Of a stretch of DNA of 64,000 nt, positions 1-64,000 are shown in pieces. Source of the stretch: a virus. Below the pieces are notes generated by a model, which did no database searches, had not been told where the DNA came from, and saw nothing but the letters and a program-made list of their open reading frames with translations. A program made the position numbers and the translations under genes. The stretch covers positions 1 to 64,000 of the IMG/VR virus record IMGVR_UViG_3300037323_000212. One strand, written 5' to 3'. Within the stretch, counting starts at the first letter, position 1. Each line of letters begins with the position of its first letter.

Positions 1-1409
1 GCCAGCTCTTTAAAGCGCTCTTGCATGGCCGTCATCACGTCTAGCGTCTTCTCGTAGGCCAGCAGCTCGTGTCCCAGGCTCATCACTTGTGCAGACGCGC
101 TGGTGAGCTCAGCCGTGTCCAAGTAGCGCATCCAGCCATCGGCAGCCAAGACGTTGGACTCAGCCACGCGTGTGGACCACACGCCCAAGTTGGTCATGCT
201 GTCGGTCACGTTCAAATTGGCCGCCAGGTTGATGCGCCGCTCCACTTGAAAGGAGCCCAAGAAAAACCCATTGACAATGATGCCCGCACCGGGCACATTA
301 CCCAACACATCGGACTTGACTGAACCGAACCAGCCCGATTTGCCCAACAAAATTGGGTGGATGTCAATGGGTACGTTGGGCAGTGGGGTGTTTCGCTCGA
401 TGCACCCAGCGACCTCTTCGAGCTGTTTGATCATGCCGTCGTTTAGCATTGTGGGGTAGTTTGTGTGCGTGCTCACCAGCCCGAGCAAGTTCTCAAACGC
501 CTGGGTGAAGGTGGGCTCTACCATTTGACCTGATACGGCGACTCCATTGCTGTCGTACACGGGGTGGGTGTACTGGCTGGGGAGGTCTTTGCCGCTCCCC
601 GGGAGTTTGCCGTTGAACGACAAGAAGCGCTTTTGAACGTCAAGCGAGACGTAGTGCTCTTTGTCAATCAGCTGGGACGCAGCAACGCCGCCATCGCCCT
701 TCTCGCCGCCACCCGATGGCGCCTTGCCCAAGATAGCCGCGTAGCGGCTGTCTTTTCGTATCTTCAAAATGGCGTTGGTGAGCTCGGTCGTGTTTTTCAT
801 GTTGCGCTTTGTGCCAACAAAAAAAGCAATGAACGCTTTCTTCAGCCAGGCCAGGGCGTTTTTGATCGCGGTGATGATCGCTGCCCAGGCGTGGCGAATC
901 GTCTCAACAAACCCCTCCAGCGCCAAGACGGATTGCTTTTGCGTGAACCCGCAGTAGTTCTCCATGGCAAACTTGGGTCGGGTGTCTCGAAAGCCCAGAC
1001 GCTCGCGGTTGTACTCCAGCACCGCGCTGGCGTTGGCAGCCATCACTGGGTTCAGTCTGCCTTCTCGTGCAATCACCAAGCGCATCGCCTCGACCGCTGC
1101 GTTCAGTTGGCTGGTGGCCGCCAGCGCGTCTTCGACTTGGGCTTGACGCTCATCTTCTTCATCCTCTGCAATCGCCTCGCTTACCTTGTCAACTTCTAAG
1201 TTGCCCACATCGGGGTACTCGATCTCAGCGTCTGCTGGATCGACCTCTTCAGCGGGAGCTTCATCGACTGTGCCTGCGTCCTCAGGAGGTGCGTCATCGC
1301 TGGACTCGGGTGACTCATCGATGACCTCCCCAGTGTCCAAGCCGTCTTCTGCGGCTTGTTCGCTCTCGTTGGCTTCTAGCGCGATGCGCGAAAACAGTTT
1401 GACCTTCAT
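1..1409 (-). CDS. Internal head protein candidate, phiKZ type (3' end outside window)
   Basis: The frame is open from the ATG at 1409 to the left edge, so the C-terminus is missing (about 469 residues seen). The first 125 or so residues are very acidic and rich in E, D, A and P, like a propeptide. A short LALEG motif follows, then a strongly amphipathic stretch rich in W, A, I and K. That order (acidic leader, small-x-Glu processing site, helical body) is typical of phiKZ internal head proteins matured by the prohead protease. A Shine-Dalgarno-like AAGGAAG lies about 10 nt before the ATG. It is first of a minus-strand set with the two paralogues to its right. Family assignment is by pattern, not by alignment; cleavage at LALE is inferred. 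Confidence 0.6.
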   Translation of the reverse strand, partial: MKVKLFSRIALEANESEQAAEDGLDTGEVIDESPESSDDAPPEDAGTVDEAPAEEVDPADAEIEYPDVGNLEVDKVSEAIAEDEEDERQAQVEDALAATSQLNAAVEAMRLVIAREGRLNPVMAANASAVLEYNRERLGFRDTRPKFAMENYCGFTQKQSVLALEGFVETIRHAWAAIITAIKNALAWLKKAFIAFFVGTKRNMKNTTELTNAILKIRKDSRYAAILGKAPSGGGEKGDGGVAASQLIDKEHYVSLDVQKRFLSFNGKLPGSGKDLPSQYTHPVYDSNGVAVSGQMVEPTFTQAFENLLGLVSTHTNYPTMLNDGMIKQLEEVAGCIERNTPLPNVPIDIHPILLGKSGWFGSVKSDVLGNVPGAGIIVNGFFLGSFQVERRINLAANLNVTDSMTNLGVWSTRVAESNVLAADGWMRYLDTAELTSASAQVMSLGHELLAYEKTLDVMTAMQERFKEL

Positions 1410-1437
1410 TTTGTTTCTTCCTTGGTGTGTGGGTAAT

Positions 1438-2898
1438 TTAGGTGGAGTGATGCTGCAGCGCTGACTTCTCAGCGTAGTTGAGCATCGAGTCGTACGTGCG
1501 CAGCGCGTACGTAATCACGTTGGAGGAGAAACTGCCCTGCAGCTCAAAAATGGCAAAGCAGGTGTTTTTCAACAAACGCACGCTTAGGCGGTTCTCATCT
1601 GAGTGGGTTTGTGTGCTGTTGATGATGCTGTTCATACGCTGGGAGAACGCCTCATCCACCCACACCTCTTTGAACATCACCTCGCCCAAGCGGCGAAGTG
1701 CTTGTACGCCCGATGTGACATCAGACAGCACGCCTTGGGCCTGACTTTGACTCAGCGTGTGAAACACCATGTCTTTGTCAACAGGCGTGCTGGGGGGTAG
1801 CTCCAAAGCGGTGACACCGCCCGCAGCACCGCCCAACACAGCACCTGCCACGCTGCTCGCGTAGAGTGTCACGGGCAAGGAGGCAGCTGCTGTGACCGCT
1901 AACTTCATGCGGTTGTATGCAGCGGGCTCAAACGCATCCAGTTGGTAGTTCACCTTAGCGAGTGCATCGATGCCAGCGGCCCCCACCTCGTCAGTCTTAC
2001 TCATGTGCACAAAGAGGGCTTTGCCTCCAGGCAGCTCACGGCCTCGGTAGAACGCGCAGCCCGCTTGGGCCTTCAGCAGCCCAAGTGTTCCCTCAACGGT
2101 GAACTCCTTTTGGTCTTGAATCAAAAAGTCGCACTGCTTGAACTTCAAACTTTTGAAGACACTGGGGTCGGTTTTTGCGTGCTCACCGTGCTCGTGCAGC
2201 CACTGAGTGTATTTCAGACAGAAGCGGCTCAGGGTGGTGGTGCACTCGCTCAGCAGACCTTCCACCGCTTGACCAACTCCCATTAGTCCAGCCGGTGCTG
2301 CGTGCCCCAGGTAGCACACATCGACGAACCAGTCTTGGGGTTTGAGAAAACCACAGCGTGCCTCGCTCTGCATGCGCCCAACGCTGCTCGTCGCCTCAGA
2401 CAGACGCTGCTCGAGCTTGGTCACGCTGTGCTTGAAGAGCCTTAGCTTTTCACCGAGCGCTTGGGCCATGGCGATCAGTTTGGCCTTGATGCTCGCCCAC
2501 AGGCCATCGGCCTGTGCTTGCACGCTTTGCATGGCCGCTGTGAGCGCACCCAGCGGGTCTTGCTGGTACTGCTGCACGCACACCGCCAAGCGCTCTGAGC
2601 GCCCTGATAGGGCGCTTGTGATCGACTCAATGGCCAGGTTGGCAAAGCGTACCCCGTGCACCCCCATTTGACCCGCCCCACTGGCCCGGCCCAGCGCGTC
2701 TGCTGCTGCCTCCAAAGCGGTGGAGGTCTGAACGATATCGCTCAGCTCTTGGCCTATGGCCTCACTGGTGTGGCCTGACTGCTCGAGCATCTGGAATGCG
2801 GGGTCGGTGCTGAGGCTCACCAAGTCAGCCGATTGCTGCTCGGTTTGCTGCATTGCTTGGGCGTGGTCTTCAAACGCCATGATTTTCTTGCTGGTCAT
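1438..2898 (-). CDS. Internal head/virion protein, paralogue of the next gene
   Basis: A 486-residue protein with ATG at 2898 and an AGGAAGG ribosome site. It aligns by eye with the neighbouring 489-residue product: both have a V(R/Q)FANIAIES-like segment near residue 90, a helical LWASIK.KL block near residue 140, a FVD(V/L).YL block near residue 195, an (R/S)(G/K)ELPGG(K/R)A block near residue 290 and a C-terminal Y-rich helix. The helical block resembles the core of phiKZ internal head proteins. An alternative start is the internal ATG seven codons in. Five bases separate it from the upstream gene, so it is probably co-translated. Its exact role in the capsid is not known. Confidence 0.55.
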   Translation of the reverse strand: MTSKKIMAFEDHAQAMQQTEQQSADLVSLSTDPAFQMLEQSGHTSEAIGQELSDIVQTSTALEAAADALGRASGAGQMGVHGVRFANLAIESITSALSGRSERLAVCVQQYQQDPLGALTAAMQSVQAQADGLWASIKAKLIAMAQALGEKLRLFKHSVTKLEQRLSEATSSVGRMQSEARCGFLKPQDWFVDVCYLGHAAPAGLMGVGQAVEGLLSECTTTLSRFCLKYTQWLHEHGEHAKTDPSVFKSLKFKQCDFLIQDQKEFTVEGTLGLLKAQAGCAFYRGRELPGGKALFVHMSKTDEVGAAGIDALAKVNYQLDAFEPAAYNRMKLAVTAAASLPVTLYASSVAGAVLGGAAGGVTALELPPSTPVDKDMVFHTLSQSQAQGVLSDVTSGVQALRRLGEVMFKEVWVDEAFSQRMNSIINSTQTHSDENRLSVRLLKNTCFAIFELQGSFSSNVITYALRTYDSMLNYAEKSALQHHST

Positions 2899-2903
2899 GG
2901 TGC

Positions 2904-4373
2904 CTAGCCTTCCTGTAAAGTAGCGGTGTATTGGAACAAAGACTCCTCAACGTAGCTGAGAAGCGAGGAGCAAGTTGTGAACGCGTAGGTGTGGGTGTTG
3001 GCCGTGGCGTTGGCCATCACGTTCATTAGGGCCAGCACCAAGTTGCCCAAGTAGCGCGGTGCCAGCTCGCCTGCGAGGTGCGCGCCCTCAGCGCTCAGAT
3101 CGGGATCTTTCAGCAAAGCGGTGCTGAGGGTGTTGAAATCCTTGTCCTTCCACAGCTTACCGAACACCGTGTTGTACCACTGCTCCAAAACCTCGGCGGT
3201 GTGGCTCACCTCAGTCAAGCGGGTCTTCACCTCATCCAAGGACAGGGTGTTAAACACCAGCTCCCGGGTGAGTCTGGGGGTGCTGCCCGTGCCCTCGATC
3301 TTGGCGTTGGCGGGGTGCACCGGGGTTGGAGGAGGCCCGCGGCGCTTGGCAACGGGCTGGGACCAGTAGTGTGCGTTCTTTTGCGCCTGGGCCTGGCCAC
3401 CGACTTGCAGCGCGAGCAGCTGCAAGTCGTAGGAGACTGGGTCGAACTTGTCCAAGTAAATGTTCACGTGACTGAGCATCTCAATGGCAGCCAAGCCCGT
3501 TTGGCTCTTTGGCTCAATCTCGGTGTAGATCGCCCGCCCACCGGGCAGCTCTTTGCTGCGGTAAAACACGCTGCCCTCTCGCGGAGCGTGCTTGCGAATG
3601 GAGCGCTCAAGCGGTGTTGCGCCCAGCATCAAGAAGTCCTGGGTCTTCACTGAGAACGAGTTGATCGCACTTGGGTCAGCTGCGACACGGGCGTGATTGT
3701 CTTTGAGCCAAGCGCAGTGCTTGGCAATCACCGTGCCAAAGACCTGGGCGTGCGCTTGCAGCACCTGATCGAGTGCGCCTGCAACCCCAGCGCCAGATGC
3801 AGTAAAGCCCGTGTTCAGGTACACCAGGTCAACAAAGCAGCGCTGGGGGTACAGCGCGCTTTGGTAGGGCACGCTGGCGCTGTCCAAGCCCAGCGCCTGG
3901 GCTTGCAGTGAGGAGACTCGGCGCTGCAAGAGCGCCAAGCTTTGTTTGAACGCGTTCATCCGCTCAGCCAAGTGGCGAAAGAATGTGACCAGTTTGTCCT
4001 TGATGAGCGCCCACAGGTCTGCCAACTTGTTGCTGATGAAATCAAGCGCGCCCTCTAGCGCCAGCGCTGGGTCTCGCCTGTAGGCGCCCAAGGAGAACGC
4101 GTGCTCATCTGCTGAGAGCTCGCCTTGCAGGCAAACGGACTCTATGGCAATGTTGGCAAATTGAACGCCCGTTTGACCCAGCTCGGCTGGGACGATGGCA
4201 CCACTCAGGTAGCGCTCAATCGACTCCAAACTGAGTACTGCCGCGCTTGCTTGGCGAAGCTCGGCGCACACTTGCAAGCTGAGCTGATTTGGCTCGCGTG
4301 TGCTGTCTTGTGCCAAGGACACGCGGGCGTGCACCTCGCGCTCTTGCACCAGAGAGAACCGTTTGACTGTCAT
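2904..4373 (-). CDS. Internal head/virion protein, paralogue of 1438-2898
   Basis: A 489-residue protein; ATG at 4373 is preceded by AAGGAGAA at good spacing. Shared blocks with the downstream gene (GVQFANIAIESV, LWALIKDKL, CFVDLVYLN, SKELPGGRA, TGLAAIEML) show an old tandem duplication with strong divergence. A proline-rich spacer (residues about 335-360) is the main difference. The predicted fold is mostly helical with no membrane segment or signal peptide. Context and the amphipathic block suggest an internal capsid or injected protein of the phiKZ type. This is inferred; a minor structural protein of another compartment is possible. Confidence 0.55.
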   Translation of the reverse strand: MTVKRFSLVQEREVHARVSLAQDSTREPNQLSLQVCAELRQASAAVLSLESIERYLSGAIVPAELGQTGVQFANIAIESVCLQGELSADEHAFSLGAYRRDPALALEGALDFISNKLADLWALIKDKLVTFFRHLAERMNAFKQSLALLQRRVSSLQAQALGLDSASVPYQSALYPQRCFVDLVYLNTGFTASGAGVAGALDQVLQAHAQVFGTVIAKHCAWLKDNHARVAADPSAINSFSVKTQDFLMLGATPLERSIRKHAPREGSVFYRSKELPGGRAIYTEIEPKSQTGLAAIEMLSHVNIYLDKFDPVSYDLQLLALQVGGQAQAQKNAHYWSQPVAKRRGPPPTPVHPANAKIEGTGSTPRLTRELVFNTLSLDEVKTRLTEVSHTAEVLEQWYNTVFGKLWKDKDFNTLSTALLKDPDLSAEGAHLAGELAPRYLGNLVLALMNVMANATANTHTYAFTTCSSLLSYVEESLFQYTATLQEG

Positions 4374-4384
4374 GGGAATTCTCC

Positions 4385-4996
4385 TTAAGAGGTTTGGCGC
4401 AGGCCAAACATCACGTTGAGTGAGGCCATGAGGTCAGACACACCTGCGGGCTGTTGGCACCAGTGCGCAAGCATCTGGCGCACGCTCAGGCGTGCGCGAG
4501 ACTCACAAGGCGATGGGAACTGTTTGTTGCATTCGCCGAGCAAGAAATGCCTGACCGTTGGGCTTAGCTGGGAGCTGTAGTTCACCTGCCCGCCTGCGCT
4601 GAGCAGTGCTCGCCAATTGTTGTCTGAGAGCGCTCGGCGCTGGCCCGCAAACACGTAGAGCAGTGTCTCATCAAACCAGCGACTGTGGTTGTCTGTGAAT
4701 TCTGGATTGGGCAGCTGCGTGTCAATCCACTGCACAATGCCATCGGTGCCAAACGCGCTGAGCGCGCAGCGCAGCACGCGCTCCTTGAACTCAAAGAGCT
4801 TGTACTCCGGGCTCCCACCGATCACATCGGCCCACAGCTCAATGACCGCTTGATTGGCCGAGTGAGGGCTGGTGGCGCGCACCAGCCCTCGGTTGAGCAG
4901 CTGGCTGGCCACGGTTGCAGCAGGCGCGGGTTTGGTTTGTGCCACGGTGCTGCTGCCCAAAAAGCCAGAAGGGTACATCTTTAGCAGCTCAGCCAT
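4385..4996 (-). CDS. Conserved virion-cluster protein, unknown function
   Basis: A 203-residue product. I place the start at the ATG at 4996 (MAELLKMYPSGF) rather than at the longer frame, because GAGGAG lies 7-12 nt upstream and the ATG overlaps the stop of the upstream gene by 8 nt (ATGGCTGA), a translational-coupling arrangement. The N-terminal 35 residues are A/P/T-rich; the rest is soluble and helical with several Trp. No family motif recognised. Its place between a coiled-coil protein and two internal head paralogues suggests a structural or assembly role. Confidence 0.6.
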   Translation of the reverse strand: MAELLKMYPSGFLGSSTVAQTKPAPAATVASQLLNRGLVRATSPHSANQAVIELWADVIGGSPEYKLFEFKERVLRCALSAFGTDGIVQWIDTQLPNPEFTDNHSRWFDETLLYVFAGQRRALSDNNWRALLSAGGQVNYSSQLSPTVRHFLLGECNKQFPSPCESRARLSVRQMLAHWCQQPAGVSDLMASLNVMFGLRQTS

Positions 4997-5888
4997 TGAG
5001 GTACTCCTCTTGCATTTTGTTGATCTCAAAGTTCAGACTGGACACGCGGTTCTCCAAGTAATCGATCTCTTTTTGCAGCTTGGCATCTTGCACCTTGTCG
5101 TGCAGTTTCTCCAAGTTCAGCTTTCTGAGCTGCAGCAGCTCCAGCTCTTCTTTGGCGCCCTTGTAGCGCTTGGCTTGACGCTCAGCGCTCAGCATACCGA
5201 AGTAGTAAAAGGGGTTGACCGCTGCAGACAGGTGGCGCATCTGAAAGGGGTCCACCTTGCTCAGGCCCATCGTGCTGGGCAAAATGCGCTCGGTCATCTC
5301 GGTGATGCCCGCATCGGGCATGCCGCTTACCGCCAGCTCAATGGCCTTGGTGTCCATGCCCAGCGTCTTCATGCAAGCACAGAAGTCCAAGAACCCGTTC
5401 TCCAGCCACAGCACCTCAGCGGGTGCCAGCGCGCGCTGCACGCTCACGTGCTCCTCGGCCTGGGCGGTCTCCAAGACGTAGGCGTAGTTCAAGAACTTGC
5501 GTGCGTACGTGTTGGCAAACTCCGCACTTTCTACCAAGCGCAAGTAGGTGAGCTTCACGTAGGTGAGTGCGATGTTGGCTTCGACCTCGGAGTAGATGGT
5601 GCCTGCGTTTTGGCTCACCAAGTTCAAGATGAGAAGGGTGTTCTCCAAGCGGTCTTTGATTGTGCTCACCATGTTCGCGCTGCCCTTGCCCGCGCTTTTG
5701 GCAAACACGGCGGAGAAGTCCTGCATCTGTTTGGACTTGAACTTTTGGCCCTTGAACAACTGCTCCGCTGAGACGTAGGCGGGGAGCGTGTGCTCGCGAA
5801 TGCTCGCCTGGCTCATCTGGCAGCTCTCGGTGATTGCGTTTTTGCTAAACGAGGGCAGCAAGCCCTTGATGTACGACAAGAGGTTCAT
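4989..5888 (-). CDS. Virion-cluster protein with C-terminal coiled coil
   Basis: A 299-residue protein from the ATG at 5888 (MNLLSYIKGLLPSF). A longer in-frame extension exists, but it overlaps the previous gene. The body is helical. The last 70 or so residues, rich in K, E and L with heptad spacing, look like a coiled coil. No Shine-Dalgarno is clear before the ATG, so the start is less certain than for its neighbours. It sits in the same minus-strand unit as the internal head candidates. I do not recognise the family; a structural or scaffolding role is inferred only from context. Confidence 0.55.
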   Translation of the reverse strand: MNLLSYIKGLLPSFSKNAITESCQMSQASIREHTLPAYVSAEQLFKGQKFKSKQMQDFSAVFAKSAGKGSANMVSTIKDRLENTLLILNLVSQNAGTIYSEVEANIALTYVKLTYLRLVESAEFANTYARKFLNYAYVLETAQAEEHVSVQRALAPAEVLWLENGFLDFCACMKTLGMDTKAIELAVSGMPDAGITEMTERILPSTMGLSKVDPFQMRHLSAAVNPFYYFGMLSAERQAKRYKGAKEELELLQLRKLNLEKLHDKVQDAKLQKEIDYLENRVSSLNFEINKMQEEYLNG

Positions 5889-5928
5889 AATTTGAATGGG
5901 GTGAAATAGGGGTAAATGGTCTGGACGC

Positions 5929-7041
5929 TTAGATGGACACGGCCGAGCCACTCATGTAGGCCTTCATGATGTCCATCACCTCGGAGCCGCCGGTGTTTTT
6001 GCTGCCCGCTTTCATATCTTTGGCGCTCACCTGCGTGGACCCCTCAATGCCCCGGGAGTAGATAGTCACGCGCTCCCAGCTTTTATCGACCACGCACATC
6101 AGCATCAAGTTGGTGTTGTTGAACACCGCTTGGCGCACTTTGAAGTTGCTGAACTTGCCGTTTAACTTCAGCTCAATTTGCCCCAGTGTATCACTTGAGA
6201 GCACGGCCAGGTTGGACGCGGTGGCCAAGGAGGGGTTTTGACGCATGAGGCCGACTTTTCGGTTGCTGTTTTCCCGGGCCAAGATCTGTGCGTACACGTT
6301 GGACTTGTCCGTGACAAGCGCCTTGCGGTGCTTGTCAATCAGGTCTTGGCACATGATCAGATCCTTCATGAAGCTCAAACGCCCCGCCTTCCAGCTGTGG
6401 TAACGCTCCTTCAAATCCATGTCAAAGCTGTCTTTGAACGTAAAGAGGCCCACCATCGCGTTGGTGGGTAGGGTGGCCACCATCAGTCGAATGGACACGG
6501 GAATAACTGCTGACTGGTCGCCCTCTTTTAGGGTGACGTTAAACAGCTTGCCCACGGCCAGGTTGGTGGCATCTCGGATGGTGGTCATGGCGTCTTTGTC
6601 GGTTGAGGCGCGCGCCTCTTCCATGGCCACGGCTTGGTGGTTCTTGGTCGTGGGCAGGCGGTGGGCGTAAGAGGCCTCAACCGAGCGCCAGTCAGCGTAA
6701 GACTCAAAACCCAGTCCCCGGTTGGGGTTCAACGGGCCCAGGCGACTCGCCACCGAGACGCTCCCAATGGTGCCCAGCAAATTGACCGCTTGCAAATAGT
6801 AGCCACTGAACAGGGTGTGCATGGTCTGCATCACATCGGGCAAGTAGTCCAGGTTCATGCAGTCCGCATCGACCATGACTATGGGCTCTACCCGAGCGAC
6901 TTGGGCGATGTCGATGAGCGAGCCGTTCTTGAAATAAGACGCTGTGTGTTTCGCATCAGAATAGGTAGCTCTCAAACGACTCCCCACGCTGGAGACTACT
7001 TCGAGTGCACCGGTGGCAGCGGCAAGGGTAATCGGGTCCAT
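5929..7041 (-). CDS. phiKZ-type virion protein, unknown role
   Basis: A 370-residue protein starting at the ATG at 7041. It is first of the leftward head cluster and diverges from the rightward gene at 7088. The 46-nt gap carries a TTAACC element 19 nt before this start and a purine-rich leader for the other gene. The protein has a short hydrophobic-alanine N-terminus, a middle region of alternating beta/alpha character, and a conserved-looking end (YSRGIEGS...SEVMDIMKAYMSG). No enzyme motif was seen. Placement suggests a structural protein, but the function is unassigned. Confidence 0.55.
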   Translation of the reverse strand: MDPITLAAATGALEVVSSVGSRLRATYSDAKHTASYFKNGSLIDIAQVARVEPIVMVDADCMNLDYLPDVMQTMHTLFSGYYLQAVNLLGTIGSVSVASRLGPLNPNRGLGFESYADWRSVEASYAHRLPTTKNHQAVAMEEARASTDKDAMTTIRDATNLAVGKLFNVTLKEGDQSAVIPVSIRLMVATLPTNAMVGLFTFKDSFDMDLKERYHSWKAGRLSFMKDLIMCQDLIDKHRKALVTDKSNVYAQILARENSNRKVGLMRQNPSLATASNLAVLSSDTLGQIELKLNGKFSNFKVRQAVFNNTNLMLMCVVDKSWERVTIYSRGIEGSTQVSAKDMKAGSKNTGGSEVMDIMKAYMSGSAVSI

Positions 7042-7087
7042 GATTGTTTTCCTAGGTTAAGATAAAGAGAAAAGAGAGATTATCAAA

Positions 7088-8167
7088 ATGAGCGAGAACG
7101 ACAAAAAAATCAACACCACCTTGGGCGATGTCTTCAAAAGCACCCCCATCGGTGATGTGGAACGTGCCATGGGTTCGGTGTTTTTTGGCATCAACCACCG
7201 CCAGCAGCCCAGCCCCATCCCGATCAACCGGGACATGTACGGCCTGACCTTCTTCACACGCCCCCAGCTGAACCTGACCACGCAGAACGTGCGCGCCGAG
7301 CGCAGCCTCATACCTTTGCTCACCAACGAGCCCGCGAGCATCGCGCGCATGATCCGCTGCTACTTGGACCCGCGCTTGAACTACGCCAGTTCGAATTTTG
7401 GCTGCCCCTTTGTGGACCATGAAAACGCGTTCATCCCCTTGCTCACCAACCACCTGGTCACCTGCGCGGGCTGGCCTGACCCGACCTTGGACAGCTTTAC
7501 CAGCAAGCCCGGCTCGCACAAGGAGGTGTACGGGATGGTCGACAGCACGCTCGATTTGTTTGCCGCGTTCGATCTGAGTCTTACGTTTCGCAACATGCAA
7601 GCGGACCCAATCACCGAGATGTTTCGCATCTGGACCATCTACATGGCCTCGGTTTTTAAGGGTATCATGGTGCCCTACCCCGACTTGATGATGAAAAACG
7701 AGATCGACTACATGACTCGGGTGTACCGCTTGGTGCTGGACAAAAACAGGAACACCGTACAAAAGATAGCTTGCATCGGGGCGGGCTACCCGGTGTCGGT
7801 GCCTTTTGGCAACTCATTTAACTTTGATGCCGACAAGCCGCTCAACGCCAACAACGACCAGCTGAGCTTTCAGTTGCGCTCGATTGGGGCATGCTACCAA
7901 GACCCGATCATCATCCACGAGTTCAACAAAGTCGTGGGCGTGTTTAACCCCGGCATGCGAGAGGACCAGTTCTACCGCAGTGGCGACGGTACGCTTAAAA
8001 ACGCCAGCGTGCAGCTCGTGCCCAAGGAGGCGCTCAGTGAGTTTAACTGCCGGGGCTATCCCCACATCGACCCCTCCACGTACGAGCTCAACTGGTACGT
8101 GCCCAAGAGTGAGTACGACTCGGTGATGGCGGCGTACTCGCGCCACAACGCAGCGCTTGCGCGCTGA
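7088..8167 (+). CDS. Virion/baseplate-cluster protein
   Basis: A 359-residue protein; ATG at 7088 after an AGAGAGATT leader. It contains a notable conserved-looking C-terminal block (GYPHIDPSTYELNWYVP) and many aromatic residues, with no transmembrane segment. It is followed at 42 nt by a 980-residue gene on the same strand and with the same base use, so the two probably form one late transcript. I read it as a tail or baseplate structural protein from context; no catalytic motif was found and the exact role is unknown. Confidence 0.55.
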   Translation: MSENDKKINTTLGDVFKSTPIGDVERAMGSVFFGINHRQQPSPIPINRDMYGLTFFTRPQLNLTTQNVRAERSLIPLLTNEPASIARMIRCYLDPRLNYASSNFGCPFVDHENAFIPLLTNHLVTCAGWPDPTLDSFTSKPGSHKEVYGMVDSTLDLFAAFDLSLTFRNMQADPITEMFRIWTIYMASVFKGIMVPYPDLMMKNEIDYMTRVYRLVLDKNRNTVQKIACIGAGYPVSVPFGNSFNFDADKPLNANNDQLSFQLRSIGACYQDPIIIHEFNKVVGVFNPGMREDQFYRSGDGTLKNASVQLVPKEALSEFNCRGYPHIDPSTYELNWYVPKSEYDSVMAAYSRHNAALAR

Positions 8168-8209
8168 GACGCTCACCACTCCCTCTCACACACCACAAGG
8201 AATTTTGTC

Positions 8210-11152
8210 ATGATTTACACGTCTGTCACCACGCGCCTGGGCGACATCGAGCAGTACAAGTACAACCCAGCCAAGATGCAGCGCGCCGCGCTGGAGGCCT
8301 TGCGCGCTATCACCAGTGGTGAGGTTGATGTGGTCGATGCGACCAACCCGTTTGTGTTTTGCATGGAGACCACGGCCGTTAACACGGCCGCGTTCATGGT
8401 GCACGCTGAGGCCCTCACGCGGCGCCAGTACGCCGCGGTGGCCATGACCAACGAGGACGTCTACTTGCACATGGGAGACAAGGACTACATCGGGCGCTTT
8501 GCACTGCCAACCAAAGCCAAGTTCACTTTGATGTTTCGAAAAGACGAGCTGCTCCAAGCCCTGGTGCTAGACCCAGAGACAGGCGTTCGAAAGCTCACCA
8601 TTCCACGCAACACGGTGTTTACGATCGCTGAGGTCGCGTTCAGCTTGCAGTACCCAGTTGATATTCGAGAGCTGGTGCACGGGGGCTTGCAAATCGTCTA
8701 CGACGTGCGCCAGCTCTCGCCTTTGCAAGTGCTCCCGACCAACGTGGTCGAGTGGCAAGAGATCTACGACCCCAGTGGCACGGCGTTCTTGCAGTTCTCG
8801 CTGGAGGCCACGCAGTTTAACATCGTGAGCAAGCTAAACGACGTGAACGCCGCCTCAGGCTTTAAGACAACGTTCACGCTGAGTGATTCGTTTTACCACG
8901 CGCGCGTGTACACCCAGCTGAGTGACGGGCACTGGCAAGAGATCCCCACCACCCACACCCAACAAGTCTACGACCCCAAGACGCCCACGGCGGTGCTCAA
9001 AGTGCTTGACAAGACCGTGACCGTTGTGATACCGGTGATTTACACGACAACGGGTCAAATTCGCAACAAACTGCGCATTGACGTCTACGAGACCAAGGGC
9101 GAGTTGAGCATGCTGCTCAGCAACTACACCTTGGAGGACTTCTCCGTGCAGTGGCGGGTCATCGACGCCAACGACGCCACGCCCTACGTCTCGCCACTTA
9201 GTGAGTTGAAGACGATGGGGTTTTTCTCCCTAAGCGCGGTGTCTGGTGGGCGCGCCGCACTGTCTATGGCTGAGTTGCGCCAGCGGGTCATCCAAAACAA
9301 CGTGGGCCCCAAGAGCATACCCATTACCAACGTGGAGTTGCAAAGCAACATCGAGGACTCGGGCTACGAGGTGGTTAAAAACGTCGACACCATCACCAAC
9401 CGCATCTTCTTGGCCACCAAACCCATGCCCAAGCCGATCGATGAGCGGCTTATCACGCCTGCGCCCTCCAGCGTGGCCACCGTCGTGTTGGCGTTCTCCC
9501 AAATGGTGCACGCCCACGGCGTGATCGTGCACCCAACGGGGGTTACACTTACCCCCAGCGCCGTCTACGAGAGCGTGGGCGGGATCACCTCCGTTGTGAG
9601 CAAAATCAGCCACGCCGAGCTGAGCCGCCTCACCAACGCCCAACGCTGCTTGGCTGTTAACGCGCGAAACTACCTGTACAGCCCCTTTCACTACGTGCTC
9701 GATGGCGAGACGACCTCGGGCGAGGACGCGGGCTTTGATGTGCGCCCGTACTACATGGACGCCCCCGAGGTGCTCAGCAAGAGCTTTGTGGCAGAAAACG
9801 CCGCTACGGGCTTGCAAGCATCGGTGGCGGCCAACTACAGCATCTCGCGCAGCGACACGGGCTATCGGCTCGTGCTCACGACGCGCTCGAGCAAAGAGTT
9901 TCGCGCGCTGAGCGATGACACGGTTTTTGCTCAGCTGAGCTTTCGGGTGAGTGGGGACACGGTGTCTGCCTTTATGCTGGGCGTGCAGCAAGCGCGCGCC
10001 TCTGTTGAGGACGAGCGGGTCTATGTGTTTGACATGGTCACGCGGTTCAATTTGAACCCCGCCCACCAGCTCGACCAAGCGTCCTTCACCTACAGCACAA
10101 CGGAGCTTACAACGCGCTGTGAGCTGCTCCAAGACATGAGTGTCTCCTTTGCAACCACTGCTGCGCCGGTGGCCAATTTGATCAGAGGTGTCGTGGACCA
10201 AGGACTGGGTCGCTTTCAACTCCCCTTTGACGTTGTGGGGGTCACGCAGGAGAAACTGAAGATCCGCTTTGGCCACTCGCTGGACACGCTGTGGTCGCGC
10301 GGGCGCAGCGTCACCTCCTCGGTCCGCTACAAGCGCCACGCAGCAGATGTGCCGCGCTTGAACGCCCAAGACGTGTACCTGCGCGACCCACTCACCAACT
10401 CTGCGTTCTCTCTAAACGCAGGCGGTGATCTACAGTACACGCTGCTCCAAGCCGCGGGCAGTCCTGTTAAAGACGCTCAAGGGGTCGTGCAACTGCTGCA
10501 CCGCGCTGGAGACCCGGTGCTAGATGCAGCAGGGCGCCCGGTTGCTGAGGCGGGCTACTTGGGGGAGCTTACGCGTCACGTGGACATCACTGTGATCGAT
10601 GCGGTGTACCGCTTTGCCACCGACTTGGTGTCTTCATCGTACCGCCAGTACCTGGCCTCGTCCTTGGTGGGCTGGCTCACCGAGGACTTAACGGCCCTAA
10701 ACGCAACGCTCTTGGATCAGACCAAGATTTACTTCTACCCCAAAGTGACCCAAGGCGACATCAAGGTGATGTCTCGAAAAGGCGTGGAGGCCAGCATCCC
10801 TGCGGCGCAGTCGTTTGTGGTCACGCTGCACGTGCCCAAGGCCACGATGCAAAGCACAGAGCTGATTGGCGCCATCAAGAAGAGCACAATTCGAACGATT
10901 GATTTGGCCATCAAGGGCGTGACAACTTCGGTGTCCTCCATTGAGATGGCGCTGCGCAGCCAATACGGCAGCGATGTGATCGATGTTAAACTAAAAGGCC
11001 TGGGCGGTGAGATGGACTACAGCGCACTCAGTGTGCTGGACAAATCCACTCGCCTAAGCATCAAGAAGCGACTCGTCTCCTTGCCCGATGACCAGTTGAT
11101 TGCTGAGGAGGATGTGGAGTTTGTGATCATCGAGCACAGCGTGGCCATCTAA
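8210..11152 (+). CDS. Large virion protein, baseplate-like candidate
   Basis: The largest uninterrupted protein here, 980 residues, with ATG at 8210 and AAGGAATT 7 nt upstream. Composition is beta-rich and soluble, with few Cys and no signal peptide. The C-terminal 150 residues (after about residue 840, SSIEMALRSQYG and an I.EEDVEFVII end) have an alpha/beta arrangement reminiscent of baseplate wedge proteins. It ends 24 nt before a perfect 16-bp hairpin shared with the convergent minus-strand unit. The structural role is likely; the baseplate assignment is an inference. Confidence 0.5.
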   Translation: MIYTSVTTRLGDIEQYKYNPAKMQRAALEALRAITSGEVDVVDATNPFVFCMETTAVNTAAFMVHAEALTRRQYAAVAMTNEDVYLHMGDKDYIGRFALPTKAKFTLMFRKDELLQALVLDPETGVRKLTIPRNTVFTIAEVAFSLQYPVDIRELVHGGLQIVYDVRQLSPLQVLPTNVVEWQEIYDPSGTAFLQFSLEATQFNIVSKLNDVNAASGFKTTFTLSDSFYHARVYTQLSDGHWQEIPTTHTQQVYDPKTPTAVLKVLDKTVTVVIPVIYTTTGQIRNKLRIDVYETKGELSMLLSNYTLEDFSVQWRVIDANDATPYVSPLSELKTMGFFSLSAVSGGRAALSMAELRQRVIQNNVGPKSIPITNVELQSNIEDSGYEVVKNVDTITNRIFLATKPMPKPIDERLITPAPSSVATVVLAFSQMVHAHGVIVHPTGVTLTPSAVYESVGGITSVVSKISHAELSRLTNAQRCLAVNARNYLYSPFHYVLDGETTSGEDAGFDVRPYYMDAPEVLSKSFVAENAATGLQASVAANYSISRSDTGYRLVLTTRSSKEFRALSDDTVFAQLSFRVSGDTVSAFMLGVQQARASVEDERVYVFDMVTRFNLNPAHQLDQASFTYSTTELTTRCELLQDMSVSFATTAAPVANLIRGVVDQGLGRFQLPFDVVGVTQEKLKIRFGHSLDTLWSRGRSVTSSVRYKRHAADVPRLNAQDVYLRDPLTNSAFSLNAGGDLQYTLLQAAGSPVKDAQGVVQLLHRAGDPVLDAAGRPVAEAGYLGELTRHVDITVIDAVYRFATDLVSSSYRQYLASSLVGWLTEDLTALNATLLDQTKIYFYPKVTQGDIKVMSRKGVEASIPAAQSFVVTLHVPKATMQSTELIGAIKKSTIRTIDLAIKGVTTSVSSIEMALRSQYGSDVIDVKLKGLGGEMDYSALSVLDKSTRLSIKKRLVSLPDDQLIAEEDVEFVIIEHSVAI

Positions 11153-11175
11153 GACAAAAAAAATAAGCAGCACAC

Positions 11176-11211
11176 CTGCCCCAGGCCCTCATCGATGAGG
11201 GCCTGGGGCAG
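11176..11211. terminator. Bidirectional terminator hairpin
   Basis: Perfect 16-bp stem with a TCGA loop between convergent genes. The minus-strand transcript runs into a T-rich tract (A run at 11155-11163 on the plus strand). It serves the 980-residue gene and the small minus-strand genes. Confidence 0.8.
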
Positions 11212-11266
11212 TATGGCGTCTCAGTGCGCTGGCAACTGCAGGGCTGCCCTGAGGGGCGTTGCGTTC

Positions 11267-11503
11267 TCAGAGCTGCCCGCTTAGACTCAGCGGGCACTGG
11301 ATGTCTTGGATGTCTTGGTACACCGAGCCCATCCAATTGCCATCCTCCACCTGGCATCCATTGTAATAATCGGTGCTTGGTGAGCCGCTTTGCTGCAAGC
11401 CCAGTGGCCAGTCCTTTTTGGTGTACACACGCTCGGTGCTGCTGGCTTGGGGGTAAGTGAGCTGAAGGGCACTGAACGACTTGCTGGGGTCGTTAGGATG
11501 CAT
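11267..11503 (-). CDS. Small hypothetical protein
   Basis: 78 residues, ATG at 11503 with AAGG upstream and only 9 nt after the stop of the previous gene, so likely co-translated. Polar, S/Q/D-rich, with two Cys and no membrane segment. The sequence around the end (11275-11296) can form a GCCCGC stem just before the main terminator. No family recognised. Both the 177-residue partner and this gene are short and lie after a promoter-like region near 12.05-12.17 kb. Confidence 0.55.
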   Translation of the reverse strand: MHPNDPSKSFSALQLTYPQASSTERVYTKKDWPLGLQQSGSPSTDYYNGCQVEDGNWMGSVYQDIQDIQCPLSLSGQL

Positions 11504-11512
11504 GCTGATGCC

Positions 11513-12046
11513 TTAGTTTGACAAGGCCATTGAACCCACACGTGCCTCTGGCACAAAGGAGCGTTTGCCAAAGGGGTGGGGATGCACGGACACTGGCTCA
11601 GCAACTGTCTTCTCAGCAAGGACGGGTGAGTTGATCGACACCGCACTGACCTTGTCAATCTCGCTTAGCTGCAGCTGCAGCTGCAGCCGAGCGATCCTGG
11701 CGGCATACATCACCGCAAGCGCTCTGTGGTGCTCCTCTTGACTTGCACTGAGCAGTTGCTCCAGGTGATTTTGATGCACCTGATCGGCAATTAACTTGCC
11801 GATGCTTACTCGGCGAAACAATCCCCTTTTCTCAACCGTAAACGCCGCGCACGCGCGCAGGTCGCCACCGAGACGGTGCGCGCGCTCAATGCACAGACCG
11901 ACCATGCTGGCGTACTGCTCGGCTGCCGAGGTGTGAATCAGGCACAGGCGGCGCGCCTCGTACTGGTGGTCCGAGAGCTGAGACTGAATGCTGGCCATTG
12001 AGGACTGTGCCTTGAAAGGCATAAATTTAGACAGGTTAAAACTCAT
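11513..12046 (-). CDS. Hypothetical helical protein
   Basis: 177 residues from the ATG at 12046. A TTAACCTGAG element lies 10-19 nt upstream and is shared in form with several other genes of this phage. The product is helical and basic, with A/Q/L-rich segments in the middle (residues 90-135). It has no signal peptide. It starts a two-gene minus-strand unit with the 78-residue gene and ends at the terminator at 11176. Function not recognised. Confidence 0.6.
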   Translation of the reverse strand: MSFNLSKFMPFKAQSSMASIQSQLSDHQYEARRLCLIHTSAAEQYASMVGLCIERAHRLGGDLRACAAFTVEKRGLFRRVSIGKLIADQVHQNHLEQLLSASQEEHHRALAVMYAARIARLQLQLQLSEIDKVSAVSINSPVLAEKTVAEPVSVHPHPFGKRSFVPEARVGSMALSN

Positions 12047-12055
12047 GATTTTCTA

Positions 12056-12065
12056 CTCAGGTTAA
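12056..12065 (-). promoter_or_regulatory. TTAACCTGAG element upstream of start
   Basis: One of several TTAACC-like motifs placed about 17-24 nt before phage start codons (others at 7051-7060, 14017-14026, 18715-18724, 20201-20208, 36462-36470 and 56659-56665, all minus strand). Position rather than spacing to a -35 box is conserved, so it may mark a phage RNA polymerase promoter or a leader element. Inferred from comparison within this window only. Confidence 0.3.
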
Positions 12066-12191
12066 GTGATGAAATTGAACACCTGTAAGATCAAACAAAC
12101 CCAAGGCAAGTGACTTGGGCGGTGTAGCAACTGGGGTTCAATAGGATGATAAGTGATTAATTAATTCTGCAATCTTTGTCACTAGCGGCAT

Positions 12192-12224
12192 ACCACCCGG
12201 GTCCTTTAAAAGGACCCGGGTGGT
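12192..12224. terminator. Hairpin terminator after 12233-12694 gene
   Basis: Near-perfect stem (ACCACCCGGGTCC paired across a TTTAAAA centre) directly after the stop of the leftward gene at 12233. No clear T tract follows, so activity as a terminator is inferred from placement. Confidence 0.6.
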
Positions 12225-12232
12225 GCAGCGCT

Positions 12233-12694
12233 CTAGCAGGACTGAGATTTGCTCAGGATCTGTGTGATCCGGTTGGCCAGCACAATCACCACTTGCGAGT
12301 GGTTTTGGCAAAACGCTTGGGTGTCTGGGTTCACGTAGCGCCCCGCTCCGGCCAGCTTGGTCAAGAAGCAGTACTCACCCGAGGCCATCATCGGCACGCT
12401 GGCATCGGGGTAGGCGTTGGCGTAGCGAATGAGCCAGTGCGCGCGCACCGTCTCATTGACCAGTTCAACGTCCACGACAACCGCTTCGTTGAAGTGTGCC
12501 ATCATCTCAGACGCAGTGGTTTTTACGTTAAACAGAAAATGAGACTCAGCAGCATCCACCGCTGAGGACGGGATGGGCAGCATGCGCGACAAGGCAATGC
12601 CCAGCGCGATGCTGGTGGCCTTTTTGTGCACGTTGATGTCTTTGACCCGCTCGCGCAGGAAAGCTTGCAAGCTCAGGCAATCAAGTTGGTTCAT
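12233..12694 (-). CDS. Hypothetical protein
   Basis: 153 residues from the ATG at 12694 (MNQLDCLSLQAF), chosen because GAAAGAGA precedes it. A longer in-frame extension of five codons is possible. The gene follows the metalloprotease gene by 21 nt in the same direction and is probably on the same transcript. The protein is mixed alpha/beta with a conserved-looking VDVELVNETVRAHWLIRY segment near residue 75-95. No signal peptide, no known motif. Confidence 0.6.
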   Translation of the reverse strand: MNQLDCLSLQAFLRERVKDINVHKKATSIALGIALSRMLPIPSSAVDAAESHFLFNVKTTASEMMAHFNEAVVVDVELVNETVRAHWLIRYANAYPDASVPMMASGEYCFLTKLAGAGRYVNPDTQAFCQNHSQVVIVLANRITQILSKSQSC

Positions 12695-12715
12695 GGTGGT
12701 CTCTTTCAAAAGGGT

Positions 12716-14005
12716 TCAAGCAAGGGTGAATTTGGTAGCGCTGTCAAACAATGAATTGTTGCCCAGCAGCTCCAGGTCTTTTTGCAGCAACTCAAACTTG
12801 TAGGCGTTACGGTAGCTGGGTTTCAGGTAGTACACCACTTTTCCGATAAAGTGCAAGTTGTCGTCGTGGAACTTGGCGATGGTCTCGATGGCTGCGTTTG
12901 CATCGAGCAGTGCTTGTTTCTCTTTGGCTGACAAGCGCTGGTTTTTCAAGCGCTGTGTGTTCTGCGCTTTGATGCGCAGAATACGAGATTTATCACTGTC
13001 GTAAGCGGCCGAGCGATTGGCGTCAAACAAAATGACAATCCAGATCAAGCCCAGCGTATAGTAAGTGAGTGCTAAAAACCCCAAGATGAGAAACACCACC
13101 TGACAGGCCTGCACCAACCAGCTGCCCAAACCCGCTTCTCGCCACTCAACGCGCGCCCACAATTTGTCCAGTGCTGTGACGAGGTCTTTGCCCGCGCCAC
13201 AGCGGGTGGCAAATTGGTCGGCCAAGTACTCACACGCCGTTGTGTCGTACACGTTAAACCCCAGCTCACTGACTGACAAAGTAATGCTGGCGTCCAGCAC
13301 CACGCAACTTACCACCTTGGCGTCTTTGGCATTCAAAAGCGCTTTTTGTTGTTCCTCGGTCATACGCAACAAATCAGATCCAGCTGCAAAGACGATTTTG
13401 CGGCTTTCTTCAGGCACTGTTTTGTCCATGGCCCGTGTCATCCCAGCCAGCACTTGGTTGGTGCTGACCGAGCGCGAGATGAACTCGATGAGCGTAAAGG
13501 TGTGGCCAACCTCATGCAACACGATAGCGGCCACCTCGCTGGCAGTGAATCTGCTTTTCAGGGTCAGCATGTCGCGCGGCATGTACAGGTCAAACTGCAT
13601 TTTGGCAAAGACGCCGTTCACTTTGGCTGTCTTCAAATCAAAACCACCATCGATGACCTTCTTCTTCATCGCCAGCGTGAGTGGGCGGATGTCTTTTTGC
13701 AAATCAAAGCCCATCAGGTCTTTGAACGTCTCTTGCTCCGCTCGGCTAAAGAGAACGTTGCTGCCCGTGAGCATGGGGAGTTGCGTGGCGGGTCCACTGT
13801 TGCGCCCGTCTAGCATGGCGTACTGCAAGTCGGTGTGCTTTTTGATCACAGCCAATACCTTGCCCACGCTCGGTGAGGTAAAGTAGGCCTCGTCCAACAG
13901 ATTGTCATCAGCGCCCTTGCAGGCTTCTATGCTGCGCGTGAGCTCCTCGAAGAAAGCGGGGCCTTGAAAAGAGATTGACTCAAGGGCTAAGATGCCTTTG
14001 CGCAT
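12716..14005 (-). CDS. Membrane-associated M48-like zinc metalloprotease
   Basis: 429 residues. HEVGH at residues 164-168 is a zinc-binding HExxH site, and EYLAD at 259-263 gives the third ligand in the ExxxD form seen in M48 (Ste24/HtpX) peptidases. A long hydrophobic segment at about 301-328 predicts one or two membrane passes, followed by a basic helical tail. Family M48 enzymes cut membrane or periplasmic proteins. A TTAACCC element lies just upstream of the ATG at 14005. The N-terminus (KGILALESISF) resembles the small-x-Glu sites of phage head proteins. Target and timing are unknown; a role in host-envelope remodelling or virion maturation would fit. Confidence 0.7.
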   Translation of the reverse strand: MRKGILALESISFQGPAFFEELTRSIEACKGADDNLLDEAYFTSPSVGKVLAVIKKHTDLQYAMLDGRNSGPATQLPMLTGSNVLFSRAEQETFKDLMGFDLQKDIRPLTLAMKKKVIDGGFDLKTAKVNGVFAKMQFDLYMPRDMLTLKSRFTASEVAAIVLHEVGHTFTLIEFISRSVSTNQVLAGMTRAMDKTVPEESRKIVFAAGSDLLRMTEEQQKALLNAKDAKVVSCVVLDASITLSVSELGFNVYDTTACEYLADQFATRCGAGKDLVTALDKLWARVEWREAGLGSWLVQACQVVFLILGFLALTYYTLGLIWIVILFDANRSAAYDSDKSRILRIKAQNTQRLKNQRLSAKEKQALLDANAAIETIAKFHDDNLHFIGKVVYYLKPSYRNAYKFELLQKDLELLGNNSLFDSATKFTLA

Positions 14006-14102
14006 GGGGTGAGCTTTCGCGGGTTAAAGTTATTGTGGGGCGGCATGGAGTAGCGAGCCAGCAAGTCGCTCGTCAAACCATTTACCGGAGCAAGCCGCCT
14101 TT

Positions 14103-15448
14103 ATGACCATCCCTGCCCCCACCCCCTCGCCGCTGGAATGCCGATTTGCCGTCTACAGCAAATCGAAAACCGATGACACCGACATGCACCTGATCAAAGA
14201 GGCGGTGCACAACCCAGACGGCACCATCACGCCTCACGTGCGCATGGTCAAGCAATACACCCGAAACTTCTACGTGACCAAGAAGGGCATGCAAAACCAC
14301 GTTGACCGAAAGGAGTGGGAGCTTAAAAGCAACCTGACCGAGTTCAAGTGTACCCAGACCAACTTGGTCAACTCGGTGGCGCGCGCCTTTGGAAACGCAG
14401 GCTTTAGAGGCACGCTGCGCGACTTGCCCGAGTCGCGCTTCGTGTACGGCTCAGACATCACATCGACGGCGATGATCAAGCAAAGCTACAAAGACCGCTG
14501 GGACTTGCTCACGCCCTACTCCTACGCGGTGTTTGACACAGAGACCGACATGCTGCACGGCACCGACGCCATCATGATGGCCACGGTGAGTTTTAAAGAC
14601 CGGGTGTTTACCGCTGTGCAAAAGAGCTTCGTCGCCGGCTACACCGACCCCATTGGGCGCATCCACGCGCTGGCTGAGAAGTACTTGGGTACAACGTTCA
14701 AAGCGCGAAACATCAAGATGGAAGTGGTCCTGGTCAACACAGAGATCGATGTCGTTCGCGCCACGATGGCCAAGTCCCACGCGTGGAAGCCCGACTTCCT
14801 AGGGGTGTGGAATTTGGACTTTGACATGACCAAGGTCATCGAGGCGTGTGAGCGCGCCGGCATAGCACCCGAGGACTTGCTCTGTGACCCCGGCGTGCCC
14901 ACTAAGTACCGAAACTTTCGCTATAAAAGGGGTCTGGCCAAGAAGGTGTCTTCCTCGGGCAAGGTGATGAGCTTTACCCCCGCGCAGCGCTGGCACACCG
15001 TGTTTTGCCCCTCGTCCTTTTACTGGATCGATGCGATGTGCGCTTACCGCCAGGTGAGAACGGGCCAGTCCGAGGAGCCCAGCTACGCGCTGGACGCCAT
15101 TTTGAACAAGGACTTGAAGATCGGCAAGCTGAAGTTCAAAGAGGCCGATGCGTACAAGGGCGCGGAGTGGCACATCTTCATGCAAAAGAACTACCCGCTG
15201 GAGTACGTCGTCTACAACCAGTTCGACTGCATCTCCATGGAGCTGCTCGATGAGCTCAACTTGGACTTGCAGCTCTCGCTCCCCGCGTTCTCTGGGTGCT
15301 CGGATTTTAACAACTTCAACTCCCAGCCCAGGCGCTCAGTGAACGCGCTGCACTACTTTTTGCTCAAGCACGACCATGTCATTGGGAGCACGGCTTCTGA
15401 GATGACGGATGACTTGGACACGGACACCTTGGGAATTGACAAGTGGAT
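14103..15448 (+). CDS. Family B DNA polymerase, N-terminal half, exon 1 (3'-5' exonuclease)
   Basis: Encodes the exonuclease module of a family B replicative polymerase. Exo I is FDTETD (about residue 147), Exo II is NLDFDMTKV, and Exo III is YNQFDCIS. The plain frame stops seven nt past 15448, but joining 15448 to 15798 and then 15894 to 16301 gives one 555-residue frame that continues into motif A. The 5' splice site follows a T. The polymerase C-terminal half (motifs B and C) is a separate gene at 52132-54270 on the other strand, so the enzyme is split after motif A. The two polypeptides presumably associate. Start ATG at 14103 has a GCAAG-type leader, not a strong Shine-Dalgarno. Confidence 0.85.
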
Positions 15449-15797
15449 CAACTAACAGGTCCCCTTGCGCAGGAACGCGCAAGTGATAAGATGCTTAATT
15501 GACTGGGACACCCTGAGAGCCTCTTCACCACAGCGCAGCGCGAAAGCGCAGACGTCACGGTTTAAAAACGAAGAGGATTGGGCAATCAGCAGCGAAGCTC
15601 CTACGTATCGTCGGGAGACGAGACACGGAGAACGTTCAACGACTATTCCGTCAGGGAAGTAGGGGCACGAGCCCCGAAACAGCATCTGCCCTACCTCCCT
15701 CGGGACCGGGCAGTGATATAGTCTGTTCCCGAGGGAAACCACGGGCAGGTGTCATGCAGCACACCGGGCACGCTAGCAGAGCGTGCTGGACAACAAG
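15449..15797 (+). ncRNA. Group I intron 1 in DNA polymerase gene
   Basis: 349 nt, no open frame of note. The conserved core is visible in order: P element AATTGACTGGGA near 15497, Q element AATCAGCAGCGAAG near 15580, R element GTTCAACGACTATTCC near 15632, and S element GATATAGTCT near 15715. A GTAGGGGCACGAGCCCC hairpin is shared with the other introns in this genome. It starts after T and ends in G. Splicing restores ...DKW-IVMLDAHLV... in frame. Boundaries were deduced by reading and frame, not by experiment. Confidence 0.85.
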
Positions 15798-15894
15798 CGT
15801 GATGTTAGACGCGCACCTCGTGACCGACACGGGGCTGCAGCTGATCAAGGAGATACCCGGCATGCCCACAAACATCCGGGTCGATGTAGCGGAT
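15798..15894 (+). CDS. DNA polymerase N-terminal half, exon 2
   Basis: A 97-nt exon encoding the link between the exonuclease domain and polymerase motif A (…LVTDTGLQLIKEIPGM…RVDVAD). It begins one nt into a codon (phase matches exon 1) and ends with GAT before intron 2. Spliced, it gives RVDVAD-LDVTASYP. Confidence 0.8.
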
Positions 15895-16300
15895 TGTACA
15901 ATTGACACACCTCAATTAAGTCCGGCCGTGGCGTAATTCATGGTATAAAGTTATTTAATTGCTGGGAACTCTCGCAAAACCACTGGGCTAAATCGGCGTA
16001 TGAAAATACAGACGCAAATGCTTGAAAACACAGTGGGTAGAGACAATCAGCAGCCAAGGCCCTAACCGCTTGACCACCAAGCGCACGGGCAAGGTTCAAC
16101 GACTATTCCGCACACACTGCAGCGTCCCCCGACGCTGCAGTCAGGAAGTAGGGGCAAGTGCTCCGAAACAGTAACCACCCCACCAGGTAACACTGAGGGT
16201 GAAGATATAGTCTCGTCTGCATGGAGACATGCAGCAGTCCTTGCGGTCGTGAGACCCCGAGCAAACGGGCACCACCTAACGAGTGGTGTTGAAGATATCG
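15895..16300 (+). ncRNA. Group I intron 2 in DNA polymerase gene
   Basis: 406 nt. Core elements: P AATTGCTGGGAACTCTC near 15957, Q AATCAGCAGCCAAGG near 16037, R GGTTCAACGACTATTCC near 16090, S AAGATATAGTCTCG near 16202, and the shared GTAGGGGCAAGTGCTCC hairpin. It ends in G immediately before the TTA-GAC codons of motif A. It contains no long open frame. Confidence 0.85.
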
Positions 16301-16525
16301 TTAGACGTAACCGCCAGCTACCCGACCACCGAGAAGGTGATGAACGTGTCCAAGGAGACCACCTCCAAAGAGATCATCTCCATTGCCGGGGTCGAAGAAG
16401 ACGTCCAGCGCAACCAGACCATCAACTGGGCCGCTGGGCGCAGCAACGCCGCTGAGATTGCCAACCAGTTGTTTGGCCTGCCAACGCTGGACGGCATGCT
16501 CGCTGCGTTCTTAAAGCAGCACTAG
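16301..16525 (+). CDS. DNA polymerase N-terminal half, exon 3 (motif A)
   Basis: Encodes the last 74 residues of the N-terminal polypeptide, beginning LDVTASYPTTEK. DVTASYP is family B motif A (DxxSLYP class), whose Asp binds catalytic metal. The frame stops at 16525 with LAAFLKQH, so motif B and C are absent here and must come from the gene at 52132-54270. A convergent terminator follows at 16544. Confidence 0.85.
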   Translation, partial: LDVTASYPTTEKVMNVSKETTSKEIISIAGVEEDVQRNQTINWAAGRSNAAEIANQLFGLPTLDGMLAAFLKQH

Positions 16526-16543
16526 ACCAAAAAAATAAAAAAG

Positions 16544-16585
16544 CATATCAGCTCAGAGTCCTCAACGGTACTCTGGGCTGATATG
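16544..16585. terminator. Bidirectional terminator
   Basis: Long stem CATATCAGC...GCTGATATG between the polymerase N-terminal gene and the convergent endolysin gene. The minus-strand transcript runs into a T-rich tract opposite the A run at 16528-16542. Confidence 0.75.
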
Positions 16586-16590
16586 ACAGC

Positions 16591-17640
16591 TTATGTCTTG
16601 GACGCTTTTTTGTACTCAGCGGCCAGCTTCAGGTGGTATCCACCGGCGGCGAAGTTCGGGCCATTGTAAATGCGCGCAACAGTCGACCACTGCCTGGCCT
16701 GCAAAGCCTTTAGGAGCGCGCGGTCAAACTTGATGAAGGACACGACCGCTTGGAGCTGCAAGCGCTCTGAGGTCTGCATGGCCAACACAAAGGCGCTCAC
16801 GGTGTCATAACCACACGCCTTGTGGTTAAAACCCATGCACTGGCCCAGGCCGTAGCTGGCTGAGCGCAGGGCGCTGTTTTTCTCAATGGCCATCGCATCG
16901 TTCAAGCGCTTGACCTCGTGCTGCCCGCCCAGGTAGCCCCCGGGCACGGGGTTGCAGATGTCTCGGTGGCTCACGCTCGTGGCCAGCGCAAACGCCTCAC
17001 CGCGCGTGCGTATCAGGTCTCGGTAGAACTTGTGGCGCTCAAACAACACGGTGGTGTGCCCACTGGGCAAGAAGCCAAACTCCTTGGTCTCCACGACCAA
17101 GATGGCCTCGACCGAGGCCACATCCACGCCCAAGGAGCCCGCCGCGTCCACGATGTCCCCAGGCATCAAAAAGCGCGCGGTGATGTGCGCGCCCAGTGCC
17201 GCTTGGGTCTTTGGGCCGTAGTAGGCCCCGCGCACGTCACTCTCTTTTACCCCTATTGAGGCTTGGTAGGTGCTGAGGGCGGCTTGCGTGGTCCTGCCAA
17301 AATCCCCATCGCACTTCATTGCCAAGCCCATCTTCTCGTTGAGGGCTCGCTGCATCAGTTTCACAGCGGGGTCTTTGCTCCCCAAGCTGTGGGTGCCCTC
17401 AACCACCAGCGCGGTGGTGCGAGAGAACAAGGACGCCCGGGTCAGTGGGCCGTAGCAGGCACCAGCGGCGTTGGTCTCTTTAATCCCAACCGATGCTTGG
17501 TAGGCTCTTAGAGCGCCTTGGGTGAGTTTGCCAAAGACGCCGTCGGCGCTCAGTGACGTGCCCAACCTCTCGTTGAGCGCGAGTTGCATCAGTTTGACGG
17601 CGGGGTCCTTGCTTCCCAGGCCATGCGTTTTCTCGGTCAT
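16591..17640 (-). CDS. Modular endolysin: two peptidoglycan-binding domains plus N-acetylmuramidase
   Basis: 349 residues from the ATG at 17640, with GGAG 10 nt upstream; the longer frame starts inside the leader and is rejected. Two tandem PG_binding_1 repeats (residues about 4-70 and 78-150) share GLGSKDPAVKLMQ/GSLGSKDPAVKLMQ-type starts and D.F...T..AL..YQAS cores. The C-terminal 190 residues match the N-acetylmuramidase (DUF3380) fold, with an ETKEFGF...TTVLFERHKF block that carries the expected catalytic Glu. It cuts the glycan strand for host lysis. No signal peptide, so export would need a holin or another route; none is obvious nearby. Confidence 0.88.
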   Translation of the reverse strand: MTEKTHGLGSKDPAVKLMQLALNERLGTSLSADGVFGKLTQGALRAYQASVGIKETNAAGACYGPLTRASLFSRTTALVVEGTHSLGSKDPAVKLMQRALNEKMGLAMKCDGDFGRTTQAALSTYQASIGVKESDVRGAYYGPKTQAALGAHITARFLMPGDIVDAAGSLGVDVASVEAILVVETKEFGFLPSGHTTVLFERHKFYRDLIRTRGEAFALATSVSHRDICNPVPGGYLGGQHEVKRLNDAMAIEKNSALRSASYGLGQCMGFNHKACGYDTVSAFVLAMQTSERLQLQAVVSFIKFDRALLKALQARQWSTVARIYNGPNFAAGGYHLKLAAEYKKASKT

Positions 17641-17744
17641 CAAATAAACTCCTGTGTTGTAGACACAGGATGTCGGCTTTGGGTTTACTGGTTCACCTGC
17701 ACAAGACCAGACTCGGGCGTGTTCAAACAAAAAAAAGAAAGCAC

Positions 17745-17772
17745 AAATGCCTGGGCTTCGGCCCAGGCATTT
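17745..17772 (-). terminator. Hairpin terminator upstream of endolysin
   Basis: AAATGCCTGGGC-TTCG-GCCCAGGCATTT, a 12-bp stem with a UUCG tetraloop, followed on the minus strand by a T-rich tract (17727-17740). It ends the small unit at 17786-17968 before the endolysin leader. Confidence 0.8.
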
Positions 17773-17785
17773 ATGCACATTCAAG

Positions 17786-17968
17786 TTACCGCATTATACC
17801 GAAAGCGGCTGCTTTGGACAGCTTTGCGTAAGCGGTGTGCGGCAAACGCGGCGCGTCTTTGGCCACAGGCCCACGCAGGCCAGAGCGCCCGTTGCTCACC
17901 AACATGTACCAGTCGTCTGGGTCGTGCTCGGCAACATGTGCCTGATTATTTTGCAGTACAGCATACAG
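17786..17968 (-). CDS. Candidate small protein without an ATG start
   Basis: A frame of about 60 codons ending in TAA at 17786 has clearly coding composition (…HDPDDWYMLVSNGRSG…KLSKAAAFGIMR) and sits just upstream of a terminator. No in-frame ATG, GTG or TTG precedes the coding-like part; I use the CTG at 17968, inside the right arm of a hairpin, as the left-most plausible start. It may be a real gene with a rare start codon, a downstream-coupled frame or a decayed gene. Two terminators bracket it. Confidence 0.4.
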   Translation of the reverse strand: MYAVLQNNQAHVAEHDPDDWYMLVSNGRSGLRGPVAKDAPRLPHTAYAKLSKAAAFGIMR

Positions 17969-17998
17969 CCCAGGAAGTTTTGACTTCCTGGGCTGTAT
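17963..17998. terminator. Hairpin terminator after 18024-18704 gene
   Basis: 15-bp perfect stem ATACAGCCCAGGAAG paired across a 6-nt loop, 25 nt past the stop of the 226-residue gene. Confidence 0.7.
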
Positions 17999-18023
17999 GA
18001 AACAGGGTAAAGACCGATTCGGT

Positions 18024-18704
18024 TTACTTGTTAAAGAACGACAGCACCTTGCGCTTGCCCTCTTCGCTGAAGCTGAACTCCAGCGTGCGCGAGAAGTCCA
18101 CTTGCTTGATCGCCACCGAGCGCCCAGCCACGGGCGCAGCCGTCGTGATCAGGTTCATGATGCGCACAAACGCTTGGCGGTCCACTGGATTGAGCGTAAT
18201 CTCATCGGTGAAGCGAAAGATGTAGCGCGCATTGAACACGCCGTCCTTGTTGTCATCAACCAGCTTCAGAATGGTTGCAAACAGCAGGGGGAAGTCTTTG
18301 TCCACCGTGTTGATGGCACTTTGGATCGTGCGAAACAGCAAGGACTGCTGGCGAGCACCGTCCACGGGCAAAATCATCTTGCCCGGCGCCATGGCCAGCA
18401 TGTACGCTTTGAGCGAGTGGATCACGTTGACCGCTGCGTTGTTGCCACCGGCCTCAATCTGTGCGAGCAGCTCTTGGACGGTTGGACTGTAGACTTGGCC
18501 CGTGGCGTTCACCGCCTTTTGAGCAGCCACGACACTCACCTGCTCAGGCGTGGCGACCTTGCCCACCGGTGCGGTGGTCGAAGAGGCCACCGTGCCCGAC
18601 TGGCTCGCTGGCGCAGCAGGCGCCACCGGTGCTGGGGATGCTGGTGCTGTGCTTACAGTAGCAGCGGGGGCAGTGGGCTCTGCTTTGGTTGGGTTTTGCG
18701 ACAT
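18024..18704 (-). CDS. A/P/T-rich leader protein, conserved C-terminal domain, unknown
   Basis: 226 residues from the ATG at 18704 (MSQNPTKAEPTAP). The first 65 residues are a low-complexity A/P/T/S tract, followed by a helical and then beta-rich domain (ARYIFRFTDEITLNP; VDFSRTLEFSFSEEG). An ATAACCTGAA element lies about 11-20 nt upstream. No family recognised. Such a disordered leader plus a compact domain is common in phage virion and DNA-processing proteins, so function is open. Confidence 0.6.
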   Translation of the reverse strand: MSQNPTKAEPTAPAATVSTAPASPAPVAPAAPASQSGTVASSTTAPVGKVATPEQVSVVAAQKAVNATGQVYSPTVQELLAQIEAGGNNAAVNVIHSLKAYMLAMAPGKMILPVDGARQQSLLFRTIQSAINTVDKDFPLLFATILKLVDDNKDGVFNARYIFRFTDEITLNPVDRQAFVRIMNLITTAAPVAGRSVAIKQVDFSRTLEFSFSEEGKRKVLSFFNK

Positions 18705-18785
18705 GTTCGTTTTTTTCAGGTTATGAGGAAGAAGGCAGGCCACCGTGCAGCGCGCGGGGGTCAAATCATTGAGGGGTTTGTGTTT

Positions 18786-20189
18786 TTAAACAGGTGGGGT
18801 TGGCTGCACGTCTTTGAACACGTAGCTGCCGCACACGCCGTCCAAGAAACCCATCGCGTAGCGAATTTTAGCATCAGTGATGCAAAGCCGCTTGCCAGCA
18901 ATGGCGCGACTGGGGTAGACGGTTACTTCGCCAGTCTCCCGGTTGGTGACTTCAACTGGGAGGCTGCCGATCCATTTGGGCTTGTAGCGCTCTGGCAGGT
19001 TTGCCACGCGGTCTGCCGTAGGCGCGTCGTCGTAGACAAAGATCCAGCCCGCGTACGGCTTTGCCTTGTGGTGAACGACGTGGTGTTGCAAGCCCGTGTA
19101 GCTGAGCTTTAGCGCATCTGCCATTTGGTCTAATGTGTTTGCGGTGATCATGATGCTGGTGCTCTCACTCATTGCCAACCAAATGCCAAAGGTAGAGTCC
19201 CAAGAAGACTCACTGTCCTCTTCGCGCTCTAAGGTGGGCCAAGGCACGGGGTTGTCGTATTTGAACACCTGCCAGTCTTTGGTGACCCGGCCCACCCGGG
19301 GGCTGTTCAGGTGCTTGTTGAGCCGCTTCTCGCTGATCTTCAATGTCAATGCCAGCTCTTTGGCCGTGCTGTACTTTGCCACAGCACCAGTGCGCACATC
19401 GCGCGTGAGCACTGCTTGGTGGGAGGTCAGGCCCGTTTGAATGGCGTGCACGTTGTTCTCCTTTGTGCTCACCCACTCCAAGTTGCCCAGCCAGTTGTGG
19501 TGTTTGACCCCATCGATGTGGTTAACCACCAACTCGTGCAGTGGGACATCGGCGTGGCGGGTGGGCTTGGCAACAAAGATCTTTGCCAAAAGGCGGTGAA
19601 CGTAATTGCTCACGTACTTGCCACCAATGCGAATGGCCACCAGCGTGTAAGTATCTGTCTTGAAGACCGGTACTTCTTTGTCAGCAGCCAAATTGAAAAA
19701 CACCCCGTCTCGGTTGACCACCACCGGCAAGTCAGACTCTGGCATGAAGAAGTAGCCTGGCTTTGCGGCGCACTCCACCGCATGGGGATAGTAGCCATCA
19801 AACACTTGGCTGAAATCGGGGGTGCTGAATTTGACCTTGTTCTCGGTGAGCGCTTGAAGGGTCTTCAGTGTTTTTGCGTACTGGCGCCCTCGCCACTCCA
19901 AGTTGCTCAGGGTGTGGTTTGCTGGGTTGGCGTCTTTGTGAAAGACCCGAGCAGTTGCCACCGTGAGCGGTGGCTCAATCGGGATGAACGTACAGGCGAG
20001 CAAGTAGGCCACCGACAAGCTGCGCTGGGTTTTGCCCAGCGCCACGTTGGTCATGGTTTTGTCGTTTTTGTCCGAGACCCACTGCGCGCCGACTCGCGCG
20101 TCTCGGATGCGTCGCACGCATCCGTTAGGCGCTATCTCGTAGTCGGGAAACGTCGGGATCTGGGTGAAGGCTAGGGGTGAGGTGGTCAT
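18786..20189 (-). CDS. Free-standing HNH homing-type endonuclease with NUMOD repeats
   Basis: 467 residues. An N-terminal IPTFPDYEIAPNGCVRRI block matches the NUMOD4-type lead of intron-associated HNH enzymes. The HNH core is VNHIDGVKHHNWLGNLEWVS with a following KEN (residues about 218-245). An earlier HKD...N..NLEW near residue 84-98 looks like a second, partial HNH. Downstream NUMOD1-like helix-turn-helix segments (YSTAKELALTLKISEKRL; NTLDQMADALKLSYTGL) would bind DNA. Such enzymes make site-specific cuts that spread introns or themselves. It lies next to an uninterrupted beta' C-terminal gene and may act in trans for the ORF-less introns here. A TTAACC element precedes the ATG. Confidence 0.82.
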   Translation of the reverse strand: MTTSPLAFTQIPTFPDYEIAPNGCVRRIRDARVGAQWVSDKNDKTMTNVALGKTQRSLSVAYLLACTFIPIEPPLTVATARVFHKDANPANHTLSNLEWRGRQYAKTLKTLQALTENKVKFSTPDFSQVFDGYYPHAVECAAKPGYFFMPESDLPVVVNRDGVFFNLAADKEVPVFKTDTYTLVAIRIGGKYVSNYVHRLLAKIFVAKPTRHADVPLHELVVNHIDGVKHHNWLGNLEWVSTKENNVHAIQTGLTSHQAVLTRDVRTGAVAKYSTAKELALTLKISEKRLNKHLNSPRVGRVTKDWQVFKYDNPVPWPTLEREEDSESSWDSTFGIWLAMSESTSIMITANTLDQMADALKLSYTGLQHHVVHHKAKPYAGWIFVYDDAPTADRVANLPERYKPKWIGSLPVEVTNRETGEVTVYPSRAIAGKRLCITDAKIRYAMGFLDGVCGSYVFKDVQPTPPV

Positions 20190-20259
20190 GGCAACAGCAG
20201 GTGGTTAAGGCTATATCTTATAGGAACCTGATTTATTTTATCACACCCACCCGTTATCT

Positions 20260-21573
20260 TCAAGTAATTGCCGTGTTTAGGTCCATTTTAGCGAGGATAA
20301 GACTTTTTGCGTGTGCACCACTAAGAAAGATGTACAAAAAGGAAGATCCATAGGCAGCGACGGCAATAGACAAAGCAGTGGGGTTGACAATCAGCCTTTC
20401 GCCCAAGCAGACTTTGCAGTAATCGGTCAAGGTGAGTTTGCAGTACATGGGGTTGCGCATCATCAAGCGCTGACCCAAGTAGGTGCCTGCCTTCTCAAGG
20501 GTTAAGATGCGCTCACTCCCTTTATCCGTGATCACGCTAAAGCCAACCAGCTTGTGCTGGTTGGCTACTGTCACGTCTGTCACACCACCCAAGCGAGCGC
20601 CACAGTCGTCCTCAGTCACGTTTAGGTTACTGGACGCTCTGAGCAGCCATTTGACTGACACACCCCCCAGCACCGTCTCGGCACCTCGGTTAAAGGAGCC
20701 TGCGCGAAGGGAGTTGTTCATGTCAGGGAACTTGCTCACGTCCCAGCCTTCACCAAGCGAATTCGTGATCAGCTTGGCGTTCACCGTGTTGTTGTCCAAA
20801 CTCATCTCAGCGCCATGCATCAAGAACAACTTCTTTCTCACGATGTTTCTGCTTTTGTTGCTGGACATGAAGTACTTGCCCCCTGGGTCGTCCTTTAGCC
20901 ACTCGTTGTCGTAGTCCACGAGTGCTTTGTCGATCTTGGCGATCGTGGCCATTTGGTTTAAGGTGCCTGCATTGTCTTGGAGCAGTTTGGCTCGGTACTC
21001 TACAATGCCTGGGGGTGCGGTCATGGTTTTGGCAGTGGCTGCCCACACGCACAACTGGGTAAAGCCCGTGAGGTAGTACAGGGCCTTGGCAAAGAGCAAG
21101 TACTCATCGACGTAGAACGTGTCGTCCTTCCTCACAGCGCCCTCGGGTGGGGTGTCTTCAAAACGCACCAAGATCATCTTCTCCAGCTTGTTGATCTTAA
21201 TCGGGCCTGCTTGGAAAGCCATCTTGGTGCCAAAGGAGTACACCAGCACGCACCAATTGAACAACAAGTCCCCATACGTACTGGCCAGTGAGCTGGCCAG
21301 GTTGGGGCAGTCTGTTGGGCTCAGCTCAATGGGGTCTCGAAAGCGGTAGGGTGGCTCGCCTGCGGGTGCGTCTTCTATTTTGACCAGTTCACCGGCTTTG
21401 GTGGGGTCGCAGTAAAACACCCCGGTCTGGGTTTGCACCAAACGGTAGGGGTAGGGGTCTGCCTTGTAGGCATTTTCGCTCTCTCGGGTGATGGAGAAAG
21501 CACTCACGACCCAGGCCAGTCGCTTGTAGTGGCCCGCGTGCATTGAGGCGATGAATAGCTCGCGTTTGTTCAT
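20260..21573 (-). CDS. Multisubunit RNA polymerase beta' C-terminal subunit, first copy
   Basis: 437 residues. The bridge-helix region (SNKSRNIVRKKLFLMHGAEM), trigger-loop region (NSLRAGSFNRGAETV...WLLRASSNLNV) and the diagnostic NVTEDDCGARLG block match bacterial beta' (VVTEDDCG). A CKVCLGERL zinc-like block follows. It ends at the position where beta' of the second copy (29221-31905) continues, so it is shorter. Phages of the phiKZ type carry a virion and a non-virion RNA polymerase, each with split beta and beta' chains; this is one of two beta' C halves in the window. Which enzyme it belongs to cannot be told from sequence reading. No intron is evident. Confidence 0.85.
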   Translation of the reverse strand: MNKRELFIASMHAGHYKRLAWVVSAFSITRESENAYKADPYPYRLVQTQTGVFYCDPTKAGELVKIEDAPAGEPPYRFRDPIELSPTDCPNLASSLASTYGDLLFNWCVLVYSFGTKMAFQAGPIKINKLEKMILVRFEDTPPEGAVRKDDTFYVDEYLLFAKALYYLTGFTQLCVWAATAKTMTAPPGIVEYRAKLLQDNAGTLNQMATIAKIDKALVDYDNEWLKDDPGGKYFMSSNKSRNIVRKKLFLMHGAEMSLDNNTVNAKLITNSLGEGWDVSKFPDMNNSLRAGSFNRGAETVLGGVSVKWLLRASSNLNVTEDDCGARLGGVTDVTVANQHKLVGFSVITDKGSERILTLEKAGTYLGQRLMMRNPMYCKLTLTDYCKVCLGERLIVNPTALSIAVAAYGSSFLYIFLSGAHAKSLILAKMDLNTAIT

Positions 21574-21644
21574 GGTGAGGGGCTCTGTCCTGTGAGGTGA
21601 GTGAGGATGATAGTGGTGGGTAACTGCCCAGTATCACAGCGTGC

Positions 21645-21666
21645 AGCAGGCTCCCAAGAGCCTGCT
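21645..21666. terminator. Hairpin AGCAGGCTC-CCAA-GAGCCTGCT
   Basis: Perfect 9-bp stem in the 257-nt gap between the kelch gene and the beta' gene. The gap also holds a second hairpin and an AT-rich tract, so it likely ends the kelch transcript and carries the beta' promoter. Confidence 0.5.
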
Positions 21667-21728
21667 CGTGTGCTGTGCTGTTGTGGGGCAGTGGTGGGGT
21701 GTTTACAGTGGGGGAGGAGCCTGTCAGG

Positions 21729-21750
21729 GCTGGGGGTAGATACCCCCAGC
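21729..21750. terminator. Hairpin GCTGGGGGTA/TACCCCCAGC
   Basis: 10-bp stem with a 2-nt centre, followed on the plus strand by TTTT. It lies about 80 nt past the stop of the minus-strand kelch gene. Confidence 0.5.
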
Positions 21751-21830
21751 TTTTGCTTACAGTAATATTTGGAATATTTTCCTCCTCCTCTTATAATAAA
21801 TGCAACTGATATTTTTAGTTGTATTGGGGT

Positions 21831-22739
21831 TTAGAAGCCACCTGGGGAGGAGGAGGTGGCGGCCAGTCCGATTCGTGCTGTGCTCAGTGCCGTGCCCGGT
21901 GCCACCGCGTTGCTTGCATACGTGTAGCAGTCGGTGGCAGCGATGACAGCGTTGCCCGTGTGCCCACCCCTAAACACCCCGAGCGTTCTGTTGCCGGTGG
22001 CTGCCAACTGGTACCGTGCAATTCCCAGCGAAGTACCAGCAGCTCTTGCGTTACTTGCGTACGTGTAGAGCTCGGTGACAGCGGTGCTAGCACTGTCCGT
22101 GTACCCACCCCCAAACACCCCGAGTGTGCTGTTGCCCGTGGCCGCCAGAGAACGCCGTGCTGTGCCCAGGACCGTGCCCGCTGTTCTCGCGTTTCTCGCG
22201 TACGTGTAGAGCTCGGTGACAGCGGTGTTGGTGGTAGTGTACCCACCCCCAAACACCCCCAGCGTGCTGTTGCCCGTGGCAGCCAGATAGGCCCGTGCTG
22301 TGCCCAATGCCGTGCCCGCTGCCACGGCGTTGTTCGCGTACGTGTAGAGATCGGTGACAGCGGTGCTGGTGGGAGCAGCCCCACCCCCAAACACCCCGAG
22401 TGTGCTGTTGCCCGCAGCAGCCAAACCGTGCCGTGCTGTGCCCAGTACAGTGCCAGCTACTCTCGCGTTACTCGCGTACGTGTAGCGGTCGGTGACAGCG
22501 GTGATAGCACTGTCCGTGTGCCCACCCCCAAACACCCCGAGCGTTCTGTTGCCGGTGGCTGCCAACTGGTACCGTGCTGTGCCCAGCGCCGTGCCCGCTG
22601 TTCTCGCGTTGCTCGCGTACGTGTAGCGTTCTGTGGTAGCGGTGATAGCACTGGTAGTGACCCCGCCCCCAAACAACGCAAATCCCGAGACATTACCCAG
22701 CGCCGCTGAGCGACCACTCATCAACAAAAATTCCAACAT
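21831..22739 (-). CDS. Six-bladed kelch beta-propeller protein, copy 1
   Basis: 302 residues from the ATG at 22739 (GGAGAAG upstream). After a 25-residue lead (MLEFLLMSGRSAALG...) it has six repeats of about 46 residues, each with YTYA.N, GT.LGTAR, LAATGN and TLGVFGGG. This is a kelch-type blade; six repeats plus the shared N-terminal GFALFGGG strand, which could close the ring, predict a six-bladed propeller. It ends SSSPGGF. A near-identical gene lies at 26539-27444 in opposite orientation. Likely a surface-exposed virion or receptor-binding part, or a host-directed protein; this is inferred. The repeats invite recombination and blade shuffling. Confidence 0.75.
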   Translation of the reverse strand: MLEFLLMSGRSAALGNVSGFALFGGGVTTSAITATTERYTYASNARTAGTALGTARYQLAATGNRTLGVFGGGHTDSAITAVTDRYTYASNARVAGTVLGTARHGLAAAGNSTLGVFGGGAAPTSTAVTDLYTYANNAVAAGTALGTARAYLAATGNSTLGVFGGGYTTTNTAVTELYTYARNARTAGTVLGTARRSLAATGNSTLGVFGGGYTDSASTAVTELYTYASNARAAGTSLGIARYQLAATGNRTLGVFRGGHTGNAVIAATDCYTYASNAVAPGTALSTARIGLAATSSSPGGF

Positions 22740-22818
22740 GGGTTTCTTCTCCAAAGTTTAAAAACAACAACACCAAAACGCCAAAGCGAATTGACCCAGT
22801 GGGTCACACCATTTCGAC

Positions 22819-23673
22819 TCACCTCGCTCCCGTGGTCTTGGTGGCACCCCAAGCCAAAATCACCTTTGTTACTGCCACATCGAGTTTGCCGACCTCGGTC
22901 AAGTCACTGAACAAGCTGCCCAGTGCGTGGCGAATGACAATCAAGGGGAGCGCGCACCCGTCGCTGGACAAGCACGCCAACCCCACCAAGTCCAGTGCGA
23001 TCTGATCCACCGAAGTCGTGCTGAGGTCGGGGTGATCGTGCTGGTAGCGCTTTAGGTACTCGGTGAATTCTAGCCCTATGGCCCCCAGGTGCTCAAAGTA
23101 CTGGTCGGCATAAAGTGCCCTCTGATCGCAGTAGGCCTTAAAGCTGGCGTAGGCCTTGATCTGAGCGCTCACCGCATCTGCGTGCCCCATGTCGCCTGTG
23201 CTCAGGCCTTGGATCACCTCGCTGAAATTGCTGATAAAGGAGTCACTCACCTCCAGCAGTTTCGACAGCGTCTCCTCCGCGCTGTACGAGGTCATGAAGA
23301 CCATCAGCTCGGCGAACTTCTCAATGACAGGCAGCTCGGCGTTCAAGACGCCGAGCATGGCCGCCCTGTCCTCATAGTACGCCAGCTCAAACATGGCATC
23401 CGTGTACAAGATCTTCTCAGACGTTGGGGTGTCGTCGTCAAACTCAATGCCCTGGAGTTTTAGCAAGTAGTCCAAGATGGTGTTGAGTGTCACCACCAGC
23501 TCATCGAGCACATCTTGGTGCCCGCGCTCAGCGGCCTTCTCCAGCACCGTCTCAAAGACTGCCATGTACTCGGGCACCTCGTACTTCTCCAGCACGACGA
23601 CTGCGTCATCAAACAACTGGGTCGACTCGGGTGCGGACTGCTGCAAGTAGTTTTGCAATTCGGCGTAGATCAT
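22819..23673 (-). CDS. Hypothetical helical protein
   Basis: 284 residues from the ATG at 23673 (MIYAELQNYLQQ), with AAAAGG 9 nt upstream; a TTG six codons earlier is the alternative. Predominantly helical and acidic, with long repeats of L, E and A, resembling a helical bundle. No catalytic motif, signal peptide or membrane span. It is divergent from the rightward gene at 23852 and lies inside the segment bracketed by the two kelch genes. Confidence 0.6.
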   Translation of the reverse strand: MIYAELQNYLQQSAPESTQLFDDAVVVLEKYEVPEYMAVFETVLEKAAERGHQDVLDELVVTLNTILDYLLKLQGIEFDDDTPTSEKILYTDAMFELAYYEDRAAMLGVLNAELPVIEKFAELMVFMTSYSAEETLSKLLEVSDSFISNFSEVIQGLSTGDMGHADAVSAQIKAYASFKAYCDQRALYADQYFEHLGAIGLEFTEYLKRYQHDHPDLSTTSVDQIALDLVGLACLSSDGCALPLIVIRHALGSLFSDLTEVGKLDVAVTKVILAWGATKTTGAR

Positions 23674-23851
23674 GGGGGTAAGCCTTTTCAATGGGTAAGG
23701 AGTGGGTGAGAGAGAAAGCGTTGCTTAAAATTTAACGCCAAACCTTATGATTTAGCGCAGTGTCCTGCTGCTTGAGTTGGGTCAAACAATTGGTCTGCAA
23801 CCGCCGTTTGTGCCACCTCTTTCTCTTATCTTCACCCACCTGTAAAACACC

Positions 23852-24430
23852 ATGGTCAAAGCCACCAAAACCCTCTCCAAGATTCACCAACGTGTGAACG
23901 CCACGGTAGACGCCCGCACCCCCTTGGGCCAAGAGATCTCTGTTAAGCCCAACACCTTTTGGGACGACGCCACCGAGGTGTTCGAGGGCAGCATGAACGC
24001 CATCGAGGCCACCAACGGCCAGCTGGCGGGTATCTTGCAAGCGGTCGTGTCCGATGCGGATCGCATGAGCCGCATCACCGACCCCAAGACGCTGGTGACC
24101 AACATCAACTTGCTCACGCGAGACATCAGCGAGCACACCGCTCGCTTGCACGCCATTCACGCCAAGCACGTGACCCGCTCGGGGGGCACGACCGATGCGG
24201 ACGACACCATGATGGTGGTCAGCATCAACGGCGAATACGCCGATGCGCTCGAGGTTTACCAAACGGTGGTCATGCCCACTGTCTCTCACATCTTGGAGCA
24301 AATTGGCGTGATCGAAGAGCTGATTGCAAGCGAGCAGGCCGCCAAAGATGCGGCCAAAGAAGCCGCGCTGCTGGACGTCAACATCGTCTCTGACGCAGAC
24401 ATCAAAATCAAGGAAGACGACCATGCTTGA
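23852..24430 (+). CDS. Hypothetical, baseplate-cluster protein
   Basis: 192 residues, ATG at 23852 after a CACCTGTAAAACACC leader. Helical and acidic at the C-terminus (KEAALLDVNIVSDADIKIKEDD). Its stop overlaps the next start (ATGCTTGA), so translation is coupled to the 507-residue gene. With the two following genes it forms a plus-strand trio. No family recognised. Confidence 0.65.
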   Translation: MVKATKTLSKIHQRVNATVDARTPLGQEISVKPNTFWDDATEVFEGSMNAIEATNGQLAGILQAVVSDADRMSRITDPKTLVTNINLLTRDISEHTARLHAIHAKHVTRSGGTTDADDTMMVVSINGEYADALEVYQTVVMPTVSHILEQIGVIEELIASEQAAKDAAKEAALLDVNIVSDADIKIKEDDHA

Positions 24431-25946
24431 GCAAACCCCAGCCACCCCCGTGCCCGAGCAGGCAAGCGAGACCGCCCAGCCCAGCCAGCCAGCACCGCTT
24501 GCTGAGGCGCAAGCACCCAACGCGCCCACCCCAGTCAGCACCCCAGTGGACACGCGCATTGACAACTTTCGCCAAACCGACCCCTACTCAGCCGCTTGGC
24601 CAGAGGGCACCGAGCCCGTGGGCGAAGTCGCGTTCATGCCGTCTGCCTCCATGGCGCTTAGCAAGAAAGCCATTGCTGACACACCCTCATCTCCTTTGGG
24701 GGACAACAAGAAAAGCCAAGAGTGGGTGGGCACGCTCAACAGCGGCTTGGCCAACTTGGCGTACGCCGATGGCCTGACTAGCACGGTCAAGCGCGAAGAC
24801 GCTGTCTTTGAGCAAAAGGTCACCTCTCCAGAAGGCCCACTCACTGGCCTGACGCCACCGCTCAAGATGCGGGAGGGCATTCGCTACACGGGCGAGTCTG
24901 CGCGCCTGCGCATCCGAAGCGCGTTGAACATGGGCACCTTGTTCTCGCTCCCTCTGTGGCACAGTGGCTTTTGGATCACGCTCAAAGCGCCCAGCGAGGG
25001 CGCGCTCTTGGAGCTCTTTCGGCGCATCGACACCGAGAAGGTGACGCTTGGGCGGGCCAGCTACGGCTTGATGTTCTCCAACGGCTCGTCCTACACGACC
25101 AAGCTGCTTTTGGACTTTATCTTGGACCACCAGTACGAGACATCGGTCAAGCTAAAAGAGGGCGAGGACCTGCGCTCGCTGATTCGGGTCCCGGATCTGT
25201 CTTTGCTCATCTGGGGCATTGCGTGCGCCATTTGGCCCAGCGGGTTTGCGTACCAGCGCTCGTGCATTGCCAACCCCGACAAGTGCAAACACGTGATTCG
25301 TGAGAAGCTAAACCTGACCAAGCTCTTGATGACAGACACCACAGCACTCACCCAGCGCCAGATCAGCCACATGACCAAGCGCCAACGCGGCTCGGTTGAC
25401 TCCGACGACGTGGGGCGTTACGTGAGTGAGTTCATCCGGGGGCAAAAATGCAAGGTCGCCTTGACCGAGGAGTTAAGCGTCGTGCTGCGGGTACCGACTG
25501 CAGCTGAGCACATCGATGCGGGCTACCGCTGGATCAACGCCATTGAGGAGACCTATGGCGCGAGCATGACGCAAGCCGAGGGCACCCGAAACGACTACCT
25601 GATCAGCCAGGGGAAGGCAACCGTCATGCGCCAGTACGCGCACTTCGTGCAAGGCATCGAGGTGGCAGGCGAGCTCTACGATGAGCTCGAAGACATCGAA
25701 GAGGTGCTCAACGAGCTCACCGCAAACGACGCCATTCGCAACACCTTCTTGGACAAGACGGCCGTGTTCTTGGACGACTCTATCGTGTCGCTCGTTGCCA
25801 TCCCCACGTTCAAGTGCCCCAACTGCGCAGGCGAGCAGCACTCGCACAAAGAGATGGCGCGCTACCCCAGCTTGATCCCGCTGGATGTGAGCCAGACTTT
25901 TTTTACACTGCTCGTGCAGAGACTGATGAAGATCGAGGAGAGGTGA
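24423..25946 (+). CDS. Tail/baseplate-hub-like protein with zinc motif
   Basis: 507 residues. The first 70 residues are A/P/Q-rich; the body contains a Trp-rich domain (WHSGFWITLKAPSEGAL) and a C-terminal FKCPNCAGEQ...IPLDVSQTFFTLL. The FxCPxC...(I/L)PL...FF pattern is that of T4 gp26-type baseplate hub or chaperone proteins, so a baseplate role is plausible. The start at 24423 overlaps the previous stop. The next gene begins inside its last codons (GTGA). This is pattern-based, and the full-length match is unproven. Confidence 0.55.
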   Translation: MLEQTPATPVPEQASETAQPSQPAPLAEAQAPNAPTPVSTPVDTRIDNFRQTDPYSAAWPEGTEPVGEVAFMPSASMALSKKAIADTPSSPLGDNKKSQEWVGTLNSGLANLAYADGLTSTVKREDAVFEQKVTSPEGPLTGLTPPLKMREGIRYTGESARLRIRSALNMGTLFSLPLWHSGFWITLKAPSEGALLELFRRIDTEKVTLGRASYGLMFSNGSSYTTKLLLDFILDHQYETSVKLKEGEDLRSLIRVPDLSLLIWGIACAIWPSGFAYQRSCIANPDKCKHVIREKLNLTKLLMTDTTALTQRQISHMTKRQRGSVDSDDVGRYVSEFIRGQKCKVALTEELSVVLRVPTAAEHIDAGYRWINAIEETYGASMTQAEGTRNDYLISQGKATVMRQYAHFVQGIEVAGELYDELEDIEEVLNELTANDAIRNTFLDKTAVFLDDSIVSLVAIPTFKCPNCAGEQHSHKEMARYPSLIPLDVSQTFFTLLVQRLMKIEER

Positions 25947-26395
25947 GTCGCGTGCATGTGAACGATTTGGATTTTGGCTTGAGCATTCCCGAGGACTCTT
26001 TGTTCCTGCGGGTGTTGCGAGAGGCCAAAAAGACCGACCCGTTCACAGGGCGCGCTTACCTGCACCAGGCCTACGAGACCAGCAACGCCATCTTTGATCA
26101 CCTGCAACAAGGTATGCTGGATGACTCACCTGGGATTGAGCCCGATCAGAAAAGACCGCTGTCTTCGGTGGCAATGCACTTTGCCGAAGACACCTCCAGC
26201 ACGAGCGTACTGTACCAGCGCATTCGCATCTTCAAAGACAGAAAAGTCTACGCACTGATGGGCCTGAACCTGACTGAGTTTTTGGAGCTTCCCCGAGACC
26301 TGTGTGACTTTATCTTGAGTGAGTGCGGCAAACACCAAGACCGAGAGGCCACAGCCACCGATGAGGTACTGAAAGACTTGAACCGGGTTCGATAA
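25943..26395 (+). CDS. Hypothetical protein coupled to the gp26-like gene
   Basis: 150 residues. There is no ATG near the start; the GTG at 25943 overlaps the previous TGA, and two further in-frame GTGs follow at 25952 and 25958. A GAGGAGAG site upstream suits any of these. Soluble, mixed alpha/beta, with a hydrophobic C-terminal block (LMGLNLTEFLELPRDLCDF). It ends the plus-strand trio before a strong hairpin. A tail role is inferred from neighbours. Confidence 0.55.
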   Translation: MSRVHVNDLDFGLSIPEDSLFLRVLREAKKTDPFTGRAYLHQAYETSNAIFDHLQQGMLDDSPGIEPDQKRPLSSVAMHFAEDTSSTSVLYQRIRIFKDRKVYALMGLNLTEFLELPRDLCDFILSECGKHQDREATATDEVLKDLNRVR

Positions 26396-26405
26396 CCTCA
26401 AAAAA

Positions 26406-26454
26406 GCACCATACACCCCCAGCGCCTGTAAGAGCGCTGGGGGGTGTATGGTGC
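26406..26454. terminator. Long hairpin terminator
   Basis: About 20-bp stem GCACCATACACCCCCAGCGC with one unpaired G on the right arm, directly after the trio ending at 26395 and before the second kelch gene. Confidence 0.7.
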
Positions 26455-26538
26455 AAATTGGTATGAGGGGCAGCTTCGGTTGACGTGGGTCAATCTTGTG
26501 CAGCCTTGTTTGTTTTTAAACTTTGGATAAGAAACACC

Positions 26539-27444
26539 ATGTTGGAATTTTTGTTGATAAGTGGTCGCTCAGCGGCGCTGGGTAATGTCTCGGGATTTGC
26601 GCTGTTTGGGGGTGGGCGCGCTGCCACCAGCACCGCTGTCACCGACCGCTACACGTACGCGAGCCACACGGTGGCAGCGGGTACCGCACTGGGCACGGGA
26701 CGGTACAGTTTGGCTGCCACGGGCAACAGCACACTCGGGGTGTTTGGTGGCGGGCACACGGGCAGCGCTATCACCGCTGTCACCGACCGCTACACGTACG
26801 CGAGCCACGCGAGAACAGCGGGCACGTCATTGGGCACAGCACGGAACGCTTTGGCTGCCACGGGCAACAGCACACTCGGGGTGTTTGGGGGTGGGGCTGC
26901 TGCCACCAACACCGCTGTCACCGAGCGCTACACGTACGCGAGCCACGCGGTGGCGGCGGGCACGTCACTGGGCACAGCACGGCACGCTCTAACTGCCACG
27001 GGCAACAGCACGCTGGGGCTGTTTGGCGGTGGGCGCGCTGCCACCAGCACCGCTGTCACCGACCGCTACACGTACGCGAGCCACGCGGTGGCAGCGGGCA
27101 CGGCATTGGGCACAGCACGGTACTATTTGGCTGCCACGGGCAACAGCACACTCGGGGTGTTTGGGGGTGGGTACACGGACAGCGTTTTCACCGCTGTCAC
27201 CGACCGCTACACGTACGCGAGCAACTCGACAGTGGCTGGCACGTCACTGGGCACGGCTCGATCTGATCTGGCTGCCACGGGCAACAGCACACTCGGGGTG
27301 TTTGGGGGTGGATGGACTGGCAGCGCTAACACCGCTGTCACCGACCGCTACACGTACGCGAGCAACACGGTGGCAGCGGGCACGGCACTGATCACGGCAC
27401 GGCACCGTTTGGCTGCCTCCTCCTCCTCCCCAGGTGGCTTCTAA
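26539..27444 (+). CDS. Six-bladed kelch beta-propeller protein, copy 2
   Basis: 301 residues, ATG at 26539. The lead (MLEFLLISGRSAALG...), six kelch blades and SSSPGGF end match copy 1, though blade order and loop residues differ (H for N after YTYAS in most blades). The leader is also conserved: TTTAAACTTTGGA(T/G)AAGAAAC precedes both ATGs. Thus the duplicated unit includes the ribosome site and probably the promoter. With copy 1 it forms an inverted pair whose 5' ends face each other across about 3.8 kb. Likely an exposed virion part; function inferred. Confidence 0.75.
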   Translation: MLEFLLISGRSAALGNVSGFALFGGGRAATSTAVTDRYTYASHTVAAGTALGTGRYSLAATGNSTLGVFGGGHTGSAITAVTDRYTYASHARTAGTSLGTARNALAATGNSTLGVFGGGAAATNTAVTERYTYASHAVAAGTSLGTARHALTATGNSTLGLFGGGRAATSTAVTDRYTYASHAVAAGTALGTARYYLAATGNSTLGVFGGGYTDSVFTAVTDRYTYASNSTVAGTSLGTARSDLAATGNSTLGVFGGGWTGSANTAVTDRYTYASNTVAAGTALITARHRLAASSSSPGGF

Positions 27445-27489
27445 GCCCCTCAATGAAATAAGAAATTTACAACACAAAATAAAAACAGC

Positions 27490-27525
27490 ATAAAACCCAG
27501 CGCCTATCAGGGCGCTGGGTTTTAT
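27490..27525. terminator. Bidirectional terminator
   Basis: ATAAAACCCAGCGCC paired to GGCGCTGGGTTTTAT with a 6-nt loop, between the convergent kelch copy 2 and helicase genes. T or A tracts flank both sides. Confidence 0.8.
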
Positions 27526-27531
27526 ATGCCG

Positions 27532-29058
27532 TCAAACCACAGCACCCGTGAAGATGTCGTGGTAGGACTTGGCGCGCTCTTTGAGCATCGTGACTTTCTT
27601 GCCGTGGTACTCCAAGTGCTTGGGGATGTCGGTGCACACAAAATAGTAAAACGTCGTGGGGTGGTCTTTCAGGTCTCTGAGGCGCCCCAAGCCCTGCACG
27701 TTGGACTGCTCGCTTGCAATGGCGGTCGTTAAGATCACGGTCGTTAAATCCGGGATGTCAACCGCCGTGCCCGCTGACAGCAGGGTCGTGAAAACGATGT
27801 CCGAGTCAAAGAGGTTTTGATAGTCATCGTCTTCTACGTAGCGCCTTACCCGAAGCGCACCCAAGCGGTGCTCAAAGTGCTCGGTGAGCAGCGTGCACAT
27901 GGCAATGGAGGCAGCAAACACCAGCAGCTTTTTCTTGGGTCGGGTGATGCTCAAGAAGCTCATCTCAATCAACTGCTCAATCAGCTTGAAGTAGTTGGCC
28001 TTGGTGGGTGGGTGGCGCATAATGGATTTCTCCAGCGCCCCGTGAGAATACCCCCGACCACCGTACTCCTCGGTGCGTATGCTCTCAGGCTTGGCCAAGC
28101 GGTAGTGCACCGCGTAGGCATCGATGTAGCGGTGCAGCGCCATCCCCGCGTAGCGCTCGCTGCGTGGGAACACCATCTCGTACATCTTGACCAAAAACGG
28201 GTCGCTGTTGATCAAGGTGGCTGAGAGCGCAATGGAGCGCGCCACGTTGGAGTACAGCTCGAGCTTCACGTTAAAATGCCAGTCCAAATGAATCTCGTCA
28301 ACCAGTTTCACCCCCACCCCGAGCAGCTCAAAGAGCTGCTCGGGCACGCACGCATAACCCATGTCCAGTGTGTCGTTGCGGTACTTCTCGTACAACTTGA
28401 TCCAGTTCTGGTGCGTCTTGTTGCTGAGGATGATCACCTTTTGCGTGACCAGTCCTTCTTTGGCCAGCATCAAAAGCGCCATCAGTTGGCTGGAGCCCCG
28501 AATGACGACAATGTCTTTAGGCTCGATGTCGTAGGTCTTGATCACATCATCGACCCATTTTTCGATGTACATGGGCTTGATGATGATGGCAAAGCGCTTG
28601 CCGTAAGCGGCCAGCGCTTGGAGAGCCACAAACGATTTGCCTTTGCCTGTTTGCAGGTCCACGAACTTGCTCACAGGCAGCGGTGTGGCCAAGTAGTCCA
28701 GAACGGGCAGCTGGTAGTCCCTGGGGACCCACTGGGGCTTGACGACAAACTCAGCGTCCACACCCTCTGGCGTGGGGAGTGTCTCCCAAGACACCAAGCC
28801 CCGGTCGATTTGGTTCTCAATTAAGAACTGCTTGAACTTGGGCAGGGTGTTGATGTGAAAGCGAAACTCACCCCTGTCCTCGGTGGCCACGGCAAACACC
28901 CGCAGGCCCACGCGTTGGTACTGCCCGCGCTGCTGAACAAACCCGTACTGCACAAAGTTGCGTGCAAACTGAGAGCACAACCACTTGCCTCTGGCAGACA
29001 GGTTAAAGGCGCAGTAGCCGTGGGAATACACTTTGACACTCAGGTGCTGTGTGCTCAT
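27532..29058 (-). CDS. SF2 DNA/RNA helicase (UvsW-like)
   Basis: 508 residues, ATG at 29058 with AAGGAG upstream. Superfamily 2 motifs in order: Q-like region RDYQ before motif I; Walker A LQTGKGKS (about residue 141); DEIH box VDEIHLDW (about 258); SAT in ALSATLI; and motif VI QGLGRLRD near residue 460. The pattern suits UvsW-type phage helicases that remodel branched DNA or R-loops during recombination and replication. The N-terminal 110 residues form a separate domain. It lies at the end of a leftward set with the RNA polymerase genes, separated by a terminator. Confidence 0.88.
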   Translation of the reverse strand: MSTQHLSVKVYSHGYCAFNLSARGKWLCSQFARNFVQYGFVQQRGQYQRVGLRVFAVATEDRGEFRFHINTLPKFKQFLIENQIDRGLVSWETLPTPEGVDAEFVVKPQWVPRDYQLPVLDYLATPLPVSKFVDLQTGKGKSFVALQALAAYGKRFAIIIKPMYIEKWVDDVIKTYDIEPKDIVVIRGSSQLMALLMLAKEGLVTQKVIILSNKTHQNWIKLYEKYRNDTLDMGYACVPEQLFELLGVGVKLVDEIHLDWHFNVKLELYSNVARSIALSATLINSDPFLVKMYEMVFPRSERYAGMALHRYIDAYAVHYRLAKPESIRTEEYGGRGYSHGALEKSIMRHPPTKANYFKLIEQLIEMSFLSITRPKKKLLVFAASIAMCTLLTEHFEHRLGALRVRRYVEDDDYQNLFDSDIVFTTLLSAGTAVDIPDLTTVILTTAIASEQSNVQGLGRLRDLKDHPTTFYYFVCTDIPKHLEYHGKKVTMLKERAKSYHDIFTGAVV

Positions 29059-29170
29059 AAAAAGAACTCCTTAAAATCCCTCAATCCAAGGGTACACCCC
29101 ATAGCGCGGGACACTTATTTTACCCGCCAATCAATCCACTGTTTAAGCTCCTTGTAAAAAACAAAATAAA

Positions 29171-29214
29171 GCCCCACACCCCCTTCGGCTTGATTGCCTA
29201 AGGGGGTGTGGGGC
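29171..29214. terminator. Hairpin terminator after beta' C gene
   Basis: 15-bp stem GCCCCACACCCCCTT paired to AAGGGGGTGTGGGGC seven nt past the stop of the beta' C gene, followed on the minus strand by TTTATTTTGTTTTTT. Confidence 0.85.
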
Positions 29215-29220
29215 CAGGGG

Positions 29221-29622
29221 TTAAAGGGTGCTTTGACCCAGTACCTCGTAGGGCATCAGCACCGCGTCCATGATGTGGTCGGGGCGGTTTTTGTTGCAAA
29301 AGTTGCTGGCTGAGGTAAACGCCACCAAGTGACCTTGGTAGCCCATTGTGGCCGACATGCTGCGGCACTCCAAGATCTTTCGCATGACACCCACGCCTGA
29401 CTCCGTCCAGGGCTTGGGCAAGCTGTAGTCGCCCTTGGTGGCAGACACCACCATCGAGCTGTACAAGATCACCTCCAGAATAGCCAAGTTGATGCTCATT
29501 CGGTGGTTGACCAAGTCGTAGAACTCAATCAGCATGGAGCCTGGGTGCACAACCTCGCTTCGGGTCTCCAACTCATCGACCGTGGCCTCCAGCATGGCGG
29601 CGATTTCCGATGTGTTCAACAC
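29221..29622 (-). CDS. RNA polymerase beta' C-terminal subunit (second copy), exon 2
   Basis: The last 133 residues, following a splice that joins ...MSQHQS to VLNTSEIAAML. It corresponds to the extreme C-terminal part of beta' (the region after the zinc-like and jaw blocks) and holds a conserved-looking SMSATMGYQGH...NRPDHIMD block. The plain frame begins after a stop in the intron, so it would look like a separate gene without splicing. Confidence 0.8.
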   Translation of the reverse strand: MLNTSEIAAMLEATVDELETRSEVVHPGSMLIEFYDLVNHRMSINLAILEVILYSSMVVSATKGDYSLPKPWTESGVGVMRKILECRSMSATMGYQGHLVAFTSASNFCNKNRPDHIMDAVLMPYEVLGQSTL

Positions 29623-30267
29623 CGCGCGTTAAGCGGTGCCCGTTTGCTCGAGGTCTCACGACCGGGAGTACTGCTGCAGGGTTTCCCTGCATGTCCAGAC
29701 TATATCTTCACCCGTCTCGTTAGAGCGAGGGTGCTTCCTGTTTCGACTCACTTGAGTCTACTGACCCCACGGTCATAGTCGTTGAACCTTTCCCATGCCT
29801 TTCGGTTTAGGGACTTGGCTGCTAAAGGGGACCTTAGGTCCCACGGTTGCCCATTGTAACATCCACTCTTTGTTAGACTGTCGACGCCTGCTTTCGCAAC
29901 GCCTGTAGTAGAGCAGCTTTAGGGGTTTCCAGCAGTTAAAGAAGTTACACTGCCGCATTTCGGCGGCAGGAAGCATGATTACAGTAACGTTAAGTTCTCT
30001 TTCAATTCCCAATCCCCTAATGGAAGACTGTTTTCAATCCTAGACTTAACTATGTGGTACGACGTATTAAAGGTTGACATAACCGCCTCCAATGAAGGAA
30101 ACATCATCGTCTCGCCAGTTATTGTTAAGTCGCTAGGGGTTCCATTGCTTTTGCAAAGTTGGGAATTGAGAGAAACGATATAGTTGTGGTTTCCAGGGAT
30201 TTTTTTGAACATGTCAATCCTTTAAGAGTTACTCCCACTATATCTCAAAACATCACAATAATTCTTT
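29623..30267 (-). ncRNA. Group I intron in beta' C gene, with small ORF
   Basis: 645 nt, the longest intron here. On the minus strand: P element near 29940 (AACTGCTGGAAACCCC), Q-like AGCAGCCAAG near 29815, R GGTTCAACGACTATGACC near 29780, and S AAGATATAGTCTGG near 29705. It starts after T (…CACCAAAGT) and ends in G before GTGTTGAAC. The extra length is at the 5' side and carries the 77-codon frame. Confidence 0.85.
29979..30212 (-). CDS. Intron-encoded remnant of a homing endonuclease (NUMOD part only)
   Basis: 77 residues, starting 55 nt inside the intron. IPGNHNYIVSLNSQ resembles the NUMOD4-type N-terminus also seen in the 467-residue HNH enzyme (IPTFPDYEIAPNG). FPSLEAVMSTFNTSYHIV resembles a NUMOD1 helix-turn-helix. 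The HNH nuclease core is missing, so it cannot cut as read. It may be a decayed endonuclease, or a small DNA- or RNA-binding protein kept for splicing or regulation. AT-richer than its surroundings, consistent with recent arrival. Confidence 0.6.
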   Translation of the reverse strand: MFKKIPGNHNYIVSLNSQLCKSNGTPSDLTITGETMMFPSLEAVMSTFNTSYHIVKSRIENSLPLGDWELKENLTLL

Positions 30268-31905
30268 ACTTTGGTGCTGGGACATGTTAAAGTGGCGCAT
30301 GGGCAGCACCAAAATGGGCTGGGTGTAGTCCCAGCCCTCCATGTCAAACTCGTAGTTGTTCTCCTTTGTCACCGTCCAGCCCACCTCCTTGATGTGTTTG
30401 AGCAGCCGGTGGGTCATGCTCGCTTTGCGCTTGTTGACCTGCACCGTGAGCGGCTCCAGCCTGTCTTCCTTGTCTCCGCCCACAAACAGATACACCTCAT
30501 CGAACTCACTGATGCGAGCCAAGTTCAGGCTGCTCACGTCATCGACGACTTTTAGGTCCGCCAAGCCCAGCACCTGGTCTGCTTGGACGATCAGGCGCAC
30601 GCGCTTTTTCTTAAGCGACTCGTGCAAGCAGTACGCGTTGCCGTTGCCCGCCACCGTCAGGTACTTCTTGGCGTTGCTGTCGAGCGTAATGCCCACGACC
30701 GTTGAGCTGCCAATAAAGTGCTTGGTCGACAAGATGATCTGGCCCAGCGCAGACGTCATGGCCACGCACGTGATGTGTCCCAAGTTGGAGTTGACCGGCA
30801 CAGCTTCACTCGCTTGCCCGAAGCACACCTCACAGATGCCGTAAGGGTCGGGGTGCGCGCACCCCGCCACAACACTGCGCAGCTTGATCGTCTTGCCCAA
30901 GAGGTGCGTGTCGTCTTCGCTTACGATTTTAAGGGTGTCTGTCTCCTCATCCAAGTAGTACTTGCCCGCGATGTTTTTCAAGTCACTGTCACCCACCTTG
31001 GCACCCGACTCGTCACAGCGCAGCCCGCGCACGTTCCACAGCAAATACTCCTTGCTCCCGCAGTCCCCCAGGTGCAAGTTGCGAACGTTTTGACACACGA
31101 GCTGCTGGCGCCGTGAGAAGTACTCGGACTGCTGCAGGGGCTCCGTTGAGTTGATCAGTGCGATGGCGGCTGTGCGCGACTCCAGCATGGAGTCGTACAA
31201 ACTGCGCAGGCCCTGGATGAAGCCGCGCTTGACAGGCTGCTTGAACAGCTCTGAGTCGATGTCGGTTAAAAACCCCCTGGTCGCCAAGCAGTTCAGCGCC
31301 TGAGCGGGACGAGCCAGTCCAGAGCGAATGGTCTTCACCAGGGAGTTGCCGGGCAGCTGGTCGTCCTCTGAGATCAGCTGCAAAATAGCGTCACTGACCG
31401 AGGAGATGCCTTTCTCGGTGGGCACCAGGGCGGCAAAAGCCGCCTTCACGCGGGGGTGGGTGGAGATTTGGATAAAGTCCATAATATCCAAACTCGTCAC
31501 GTACGCCTCCAGGCGGTACGAGAGGTCGTTGTAGATCGTGTTGGTGATCTCATACGACATGCGACTCAGCACATCGAGCAGCTCGGTGCGGTTGGCGCAC
31601 TGGTGTTTGTAGGTGTCGTAGACGCTCAGCCTGGCGTTGTTGATCAACTCCAGGTGGGTGCCAACGCCTGAGCGCCCCTCTTTGATGATGCTTTTGACGT
31701 GATGGCGCATCAGCAAGGGCGCCTGTGGGTACGCCCGGTGGTAGTCCCAAGCGTACGAGGAGTAGAGTGTCTCCTTGTCGTTGGTTGCGAATTCGCCGTC
31801 ATCCATCACGAGGGCAAAGTTGCTCTGTGGCAACTTTGCCCACAGCTGCTCTGTGGTGAAGGCCAGGAGCGCGCGCGCGGGAATGCGTTGCAAGGTGGTG
31901 ATCAA
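30268..31905 (-). CDS. RNA polymerase beta' C-terminal subunit (second copy), exon 1
   Basis: Encodes 546 residues of a 679-residue spliced product. It has a bridge-helix-like IRSGLARPAQALNCLATRGF, a trigger-loop-like KRGFIQGLRSLYDSMLESRT, the LHLGDCGS block equivalent to bacterial EDDCG, a GICEVCFGQ zinc-like site and an ITCVAMTSALGQ block equivalent to the IAAQSIGE region. The first codon is TTG at 31905, preceded by GAGGAA at good spacing; no ATG is near. This is the second of two beta' C types in the window, so a second RNA polymerase exists. It sits just downstream of the beta C gene, as expected for one transcription complex. Confidence 0.87.
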
Positions 31906-31963
31906 GATTGGTTCCTCTATGGTCTTGTTGCACAGGCGGTCGGTTGATCGACCGCCTGTGTGT

Positions 31964-32932
31964 TTACTGAGTCACGTGCCCGAGCCCGCGCACCGTGTAG
32001 TTCACATTGGGCTTGTACGCCTCGTAGCGAAACCGAAAGCCACTCACACTCAAGAAGTGGTGGCACAAGGACACGGGCTTGGAGCCGCCCAGTGGAGTGA
32101 GCCTTCGGTCAATCAGCCTGGGTATGTTGCACGGCTTGTTGCTTACCAAGATGGTCCTCACAATGCTCTTGTGGGTCTTGGGGTTGTTGTTGCGGTCCAT
32201 CAACTCCGCCACAAAGAGCGGGCCCACGTAAGACACGTAGATGCGCACCTCTGCCTCACCCGCTCCTCGAACGGGCTGGGGTCGGTAGGGCTTGGAGTAC
32301 TTATCAGCCTTGGTCACAGGTGCCAGCACGCCAAAGTGCTGCAGCTTGCCCGAGGACACGGCACTCCAGTCGTCTCCTGTTTTCTCCAGCAAGATGAAGT
32401 ACATGCCCGCGATGCGCACCTTGTCTTTGGTCACCACGCGCGCGCCTGAGTTGCCCACGTAGCTCACCGGCCCCCACAGGGGCTGGTAGTGCTGCTCGAG
32501 CTGCAGCACAATGTCCTCGGACTCGGGTTGGTTGTTGGTGGGCAGGAAAATCGTAATCCCTCTCTCTACGATGTGACTCAGGTACTCAATGGGTTCTTCT
32601 CGGATGTTCTCCGGGGTGAACCAGTTGTGCATCCGAGGCGACAAAATGGCGTAGTAGCCCATCAGGTAGTCCCAGGCCTGGCTCACCAGCACGGGAGACA
32701 GGTTTTGCAGGTGCGTGAGCGCCTTGTGTGCGCGCATGCTGGTGGAAATGCTCAGCGTTGCGCACAGGCGCTTGTAGGTGTCTCGGCTGCACGCGTTGTA
32801 GTACTGCTCGTACAGGCGGCCCAAGTTCATGCGACCAATCGTTGAGTTCGGGTCGAACACAACGTCAGCTCGGTTGCCGTGCTCATCGATGGGCATTTGG
32901 TCCTCATCGACGACTTGACAGATCACGGCTTT
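31964..32932 (-). CDS. RNA polymerase beta C-terminal subunit, exon 2
   Basis: 322 residues. Begins KAVICQVV, then DQMPIDEHGNRADVVFDPNS and IGRMNLGRLYEQ, which match the beta MPYDENG...NPLGVPSRMNIGQ region near the active site. A later GEAEVRIYVSYVGPLFVAE block matches beta E(M/V)W(A/S)LEAYGA. The initial K completes HGGK when joined to exon 1. E. coli beta Lys1073 is the counterpart (HGNK). Confidence 0.87.
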   Translation of the reverse strand, partial: KAVICQVVDEDQMPIDEHGNRADVVFDPNSTIGRMNLGRLYEQYYNACSRDTYKRLCATLSISTSMRAHKALTHLQNLSPVLVSQAWDYLMGYYAILSPRMHNWFTPENIREEPIEYLSHIVERGITIFLPTNNQPESEDIVLQLEQHYQPLWGPVSYVGNSGARVVTKDKVRIAGMYFILLEKTGDDWSAVSSGKLQHFGVLAPVTKADKYSKPYRPQPVRGAGEAEVRIYVSYVGPLFVAELMDRNNNPKTHKSIVRTILVSNKPCNIPRLIDRRLTPLGGSKPVSLCHHFLSVSGFRFRYEAYKPNVNYTVRGLGHVTQ

Positions 32933-33381
32933 CCTGTTGTCCAGTGAGTTCTGCTAACTCACCCGGTGTGCTGATTGACACCCGCCTGTGGCTTTCCCAC
33001 AGGAGCAGACTATATCTTCATCCCCGGTTGTTGCGTCTAAGCAACTCGCGGTAGGATGCTTCCCATTTCGGGGCTCATGCCCCTACACCGTGGTAAGCGG
33101 TTAGTCGTTGAACCTTACCCGTGCGCGCTGTGTATCACTGCGCGCGTGCGGGTCTTGGCTGCGGATTACCCACATCTTTATCTTTGTTACCGTACCTGAA
33201 TGATTGGTTCAGCCGCCAAAAGGTTTCCCAGTTTGGTTTGGTAGATAAAGCGCTAGAGGATTTTCCCGTCAGTTAAAGAAGTTTGTCTTTGGCCATTACT
33301 GGCCAAAGAGGCTGGCTTAAGTGAGTGCTTGGGCGCCGGTGCGAGGTGAGTCGCTCGGCACAAAGTCTCCACTCAATTTCA
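32933..33381 (-). ncRNA. Group I intron in beta gene
   Basis: 449 nt, no long frame. On the minus strand: P element AACTGACGGGAAAATCC near 33275, Q AATCCGCAGCCAAG near 33165, R GGTTCAACGACTAACC near 33113, S AAGATATAGTCTGC near 33018, and the shared GTAGGGGCATGAGCCCC hairpin. Begins after the T of GGTGGT and ends in G before AAA (Lys). The 3' part is very like the 3' part of beta' N intron 2. Confidence 0.87.
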
Positions 33382-34569
33382 ACCACCATGCAGGTCAGTG
33401 AGCTTAAAGCCCGTGCCTGGTATTACGTCGTACTCAATGATGAACTCCACCCAGTAGTCATCGAGTGGGGTCTTGCGGTACATTTTGCTGACGCCTTGGC
33501 CCGTGGCCAACTCGCTCACAACCGACTGGGCTTCTACCACCAAACGGTGAAACTCAGGCGTTATTTCCAGCGCCTCTCCGCGCTGGCGGTGCAAGTCCGT
33601 CCAGATCTTCAAGATGCGCTCAAAGTACACCCGACGCGCGTCGTCGTACTTCTGGGACTGCTCGTCCATGTGATGCCCAGCGAAGTTGCGCCTGTTTAGG
33701 CCATGGTGAATCTTGATGTCCACGACCCGCCCGCCCGGGCCGTTGGCGTAGAGGGTCGTGTCAAACGCAAAGTCCACCTCACTCAAGTCGTGCACGCCTT
33801 GCTCGACAACGGCCAGCTCCAGCGGGTCGTAAGAGCGGGTTGCCATCAGCAACCCGTCGTCTCGAATGATTTGGCCGATGTCTGGATAGGCCTTGTAGTT
33901 GATGAAATTGCCCTGCTCGTCTTTGTCGCCATACAAGTTGAGCGCCAGCTTCTTGCTCCCCCACTCCGAGATGCGTGTCTCGTAGGTGCGAAAGCCCATC
34001 TTGGGCAAGAAGTTGCGGTTCACCAGCACGCCGTCCTCGGACGTGGCAGGGAGTGACATGAACGCCACGTTGCCTTGCAAGCCGTACTTGTAGTCGCCCT
34101 CATCGCTGATGGAGGGTGACTCCAGCAGCACGGAGTCCTTGGCCAGCTTAGCGCCCACCGCCACCTTGGACAGGTCTTTGCCCGCCACGTACTTAAAGCC
34201 AAAATACTGGTGATTGCTGCAGTGGTCGGTGAGGCTCACCATGCCCACGACTTTGGTGTCCACGTCCTCGTAGATGACAACCGTTTGGGGATTGACCTCG
34301 ATGCGATCTGGCCCACCCGTGTTGGCGTAGCGCTCAACCAAGTGCAGAACTTCTGCATCCACCGGGATTTTCACGTTGAACGTGTACTCACCGAACTTTC
34401 GCTCCATGCCGGTTTGAAACCGCCGCGCGGTCGAGTGGTTCAAGGTGAGCATCTGGCCCAGATGGTTTGACATCATGTGGGTGCGCGACGCGGTGTTGTG
34501 CTCCAACCAGGGATTCAAACCACACAGACCCAAGAGGTACGGGTTTAGTTGATTTTCGTTGTCTGACAT
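33382..34569 (-). CDS. RNA polymerase beta C-terminal subunit, exon 1
   Basis: 396 residues, ATG at 34569 with AAGGAAATT upstream. It holds FMSLPATSEDGVLVNRNF (counterpart of beta EDSILVSE) and ends DVIPGTGFKLTDLHGG, the counterpart of the beta GDKMAGRHGN active-site segment. Spliced length with exon 2 is 718 residues. The N-terminal half of beta is not in the window, which fits the split beta chains of phiKZ-type polymerases. The gene diverges from a small rightward gene at 34682. Confidence 0.87.
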
Positions 34570-34681
34570 AATTTCCTTTGAATTAAACGCCTGGGAGCTG
34601 TGTCAATAAAGACATGTATTGCTCAGCGCCAAGAGGGTAATGTGTGACTGAAAGATTTTTCAAATAAGACAGAGGCAACCT

Positions 34682-35032
34682 ATGCGAATAGACCGAGATA
34701 TGATCAGCGCGGGCGCAGACATCCACTACGACAAGGCGTTTCGAGACATGCTCGAGTCGCACTTGGAGTACCTGCGCGAGCACCCCAAGACCCGTACCAT
34801 CCAAGTGGACCCCCAGCGCGCGCTGGTCTATGAGGGCGACCTCTTTGGCTTCTTTCTTGAAGCGAGAATCGAGATGCAGTTGCACTGGGTGAGCATGCGG
34901 GTCAGTGGACTCTTCTCCCCCCATGACTTCACCCCCGAGACGGGCAACCTGCTCATACCCGACTCCGGTGAGCTGGAGTCGCTTCGCCAAGCACACACTG
35001 CCACGGGCCTCACGAGCCAAGGAGTGCTTTAA
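34682..35032 (+). CDS. Small conserved phage protein
   Basis: 116 residues, ATG at 34682 after AGAGGCAACCT. The only plus-strand gene in a long leftward region. It has a YEGDLFGFF...IEMQLHWVSMRVSG...LIPD core with alternating beta strands. That layout resembles small baseplate proteins of large phages, but I do not recognise a definite family. It ends 15 nt before a bidirectional terminator. Confidence 0.6.
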   Translation: MRIDRDMISAGADIHYDKAFRDMLESHLEYLREHPKTRTIQVDPQRALVYEGDLFGFFLEARIEMQLHWVSMRVSGLFSPHDFTPETGNLLIPDSGELESLRQAHTATGLTSQGVL

Positions 35033-35047
35033 AAAACAAGCACCTCC

Positions 35048-35083
35048 AAAAACCCCTAGCGCGTGGCGGCGCTAGGGGTTTTT
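35048..35083. terminator. Bidirectional terminator
   Basis: AAAAACCCCTAGCGC paired to GCGCTAGGGGTTTTT with a 6-nt loop, between convergent genes; a T tract ends the plus-strand side. Confidence 0.85.
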
Positions 35084-35093
35084 ATGCCGTGCT

Positions 35094-36446
35094 TTAAATA
35101 CCAGAGCGCCCAGGCACGTAGACTTGGGGTGCGGGCCACTGAGGCGAGCCTTGTTGGCCCTGTGGGTGCTGCTGGTTGGGCCACTGAGGCGGGTAGTATC
35201 CCGGTGCAGCGTTGGGGCGGTCCCAGATGGGTGGGGCCAGTCGAGCGGACATGGGCCCTGGGGGCAATTGCTGGGGTTGCTGGCCGTAGGCCGAGTGCAT
35301 GGATGCGGCCAGCTGGGGATTGGCTCGCATAGATGCCTCGAAGTCAACTTTGCCAGAAGCGTCTTTCACGCCTCCTAGGACAGGCTGTTGTTGCTGCGGG
35401 TGCTGATACGCGGGTTGTTGGGGTTGCTGGTAAGCGGATTGTTGGGGTTGTTGGGGTTGCTGGTAAGCGGATTGTTGAGGTTGTTGGGGTTGCTGGTAAG
35501 CGGGTTGTTGAGGAGGTGTGTTGGGTGCTGGCGTTTGAAGCGCTTGCGCTTGCGTTGTAGGTTTGTCATCGGGTGCGCCTTCGTTGCCCGACTGCATGGG
35601 GATCATGCGGATTTGCGGCAGCATTTGTGCCAGGTTATCAAACACCTCAATCCACTGGTCGTTGTAAATGTAAAGCTCTGGCTGATCGATGAACTGCTCG
35701 TACTCAGAGACCAGCGTGTTCACGTTGCCCGCCAAGCCCAGCAGACCCTTCATCAGCGCGTCCAAGAAGGGGGCCACATCGGACTCACTTCCGCGGTCAA
35801 AGCTGTTGGCCTTATCGATGCCGGGCACCACAAACTTCAGCAGCTGCTGCAGGGCCAGTTTGTCTTTGGGCCTCACCTTCACGCCAAACACCTGCTTGCC
35901 CTCGCCTTTTAACTCAGCGTACAGGGGAAAGCTCACGATTGCTGCGCGCGTGTACGTGCGACTACCGATCTTGCCGTTCTTTTTGAGAAACATGTGCGCA
36001 AAGCACTTGTCTTTGTTGCCAATGCCCATAGCGGTCTTGATCGCGTTGAACGTCGTGAACGTCTGCTCATCAGCGCCCGTGATGCACGAGAGGATACCGG
36101 CCAAGTCTGGGGGGATCTTGGCGTGCATGGGCTGGCTGGTGACCAAGTGCAGCAACTCGCTGCACAGGCCACCGAGCACCCAGTTGAGATTGGTGTTGAT
36201 CGCCATCCTGAATTTCTCCAAGACCGAGCTCTCGTTGCGCCACACGTTCTCGCTCAAGGGGTGAAAGAGCACGATGGCCGTCTTGTCCTCACTGGCCATG
36301 TTCTCGCGGGTGGGCAGCACCATGCGCTTGCCGTCCACGGTGAATGGCACGGTGATGCCCTGCATGCTCGCAGAGATCATACCCTCCTCGTCTGCCGATA
36401 GGCTGCCCGTTGCGAGCAGGTGTCGGTAAAGCTCAATGATTTTCAT
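35094..36446 (-). CDS. Conserved phage protein with Gln/Pro repeat tail
   Basis: 450 residues. Residues 1-300 form a soluble alpha/beta domain (KTAIVLFHPLSENVWRNESS; KVRPKDKLALQQLLKFVVPG). Residues about 310-370 are a low-complexity run of QQPQQPQQSAYQ units, encoded by an imperfect 18-30 bp DNA repeat at 35390-35520. The remainder is P/Q/G-rich and probably disordered. Such tails can drive assembly or phase separation. A TAACCTAAG element overlaps the upstream stop and lies before the AAAGGAAAT ribosome site. Function unknown; the gene heads the set next to the polymerase genes. Confidence 0.6.
   Translation of the reverse strand: MKIIELYRHLLATGSLSADEEGMISASMQGITVPFTVDGKRMVLPTRENMASEDKTAIVLFHPLSENVWRNESSVLEKFRMAINTNLNWVLGGLCSELLHLVTSQPMHAKIPPDLAGILSCITGADEQTFTTFNAIKTAMGIGNKDKCFAHMFLKKNGKIGSRTYTRAAIVSFPLYAELKGEGKQVFGVKVRPKDKLALQQLLKFVVPGIDKANSFDRGSESDVAPFLDALMKGLLGLAGNVNTLVSEYEQFIDQPELYIYNDQWIEVFDNLAQMLPQIRMIPMQSGNEGAPDDKPTTQAQALQTPAPNTPPQQPAYQQPQQPQQSAYQQPQQPQQSAYQQPQQPAYQHPQQQQPVLGGVKDASGKVDFEASMRANPQLAASMHSAYGQQPQQLPPGPMSARLAPPIWDRPNAAPGYYPPQWPNQQHPQGQQGSPQWPAPQVYVPGRSGI
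35390..35520. repeat. Imperfect tandem repeat encoding QQP-rich tail
   Basis: Repeats of GGTTGTTGGGGTTGCTGGTAAGC form on the plus strand, four to five units of 18-30 bp, inside the 450-residue gene. Prone to slippage, so length variation between isolates is expected. Confidence 0.75.
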
Positions 36447-36467
36447 GATAAATTTCCTTTACTTAGG

Positions 36468-37940
36468 TTACAAGTAGCCCAAGCTGCTGGCGGTGAGCGC
36501 ACCGCCTGGGTCTTGGTTGTCTGAGATCTCACGCATGAGTGAGCTGAAATCGCTTGCGATGCCATTCAACAGCGTGTTGCTGTTCGTGCTCATGGGGGTG
36601 AGCAAGCTGTCGCAAAACGACGGGGTCACGTAGTCAATCAGCGGGTCGCCATTCAAGGACACCCGAACCAGCGTGTCGCCCAAGAGGTCGCAGCAGACCT
36701 CCACGTTAAACGAGACCTGGCCGTTGTGCGACAGGTCTCTGAGCAGCTCGTGCTCCAAGCGGTAGCACAGCGAGGTGATCGCGTTGGTCATGTCCACGTT
36801 CTCTGAGAAGCTCTTCCAGTTGGAGGGCTGGATGTTGATCGCCCCCGTCGTATCCAAATTGGTTGCAAACAGGTGCAACTTGTTCAGACCACACGCCAGC
36901 ATGTAGCCCGGCATGGACTGGCTGATTGTTGTGGCAAACAGCGTTGTGTAGTCTGTGCCCGCCCAGCTGGAGGTCTGGCCAGCTTGGTGCAGGTTCGATT
37001 GCCACAGGGGCTTGATGGGCACGGTGAGCGTGACGCTTGGATGACTCACGTTTGGGTCCAGTGCCAACAAGTCACCGTAGGTGAACCTGTAGTTCGTCCC
37101 CGTTTGGCCCTTGGACTGGAGGAACGCCATGAAGGGGTCTGCGCTGCTCTGCTGGCTCGTGACCGTGCAGCGCGCTGACTCGTACAGCTCTGAGGGCCCA
37201 GAGGTCGTGTCTGCTCGGGTTGTCTGCAAATACGAGTTCAACACTTTTGCGATGTACACGGGAGCAATCGCGTTGGAGCGCTGCGATTTGATTGCGCGCG
37301 TCGTGATCAAGTTCCTCGCGTTGGTGAGAAACGCATCCTCGCCCAACCCCTCCTGAATGATCTGGTTGTCCAGCTGGTAGTACACGTCCTCGGGTCTGAG
37401 GCCATACATCTGGTTTGGCTTTATCGCCCCATCGTACTGGTCGTGCACCAAGATGGACGAGGCGTCCACAAAGCTCTGGTGCGTTTGGTTGCCATGGGTC
37501 TGTGAGAACTGTGTCTTGCTGCGAGTTGAGTTGATTGCGTTGATCGTAAAGGTCATGGAGGGGTCCAGGTGCCCGGCCATTGACAGGCCTGCGTGGTCGG
37601 TGTAGCCGACCACGTACTCTGAGGTGATGTTGCCCATCATGTCTTGAGACTGGATCTCCATCATGAAGCGCAGGCGCTGCGTGCCCCAGCCGTTGGCAAT
37701 GCCAACGCTGCACTCAGGCGTGGCTTGAGGTTTGATGAACTGGTTGCTCACGCCTGCCATCGTGCTCGGTGTAATCGAGCTCGACCGCTCAATTGTCTCC
37801 AGTATCCTGTTGTGGCTTTGACCATCCAGCGAGCTGGTGTAGGGCCTCCTGTACTGCTCGTTGTAGGTGCCGGTCTGCGCGATGATCAACCGGTGGATTC
37901 TCATCGCCTTCATGGCGAACTGTTGGGCGTTGAGGTTCAT
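36468..37940 (-). CDS. Conserved phage protein, unknown
   Basis: 490 residues, ATG at 37940 with AAGGAAAAG upstream. Beta-rich soluble protein with Asn/Ser/Thr-rich sequence, resembling a virion or large assembly protein (RFMMEIQSQDMMG; YVVGYTDHAGLS). No enzyme motif. It abuts genes on both sides in the same direction, 30 nt from the upstream stop. The place among DNA-metabolism genes argues against a late structural protein, so the function is left open. Confidence 0.6.
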   Translation of the reverse strand: MNLNAQQFAMKAMRIHRLIIAQTGTYNEQYRRPYTSSLDGQSHNRILETIERSSSITPSTMAGVSNQFIKPQATPECSVGIANGWGTQRLRFMMEIQSQDMMGNITSEYVVGYTDHAGLSMAGHLDPSMTFTINAINSTRSKTQFSQTHGNQTHQSFVDASSILVHDQYDGAIKPNQMYGLRPEDVYYQLDNQIIQEGLGEDAFLTNARNLITTRAIKSQRSNAIAPVYIAKVLNSYLQTTRADTTSGPSELYESARCTVTSQQSSADPFMAFLQSKGQTGTNYRFTYGDLLALDPNVSHPSVTLTVPIKPLWQSNLHQAGQTSSWAGTDYTTLFATTISQSMPGYMLACGLNKLHLFATNLDTTGAINIQPSNWKSFSENVDMTNAITSLCYRLEHELLRDLSHNGQVSFNVEVCCDLLGDTLVRVSLNGDPLIDYVTPSFCDSLLTPMSTNSNTLLNGIASDFSSLMREISDNQDPGGALTASSLGYL

Positions 37941-37969
37941 TTGCTTTTCCTTTGGTGTGAGAGATTGCG

Positions 37970-39487
37970 TTATCGGCGTTGAGCGATTCGGATGACCAAA
38001 TCGGCCAAGAGCACCTTGATGTTGCCCGGGCAGCTGTAGCGCCGCTGGGTCTCCTTGTGGGTCACGTGCGTGGCCATGTCATCGGGCACGGTGAGCACCC
38101 AGTCTCGCTGGCCCAGCATGGCAGTTACGGAGTCAATGGCGAGCGCGGCCACGTTGGCGGGCTTGGTGACTTTCCTCGTGGACAGCGCGCGCCCATAGGG
38201 GTAGAGCTGGGTCAGCAGGTCCATCTGCGCCTTGGTGATCTTCGCCCTGGAGTCCGTGCCCCCCAGGGCCATGGCGCTTTCGTTGTTGCTGGCCACCGCT
38301 GTGAGCAAGCACGCAAGCTCTGCGTGCCCGTTCTCCCACAGCACCGTTTGGGCAACGGCAACGGCTGAGATGGTTGCCTGTTTGCTCAGGTGCAAGAGCC
38401 CTCGGGGTGGAAACACCGGCTTGAGCACCCACTGGGTGAGCACGATCTGGGGCTTGCAGATCGTCTCGCTTTGCAGCGTCTGGGCGTGTTGCAGAAGTTT
38501 CTGAAAGCGCGCCACATTGGCATCGGGCTTTAGCAGCAGCAGCACCTTTAGGGGATCATCCATGAAGTACTCCAGCACCACCATGTCACCAATGGGGGCT
38601 TCTTGCTTGAGCTTGTAGCCCTCCAAGCGAGACACGTTCATGTCACTGGCCACGTTGCTGGACTCAAACTCCTTGGACTTGACCATGCCCCCAAAAGAGC
38701 CGTTGTTGCTGCCCGTGACTTTGTTGGAGACGTAGTTGAACACCAAAGTCACCAAGTGCGTCTTGGGGTTGGTGATGGTCACATCGCCCATGGACAGGCG
38801 CCTGACCACGACAAGGCCCAGCAGCCAGCTGGGGTAGGCTTGAGAGCCCACGCCTGCCATGATCGAGCTGGCCATCGGTTTGTCCGCTTGGATGTTGCGC
38901 CCTACGTACATGCGCAGCTTGTCCATCGCCTCTGAGTTCATCAAAGGCGTCTGACTGATCAGCTGAAACGCATAGAACTCCTTGAAGAGCGTGCCGCTCT
39001 CGCGAGAGGTGCGCTTGATGAACTGCCCCCACACCGGGAGCATGGAGCGCAGGCACATCACCAAGGTGAGTAGGTGCTTGTAGTCCGATTGGATGTAGGT
39101 CTTCTCGCGCGTGCCGGTCTTCTCCTCGGAGTCGATGTACTCCGCGTGAAACGCCGAGGGCACCGCGATGTCTGAGAAAAAGCTGATCCAGTGGCTCATC
39201 TCCTCAATGGAGTGCTCCGCGTACAGCTCACTCATCAGCGGGAGCATCGCTGCAATCAGCGGGTGCACATCGGTGTGGGTGTCCAGCGCCAGGTGAATCT
39301 TGGCGTAGATGCCGTAGACCTTCTCTTGGCGGTGCCCAGGCAAGCGCGCCCAGTACTCGTTGATGTGCTTGGTCACATCGTACAACTCCCCCAGGTATTT
39401 CTTATCGAAGTTGGAGACGTCCCAACTGAGCTCCGCGCCAGCGTGCTCGATTACGAGCTCCTTGGCGTTTTTGGACTGCATTTGCAT
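37970..39487 (-). CDS. Conserved phage protein, possible RNA polymerase partner
   Basis: 505 residues from the ATG at 39487 (MQMQSKNAKEL), with AAAGGAAAG upstream; the longer frame has no ribosome site. Predominantly helical N-terminal half, mixed C-terminal half, three Cys, no membrane segment. Size and company would suit the extra specificity subunit that phiKZ-type non-virion RNA polymerases have (about 520 residues), but no motif supports this. Treat as unknown. Confidence 0.5.
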   Translation of the reverse strand: MQMQSKNAKELVIEHAGAELSWDVSNFDKKYLGELYDVTKHINEYWARLPGHRQEKVYGIYAKIHLALDTHTDVHPLIAAMLPLMSELYAEHSIEEMSHWISFFSDIAVPSAFHAEYIDSEEKTGTREKTYIQSDYKHLLTLVMCLRSMLPVWGQFIKRTSRESGTLFKEFYAFQLISQTPLMNSEAMDKLRMYVGRNIQADKPMASSIMAGVGSQAYPSWLLGLVVVRRLSMGDVTITNPKTHLVTLVFNYVSNKVTGSNNGSFGGMVKSKEFESSNVASDMNVSRLEGYKLKQEAPIGDMVVLEYFMDDPLKVLLLLKPDANVARFQKLLQHAQTLQSETICKPQIVLTQWVLKPVFPPRGLLHLSKQATISAVAVAQTVLWENGHAELACLLTAVASNNESAMALGGTDSRAKITKAQMDLLTQLYPYGRALSTRKVTKPANVAALAIDSVTAMLGQRDWVLTVPDDMATHVTHKETQRRYSCPGNIKVLLADLVIRIAQRR

Positions 39488-39646
39488 AATTCGATTCTTT
39501 CCTTTGAATGCCTTACAAACATCAACTCGCGTACAGCGGCATCCAGATGCGGGATACACTTTTATAATAAGTGACTGAAAAAATCTTGAACGTCACAATC
39601 CCCCAGCGGCACCCCTGGCTAAGAGGCGCTTGGCTGGGAGGGGTGA

Positions 39647-40354
39647 TTAGAACGCCAAATCGTCCATGTTCTCGTTTGCGCCATGGGCGGGCGCTGCGTA
39701 CTGAGGGGCTCGGTTGCTGCTTGGTGCCCCGCGCGGGGCACCAGGCACAAAGGGCGGGGGCTCGATGTGGTTGTGCACGAGCAAGGTCGTGATCAGATGG
39801 CGCAGCATCCAGCTGTAGGAGCGTGCGTAGGCCGTTGACATGTCCGCTTTGGTAAGCTCCGTGCCATCGGCTCGGTAGATTTTGTGATAGCGCCCGTCTG
39901 GGCCGCTGAACACAAACTTGATCACCGGCCAGCCCTCTTTGGCATCGATCACAGAGATGAACACGCACCCGTCTTGGTCTCTACCCACCCACAGGGTGTT
40001 GTCCAGCACGAGTGCGGCGCTGGGGCTGTACTCGGTGCCCTTGGGTGGGCGAAAGTTCTCGATTTTTTGCTTGGTGGGCGTGCTGCAAGCAATGGCTGCA
40101 TCCAAGTTGTCTAGGAAGATACCGAACGCAGGCGTGTCCATCGCCGCTGTGATGCGCCCCCAATTGCGCTCGGTGTTGGCGTACTCTGGGTCGTTTAGGT
40201 TCACAACCACGCGCGGGTTGTTGCCGTAGATGTCCCACTGCAGCGTGACGGGCTTGCCCGCAGCGCTGTTGGGCGGGCCCTTTAGGCGCAGTTTGGCGTG
40301 GTTCAGCGCCATTTTAGGAGGTTTGTCTGCTCTGGGGGTGTTGTAGTCAGCCAT
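39647..40354 (-). CDS. ssDNA-binding-type protein candidate
   Basis: 235 residues from the ATG at 40354, with AAAGGAAAA upstream. The N-terminal 160 residues are beta-rich. A P/G/A-rich flexible linker leads to an acidic tip ENMDDLAF. A flexible linker plus an acidic tip ending in Phe is the hallmark of bacterial SSB proteins (DDDIPF), where it recruits partners. It lies beside SbcD-like nuclease and other DNA-metabolism genes. Identification is by architecture only. Confidence 0.5.
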   Translation of the reverse strand: MADYNTPRADKPPKMALNHAKLRLKGPPNSAAGKPVTLQWDIYGNNPRVVVNLNDPEYANTERNWGRITAAMDTPAFGIFLDNLDAAIACSTPTKQKIENFRPPKGTEYSPSAALVLDNTLWVGRDQDGCVFISVIDAKEGWPVIKFVFSGPDGRYHKIYRADGTELTKADMSTAYARSYSWMLRHLITTLLVHNHIEPPPFVPGAPRGAPSSNRAPQYAAPAHGANENMDDLAF

Positions 40355-40409
40355 GATGGTATTTTCCTTTGTCATTTAGGGAGTGCACTTACTTGATGGT
40401 TGGGGGTGG

Positions 40410-41285
40410 TTATTTTTGTGCGAGCATGGTCCTTAGGATGTTGGCAGTGAATTTGTCTTGCATCGTGTCGATGCAGTACCGCTGGCGGTCCACTGTCGTG
40501 GTGGCACTCGTCCACTTGTACTCATCGGCGAGCGCCAAGAGCTGCTGGCGCACGGGCAGCTGCAGGGCAAAGAAGCTGTTGGAGTCCCCCCACACCTGCA
40601 GCGCCAGGGCGTTAAAGGGGATTCGGTACAGGTCCTTGCCCCCGGTGAGTTTGGTGAACCAAGCTGCCCGGGGCTTTAGGGCCCCGGTGTGCGACTCAAT
40701 CAAATCGAGCTGGCTAAAGCTGGGCCAGCTGAGCAGGTCGTGCGCGTAGTGCGTAAGAACGAGTCCTTTTCTTTTGTCGGTGGTTTTGATCAAGAGGTCA
40801 AACAGGTGCAGTGTGCCACCCAAGGCGTGTGTCTTGAAGTAGGCTTTCACCACCTCTTGCATCGTCTTCGTGTAATCCACCTGCTTGGGGGTGGAGTCCA
40901 CACGCAGTTTGGCGTGTGGGTAGCGCAGGGCCATGAGCTTGTAGTTGCTGGCATAAAAATGCACCTTTGTCTTGTGGTGCGTGGCCTCAGCGACCACGCT
41001 TTTGATCAAATCGACCTCAAAGATTAGGGTCTCTAGCACATCCCCAGGCGAGACACTGGGCTCGTCTCCCTTGACGAGCGCGCTCAAGATGTTTCGGTAC
41101 AGGGTGAGCAAGTTCACGTAGAGCACCTCGTAGCTGGCCAGCTCCACGCGCGGGGGTGCCACCCGATCGGGGTCGTGTGTGGGTAGTGGCCCGTCCACCA
41201 AGGCCTCCAGCGCCAGCGAGCTGGCCAAGGAGATGGGAAACGCGCTGGTGAGCCTGCGGCTCAGCGCAGCAGTGGAGTTGTCCAT
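40410..41285 (-). CDS. Conserved phage protein in DNA-metabolism cluster
   Basis: 291 residues. I use the ATG at 41285, which has AAAGG upstream and follows the previous stop by 2 nt. Helical N-terminal half and a mixed C-terminal half with W and Y; a block LLSWPSFSQLDLIESHTG and a later PFNALALQVWGDS look conserved. No nuclease or polymerase motif. Coupled to the SbcD-like gene upstream. Confidence 0.6.
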   Translation of the reverse strand: MDNSTAALSRRLTSAFPISLASSLALEALVDGPLPTHDPDRVAPPRVELASYEVLYVNLLTLYRNILSALVKGDEPSVSPGDVLETLIFEVDLIKSVVAEATHHKTKVHFYASNYKLMALRYPHAKLRVDSTPKQVDYTKTMQEVVKAYFKTHALGGTLHLFDLLIKTTDKRKGLVLTHYAHDLLSWPSFSQLDLIESHTGALKPRAAWFTKLTGGKDLYRIPFNALALQVWGDSNSFFALQLPVRQQLLALADEYKWTSATTTVDRQRYCIDTMQDKFTANILRTMLAQK

Positions 41286-41287
41286 CG

Positions 41288-42427
41288 TCAAAGCCTTTCA
41301 ATTTCTTTTAAGTGCTCCATGCACCGAGTGATAGTGATGGCATCCAAATCGAGTCGGCCCAAGCGCGTGAGCATCAGCTCAGCAATATTGTCTGGGCGCA
41401 CGTTAACGGGGACGTACGCGAAGTGCTCCAAGGCGCTTGTTGTCGCTTGCTCGTCTTGGTCTTTGTTGCCCTTGGGCAAGATGGACCACACGAGCAGGGG
41501 CCAGCGCAGCTTGAGTGTCTCCACGCTGCTCAAGATGGGGTTCAGGTGATCGGCCTCAATGCGAACGCACGACAAAGCGGGTAGTTTCTTCACTGCCCTG
41601 TCCAGCACCCGGATGTTGGCCTCGACCTCCAAGTGGCGGCATTTTACGGTCAAATACTTCCTGGCGCCTGCGTTCTCGATGAACCTTAAGGTGTGCTCCC
41701 CGTTGGGCTGCACGATGGCTGAGACAAACCCCTTGGGGCCCTCCTCACCGTGGCACAAGCGGTCAAAGGAGCCTTGGGCGATGATTTTGCCCAAGCGCGA
41801 GTGCAGGTGAATGTGCCCAATGAAGATCAGGTGCCTAACCAGTGCGCTGTACGCCTGCTCGCTGTGGCGGGGCACGCCCTGGATGTGCGCGGGAAGCTGG
41901 TGGTGAAAGTTGCCGTGCATGATGGCAAAATCCACTTGAGTCAAGCCCTTGGCGCCCAGCAGCTCTTGGGCTTGCTCAAGGGTTTTGTCCGTGCAGTGGT
42001 TCCACTCATCTGGCACATACAGCACATCGATGTCAAAGGCGTCTAGGTGCTCAACGGACAGCGCTCTCACGTGACGCAAATCAACCCCAAAGCCGTGCTG
42101 CTCGTGAATGGCGTTGATGATGGTGAAGCGCTCAGACTGCCCCCTGTCGTGGGACGGGGTGCCCTCTAAGACCCGAATAACAACACCGTACTTGTGGCAC
42201 AGGCGCAAGACGCGCGCCACCCAAGCGTCAATATGCGCCACGTGCTCGCACGCCAGCCCCAGGGCCTCATCGAACACATCGCCCGCCAGCACCACCAAGT
42301 CGAGTTGACTGAAATGAGCCTCACAGCTGAAATGCTTGTTCAGGTTGGCCACAATCATCTCAGCGGTGTTCCTTTTGTGCCCCAAATGGATGTCAGAGAT
42401 GACTGAGAGGCGAAGTTCTTTTTGCAT
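41288..42427 (-). CDS. SbcD/Mre11-like DNA repair phosphoesterase
   Basis: 379 residues, ATG at 42427. Calcineurin-like metallophosphoesterase motifs in order: DIHLGH (residues 12-17), GDVFDE (about 49), GTPSHDRG (about 109, in place of the usual GNHD), HGNFHH (about 165) and GHIHLHS (about 203). These bind two metal ions and cleave DNA ends or hairpins. T4 gp47 and bacterial SbcD are family members; an SbcC/gp46 partner is not in the window. The variant third motif keeps the His-Asp pair. Confidence 0.87.
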   Translation of the reverse strand: MQKELRLSVISDIHLGHKRNTAEMIVANLNKHFSCEAHFSQLDLVVLAGDVFDEALGLACEHVAHIDAWVARVLRLCHKYGVVIRVLEGTPSHDRGQSERFTIINAIHEQHGFGVDLRHVRALSVEHLDAFDIDVLYVPDEWNHCTDKTLEQAQELLGAKGLTQVDFAIMHGNFHHQLPAHIQGVPRHSEQAYSALVRHLIFIGHIHLHSRLGKIIAQGSFDRLCHGEEGPKGFVSAIVQPNGEHTLRFIENAGARKYLTVKCRHLEVEANIRVLDRAVKKLPALSCVRIEADHLNPILSSVETLKLRWPLLVWSILPKGNKDQDEQATTSALEHFAYVPVNVRPDNIAELMLTRLGRLDLDAITITRCMEHLKEIERL

Positions 42428-42437
42428 ACGCGTGCGC

Positions 42438-42983
42438 TCACCAATCCAAGTCTGACTCTTGGGCGCGCGCGTCTTTGACGCTGGGCACCTTGGGGCCCTT
42501 GCCGTAGTGTGCCATCAGCGCGGCCCAGTCTACTTTTGCCTGCTCGGCCTCAGCGAGCGAGGCGCTTGGGGTGTAGCGGGCTGTGATCTGGTCCTCAATC
42601 ATGCGCGAGGCCAGGCGCGGGCTCATGGCCGAGCTTTGCCGGGCTATCTCAAAGGCGTGAGCAAGCGAGCCGCCCACCTTGGAGTCGGGAAACGCAATGT
42701 CCCGACTCAAGATGGGTGGGACGACAGCGACCGTTTGACCAAGCGTGTTGACCACGTTGACAGGGCTGTAGGGCGTGCCCGCAATCAAGTACCACGCGCT
42801 CAGCAGCTCAGGGGCGTTTTCCGTGGCCTCTCCACTAAAAAACGGGAGAAAGTCGCGCACAAAGATCGCCTCGGGCACGGCGGGGGTGGACTGCTCAGCG
42901 AGCCTGGCAAAGCCCTCTTTGAGGGCTTTTGTCTTCATCTTCATGTTGAGCAAAATGTTGTCAGCTATGGGGTTGGAGGCCAC
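42438..42983 (-). CDS. Hypothetical protein with acidic C-terminal tip
   Basis: 181 residues with a GTG start at 42983 and AGGA upstream. Helical, ending AQESDLDW, an acidic-hydrophobic tip like those used to recruit replication partners. Ten nt from the SbcD-like gene, so probably co-transcribed. No family recognised. Confidence 0.55.
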   Translation of the reverse strand: MASNPIADNILLNMKMKTKALKEGFARLAEQSTPAVPEAIFVRDFLPFFSGEATENAPELLSAWYLIAGTPYSPVNVVNTLGQTVAVVPPILSRDIAFPDSKVGGSLAHAFEIARQSSAMSPRLASRMIEDQITARYTPSASLAEAEQAKVDWAALMAHYGKGPKVPSVKDARAQESDLDW

Positions 42984-43033
42984 GGTGTGTTCCTGTGTAG
43001 GTTGATTGCAGTTGATGGGTGGGGTGGGTGTTT

Positions 43034-43474
43034 TTAGTAGTTGTTCAGCTTGACGATATCGGTGAGCTTGGAGTTCTCCGAGCGCAGCAGGCGGCCAAAC
43101 ACCGTTTGCTTGCCGTCTTCGGCCACGCTGATGATGACCCGCAGCTCCAAGTCAGTCCTGGGGTCCCTGACGATATCGGTGGTGGTATTCACATCGACTG
43201 AGACGCTGTCATAGTACTTCGCCAAGTAGTCAAAGAGGTTTTGCTTTAAGTCGGTGAGCAAAGCGCCGATGTCTGAGCCCGAGCGCTCGATGATCCGGGG
43301 GAGCGAGGACACTCGCCCGTAGTACAGGTACGTCTGGTTGTAATCGGACAAAAAATAATGGGACAGCAAGAAATCGAACTTGCCTGAGGAGTCCCGAACA
43401 AAGCCCTGGGTGCTCAGGGTGGGAACAGGTATGATGGTGGCCAAAGGACGCTTTCTGTTGAGGGTCAAACACAC
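43034..43474 (-). CDS. Hypothetical protein, start uncertain
   Basis: About 146 residues. An ATG exists at 43540, but it falls inside the hairpin that ends the upstream gene, so the true start is more likely the GTG at 43474 or a nearby TTG, after two tandem hairpins. The C-terminal 100 residues have a helix then a beta-rich block (DPRTDLELRVIISVAEDG) faintly like gp25-type baseplate proteins. Weak assignment. Confidence 0.45.
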   Translation of the reverse strand: MCLTLNRKRPLATIIPVPTLSTQGFVRDSSGKFDFLLSHYFLSDYNQTYLYYGRVSSLPRIIERSGSDIGALLTDLKQNLFDYLAKYYDSVSVDVNTTTDIVRDPRTDLELRVIISVAEDGKQTVFGRLLRSENSKLTDIVKLNNY

Positions 43475-43476
43475 GT

Positions 43477-43504
43477 GCGCCCAAGTTGATTGACTTGGGG
43501 GCGC
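43477..43504. terminator. Tandem terminator, hairpin A
   Basis: GCGCCCAAGT paired to ACTTGGGGGCGC, 14 nt from hairpin B. Together they separate the exported-protein gene from the gene at 43034. Confidence 0.6.
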
Positions 43505-43517
43505 ATAGAATTTGAAA

Positions 43518-43537
43518 CCCCGGCGTTTGAGCCGGGG
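43518..43537. terminator. Tandem terminator, hairpin B
   Basis: CCCCGGC-GTTTGA-GCCGGGG, 20 nt past the stop at 43558 of the minus-strand exported-protein gene. Confidence 0.65.
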
Positions 43538-43557
43538 CAAACCGAGGGGTAAGCGCT

Positions 43558-43989
43558 TTAGTCCACGGGTCCTTCGCTCATCGTGCCGTTCGGGTAGTGC
43601 AAGTAGCCGTTGTTGTCTTGCCAGACCTTTTTGTTTTTGCGCTTCTTTGCCTCGATAGGACCGTTTGGAACGTACTCCTCAATCTCCTCAACTGGTGCAG
43701 GCATTGGCTTGGCACTCACCTTGATAGTCTTGGCGCACTTTTGTATGAATTCACCAAATGTTGCTGCACTGACCCCTTGGTCGTAACCCAGCCGTTTTTG
43801 CTCAGCAATGGTTGCATCGGCGCGCTTGATCACGCAGGTTATTACCCTGGGGTTTTTGTCCAGCCACGCTTTGGCCTTAGGCCCGAAGGCGTCGTTGATG
43901 ATGTCTGAGGACTGTGCATAAGCAACCGAGGACAGGGCCACAGCAGCTGAGGCCAAGGCGATGATGGAGAGGCGTTTGAAGTGTTTCAT
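43558..43989 (-). CDS. Small exported (periplasmic) protein
   Basis: 143 residues with a clear Sec signal peptide: MKHFKRLS basic end, hydrophobic IIALASAAVALSSV core and an AYA-Q cleavage site near residue 25. The mature part has two Cys (VITCVIK and FIQKCAK) that could form a disulfide, and a basic, Gly/Asn-rich C-terminus. Exported phage proteins of this size may act in the host envelope, for lysis, superinfection exclusion or receptor changes. Role unknown. Confidence 0.7.
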   Translation of the reverse strand: MKHFKRLSIIALASAAVALSSVAYAQSSDIINDAFGPKAKAWLDKNPRVITCVIKRADATIAEQKRLGYDQGVSAATFGEFIQKCAKTIKVSAKPMPAPVEEIEEYVPNGPIEAKKRKNKKVWQDNNGYLHYPNGTMSEGPVD

Positions 43990-44035
43990 GATTTTTAACA
44001 GTCACGTTCAGTGACCGTCCTTTGTTTGGATTGAA

Positions 44036-44200
44036 TTACTTAGCGACTTGAAACAAATTCAAGCTGGGATACTGGTTTTTGCAGAACTCTGCTGAATGCG
44101 CCTGGTAGGTTTTGACCGCCAATTGGGGCAGAACACTGGCACTCAAGAGGACTCCGTCCGGTGCAACAACGCCGTCCATCAATTTGACGGCATCGTTCAT
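44036..44200 (-). CDS. Small protein of 54 residues
   Basis: A clean short frame (MNDAVKLMDGVVAPDG... ending LFQVAK) with coding-type third positions, lying between a terminator at 44252 and the exported-protein gene. No strong Shine-Dalgarno; AGTAAA precedes the ATG and an AGGAAA lies further upstream. The frame also stays open 5' of this ATG, so a longer form is possible. One Cys. Function unknown. Confidence 0.5.
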   Translation of the reverse strand: MNDAVKLMDGVVAPDGVLLSASVLPQLAVKTYQAHSAEFCKNQYPSLNLFQVAK

Positions 44201-44251
44201 TTTACTGTACGTGTAAGCAATGGGAGATATAGATTTCCTAACAAGTGAATA

Positions 44252-44276
44252 AAGCCCCGGGAAATCCGGGGCTTTT
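44252..44276 (-). terminator. Hairpin terminator
   Basis: AAAGCCCCGG-GAAAT-CCGGGGCTTT directly after the stop of the 44285-44902 gene, with T-rich flank. Confidence 0.75.
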
Positions 44277-44284
44277 GTGCTGTT

Positions 44285-44902
44285 TTACAGCGAGCCGCCA
44301 GACGCGGAGGTGGGGTCGTCTTTGCCAAGCTGCAAGATGAGATCCATGGCCGTCCAGGTCTGGCGGATGTCCACTTGCTCCTCGTGCAGCAAATCTCGGT
44401 CGCCCTCGTGCAGCCGGTCCAGGTACTGCTTGCACTGCCAGTCACCTGCCTCATCAAACACAAACGCACCATCCATCACCCGGCGGTAGTCGTAGTGTGC
44501 GTCTGCGATGTCTTGAGGGCTTACATCGATGTACGTGTCGCTGTAGCCGTCGAGCCGCTGCTGGTGGTACTGCTCGCGCACCACAGGGTTGGCCATGGCC
44601 CAGCGCTGCATCAGAAGAGAGGCGCTTTGCATTTGCTTTAGGCCAAAGAGCGTGCTGATGTAGGGCGCCGCTGCGGTGCCTTGGACGCTTTGCACGACTT
44701 CTCGGACAAAGCGAATGGCCGCGCTTCCGTTGTAGTGCTCAAAGGCCTCTCGGCTTTGCTGCATGAACGCTTTGCCCGCATCCATCAAGGTGCTGCTGAA
44801 CTGGCTCCCTTGATGACGCAGGTACGCCACCGTGCCTTGGTGCTGAGCGGGGTAGGCGAGCGCATCGAACGCGTCGCCCGAGTCAAAGGCATATGTCGAC
44901 AT
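44285..44902 (-). CDS. Conserved phage protein, unknown
   Basis: 205 residues from the ATG at 44902, with GAGGA upstream. The stop of the preceding gene (TGA, 44905-44907) is adjacent, so the two are coupled. Helical, Gln- and Tyr-rich; a block ISTLFGLKQMQSASLLMQRW is prominent. No motif. Last gene of a leftward trio ending at the hairpin at 44252. Confidence 0.6.
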   Translation of the reverse strand: MSTYAFDSGDAFDALAYPAQHQGTVAYLRHQGSQFSSTLMDAGKAFMQQSREAFEHYNGSAAIRFVREVVQSVQGTAAAPYISTLFGLKQMQSASLLMQRWAMANPVVREQYHQQRLDGYSDTYIDVSPQDIADAHYDYRRVMDGAFVFDEAGDWQCKQYLDRLHEGDRDLLHEEQVDIRQTWTAMDLILQLGKDDPTSASGGSL

Positions 44903-44904
44903 GC

Positions 44905-45132
44905 TCAATCCTCATTGTAAGACTTTCTCTCAAAGTCGGGTGACGCCAGAGCCAACAAACCCTTCATTTCCTTCAAAGACGCGCTCATCACTTTGAGCTG
45001 ATCTCCGACTGCGCGGTGCTCGGCCTTCATGGCCTTGTGCTCTTTCTTTATTTCTAGCAACTGATCGCAAAGCTGCTGTAGCTGTGTGGGGGCGAGGTCA
45101 AACGGACCTTCTTTTGTTGTTGTGATTGACAT
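44905..45132 (-). CDS. Small coiled-coil protein
   Basis: 75 residues from the ATG at 45132 (AAAGGAAAA upstream). A central heptad-like run of L, K, E, M and H suggests a coiled coil, so it may dimerise or bind its neighbour. Placed between the OB-fold candidate and the 205-residue gene with very short gaps. Confidence 0.55.
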   Translation of the reverse strand: MSITTTKEGPFDLAPTQLQQLCDQLLEIKKEHKAMKAEHRAVGDQLKVMSASLKEMKGLLALASPDFERKSYNED

Positions 45133-45194
45133 TGACGTTTTCCTTTGGTGATGACGACGGCTGTCAGTGTTGTAATATGCGACTGACTCTTTCT

Positions 45195-45863
45195 TCAATG
45201 CTCGCTGAAATCGGCCTTGACAAAGCGAGACTCAATCTTCAGTAGCAGCTCCTTGTGAGCGGCCACGCGCTTGGTCACCTTGGCGTTGGCAATCACCTTT
45301 TTGTCATCGATGCCAGCGGCCTTCAAGGCCACTTCCACGCCCTCGGTCTGCACCTTCACCTCAGCGGAGAACGCGGAGTTGGCAGGCACCTCCACGCCCT
45401 CGGCGTTCTTCATGCTAACCGCGTGGTTGATGTACTGGCGCCCTCCGCGCTCAATCATTGTGGGCCACGCGGACACACGGATGTGGTCTCCGGGCTGGCA
45501 GTTGTCGAGCTTGACCATCAAGCGCTGGGCCACATCGCCCTTTAGGTCCACCGACATCAAGAGCTCCTCGGTGGCGTTTCTCACGCCCACCCGCAGCTTG
45601 GGGTAGGTGTTACCCGCGCCGTCCTTGTTCTCCACAAAGCCCACGTGAATCAACTCGCCCTCGAACTGCACGGGCTCAATGTTTGCTTGTTTCAGCTCCA
45701 AGTTTGCCGCTGCCGTGGCCCCCGTGGCCTCTTTGGCCGAGTAGCCGCGCTTCCACGTGTCACCACCAACGCGCACGCGTGCGGCAGCGATCGCTTTGTC
45801 CAGTGTTTCGTTTTGAGCGTAGAAGCCCCCAACGATGGTCGAGTACAAGATCAATGATTTCAT
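45195..45863 (-). CDS. OB-fold-like, possible ssDNA-binding protein
   Basis: 222 residues, ATG at 45863. The middle (residues about 60-155) alternates beta strands: FEGELIHVGFVENKDG, KLRVGVRNATEELLMSVDL, GDHIRVSAWPT and RQYINHAVSMKN, which suits an OB fold. The C-terminus is a basic helix. A role in ssDNA binding or replication is plausible but unproven. It lies 84 nt past the last exon of the RNA polymerase gene. Confidence 0.5.
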   Translation of the reverse strand: MKSLILYSTIVGGFYAQNETLDKAIAAARVRVGGDTWKRGYSAKEATGATAAANLELKQANIEPVQFEGELIHVGFVENKDGAGNTYPKLRVGVRNATEELLMSVDLKGDVAQRLMVKLDNCQPGDHIRVSAWPTMIERGGRQYINHAVSMKNAEGVEVPANSAFSAEVKVQTEGVEVALKAAGIDDKKVIANAKVTKRVAAHKELLLKIESRFVKADFSEH

Positions 45864-45947
45864 AAGCTGTCACCACCGCCACACCACCCAGTTGGTGTTC
45901 TAGACCGACCAAGGGCGTGAGGTGGTTTTCCTTTCTTTAAGAGGCAG

Positions 45948-46175
45948 TTACGCGGGCAATGCCATTGCCCGCAAGAAGTCGAGTTTCACCGGGTCTTGTT
46001 CGAGCTCGGCTGGGAAACTCATCCAGTTGGCAATGGTAGACGCCACTGGGGTTGGGAGGCTGGCGGCGTTAGAGAGTGTCCTTGGGCGGTTGATGTCCAA
46101 GCAGTTCTTGTGCGGCGCCAAGTTCTCCAGCTCGTGTGCGGTGGCGTTGTCCAGCGCCAGCACGATGTTCATCTG
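45948..46175 (-). CDS. RNA polymerase beta' N-terminal subunit, exon 4
   Basis: 75 residues starting QMNIVLALDNATAHE, directly continuing NADFDGD as in bacterial beta' (NADFDGDQMAVH). It ends with the stop at 45948, the chain end of the beta' N half. The exon begins after a G in the intron. Confidence 0.85.
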   Translation of the reverse strand, partial: QMNIVLALDNATAHELENLAPHKNCLDINRPRTLSNAASLPTPVASTIANWMSFPAELEQDPVKLDFLRAMALPA

Positions 46176-46533
46176 CTTTACCTTCCACACCGCTCGTGAG
46201 TTCGGTGTGCGTTCATCATTGAACTGCTGCATGTCTCCATGCAGAAGAGACCATATCTTCACCTTTCGCTTAAGCGGTAAGGTGTCCCCTGTTTCGGCGC
46301 CACTTGGCGCCTACTCCGTGTTAATGGATGGCCGTTGAACTCGTCCCGTGCCCATTACAGGTTTAGGGAATCAGCTGCTGGTTGTCTCTAACTTAGGCTA
46401 TTGTTAAACATTCATGGCCTGCTTTCGCGGCCATTGTAGTTAGCAAGTTTGGCGAGAGGTTCCAGCAATTAAGGGGAAATCTATCGGACTGTTTCTAGCC
46501 CATAGGACCTAAAGCTTGTTTATTGCAAGCTTG
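46176..46533 (-). ncRNA. Group I intron 3 in beta' N gene
   Basis: 358 nt. Minus strand: P element AATTGCTGGAACCTCTCG near 46462, Q-like AGCAGCTGATTCCC near 46370, R AGTTCAACGGCCATCC near 46335 and S AAGATATGGTCTC near 46255. Starts after T of the microexon and ends in G before CAG-ATG. Confidence 0.85.
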
Positions 46534-46545
46534 ATCACCATCGAA
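46534..46545 (-). CDS. 12-nt microexon encoding FDGD of the beta' catalytic motif
   Basis: TTCGATGGTGAT on the minus strand. Flanked by introns 2 and 3. It supplies two of the three metal-binding aspartates of NADFDGD. Identified because NAD (exon 2) and QMNIV (exon 4) leave exactly FDGD missing, and this is the only matching stretch, with T at its end and G before it as group I splicing needs. Confidence 0.85.
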
Positions 46546-46947
46546 CCTATTGTCCAGTCGATTCTGCTAATCGACCCGGTGTGCTAATCGACCACCCGCC
46601 TCCTGTCTCCAGGAGGAGCAGACTATGTCATGATCCTGAGGATTCAGGACCCTTCCCGTTTCGGGGCTCATGCCCCTACACCGCGCTACCGGTTAGTCGT
46701 TGGCCAGATCCCATGTCTTTCGATTTAGGGACTTCGGTGCTCAAGTAGTCTCTACTCACTGATTTTTAAACGTTCATGTGTCCTCTTTGGGAGGGTCAAG
46801 CTTTCGCCCACATTGTAGTTCAGTGATCTAACAAGATTTCCTAGCAATTAGGGAAGCACTAACGCCGCATTGCTGCTGCGCAGGACTGTGTGTTAATTTT
46901 TGTTTTACAAACCGCTTACGTTTCATAAAACGAAATCAACACACTTT
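46546..46947 (-). ncRNA. Group I intron 2 in beta' N gene
   Basis: 402 nt. Core on the minus strand: P-like AATTGCTAGGAAATCTTG near 46848, R-like GGCCAACGACTAACCGG near 46697, S-like CATAGTCTGC near 46625. R and S differ from the other introns at paired positions. Its 3' portion closely resembles the beta intron. Begins after T of GCTGAT, ends in G before TTC. Confidence 0.83.
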
Positions 46948-46996
46948 ATCAGCGTTGACCATTATCTTCCACTGGGCGCGTGAAGCCCAATGCGTT
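46948..46996 (-). CDS. RNA polymerase beta' N-terminal subunit, exon 2
   Basis: 49 nt encoding THWASRAQWKIMVNAD. NAD is the first half of the catalytic motif. One nt completes the codon begun in exon 1 (phase 2), so the frame is kept exactly. Confidence 0.83.
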
Positions 46997-47316
46997 CACT
47001 CAGGGTCTCACGACCGCAAGGACTGCTGCACCTCTCGATGCACGAGGAGACTATCTCATCATCCCAGTGCCCTGGGATGGTTCCTGTTTCGAGGCCACTT
47101 GGCCCCTACGCCTTTCGGCTAGTCGTTGAACTCTTCCCATGTCCCGGCTTCACAGCGGTACGCAGGGATTCAGCTGCTGATTGCCTCTACCTGTGAATTT
47201 TCAAACCGTCACGTTCGCCGTTTCCAGCCGCGTTGTGGTTTCACAGTTTAACCAAGGGTTTCCAGCAATTAAGGAACTTATCTACCCAGCATTGCTACTG
47301 GGTGGGACTCAATGTT
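46997..47316 (-). ncRNA. Group I intron 1 in beta' N gene
   Basis: 320 nt, shortest of the set. Minus strand: P AATTGCTGGAAACCCTTGG near 47270, Q-like AATCAGCAGCTG near 47177, R AGTTCAACGACTAGCCG near 47130, S GAGATAGTCTCC near 47055. Starts after T of GGATT, ends in G before AACGCATTGG. Confidence 0.84.
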
Positions 47317-48542
47317 AATCCTTTAACCGACAAGATCGACAAGGTGATTGTCGGGTCTTCTACGTCGGTCTTCACTTTGGTGATGAACATGCGCTGCGTG
47401 GAGCCCCTGGCTAGGCTGGGGTTGCGCGAGAAGATGCACGGCAGGCCTTTATCGGGGGACTCATCGATCAGCTCGTGAAACAGCTCATCAATCAAGTGGT
47501 TGTACTTGACTGTGTTCTCTTGCAACAGGCCTGCGATTTGGTTGGGGGTGTAGCCCCTGCGCAGCAGCTTGTTGGTGAGGTGCATGCGCAGCATCGTCAC
47601 ACCGTGCCCCCACGCGATGTGCAGCTCATCGTAGCGGTGCGCCTTGGTGTTGCTCGTGATCACAGCCCTGGCTGAGAAGTGGTTTCTCGTGCCAAAGATG
47701 TGCTTCCTAAACAAACCGTTCTTCTGCGAGAAGATCTCGGAGTAGGCGCTGTGGTAGAAGTCTGCCAGCATGGAGATCGTCTTGGCGGTGCGGTTCTCCT
47801 TTTGTCTCAACGTGAAATTGGCCAGCGGGGAGTCAATGGACGAGATGGTGCGAATCGCATCGATTGCCCCCGTGACCAGTGGGTCCACGAACTGGCCGAC
47901 CTTTGTGTCCTCCACCACCATCAGCGTCTTGTTGGGCAGGGGCAGGTACTGGCTGAACACGCACTCGCGCTGCTCTCTGAGCAGCTGCAGCACCTGGTCG
48001 TCCTCGCCCTTCTTGGGGCGAAAGCGCTTGAGTCCAGCCAAGATGGTGATGTACTTATCGAAGTTCTTCACGAAATTGTTGTACCCCCGCTCAATGCCCA
48101 AGAAGCTGAGCTCGCCCAGCTCCACCGGTTTGCTGGAGGTGGGGTGGTAGTCGGTGTTGCAGATCCATTCGATGAAATTGAAGTTCGATTTGCTGAACTT
48201 CTTGCAGATCATCGTCCACACCAGGGGGTTGATCAGCCGCTCCACGCCCTTGGGCGCGCGTATCCACACGAGCGGCTCCAGCTGCTGATCGAACACCTCA
48301 CTCACTGGCTTTTGACAGTTGCCACAGATCACCCCCATTTGGTAGCCACCTTGCAAGTCGCCACACTCACAGCGGGGCTCGTTGCTGAACAAGTCGGTCT
48401 TGTCGTACTTGACCGAGATCAGCTGGTCGATGTACAAGCGGTCGTCCTCGCTGGCGCACGACAAGTCGTTGATGATGATCGGCTCAATTGATGCCTTGAG
48501 AAAGGCTTGGCTGAAGTTCTCCAACTCGATGAAAATTCCCAT
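47317..48542 (-). CDS. RNA polymerase beta' N-terminal subunit, exon 1
   Basis: 408 codons, ATG at 48542 with AAGGAAAG upstream (a longer frame runs into the terminator). It holds the beta' zinc site CECGDLQGG...CGNCQ (about residues 57-75) and the FGTRNHFSARAVITSN block that matches GKRVDYSGRSVI. It then has FSRNPSLARGS, the counterpart of LNRAPTLHRLG, just before the catalytic loop. Spliced length is 504 residues with exons 2-4. Pairs with a beta' C chain. It lies immediately downstream of the chimallin candidate gene, and both may be on one transcript with a terminator between. Confidence 0.88.
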
Positions 48543-48579
48543 ATCGACTTTCCTTGTGCTGAAAATAAAAAAGGTAGGC

Positions 48580-48613
48580 ATAACCGGGAGTGCCGTGAAG
48601 CACTCCCGGTTAT
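48580..48613. terminator. Hairpin terminator between shell candidate and beta' N
   Basis: ATAACCGGGAGTGC paired to GCACTCCCGGTTAT, followed on the minus strand by a T tract. A second stem (48625-48646, GCACCGC/GCGGTGC) lies just upstream, close to the stop at 48657. Confidence 0.8.
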
Positions 48614-48656
48614 ATCAGTTACCTGCACCGCCTAATGGCGCGGTGCACCTTGCCGC

Positions 48657-50561
48657 TTAGATGCTCCAGCGACCACCGAACTGGCGGGTCTGCTCCAGGG
48701 ACTTGCTCTCACCCCCGCCGTAGTTTGGTCCAAAGACCGGGTCCTTGAACGACCCGGGCATCACCGCTGTTTGCGGCAAGAACGAGGCCACACCGCGCTG
48801 GTCCTCGTAGCCACCGGACAGCGCGGGGCTGACCAGGCGCGCGTTTAGGCCCGCCGCTTTGCACGCGTTGCCAAGTGCAATCACGAACTTGTCGTCCAGC
48901 GTGACCAAGCGGGCCATGCCCGTCCAGGTGGTCTCGTATCGGATCAGCTCACTCAGCATGCGCTTGCGCTCGCTCAAGCGCTGGGCGAGTGGATACTCCG
49001 TCCTGTAGAACGTGTCCGAGAACGCTTGCGCGGTTTGGCGCTGGATCTCTGTGGACTGTGACGCGCCCAGGTTCAGCATGGCGAGATAGTCGTAGTCACG
49101 GATGTCGTGACGCTGGCCGTCTGCACCAATGTAGTAGCCCAAATGCACCTGCTCGTCCATCACCATCACGGGGTTGTCGTTGCCCCCGTAGAATTGAGCA
49201 AACTTGCCCCCGGTGAGCGTGTTGGCCCCCTCCAGCAGCGCTTGGGCAGCCCGTGGGTTGCCCTGTGCTGCCAAGGAGAACACCTCGTTGTACCAGGTGT
49301 CTGCACCCAGGTCTGACACGAGCAAAGAGATGGTGAGGCCTGGGCGCACGGCCCCTTGCAGCAGCGTGCCCAAGCTCAGCTTGTTCACGTTGAAGCTGGC
49401 CGCCTTCGTGTCCACCGCACCACCGTAGCCGCTTGGGTCGTTGAAGATGTTGGCCTCTACGTTGATTGCGCCAATGTCCTTCAGGTCCACCGCAGCACCC
49501 TTGGACGCCTCTTTGGGCCGTGGGCTGTAGTACGGGTACCACGCTTTCCCCTCCGTCAGGGCGATTGTTGTGGCAAGCGCGAGCAGCTGCGCTGGAATGC
49601 TGGGGCGCAGGTAGTTCTCCAGGTTAGTGACCACCAGTCTTGCAGCGAATTTTTGATTCATAGGCTGGGATTGGTTGTCGTAGCCGTAGCCATAGCCTTG
49701 GGGCTGTGTAACGGGTGCCCAAACCAAGTCGATGTAGCCGCCAACGGAGGTGACTTTCATCGTCCTGGCCTGGCTCTTGATGCCTTGGGCATCGGGCTTG
49801 ACGATCTCGGTGGCGATCAGGTCCACCGAGATGTTGGAGCGCACCGGCAGCCCCACATAGTCGACCTTGTCAGGCTGATTGAAGTCAACCCGCACCTGCA
49901 AGTTGGCGTCGATTGCCCTTTGCGAGAGGTCAAAGTCTTGCCAGTTGGAGTCGCGCATCTCTTGGTCAGACAACACCGGCAGACTTGCGTTGGCTGCGAC
50001 CAAACGCGCTGCGTTCTCGTCCTCCCAGTTAAACGAGCGCGGGATGACTTGGCCCGACACTGCAAAGCAGCTCTTGCCCGGAAAGGCGCGCTGCACGATG
50101 GTCGCCACTGTGTCGCGGTACACCGATGTCATCACGTCCGCTGCGAAGCGGCTGATGACAATCTGTCGGTTGTTGTATGTCACGACCTCATCGGCCAAGC
50201 TCTCGCCCGAGCCCTCTAGGATGACGGTGTGGTAGCTCACCCCAGCGCCAGGGTTGGCTTTGTTGCGCGCGCACACCACCACTGAGCTCAGGGAGAGACG
50301 CGTCTCTTTGGTGTTGTCCACCGCCAAGACAATGACCTCCATCGGTGAGTCCTTGAAGTCCTTCAAGTACTGTGCGGTCAAAACCGCCATCGCCTTGACC
50401 AACACCTCGCTGGCGGCGGTGCGGCTCATGCCGCTGGTGGGCCGCATGTTGAAGAATCCCCACGATGGGTTGTTCCCCATTGGGGTTTGCGGGATGTTGC
50501 CACCTGGATTTGGTGGGGTGAAGGAGCCGTTGTCTGGCTCGTTGTTGCCTTTGATGGCCAT
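48657..50561 (-). CDS. Candidate phage nuclear-shell protein (chimallin, ChmA)
   Basis: 634 residues, ATG at 50561 with AAAGGAAAT upstream. Known chimallins are about 600-640 residues with an N-terminal disordered tail, an alpha/beta domain and a GNAT-like domain. Here a 40-residue P/G/N-rich tail precedes an alpha/beta region (MEVIVLAVDNTKETRLS; GVSYHTVILEGSG). The C-terminal half has VHLGYYIGADGQ...DIRDYDYLAML and an EYPLAQRLSERKRM helix. The gene neighbours RNA polymerase, and the same genome has a phage tubulin. I have no alignment, so this is a reasoned candidate; a major structural protein is the alternative. Confidence 0.6.
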   Translation of the reverse strand: MAIKGNNEPDNGSFTPPNPGGNIPQTPMGNNPSWGFFNMRPTSGMSRTAASEVLVKAMAVLTAQYLKDFKDSPMEVIVLAVDNTKETRLSLSSVVVCARNKANPGAGVSYHTVILEGSGESLADEVVTYNNRQIVISRFAADVMTSVYRDTVATIVQRAFPGKSCFAVSGQVIPRSFNWEDENAARLVAANASLPVLSDQEMRDSNWQDFDLSQRAIDANLQVRVDFNQPDKVDYVGLPVRSNISVDLIATEIVKPDAQGIKSQARTMKVTSVGGYIDLVWAPVTQPQGYGYGYDNQSQPMNQKFAARLVVTNLENYLRPSIPAQLLALATTIALTEGKAWYPYYSPRPKEASKGAAVDLKDIGAINVEANIFNDPSGYGGAVDTKAASFNVNKLSLGTLLQGAVRPGLTISLLVSDLGADTWYNEVFSLAAQGNPRAAQALLEGANTLTGGKFAQFYGGNDNPVMVMDEQVHLGYYIGADGQRHDIRDYDYLAMLNLGASQSTEIQRQTAQAFSDTFYRTEYPLAQRLSERKRMLSELIRYETTWTGMARLVTLDDKFVIALGNACKAAGLNARLVSPALSGGYEDQRGVASFLPQTAVMPGSFKDPVFGPNYGGGESKSLEQTRQFGGRWSI

Positions 50562-50985
50562 GGTAATTTCCTTTGGTGATTGAAACAGAAAAACAAGTTA
50601 AATACACGCGCGTATATTCATCAGAAACAGTCTAGATTCTTCAGGAGAGTGAAGCGAGCTCCGGCCAGACAAGCCGGTTTGTTGTGACACGAGTGAGTCG
50701 TGTGCGGGTGGATACAAACTATCGAGCACAGTGGTTTATTTAACAACGAGTGCGCAGTAGACCAAGAAGGTAATAAGTGGTTGTAAAAATCTGCAATCGA
50801 GTACCAGCACGGCAAAGGGCTTGCGCTCGGGCCACTGTGTTTCAAGTGGCCCGAGCGGGCAGGGAAGGTTAACCTGCAACGGCGCCTTCTATACCATTAG
50901 GGTGCCGATATTTTTTTGTGGCATGTCATCTTGTGTCGCCCGCCGCGCGGGCCTGCGCTTTACTTTGGGGCCTTGAGCACCAACC
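50562..50985. promoter_or_regulatory. Divergent intergenic region with hairpins
   Basis: A 424-nt gap between the divergent shell candidate and a plus-strand gene. It holds a near-palindrome AATACACGCGCGTATATT about 40-55 nt before the shell ATG, short stems (CCGGCC...CCGG; ACACGAGTGAGTCGTGT) and a strong hairpin at 50823-50854. No convincing coding frame. Probably carries the promoters of both genes, perhaps also a structured RNA ending at the hairpin. Confidence 0.4.
50823..50854. terminator. Hairpin GCTCGGGCCACT/AGTGGCCCGAGC
   Basis: 12-bp perfect stem with an 8-nt loop in the gap between divergent genes, where no known gene ends, so it may end an unrecognised RNA. Confidence 0.55.
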
Positions 50986-52068
50986 ATGATCGAACTCTTC
51001 AGAACCCTCTCCAAAGACGCGCTGGGCGTGCTGCGCCCGCCCGCGTGGGCGTTTGTGCAACGAGGCTTGCAACGCAACGTAAGCTTGATCCAGCAGCACC
51101 ACTACGCCTACCCGCGCGCCGTGAGAAGCACTCACGTGCTGATTCGCTTGCTGAGCGCCATCGCCGTGCCCCGAGCGCTCTCCTTGGAGCGCTACTACGC
51201 CCACGTCGACGCCATTGCCCTTAATGCTGCAATGGTGCTGCGCATGACCTCCTCCATCTCCCGGGGCTCGCTTTTTAGGGGCATGTTCTACGGTACCACC
51301 ACCCCAGAGATTTTGATTGCCACGGACGACCGCTTTGATTTTGAGCACGTGCACGCCCACTGGCGCACGACACAAGCGCTCACCCCCTTGCTGCACGCCA
51401 AGAGCGACCTGAACGCCTTCTTGCCCAACGGAGCAGACACGAGCAAAGAAGATGGTCTGGCCGTGATACTGGTCAACGTCCCTATGCTAGCCGTGCAGTA
51501 CCGCGCCTTCTTATTGAGCCAAGAGGGGAGGGAGTCACCCCAAACAGTCATGCAGTTCATCGGTGGCTATGTACTTCCCAACATGCTGCCTCGTCACTTG
51601 GACCTGTGCTTGTTCAACCGAGTCGCGCGCTTGCTGTTGGACAGGCCCACTGCACCACCGGCCACTGCTCGCCACTCTTTTGCGCTGACCAACTACGAGC
51701 GCGCTGCGGATGCGTGCTTGGTTCAAGCACTGGACAACGTGCAGCGCTCGTCGCTGAACTTTCGCGCCATCCTAAGCGCACTGCCCGCGCTGTACGCGCC
51801 AAGCCAGTACGAGGTGCTGCAGCTGCCCGACACGGCGCCCACGCGCCAAGTCGACTGGGCGCTTGTGCTGTGTCGCTTAAAGGCAGTGGACTTCGTGTTC
51901 ACTGCAGCCGATGAGCAACTCCAAGCCAAGAACCAAATGTCCATCAACCAAATGGCGCGCGCGCTGAGCATCAATGACACGCAAGCGAGCTTGCGCGAGA
52001 ACTTGCCAGCAGAATTGTTCTTTGATGCACAAAGCACCGTGCAGCGCATTTTGAGTCAAGTCGCTTGA
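50986..52068 (+). CDS. Hypothetical, structural-type protein
   Basis: 360 residues, ATG at 50986. Leader lacks a strong Shine-Dalgarno. Helical, Arg/Leu/Ala-rich with no membrane segment, signal or catalytic motif. It is alone on the plus strand and convergent with the polymerase C gene across a 21-bp perfect hairpin. Base use matches the late-type virion genes at 7-11 kb. Function unknown. Confidence 0.6.
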   Translation: MIELFRTLSKDALGVLRPPAWAFVQRGLQRNVSLIQQHHYAYPRAVRSTHVLIRLLSAIAVPRALSLERYYAHVDAIALNAAMVLRMTSSISRGSLFRGMFYGTTTPEILIATDDRFDFEHVHAHWRTTQALTPLLHAKSDLNAFLPNGADTSKEDGLAVILVNVPMLAVQYRAFLLSQEGRESPQTVMQFIGGYVLPNMLPRHLDLCLFNRVARLLLDRPTAPPATARHSFALTNYERAADACLVQALDNVQRSSLNFRAILSALPALYAPSQYEVLQLPDTAPTRQVDWALVLCRLKAVDFVFTAADEQLQAKNQMSINQMARALSINDTQASLRENLPAELFFDAQSTVQRILSQVA

Positions 52069-52074
52069 ATCTGG

Positions 52075-52120
52075 CATAGGGTCCACTGCTTTTGCTTACG
52101 CAAAAGCAGTGGACCCTATG
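52075..52120. terminator. Perfect 21-bp bidirectional terminator
   Basis: CATAGGGTCCACTGCTTTTGC paired to its complement with a TTAC loop between convergent genes; the longest perfect stem in the window. Confidence 0.8.
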
Positions 52121-52131
52121 CTGATACTCGC

Positions 52132-54270
52132 TCAGTAGTAGGTGCTGATCATGCGACGCACCTTGTCGCCGTTGCTGTAGTAGCCAATCGTCTCGAGCAA
52201 GACGTAGAAGATTTTCACGATGTCTCCAACGATCTTCACGTAATCCACCACGGGCAGCACCTCGGTGGGCAGCCCCCTGGCCTGCACACAGGCCAGGGGC
52301 AGGTTCAAAGTGGTGATCTTGTTGCGCCCGGTGCGCGCGCTCCACGCGCTTAGCCGATTGGCCAGCTCTCGGTCCTCTAAGCCCGTGACCCATTTCAGCA
52401 ACTTAACGGGGGTATCGAGCTGCACGGAGATCTTAAGCGTCGAGTAGGGTGGGGTGGGCATGGAGCCGTATTTCGGTGCAAAAACCTCGTTCCAAAAGTC
52501 GTGGTGCATGTAGGGCGAGGTGTCTTTGTCGCCCGTGTAGCTCTGGGCGTCCTTGATCGAGCCGCTCCTCAAAAACCGGGTCTCTCCCTTTTGTATGGAC
52601 AAGATGATTTCTCGCTCGGTGTCGGCAATCTCCCTTAGGTACTTCTCGATGGACAGCTCGCCATTTAAGCGCACCTGGGTCAAGATGTCCTTCATCATCG
52701 CTGTGCCCCGAGCGATGATCTCGCGCGGCGCGTTCGATGATTTCAGCCCCACGCCTTTGATCTCAATTTCGTGCTCGGTAAACACATCGCCCTCTTGGGC
52801 TGAGATGTCAGCGAAGTAGTGCTTGCCCAGCTGGGTGGGCACGAACACGTCAAACTTGAACTCGTTTTTCATGGCAATGTCGTGCAAGCTGTCCTTGGGA
52901 ATGCCGTAGTTTGCTGACATGATGGCCAAGAGGTTGGCAATGGTGGCTGCAGCCAAGAACACGACCGTGTCTGCCACCTGCGTGCCCGCAGGGTCAAAGG
53001 TGATCTTGCCGTGGTACCACAGCGTCCAGTCTTGCACGGTGAAGATGGTCGAGTCGGTGTCAGATGTGAGCGCGCAGCGCCGTATGCTGCTGGGGAAATG
53101 CGCCATGCTGGGGGGCATGTTGGTCGTGCACCATAGCGTCTCAATCAAGTCTTGGTAGTCGCTTAGCGTATGCGCGATGCTCTCAACGGTGAGTGCCAAG
53201 GTGGCGTGCGCAGGCGTGCCCTCCAAGGTGCTGTAGTTCTTGCCAATGCCCTGAGTGATCTTCTTGCACAGCAGGTGCGCGAGCGCCACGTGGTCATCGG
53301 GGGCGGCTTTGAGCGCAGCACTGGGGTTGGGGTGGTGGCCTGTGACTTGGTTGCCCAAGCGCGTGATCAGCGTGCGCACGAGCGCCTCGTTGTGCTCCTT
53401 TAGGTGGTAGAAGTCCCCGGTGTACAAAAAGGCAGCTCTTTGCAAGGGGCTTAACTGCTCGACCAAGGTTGTGATGGTGGCCAAGTGGCGAGCCGACCTC
53501 CAGTACAGGTCCGTGGAGTACGTGATACCCGCCATCGTCTCTTGTGCAGTGGGCAGGTGAATGGCGTAGCGGTCCACCAGTGCTTGGAGCTTGAAGTAGT
53601 TCGTGTTGCGCACAATTGACACAATGTTGTTCAGCACAATGTGGTGGTTAAAGTAGTGGCGGTTGCCGCACAGGAACTTCTCGTTGTTGGCGTTTCCGTA
53701 GCCCGAGGTGCTGCGGCACACCGAGGTAAGCGTGCTGTGGGCGGTCTTGTTGTACAGAGGCGTGGACGGGGACACGTGAGCGCCAGAGATCGCGTTGTTG
53801 CCCAGTTTTCGACCTGTCTGCTCGATCTTCTTTAAGTCCGCCAAGGCTTTTTGCTTGGCTGCGCGCGCGACGAACATCGCTTTTTTGGCAACCGAGCGCA
53901 GCTGGATGTTCTCCTTGATGTACAAGCTCAAGATCGACTGCTTTTGAGCTGGGTTTAGGTACGTGGTGAGTGTTGGGGCAATCAGCTCGTGCTTGGCCAC
54001 GGAGTCTTTAATGTAGTGGTTCAGTGTCGTGGTGCCCTTGACCCGGTCGCCGTTGCTCCCGCGCTGCAAGTACTCCACGGCGGGGTCCACAAAGGCAAAC
54101 TGCCCCCCGGGCTTCAGTGCGGTCGATACAAAGCGCTGGCACTCTGCAAGTGCCCGCCCCGTGGCCAAGTGCAGGTAAAGCGCGCTGTCTTGCGCGTAGT
54201 GCTTGAGCACGTCCAAGTCGCGCTGGTACTCACCGGTGGGTCGAACAAAAAGGTTGGTGGGTTTTGACAT
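52132..54270 (-). CDS. Family B DNA polymerase, C-terminal half (motifs B and C)
   Basis: 712 residues from the ATG at 54270 (MSKPTNLFVRPTG); the longer frame begins with TTG. A motif-B-like SVCRSTSGYGNANNEKF (NxxYG class) lies near residue 190, and motif C is RRCALTSDTDSTIF (DTDS) near residue 410. No exonuclease motifs, so it complements the exonuclease/motif A polypeptide at 14103-16525. Two chains must assemble into one polymerase. Expression from separate, oppositely directed loci allows separate control. The ribosome site is weak. Confidence 0.83.
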   Translation of the reverse strand: MSKPTNLFVRPTGEYQRDLDVLKHYAQDSALYLHLATGRALAECQRFVSTALKPGGQFAFVDPAVEYLQRGSNGDRVKGTTTLNHYIKDSVAKHELIAPTLTTYLNPAQKQSILSLYIKENIQLRSVAKKAMFVARAAKQKALADLKKIEQTGRKLGNNAISGAHVSPSTPLYNKTAHSTLTSVCRSTSGYGNANNEKFLCGNRHYFNHHIVLNNIVSIVRNTNYFKLQALVDRYAIHLPTAQETMAGITYSTDLYWRSARHLATITTLVEQLSPLQRAAFLYTGDFYHLKEHNEALVRTLITRLGNQVTGHHPNPSAALKAAPDDHVALAHLLCKKITQGIGKNYSTLEGTPAHATLALTVESIAHTLSDYQDLIETLWCTTNMPPSMAHFPSSIRRCALTSDTDSTIFTVQDWTLWYHGKITFDPAGTQVADTVVFLAAATIANLLAIMSANYGIPKDSLHDIAMKNEFKFDVFVPTQLGKHYFADISAQEGDVFTEHEIEIKGVGLKSSNAPREIIARGTAMMKDILTQVRLNGELSIEKYLREIADTEREIILSIQKGETRFLRSGSIKDAQSYTGDKDTSPYMHHDFWNEVFAPKYGSMPTPPYSTLKISVQLDTPVKLLKWVTGLEDRELANRLSAWSARTGRNKITTLNLPLACVQARGLPTEVLPVVDYVKIVGDIVKIFYVLLETIGYYSNGDKVRRMISTYY

Positions 54271-54349
54271 ACGTGTTTCTGAGCAGGCGCACACCGCCTG
54301 TGACAGACCATAGAGGGAAAAGATGTTTTTCAACCAACAGCGGCATAAT

Positions 54350-54390
54350 CCCCCACTCGCTTAGGCCATCAGGTGCCAAGCGAGTGGGGG
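54350..54390. terminator. Hairpin terminator upstream of polymerase C gene
   Basis: 13-bp stem CCCCCACTCGCTT paired to AAGCGAGTGGGGG with a 15-nt loop. It ends leftward transcripts coming from the 54.4-54.7 kb gap before the polymerase gene. Confidence 0.65.
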
Positions 54391-54695
54391 AGATGCGCTC
54401 TCACGTTTTGAAGCGGTTAATCAGCTGAGCATTGGGTCAGGCGCTCTACAGCGATCACTGACAGTTTGTGAGGTAGCGGTCAAAGGAAATTAAACCCCGC
54501 CCTCACAAAGCGTCGCGCACCGCTCTGGGCTGAGCTGAGCTGGCTCCTCGCTTCAAGACAAGGCAGTTCACCAGCGTGGCTTTTGTCAAGCGGGGTGGTG
54601 TGCTGTCTTATCACAGTATAAGTCATCTTGACCTAAGTGTTAGAACAAACAAGCACTGTTCGGTGGATTTGTTGTGTTAAAAAATAAGACAGCAT

Positions 54696-54725
54696 AAAAC
54701 AAGAGGACCAAAGTCCTCTTGTTTT
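54696..54725 (-). terminator. Terminator of the small-gene operon
   Basis: AAAACAAGAGGAC-CAAA-GTCCTCTTGTTTT followed on the minus strand by a T tract (opposite 54678-54686). It ends the unit whose last gene stops at 55005. Confidence 0.75.
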
Positions 54726-54732
54726 GATGCGC
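54703..54732 (+). repeat. 30-bp inverted repeat, left arm
   Basis: Exact reverse complement of 54822-54851. The arm overlaps the terminator at 54696-54725, so long-range pairing would exclude the short hairpin. Confidence 0.85.
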
Positions 54733-54821
54733 GTTAAACTCAAAACCACTGGGGTGGGGTAAAAAAATAGCTTTTGCCCGTTTAGGAGCGTCAGAAGAAG
54801 TTTACAGCAGCTGGCATTTAA

Positions 54822-54851
54822 GCGCATCAAAACAAGAGGACTTTGGTCCTC
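54822..54851 (-). repeat. 30-bp inverted repeat, right arm
   Basis: Exact reverse complement of the left arm at 54703-54732, 89 nt away. Confidence 0.85.
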
Positions 54852-55004
54852 AAACAATGCGGGTGCAACGCCCACCCCACAGACTGCTCCGAGGGGCACG
54901 AATAAGCGTTTGGTAGGGTTATCCAAAAAGGAGTAAAGTGTATACCAAAGCGTCTTCAATGCCCCTGAAGCAAGCTGGGAAGTGAGCGCTACACATAATG
55001 GCGC

Positions 55005-55403
55005 TCAATCGATGGTGCTGATCGTGATGCTGGTAAATCCGTTTTGCAGCAGCACTTGGCGCAGCTTATCCAAGTCACTCAAATGGATGTCAGCCACAAT
55101 CACGCTGGCCGTTGTCTTTACCACCAGCACGGGCTGCTCAGCAATCCAGTCCATCGCCAGCACGCGCACCTCGCCCGTGGAGGTACGGATCTTCACGTAG
55201 GTCAGGTCCGAGGCTGAGCGCGGCACGCCTGGGCCCAGTTGGGAGTAGACCTGCACGTGCACGGGGGTCACGTCTTCAATGGCCTTGGCTGAATCGTAGT
55301 CCAAAAGAGCCAAGACGGTGGCGTCCTTGTAGCCGTAGCCCAAAATCGCGCCCGCTTTGAGCGTGAAGTTGTACACGCTCCTGATCGATAGGGAGTAGGT
55401 CAT
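55005..55403 (-). CDS. Small SH3-like beta-barrel protein
   Basis: 132 residues, ATG at 55403 directly after the previous stop (TAAATG context on the minus strand). Sequence (MTYSLSIRSVYNFTLKAG...LGYGYKDATVLALLDYD...TYVKIRTSTGEVRVLAMDWI) is beta-rich in a pattern seen in small T4-like and jumbo phage proteins with an SH3-like fold. Last gene of the small-gene run. No catalytic residues; function unknown. Confidence 0.6.
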   Translation of the reverse strand: MTYSLSIRSVYNFTLKAGAILGYGYKDATVLALLDYDSAKAIEDVTPVHVQVYSQLGPGVPRSASDLTYVKIRTSTGEVRVLAMDWIAEQPVLVVKTTASVIVADIHLSDLDKLRQVLLQNGFTSITISTID

Positions 55404-55847
55404 TTAAAAAATTCTCTCTGGGTCGTTGTCTGATAAATGTTTGATCACCACGCAGTTCGCACGCAGTGAGTGAAACACGTAGTTAAATTTGTTTGAGTCG
55501 AGCTCAATCACCTCAAACAGCTGCTGGGCCACCATGTCAGCAATGCTCTCGTAGAGCTTTAAGTAACTTGCTTGAACTATTTGCCCAAGCGAGGTAAGCG
55601 TCGTGTAAGACACCTGCAGGCCGCGGTGGCGAAGCAAGGTGAAGTTTGGGCGGTGGGCGTACACGACCATCGTGCCGGGCTGCTGCGTCTTTGAGTCAGA
55701 CAGCCAGTACAAAAACTCATCAAACACCTGCGTGAGCAGCTCGTGCACGTCCGAGTCGTCCAAGATCCCAACTGCTCTGAAGCACGAGACGCACTCGCGG
55801 GTATCGAGCACAATGTACTCAGGAACAAGGGGCTTGGTCCAAGACAT
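55404..55847 (-). CDS. Small-gene cluster protein
   Basis: 147 residues, ATG at 55847. It overlaps the previous gene by 29 nt in another frame and abuts the next. Mixed alpha/beta with an aromatic N-terminus (PEYIVLDTRECV); helical C-terminal half. No recognised family. Likely an early host-takeover protein by analogy with such clusters, not by motif. Confidence 0.6.
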   Translation of the reverse strand: MSWTKPLVPEYIVLDTRECVSCFRAVGILDDSDVHELLTQVFDEFLYWLSDSKTQQPGTMVVYAHRPNFTLLRHRGLQVSYTTLTSLGQIVQASYLKLYESIADMVAQQLFEVIELDSNKFNYVFHSLRANCVVIKHLSDNDPERIF

Positions 55848-56268
55848 GGAGTTCTCTGTTGAGTTGTTCGTGGTACAGGTCCTCTCGCTGCATCAGCACG
55901 CCATCGGCGTGCATCGCCTGGTAGGTGTACAGCAGCTGGCCGTTGTCGTACAGCTGGTTAAAGCGAAACGCATCCAAGAGATCCTTGCTCAGGTGCATCA
56001 TGAAATCGAGCACCTGCTCAAACTCGTGGTACAAGTCGCCGTAGCAGTGTTGCTCGACCAAATCGAGGTACAGGTACTCCACATCGGTCTCAGCGGTTGC
56101 ATTGCAGCGCAGCGAGTCAATCAGTTGGCCCATCAAGGCGTCTTGGTCGATGGTCCAGCCAATCTCGTACTCCAGAGCCGCCAGCCTGAGCCGGTACTCG
56201 CTCAGGTCCAGCAGCAGTTTGGAGGGTGCGCTAGGTGCACTCACTTTGATTTTGCACCAGTAATGCAT
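55819..56268 (-). CDS. Small-gene cluster protein
   Basis: 149 residues, ATG at 56268, overlapping both neighbours (38 nt upstream, 29 nt downstream). Acidic and helical: SKLLLDLSEYRLRLAALE resembles the LLxDLSxAY opening of its cluster neighbours, shifted by about 17 residues. No Shine-Dalgarno is obvious, so coupling is likely. Confidence 0.6.
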   Translation of the reverse strand: MHYWCKIKVSAPSAPSKLLLDLSEYRLRLAALEYEIGWTIDQDALMGQLIDSLRCNATAETDVEYLYLDLVEQHCYGDLYHEFEQVLDFMMHLSKDLLDAFRFNQLYDNGQLLYTYQAMHADGVLMQREDLYHEQLNRELHVLDQAPCS

Positions 56269-56644
56269 CGTGTTTGCCTCTTTTTTGAATGTACGACCAC
56301 CCCGCGTGGCCCCCGATATACGGGTCGATGTGAATCAGCTCTGCTTGCACGGCAAACAACACACTTATCATTGCGCTGTGCACCTCTTCGAAATCATCAA
56401 AGCGCGTTTGCTCCTCTTGGTCGGTCTCGTTGTCTTTCTCATCAAGCAGTTCGGTGCTTTCTGATAACCACTCAAACAAATCAGATACACAGTCGCACTC
56501 ATCATCACACAGGTGATTGGAGAAAGTGTTCACAATCACCTGAATGATCCCTTCTTGATTGACTGCGGTGGGTGCCATCAATGCCGCGAACTTTCTCAAA
56601 CCGCTGTAGGCCTCGCTCAGGTCAAGCAGCACGTAGTTTGTCAT
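56231..56644 (-). CDS. Small-gene cluster protein, LLxLSxAY family
   Basis: 137 residues from the ATG at 56644 (MTNYVLLDLSEAYSGL). It aligns with the next gene upstream: LFEWLS/LFEWIS, (V/M)QAEL.HIDP and SYIQKRGKHDALLVQ/SYVKQRGKHDALLVQ. A Cys/Asp pair cluster CDDECDC near residue 45 may bind metal. A TTAACCC element lies 15-21 nt before the ATG. Confidence 0.65.
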   Translation of the reverse strand: MTNYVLLDLSEAYSGLRKFAALMAPTAVNQEGIIQVIVNTFSNHLCDDECDCVSDLFEWLSESTELLDEKDNETDQEEQTRFDDFEEVHSAMISVLFAVQAELIHIDPYIGGHAGWSYIQKRGKHDALLVQNQSECT

Positions 56645-56677
56645 AGCGATAATCCTTTGGGTTAAGGCCAAACCGCT

Positions 56678-57097
56678 TCACGCTTGGGTGTGCACCAGCT
56701 TGTCTTGGCGCGCTGTTTGCACCAGCAGTGCGTCGTGCTTGCCTCTTTGTTTGACGTAAGACCAGTTGGTGTCCTCAGTGAAATTGGGGTCAATATGCGA
56801 GACCTCTGCTTGCACAGCCATCAACACGTCTTGCAGTTCTTCTAGGAGACAAAGACGGGCGTCTTCTTTCTCCTCACTCTCGTTTTCCTCAAGCTGGTTA
56901 AACAAGGGGTCTGTTGAGATCCACTCAAACAACTCCTGGGTGCACCCACAGCCGTCCTTGCAGTGGTGATCCGAGAAGTTATCTACAATCACGCTCAACA
57001 CATACTCCTGATCGACCACGTGGGGTGAGGCAAGAGTGGCAAACTGATTGAGTTTAGCGTGCGCCTGGGGTAAGCTGATCAGCAGGTAGTTTGCCAT
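56678..57097 (-). CDS. Small-gene cluster protein, LLxLSxAY family
   Basis: 139 residues, ATG at 57097. Clear paralogue of 56231-56644 (MANYLLISLPQAHAKL...; CKDGCGC cluster; LFEWIS; VQAEVSHIDP; KQRGKHDALLVQ). The Cys pattern C.DGCGC suggests metal binding. Function unknown. Confidence 0.65.
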   Translation of the reverse strand: MANYLLISLPQAHAKLNQFATLASPHVVDQEYVLSVIVDNFSDHHCKDGCGCTQELFEWISTDPLFNQLEENESEEKEDARLCLLEELQDVLMAVQAEVSHIDPNFTEDTNWSYVKQRGKHDALLVQTARQDKLVHTQA

Positions 57098-57125
57098 AAA
57101 TTAAGTCTCTCTTTTCGTTAAAGAC

Positions 57126-57497
57126 TCAGGAGGTTCGCCTGAGGAGTGCCATACCGCCCGAGCAGCGCCTCGAGTAGCGCCAAGACGCTTGGTGCTCAGT
57201 GTAGGGGTTTAAATGACAGAGCTCGGCTTGCATACCCAGCAGTGTGTTTTGCAGGCGCCTCCACAGCTCAAGGATCTTCTCGGCTGAGACGTCCTCGCCA
57301 CAGGCAAACCCCTCGTACTTGAAGATCCACTGCAGCGTCTCGTGAATCTGGCACGCCCCATCGACCTCATCAATGAACGTGTCAAACATCACACTCATCA
57401 GTGCCTCCGTGTCCAAGGTGGGGAGTGAGTCGTCCTTGCTCAAGCAGTCCAGTGTGGCGTAAGCTGCTGAGAAATCAACCAACAAATACTGCACCAT
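57126..57497 (-). CDS. Small-gene cluster protein, LLxLSxAY family
   Basis: 123 residues, ATG at 57497. MVQYLLVDFSAAYATL opening, WIFKYEGF core, (M)QAELCHLNPY and a C-terminal ALLRR resemble the other cluster members. It lacks the CxxxC cluster. Closest to the next gene upstream (57519-57887). Confidence 0.65.
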   Translation of the reverse strand: MVQYLLVDFSAAYATLDCLSKDDSLPTLDTEALMSVMFDTFIDEVDGACQIHETLQWIFKYEGFACGEDVSAEKILELWRRLQNTLLGMQAELCHLNPYTEHQASWRYSRRCSGGMALLRRTS

Positions 57498-57518
57498 CGT
57501 TTTCTTTGTGAAGATAAT

Positions 57519-57887
57519 TCAATTGACTTGCTTCAAAAGCGCAGTGTCCAAGTCGTGCCTGCGCACGTAGCGCCACGCGGTGCACCGCACCGCGTGCGGC
57601 TCAAGAAAGCTCATCTCAGACTGCATCTCCGTTAAAGCCACATACAAAAGCTGCCACAGCTCAAGGCGTTTTTCAGCCGAGACGCTCGCGCTGGCTGACA
57701 GGTGGGCGATTGAGAAAATCCACCGAAGTGTTTTTCCAATTTGGTGCTCGTGGTCTGGCTCCCTGAGCAGTGTTTCAAACAAAATGCCCATGAGTGCCTC
57801 CGTGTCAATGCGCGGCAGTGTCTCGTCTTGATCCAGTCGGTCCATGACGGTGTAGGACAAAGACAGATCAGCCAGCAAGTACTGCAT
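57519..57887 (-). CDS. Small-gene cluster protein, LLxLSxAY family
   Basis: 122 residues from the ATG at 57887, which has AGGAGG eight or so nt upstream; it overlaps the upstream gene by 20 nt. Paralogue of 57126-57497: MQYLLADLSLSYTVM, DTEALMGILFETLL vs DTEALMSVMFDTFI, LRWIFS vs LQWIFK. Function unknown. Confidence 0.65.
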   Translation of the reverse strand: MQYLLADLSLSYTVMDRLDQDETLPRIDTEALMGILFETLLREPDHEHQIGKTLRWIFSIAHLSASASVSAEKRLELWQLLYVALTEMQSEMSFLEPHAVRCTAWRYVRRHDLDTALLKQVN

Positions 57888-58287
57888 CACACGCCTCCTC
57901 ACTCAGCTCGACCAGTACGCTTGAGCAAAGCCGGTAAGACAGCACGCGCACCAAGCGCATGGGCCGATTTGCAAACAACGGGGCAATCAGGTCCGCGTAG
58001 TGATCGTAGAACAAACGCAGGCTGAGCTCAAGGACCTCGTTGTGCGTGCGCGAGCTCAGGCAGTGCGCGTAGGCAAGCTGTTCGTGCTCGGGCAGCGCGT
58101 GCAGCGCGCACTCCATTGTGCTTAAGCACGCGCTCACAAAATACTCTTCACTGTCTTGATTTTCCAAGAAGCACACCACCAGCTCGTGCGCGCCATTGGG
58201 CATGAGCGCGCGTGGGATCAGTTGCTCGTAGAAGATGCGCTCGCCCAAGTCCAGTAGGGGCAGGGCCATTTTAATGTTGCGCGCCAT
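57868..58287 (-). CDS. Small-gene cluster protein
   Basis: 139 residues from the ATG at 58287 (MARNIKMALPLL), 4 nt past the previous stop. The longer open frame upstream is out-of-register with the real upstream gene and is rejected. Helical, with a block RVLSYRLCSSVLVELSEEA at the end. No family recognised. Confidence 0.6.
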   Translation of the reverse strand: MARNIKMALPLLDLGERIFYEQLIPRALMPNGAHELVVCFLENQDSEEYFVSACLSTMECALHALPEHEQLAYAHCLSSRTHNEVLELSLRLFYDHYADLIAPLFANRPMRLVRVLSYRLCSSVLVELSEEACDAVLAG

Positions 58288-58291
58288 GCCC

Positions 58292-58705
58292 CTACGCTCC
58301 CCAAAAGCCGCGCTTGGGTGAGAAAAACAAGTCCACCTGCAGCGCGTCCAGCTCAAGGAGCAGCGTGGAGCGCGCATGCATGCGCGCTCTGAAAACGCGC
58401 GCGATGTGCTGCTGGTTGTGCGCGGCGTAGCCCGGCAAGTACAAGCGAGTGGTGTCCATGATGGCCTCGATGATGTGCGAGCCCACCTCGGAGTACTCAA
58501 AGTTAAGCAAATTGTTCTCCTCGAGCAGATGCTGGTAGTGTCGGCTGTGGTTCTCCCCATTGTCCTCAAAGCCGTGGGTGCTGAAGAACGACAGCACAAC
58601 TGCGCCAAAAAGCTCCTCGGCCTCAGGGTTTCGCTCGCTAAGTGCGATGCCTCGGTGGCGGTGCAAAATCTCGTAAGCCTGGTCGTACTCAATGACCAGT
58701 GCCAT
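58292..58705 (-). CDS. Small-gene cluster protein
   Basis: 137 residues from the ATG at 58705 (MALVIEYDQAYEIL). The opening VIEYDQAYEIL echoes the cluster's LLxLSxAY start. Helical; ends FFSPKRGFWGA. A longer N-terminus is open but lies over the upstream gene and is unlikely. Confidence 0.6.
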   Translation of the reverse strand: MALVIEYDQAYEILHRHRGIALSERNPEAEELFGAVVLSFFSTHGFEDNGENHSRHYQHLLEENNLLNFEYSEVGSHIIEAIMDTTRLYLPGYAAHNQQHIARVFRARMHARSTLLLELDALQVDLFFSPKRGFWGA

Positions 58706-58715
58706 TGAGGTGCGT

Positions 58716-59117
58716 TTAGTCAAAGCACTGGGCGTGCACGGTGAGCTGCAAGCACGATGAGCTGCGAATGGTGTACTCATACTTTCCCTTGTACCGACCA
58801 ATGCCAAAATTGGGAATGGCCTCTGTGATAACGGTGCAGATGAGGTCAAAGAGCTCGTTGACCAGATCTACGGCGCTTTGCTCTGTAAAGCCCACCCCTT
58901 CGAGCTCGAAAATGGCGCTGTCAAGCCCATCGATGCACGCGCCCTGAGCGACATCGTCCTTGTTCAACGCAACTGAGGTGAGCAAGGTGAGCACGCGCTT
59001 AATCCAGCTCTCCTTGGCACCTCCCAGCGCCAAGCGCTGCAGCAGGTGGTCTTTGGCCTCTTGCAAGGAGATCACCAGGTGCACGTACTGGATGCTACGA
59101 GCGGTATTCATGCCCAT
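58716..59117 (-). CDS. Small-gene cluster protein
   Basis: 133 residues from the ATG at 59117, with GGGAGAG 7 nt upstream; it overlaps the upstream gene by 23 nt. VHLVISLQEAKDHLLQRL resembles the cluster opening after a short lead. Mixed alpha/beta; three Cys. Unknown function. Confidence 0.6.
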   Translation of the reverse strand: MGMNTARSIQYVHLVISLQEAKDHLLQRLALGGAKESWIKRVLTLLTSVALNKDDVAQGACIDGLDSAIFELEGVGFTEQSAVDLVNELFDLICTVITEAIPNFGIGRYKGKYEYTIRSSSCLQLTVHAQCFD

Positions 59118-59757
59118 GCTCACTCTCCCACTCGATGATTCGTATGTCTCCCGCCTTCTCGATGATCAGTTGATTTTGGTTCAATTTTAGGTAGTGCAGG
59201 TGCATGTTGTCGTCGTTTAAGAACAGCATGATGTCTCGGCTGATCTCTCGGTACGCGTTGTCCAAGAGTTCTACCAGTTCTTGGAAATCTGACTCGCTGA
59301 TGCCAGGCACCAGCTGGGTGAGCAGTTTGTCCGAGCAACTGTGTCGGTGTTTGCGGTAGCGCAAAAACGCATCGAGCTGCTCACCGGCGAGTATCTCCAC
59401 GATCTTCAGTCCCCGGTAGGGCAAAAAGGAGTTGTTGCTCAGGTACTTGGCCTTGTTCATCATAAACAGTTTGGGGACCACCCGTTTGTCAAACTGATCG
59501 TACACCGATTGGCTAACAGTGTTTAGGTCTTGCACGGGCACCCTGCCCAGTGCTTGGTCGGTGCGCACGTAGTACGCGTGGCCCGCTCGCATGACTGGCT
59601 CCAAGCGGTTCATCAGGTACACGCCCTTGGGCGCGGGCAAGAGGTGGTCTGCGCACAGCAGCTCAATGTGAGCAGCACAGCTCTCAGCGTTCAGCTGCAA
59701 ACGCCCCTGCAGGGGCGAGTCGGTGAACTTGGCATACAGGTCGGTGGACATGGGCAT
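59095..59757 (-). CDS. Hypothetical, head of the small-gene run
   Basis: 220 residues from the ATG at 59757 (a second ATG lies two codons in). Mixed alpha/beta with a basic middle (FMMNKAKYLSNNSF) and a C-terminal beta pair. Separated from the tubulin gene by a strong terminator at 59813. Probably first gene of the leftward small-gene transcript. No family recognised. Confidence 0.6.
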   Translation of the reverse strand: MPMSTDLYAKFTDSPLQGRLQLNAESCAAHIELLCADHLLPAPKGVYLMNRLEPVMRAGHAYYVRTDQALGRVPVQDLNTVSQSVYDQFDKRVVPKLFMMNKAKYLSNNSFLPYRGLKIVEILAGEQLDAFLRYRKHRHSCSDKLLTQLVPGISESDFQELVELLDNAYREISRDIMLFLNDDNMHLHYLKLNQNQLIIEKAGDIRIIEWESEHGHEYRS

Positions 59758-59812
59758 AGGCTTGTTTTAAGAATAATCGGGCTGCTTTGTTTGAAAAAAG
59801 AACGTGTACAGC

Positions 59813-59858
59813 AAAAATCCTCACGCCCTTCTCAAAATATGAAGCGTGAGGATTTTTT
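59813..59858. terminator. Terminator after tubulin gene
   Basis: AAAAATCCTCACGC paired to GCGTGAGGATTTTT with a T tract on either strand; 34 nt past the tubulin stop. Confidence 0.85.
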
Positions 59859-59891
59859 AGATGCACAGCGAATTAAGCCCTGTTGTGTGCC

Positions 59892-60581
59892 TTACAACAC
59901 CAAGCCGATGGCGGTGGCCGTGTCGTCTTTGCCCAAGATGGAGGTGCGAGCGATCTGGGAGGCAAAGCTGGCATCGACCTCTTTGAGCGTTGTGGTAAGC
60001 GCGTTGGAGGCGCGCTGCACAAAGTCACTGCTGATCGTGAAGTGCAAAGGCTCCTCAGAGATCATCTGCAAGCTCCCTGGGGTGCCCACCCGCCACGCAG
60101 CAGGCGCGTAGCCCACGCACTGGTAGGCCGGTGTGCTGTTCAGTCGGGTGTTCATGTCTTGGAGTGCCAGCGTGGCCACTGAGACGACGGTACCCACCTT
60201 GTCCAGCTCGTGCTGGTCCATCACGAAGTTGAGCGACGACAGCTGGGCGGGGCCGCCCGAGAACTTCAGGTACTCCAGCCAGTTCTTGATGTCTGCGGTA
60301 TCAAGCTCTTCGTTTTGTCCGGAGAACAAGCCCAGCAGCATGGTGAGCGCGTACTTCACTTGCTTGTTCACCTCGAAGCGCGACTTGTCGCGCGTGTTCT
60401 CCACGTAGTGCATCACCACGGGTGAGTTGCGCACGTTGGCAATGCCCTCGTAGCTCTTTAAGGTCTTGATGGTGTTCTCAATCTCGATGCGGGTGTCCGT
60501 AGAACCCACCACCACGACCACCACGTTTTCTCCCCGGGCTTTGAGCTCGGACACCAGCACTGGGCCGATCACGGAACCACT
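59892..60581 (-). CDS. Phage tubulin (PhuZ-like), exon 2
   Basis: 229 residues beginning SGSVIGPVLVSELK, which completes the tubulin signature GGSGS. The middle helix (NKQVKYALTMLLGLFSG) and C-terminal domain follow. Spliced product is 338 residues, close to known PhuZ proteins. Confidence 0.85.
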   Translation of the reverse strand, partial: SGSVIGPVLVSELKARGENVVVVVVGSTDTRIEIENTIKTLKSYEGIANVRNSPVVMHYVENTRDKSRFEVNKQVKYALTMLLGLFSGQNEELDTADIKNWLEYLKFSGGPAQLSSLNFVMDQHELDKVGTVVSVATLALQDMNTRLNSTPAYQCVGYAPAAWRVGTPGSLQMISEEPLHFTISSDFVQRASNALTTTLKEVDASFASQIARTSILGKDDTATAIGLVL

Positions 60582-60983
60582 CGTTATGTTCGAATAAGTG
60601 CGTTAGGCTTATCCCGCGCCATTACGCGCAGCTGCAACTTTCACTGCAGACCAGACTATATCTTCATCTTGACAGGCCGCCACTGCTGCGCTGTTAAGAC
60701 ACTCTCCATTTCGAGGCACTTGCCCCTACACCGTGGTAAACGGTTAGTCGTTGAACCTTCTCCGTGCCTGCTTGAGGGTTAGGAGCTTGGATGCTGATTG
60801 CCCAATCTTTGTACTTTTCAAACCACTCCATCGGACAATGGAGTCTCTTCGAGAAGAGTCGCTTTGCCTTTCGGCTCGCAGTGGTAACAAAGCTCTAAGG
60901 GGATTCCAGCAGTTAAAAGAGATTCACTGCAGTGTCACCACTGCAGCGGGCTATCCCATCGTCCCTGAGGGACGATGGGGTTA
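60582..60983 (-). ncRNA. Group I intron in phage tubulin gene
   Basis: 402 nt. Minus strand: P AACTGCTGGAATCCCC near 60910, Q-like AATCAGCATCCAAGC near 60800, R GGTTCAACGACTAACCG near 60748, S AAGATATAGTCTGG near 60660, and the shared GTAGGGGCAAGTGCC hairpin. Starts after T of GGTGGT, ends in G before AGT. Confidence 0.87.
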
Positions 60984-61310
60984 ACCACCCGAGGCGGTGT
61001 GCACCACGACGTTGAACATGGTGGGCTTGAACTTTTGCAAAATGCCCAGCACGTTCTTGGAGATGGCCTCGTAGTTGGCCGAGCGCACTTTGCCCGAGCC
61101 ATCGATGTCGTTGAACAGGTAGATCGCCTCTTCGGGCAACTTCTTGTTGTGCAAGTTGGAGCGACTCGTGTCGATGTAGCACGGCACCATTGAGGCGAAT
61201 CCCACGTCGCTTTGGTTGCGCAGGCTCTCCATGTCGGCTACGATGTTGACCCCGCCGCCCCCGGCGGCGTACACGTTAACTTGGGCGCGGGTGATGTTGG
61301 ATGCGGTCAT
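60984..61310 (-). CDS. Phage tubulin (PhuZ-like), exon 1
   Basis: 109 residues, ATG at 61310. The nucleotide-binding loop AAGGGGVN (residues 15-22), a DIDGSGKVR loop and the beginning of the signature loop TASGG match the tubulin/FtsZ GTPase fold. PhuZ filaments centre the phage nucleus in the infected cell and move capsids. The plain frame stops two bases into the intron, so the gene would look truncated without splicing. Start lacks a strong ribosome site (GATAAAAATCTC upstream of nothing clear), so expression may depend on a leader. Confidence 0.87.
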
Positions 61311-61361
61311 GTGATAAAAATCTCAAACAGTTGAATAACAAGAAAAACAAGTTCAGCCAAG

Positions 61362-61799
61362 TCAAAGGGTTAGGCTAAACAAGGGCGAGGTCAGGTCGAC
61401 CTCAAACTCTGGCCGGTAGGCCTCGGTATACGATATCAGGAGCTCGTACTTCAGCTCCTGGGGTGATAGACTGGTGTGGTTCAGGCGTTTTCTGAACCAG
61501 TACTTCTTGGTAAAGACCCAATCGATCCCGACGTTTATCAGCACGTACTCGCCCAGTGCTGGCAAGCTCTTGTAAGCCTCCACGCGGGTAGTGCGCAGCT
61601 GAGCGTCTGTGTGCATCACCAGCACCGTGTCTGGGCGCTCAAGCAAGCAAAGGCTGCCCGCAGGGAGCCTTTGCTCCAAAGTGGCCAAGAAGGCGCGCAC
61701 CGAATCGGTCAGTCCGACTTCTTGAGGTGTCGCTTGATTATGGTGTTCAAACAAGCACCCTTGTTTGAAGACGGGTGCGTGCGTTTGCAGTCGAGTCAC
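61362..61799 (-). CDS. Hypothetical protein
   Basis: 145 residues with a GTG start at 61799 and AAGGA upstream. Mixed alpha/beta with a VLINVGIDWVFTKKYWFRKR block. It lies 51 nt before the tubulin gene in the same direction and may be co-transcribed. No family recognised. Confidence 0.6.
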   Translation of the reverse strand: MTRLQTHAPVFKQGCLFEHHNQATPQEVGLTDSVRAFLATLEQRLPAGSLCLLERPDTVLVMHTDAQLRTTRVEAYKSLPALGEYVLINVGIDWVFTKKYWFRKRLNHTSLSPQELKYELLISYTEAYRPEFEVDLTSPLFSLTL

Positions 61800-61811
61800 G
61801 GATTGGGTCCT

Positions 61812-62189
61812 TTAGATGGATTTGCTGAGGATTGTCAAATCATTGCCAGCCTGATAGACAGTGGTCGTCTGGCCTATAACGCCGTTGCTGATCTCCACGC
61901 AGGGCACACTCAACTGGGTACCGGGCAGTTTGGCGACATTTACCTTGATGTTCAGGTAAGTGTTTAGGTGACCTTCGACCGAGCCGATCTCGACGGTTAA
62001 GCATCCTTTGGTTTCGCACTCATCGGTCACGTCGATTTGAAAGGCTTTTGCAATGTCACTGGCAATAGCGTCTTGGACAGACCCGCCCGACTTGTAGCAA
62101 GGCGAGTCAACATCGAGGATGACTTGACTGAACGAGAAGTCCTCGTTTTCATCGATGAGATCATCCAGCGGTGTTTCTTTGGAAGTCAT
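61812..62189 (-). CDS. TPLDxLID tandem paralogue 1
   Basis: 125 residues, ATG at 62189 with AAAAGGAAA upstream. Opening MTSKETPLDDLIDENEDFSF is shared with two upstream neighbours, followed by an acidic linker, an IDV.DE...G central block and a beta-rich C-terminus (QTTVYQAGNDLTIL). Probably arose by tandem duplication. Function unknown; small, acidic and soluble. Confidence 0.65.
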   Translation of the reverse strand: MTSKETPLDDLIDENEDFSFSQVILDVDSPCYKSGGSVQDAIASDIAKAFQIDVTDECETKGCLTVEIGSVEGHLNTYLNIKVNVAKLPGTQLSVPCVEISNGVIGQTTTVYQAGNDLTILSKSI

Positions 62190-62214
62190 TTCTTTTTTCC
62201 TTTTGCTTAAACTT

Positions 62215-62541
62215 TTAAAAATGGCCAACTGTCCACGTGTGAATCTCTTGACCAAGGGCGCCTGCGTTTACTGTCACTCGATTGGTTTGCGCGCCTTGCT
62301 TCATGTTGACTTCAAGTATCAACATCTTATCTTCACCACCACCGTTGGGGGTAATGCAAATGCGCACCCGCTCCTTGGAGAGGGATTCATCGATTACATC
62401 GATTTTGAAAGCCTGCTCAACCCGCTCCTTGGTTGCATCTGGCAAAGGGTGACACGAGTAATCCCCAAAGATGTTCTCGGTAAATGAGAAGTCCCCGTTC
62501 TTGTCGATCAGCTCGTCCAATGGTGTTGCTTTGGAGGTCAT
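62215..62541 (-). CDS. TPLDxLID tandem paralogue 2
   Basis: 108 residues, ATG at 62541 with GAAGGA upstream. MTSKATPLDELIDKNGDFSF opening and FKIDVIDES block match paralogue 1 and 3. The shortest and most diverged member. Function unknown. Confidence 0.65.
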   Translation of the reverse strand: MTSKATPLDELIDKNGDFSFTENIFGDYSCHPLPDATKERVEQAFKIDVIDESLSKERVRICITPNGGGEDKMLILEVNMKQGAQTNRVTVNAGALGQEIHTWTVGHF

Positions 62542-62551
62542 CTTGAGTCCT

Positions 62552-62929
62552 TCAATTTTCTTCATTCAAAATCGCAAATCCGTCTCCGGCCCGATGGATG
62601 GTGAGTCTCTGACCACTTAGCTCATTTGTGATCACCACGCGCGGCGCACTCAAACCCCCACCCGGGGGTTGAGCAGCACTTATCTCAACGGAAATAGAGT
62701 CATCAAGGTGGCCTTCAGTGGAGCCAACCTCGACGATCACACATCCCTTGGTTGAGCACGCATCAATCACGTTGATCTCAAAGATCTGCTCGGAGATGCC
62801 TTCAGTGTCACCCCCAGCGTTGCCCGCGTTTAACGAGTAAAAAGGTGAGTTGGTATCAAAGATCGTTTGTGTAAACGAGAAGTCCTCGTTTTCATCGATG
62901 AGATCATCCAACGGTGTCTCTTGGGACAT
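62552..62929 (-). CDS. TPLDxLID tandem paralogue 3
   Basis: 125 residues from the ATG at 62929 with AGAGGAAAA upstream; the longer frame overlaps the upstream gene. MSQETPLDDLIDENEDFSF opening; closest to paralogue 1 (GCVIVEVGSTEGHLDD vs GCLTVEIGSVEGHLNT). Unknown function. Confidence 0.65.
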   Translation of the reverse strand: MSQETPLDDLIDENEDFSFTQTIFDTNSPFYSLNAGNAGGDTEGISEQIFEINVIDACSTKGCVIVEVGSTEGHLDDSISVEISAAQPPGGGLSAPRVVITNELSGQRLTIHRAGDGFAILNEEN

Positions 62930-62960
62930 GGTGATTTTCCTCTTGGTGAGCGGGTTTACT

Positions 62961-63404
62961 TCAGTACTCCGCTGCGATGATGTCGTCTTCGGATATGCCA
63001 AAGACCTCAGCGGCTTTGGCATAGATGTCGTACAGAGATAGGTGCACGGCACTGACATCATCTCCTCGGCGAACAAAAGCCGTTGCCGAGCCACTGATGT
63101 ACCTCAGTTTCTCAGCACCCGCTTGCATGACCACCAGCACTTGGCCCTCTTTGACCAGCGGCATCACGTGCTTTCTGAAATCAAACTCCACCGGTTCAAG
63201 CACATTGTCCTCATCGTCGGTGCACTGGGTCTGGGTGAACTCAGAAGGCCAGCACCCGTCACCGGAGAAATCATTGGGGGCCAGACCGAACTTATCGCCA
63301 TCGGTGAGCACTTGGAGCGAGTTGCACTCGGCCATCTTCTTAAATGCCTCAGCGTCGGTCACCTCGACGTAATTGGTGCGGCTGGTTGCGTAGTAGTTTG
63401 CCAT
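62961..63404 (-). CDS. Conserved hypothetical, YYATSRTNY family
   Basis: 147 residues, ATG at 63404 with AAAGGAAAA upstream. The opening MANYYATSRTNYVEVTD and the later AGAEKLRYISGSATAF match a small protein family that I recall from plasmids and phages of varied bacteria (MSNYYSTSRTNYFRVTD type). No function is known to me. Acidic, alpha/beta. It precedes the TPLDxLID trio in the same direction. Confidence 0.65.
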   Translation of the reverse strand: MANYYATSRTNYVEVTDAEAFKKMAECNSLQVLTDGDKFGLAPNDFSGDGCWPSEFTQTQCTDDEDNVLEPVEFDFRKHVMPLVKEGQVLVVMQAGAEKLRYISGSATAFVRRGDDVSAVHLSLYDIYAKAAEVFGISEDDIIAAEY

Positions 63405-63428
63405 GGTATTTTCCTTTAAATCAACAAT

Positions 63429-63965
63429 TTATTTCAAAACTTCAACGACTTGCAAGGTGCCGTCGCTTGGGTGTTTTTTGAGCGCAAAGAGCTCGAGCTT
63501 AAACGACAGGCTCGCGCCGTCTTCGGTGCGAAAGACAGAACCAGTGACCACAATTGCCACGCCCAGATCAGCACCCAAGAGGTGGGCGTACTCACCGGCG
63601 GGCACGAGCAGCTCTGTTGCCCAAGCCGAGCACAGGGTGCTTGGCTGGCTCTCGCGGTTGCGGTGCACCGTCACCTCGCCCGGCAAGCTTAAGTCCAGCA
63701 CGGCCACAACGGCCAACTTCTCCAAAGCTTCGTAGTACTCTGTGTAGTGCTCGGTGTAGCGCAGGCGCACCTCGTTGGAGTCAGCAGGGGCACTAAACGT
63801 GGCGTTGTCTGAGAAGGCGTACAGCAAGTCCGGGTGGTCCAAGCTGGTGTTTTTGGTCCACCTGAATTTCTTCAACCCCAGCAACAGCGGGTTCGCTGTT
63901 GCTGGGTCTCTTTTGTCTAAAGTGGCGATTTGCCTTAGAAACTCTTTTCTTAAAGAGGTGGCCAT
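63429..63965 (-). CDS. Hypothetical protein
   Basis: 178 residues, ATG at 63965 with AAAGGAG upstream. Beta-rich in the second half (KLAVVAVLDLSLPGEVTVHR; GVAIVVTGSVFRTEDG). No signal or membrane segment. First gene seen of the leftward unit at the right edge. No family recognised. Confidence 0.6.
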   Translation of the reverse strand: MATSLRKEFLRQIATLDKRDPATANPLLLGLKKFRWTKNTSLDHPDLLYAFSDNATFSAPADSNEVRLRYTEHYTEYYEALEKLAVVAVLDLSLPGEVTVHRNRESQPSTLCSAWATELLVPAGEYAHLLGADLGVAIVVTGSVFRTEDGASLSFKLELFALKKHPSDGTLQVVEVLK

Positions 63966-64000
63966 GAAAGCTCCTTTTTGATAAAGTAAGGGCTTGGGTC

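Follow-up and report, generated by a model that had tools for sequence, protein, structure and literature searches.

A group I intron between the G-box codons of phuZ, the tubulin gene of a predicted nucleus-forming phage

Here we report that phuZ, the tubulin gene of a predicted nucleus-forming bacteriophage, carries an insert between the G-box codons G-G|S-G-S that is best explained as an IA2-like group I intron without a homing endonuclease gene, and that this intron is very probably spliced out of the transcript. As the gene reads, full-length PhuZ would be obtained from it only through RNA splicing, a natural case of such a requirement for a phage tubulin, and one which adds a cytoskeletal gene to the phage genes with group I introns. 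The intron class is already known; no earlier case of phuZ as its host gene was found, and a search of openly licensed literature for introns in connection with PhuZ or phage tubulin gave no report of one in phuZ. The gene lies within the window, the 64,000-nucleotide stretch analysed (positions 1 to 64,000), which is part of the 70,226-bp linear record IMGVR_UViG_3300037323_000212 of IMG/VR.

On the minus strand of positions 59892-61310, a non-coding stretch separates two open frames, the first of 109 aa (61310-60981) and the second ending at 59892. Exon 1 (60984..61310, minus strand) supplies codons 1-109 (MTASNITRAQ...VVVHTASGG) and exon 2 (59892..60581, minus strand) supplies codons 110-338 (SGSVIGP...GLVL, followed by the stop). 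The two match adjoining parts of the same PhuZ profile, PHROG 4733, at positions 3-101 (E=1.1e-25) and 102-322 (E=1.3e-51), respectively. Exon 1 ends in GCC TCG GGT GGT and exon 2 begins with AGT GGT TCC, so that joining 61310-60984 to 60581-59892 gives a protein of 338 aa with ASGGSGSVIGP at the junction, while the unspliced frame meets a TAA immediately after exon 1 and stops at 109 aa. Recomputing the frames reproduced the coordinates, the junction TASGG|SGSVIGP and the 109-residue unspliced fragment of the original prediction, which had also placed an intron in the tubulin G-box GGSGS; the splice point does fall between the codons of this motif, at a place where relatives are uninterrupted.

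The spliced protein had been taken for PhuZ, and a profile search upholds this identity, with a match to PHROG 4733 ("tubulin PhuZ") over positions 3-322 at E=1.5e-81, a value obtained with a 337-aa variant that is one junction Gly short. By sequence, the joined protein matches PDB 9pm9 (1.7e-39), the PhuZ of phiKZ (3zbp, 3e-31) and that of 201phi2-1 (3j5v, 5.5e-19; 3r4v, 6e-19). The Pfam TubZ_C_2 match lies above its cut-off (29 vs 27), and the Pfam tubulin match of the 338-aa form, at 30.7 bits, falls slightly under the cut-off of 33. In the T7 loop, LDTADIKNW corresponds in the alignments to LDLMDITNW (phiKZ) and LDVHDVANW (201phi2-1). The match to the characterised PhuZ tubulins (phiKZ gp39, 201phi2-1 gp59 and PhiPA3 gp28) is thus full-length, with the G-box GGSGS, the T7-loop D-x-x-N-W and the C-terminal tail in common (PHROG 4733; alignments to 3zbp and 3r4v); the joined product differs from them in being only about 30% identical and in having its gene interrupted by an intron. 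Like them, it presumably forms filaments.

The phage itself is classed as nucleus-forming (Chimalliviridae) from its gene content, since the record encodes a nuclear shell protein (chimallin, ChmA; 48657..50561, minus strand; PHROG 4795 "nuclear shell protein", E=4.8e-74), together with multisubunit RNA polymerase (RNAP) genes (PHROGs 2987, 3295, 3015 and 2962). A second intact tubulin gene, which the original prediction named as evidence that would count against it, was looked for across the 70,226-bp record and is absent there, leaving one tubulin gene in that record; most of the genome probably lies outside it, given the 216-kb length of the contig that is the closest relative, and a second phuZ may therefore lie elsewhere. 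The further proposal that the cytoskeleton which centres the phage nucleus depends on splicing holds in part: full-length PhuZ from this phuZ would depend on it, but the wider need does not follow, PhuZ being reported as dispensable and as absent from one third of Chimalliviridae (PMC12908238).

The insert (60582..60983, minus strand; 402 nt) begins with TAA, the in-frame UAA being its first codon, and ends in ACG. In a scan of the window it matched the Rfam group I intron model RF00028 at 60632-60967 (minus strand) with 72.7 bits (E=1.6e-16), over the full length of the model (1-253). By its sequence, the insert is not a chance feature, since this score stands against a gathering cut-off of 50 bits and the exons on either side match adjoining parts of the PhuZ profile. 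The conserved catalytic core (P3-P8) is present, with P7, the guanosine site, intact (GACUA...AGAUAUAGUC), and the ends are those of a group I intron: a U paired with G in P1 at the 5' site and a terminal G (G60582). The predicted P1 helix (60934..60986, minus strand; exon GGU|UA with UAGCC; RNA fold, -43.1 kcal/mol) has its U-G wobble at the 5' splice site and encloses an 11-bp hairpin, CCCAUCGUCCC-UCA-GGGACGAUGGG, with a 10-bp P2 next to it in a near-optimal fold. No P10 pairing was evident for this intron. In the minimum-energy fold, GACUA is followed by two small hairpins between P7 and P3, ACCGU-UUACC-ACGGU and GGGGC-AAGU-GCCUC. Two hairpins in this position are the IA2 pattern, as in the td intron of T4, and the subgroup assignment made here, by eye from these P7.1/P7.2 elements and not with a subgroup model, is accordingly worded as IA2-like. 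The longest open reading frame wholly within the 402 nt has 48 aa, leaving no space for a gene of the HNH or GIY-YIG kind, which identifies the insert, as far as its sequence goes, as a group I intron without a homing endonuclease gene.

The exact splice sites follow from homology. Across ASGG|SGSVIGP, the alignment with uninterrupted relatives has no gap. The nearest of them found, at 70% identity, is in the 216-kb contig L011 (NZ_JAQTXM010000004.1) and reads GCGTCGGGTGGCAGCGGCAGTGTG across the site, further relatives at 54-59% identity have S-G-G-S-G without a gap, and [SG]GGSGS is the form that the G-box takes in the distant PhuZ of Burkholderia, Xanthomonas, Proteus, Klebsiella, Erwinia and PhiPA3 phages. 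This gapless G-box sets the end of exon 1 at GGTGGT and the start of exon 2 at AGTGGT. Neither boundary can slide, as the intron opens with T but exon 2 with A, and the intron closes with G but exon 1 with T. The intron ends in GAACAUAACG|, exactly as does the RNA polymerase intron of phiKZ, after which the next exon starts TTC GAC GGG GAC (FDGD), and this independently supports the 3' site. At the 5' site, the predicted RNA pairing agrees with homology, the U-G wobble of P1 falling exactly there.

On this basis, the phuZ pre-mRNA would fold into the ribozyme, P1 presenting the 5' splice site; guanosine would attack after U60984, and the exons would be ligated at the terminal G60582, giving the junction GGTGGT|AGTGGTTCC. 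Ligation would restore the 338-codon frame, to be translated as the 338-aa PhuZ, whereas unspliced RNA would be read only as far as the UAA. We infer that phuZ RNA is spliced in this manner in vivo.

Use of a 5' site located 3 nt further upstream (CGGGU|GGU), whether exclusively or for a minor isoform, would give ASG-SGSV with the loss of one G-box Gly. This site was suspected at first as the main one, as CGGGU/GCCCG makes a 5-bp P1 that also has a U-G wobble and is only about 1.2 kcal/mol weaker in the local fold (-41.9 vs -43.1). It was then rejected in that role because relatives retain the second Gly and a canonical P1 is available at GGU|UA, and we now regard its use as unlikely: the full [SG]GGSGS length is kept in the relatives compared, the Pfam tubulin score falls from 30.7 bits for the 338-aa form to 23.3 bits for the resulting 337-aa product, and the P1 helices of the introns in the RNAP b' gene (GGAU/GUCC and GAU/GUC, read by eye) are equally short on the exon side. 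Less likely still is an inactive intron in a broken phuZ, in a phage which lives without PhuZ as some chimalliviruses do; the dispensability of the protein and its absence from one third of the family (PMC12908238) would allow for this. Against such decay stand the ribozyme core, above cut-off and with P7 intact, the exact return to the ancestral length upon intron removal, and the seven similar introns that interrupt polymerase genes elsewhere in the record and that, left unspliced, would be lethal. In addition, neither exon contains a frameshift, a stop or any other disabling change, and the pairwise dN/dS against L011 of 0.20 (0.32 in exon 1 and 0.16 in exon 2) is as expected of a working gene, yet most of that divergence may be older than the insertion. 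That parts of 109 and 226-229 aa are made separately and then associate, for which an in-frame GTG at 60572 could provide the second start, is scarcely credible, with the break inside the phosphate-binding loop, no split genes among the relatives inspected and a recognisable ribozyme filling the gap exactly.

The excised group I intron thus remains the preferred reading, and it appears to be confined to this phage. All 61 phuZ loci inspected in viral contigs were uninterrupted, with frames of 289-390 codons, as was that of the metagenome-assembled (MAG) contig L011, and no intron was found in the relative with the shortest PhuZ frame (L062). PhuZ occurred in 196 phage records, and all matches listed for these (about 100 of the 196, in two partly overlapping lists of 60) run as a single piece across residue 109. 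An exact DNA pattern search of viral contigs yielded no intron-containing sibling, spliced junction or empty site. Since the other phuZ genes inspected are uninterrupted, the intron is probably a recent, private gain. Its DNA matches a PhiPA3 helicase-region intron at 71% over 217 nt and the phiKZ RNAP intron at 72.5% over 179 nt, and the closest introns found in intron-to-intron comparison were one in the RNAP of L011 (62%) and the one in the helicase region of PhiPA3 (60%). Recent copying from one of its seven siblings in the record was considered and is unsupported, the best identity to any of them being 58%. L011 itself, in which five group I introns were counted, was binned with a Rhodoferax MAG; the contig resembles a jumbo phage and is a hint of a host among the betaproteobacteria.

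In total, eight group I introns occur within the 70 kb of the record, and flanking genes served to assign their host genes: the DNA polymerase gene PHROG 3011 has two, the RNAP genes PHROG 3295 and PHROG 3015 have one each, the RNAP gene PHROG 2987 has three, and phuZ has one. Among 26 other PhuZ-bearing records, 10 had group I intron matches, at most four each. The DNA polymerase introns lie at 15439-16234 (plus strand, approximate boundaries), that in PHROG 3295 at 32986-33372 (minus strand) and that splitting PHROG 3015 at 29674-30034 (minus strand, approximate boundaries). Three of the eight, of 359, 402 and 358 nt (46176-47317, minus strand), cut the RNAP catalytic motif NADFDGD into micro-exons of 11 nt (TCAACGCTGAT, 46958-46948, minus strand, preceded by ...VKG(F)|) and 12 nt (TTCGATGGTGAT, 46545-46534, minus strand). 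The exon after the third intron, CAGATGAAC, starts at 46175 (minus strand), and the spliced reading is VKGFNADFDGDQMNIVLALDN. In the related phages G001, G002 and G004, a 12-nt exon, GATTTYGACGGT, read by eye, lies between two introns. A 467-aa HNH endonuclease (PHROG 59) is encoded between genes at 18786-20189 (minus strand), and this free-standing enzyme might act in trans to make introns mobile. Near phuZ, three adjacent reading frames at 61812-63094 (minus strand) have in common the start T-P-L-D-[DE]-L-I-D-[EK]-N-x-D-F-S-F and diverge thereafter, possibly reflecting a common signal or a paralogue array, and a series of small paralogue-like frames (MANYLLISL.., MVQYLLVDF.., MQYLLADLSL..) occupies 56678-58849 (minus strand).

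This wider pattern, of eight introns in 70 kb and micro-exons in the RNAP active site, could prove a more interesting lead than the phuZ intron itself, and the contrast with at most four introns in any of the 26 other records raises the question of whether the separation of transcription and translation by the phage nucleus lets introns accumulate. A speculative extension, to which we give a low probability, is that phuZ splicing is regulated and times or limits spindle assembly, for instance by proceeding only for transcripts made within the phage nucleus, out of reach of ribosomes, and that nucleus formation in general, by uncoupling transcription from translation, allows phages to bear an unusually large number of group I introns.

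Introns are known from the RNA polymerase genes of chimalliviruses (PMC11620839, PMC10643120), and such introns generally favour conserved functional sites (PMC12908238). In PhiPA3, gp65-66 is treated for mass-spectrometry identification as one protein split by an intron (55005-55454) (PMC10643120), which offers a precedent from within this phage group; the gene with the PHROG 3295 intron described above, similar in sequence, is probably the same as this one. The phiKZ and PhiPA3 introns are of the same ribozyme class as the phuZ intron and likewise sit in a highly conserved catalytic or ligand-binding motif. They differ in being located in polymerase or helicase genes, whereas phuZ is an accessory gene of the cytoskeleton; in addition, the intron of PhiPA3 gp210, unlike that of phuZ, carries an HNH endonuclease gene (PMC11620839). 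Outside this group, the multi-intron phages Twort and T4 resemble the present phage in IA2-type architecture and in having several introns per genome, but belong to another phage family and have their introns in other host genes. The td intron of T4, like the phuZ intron, has a stop codon at its 5' end.
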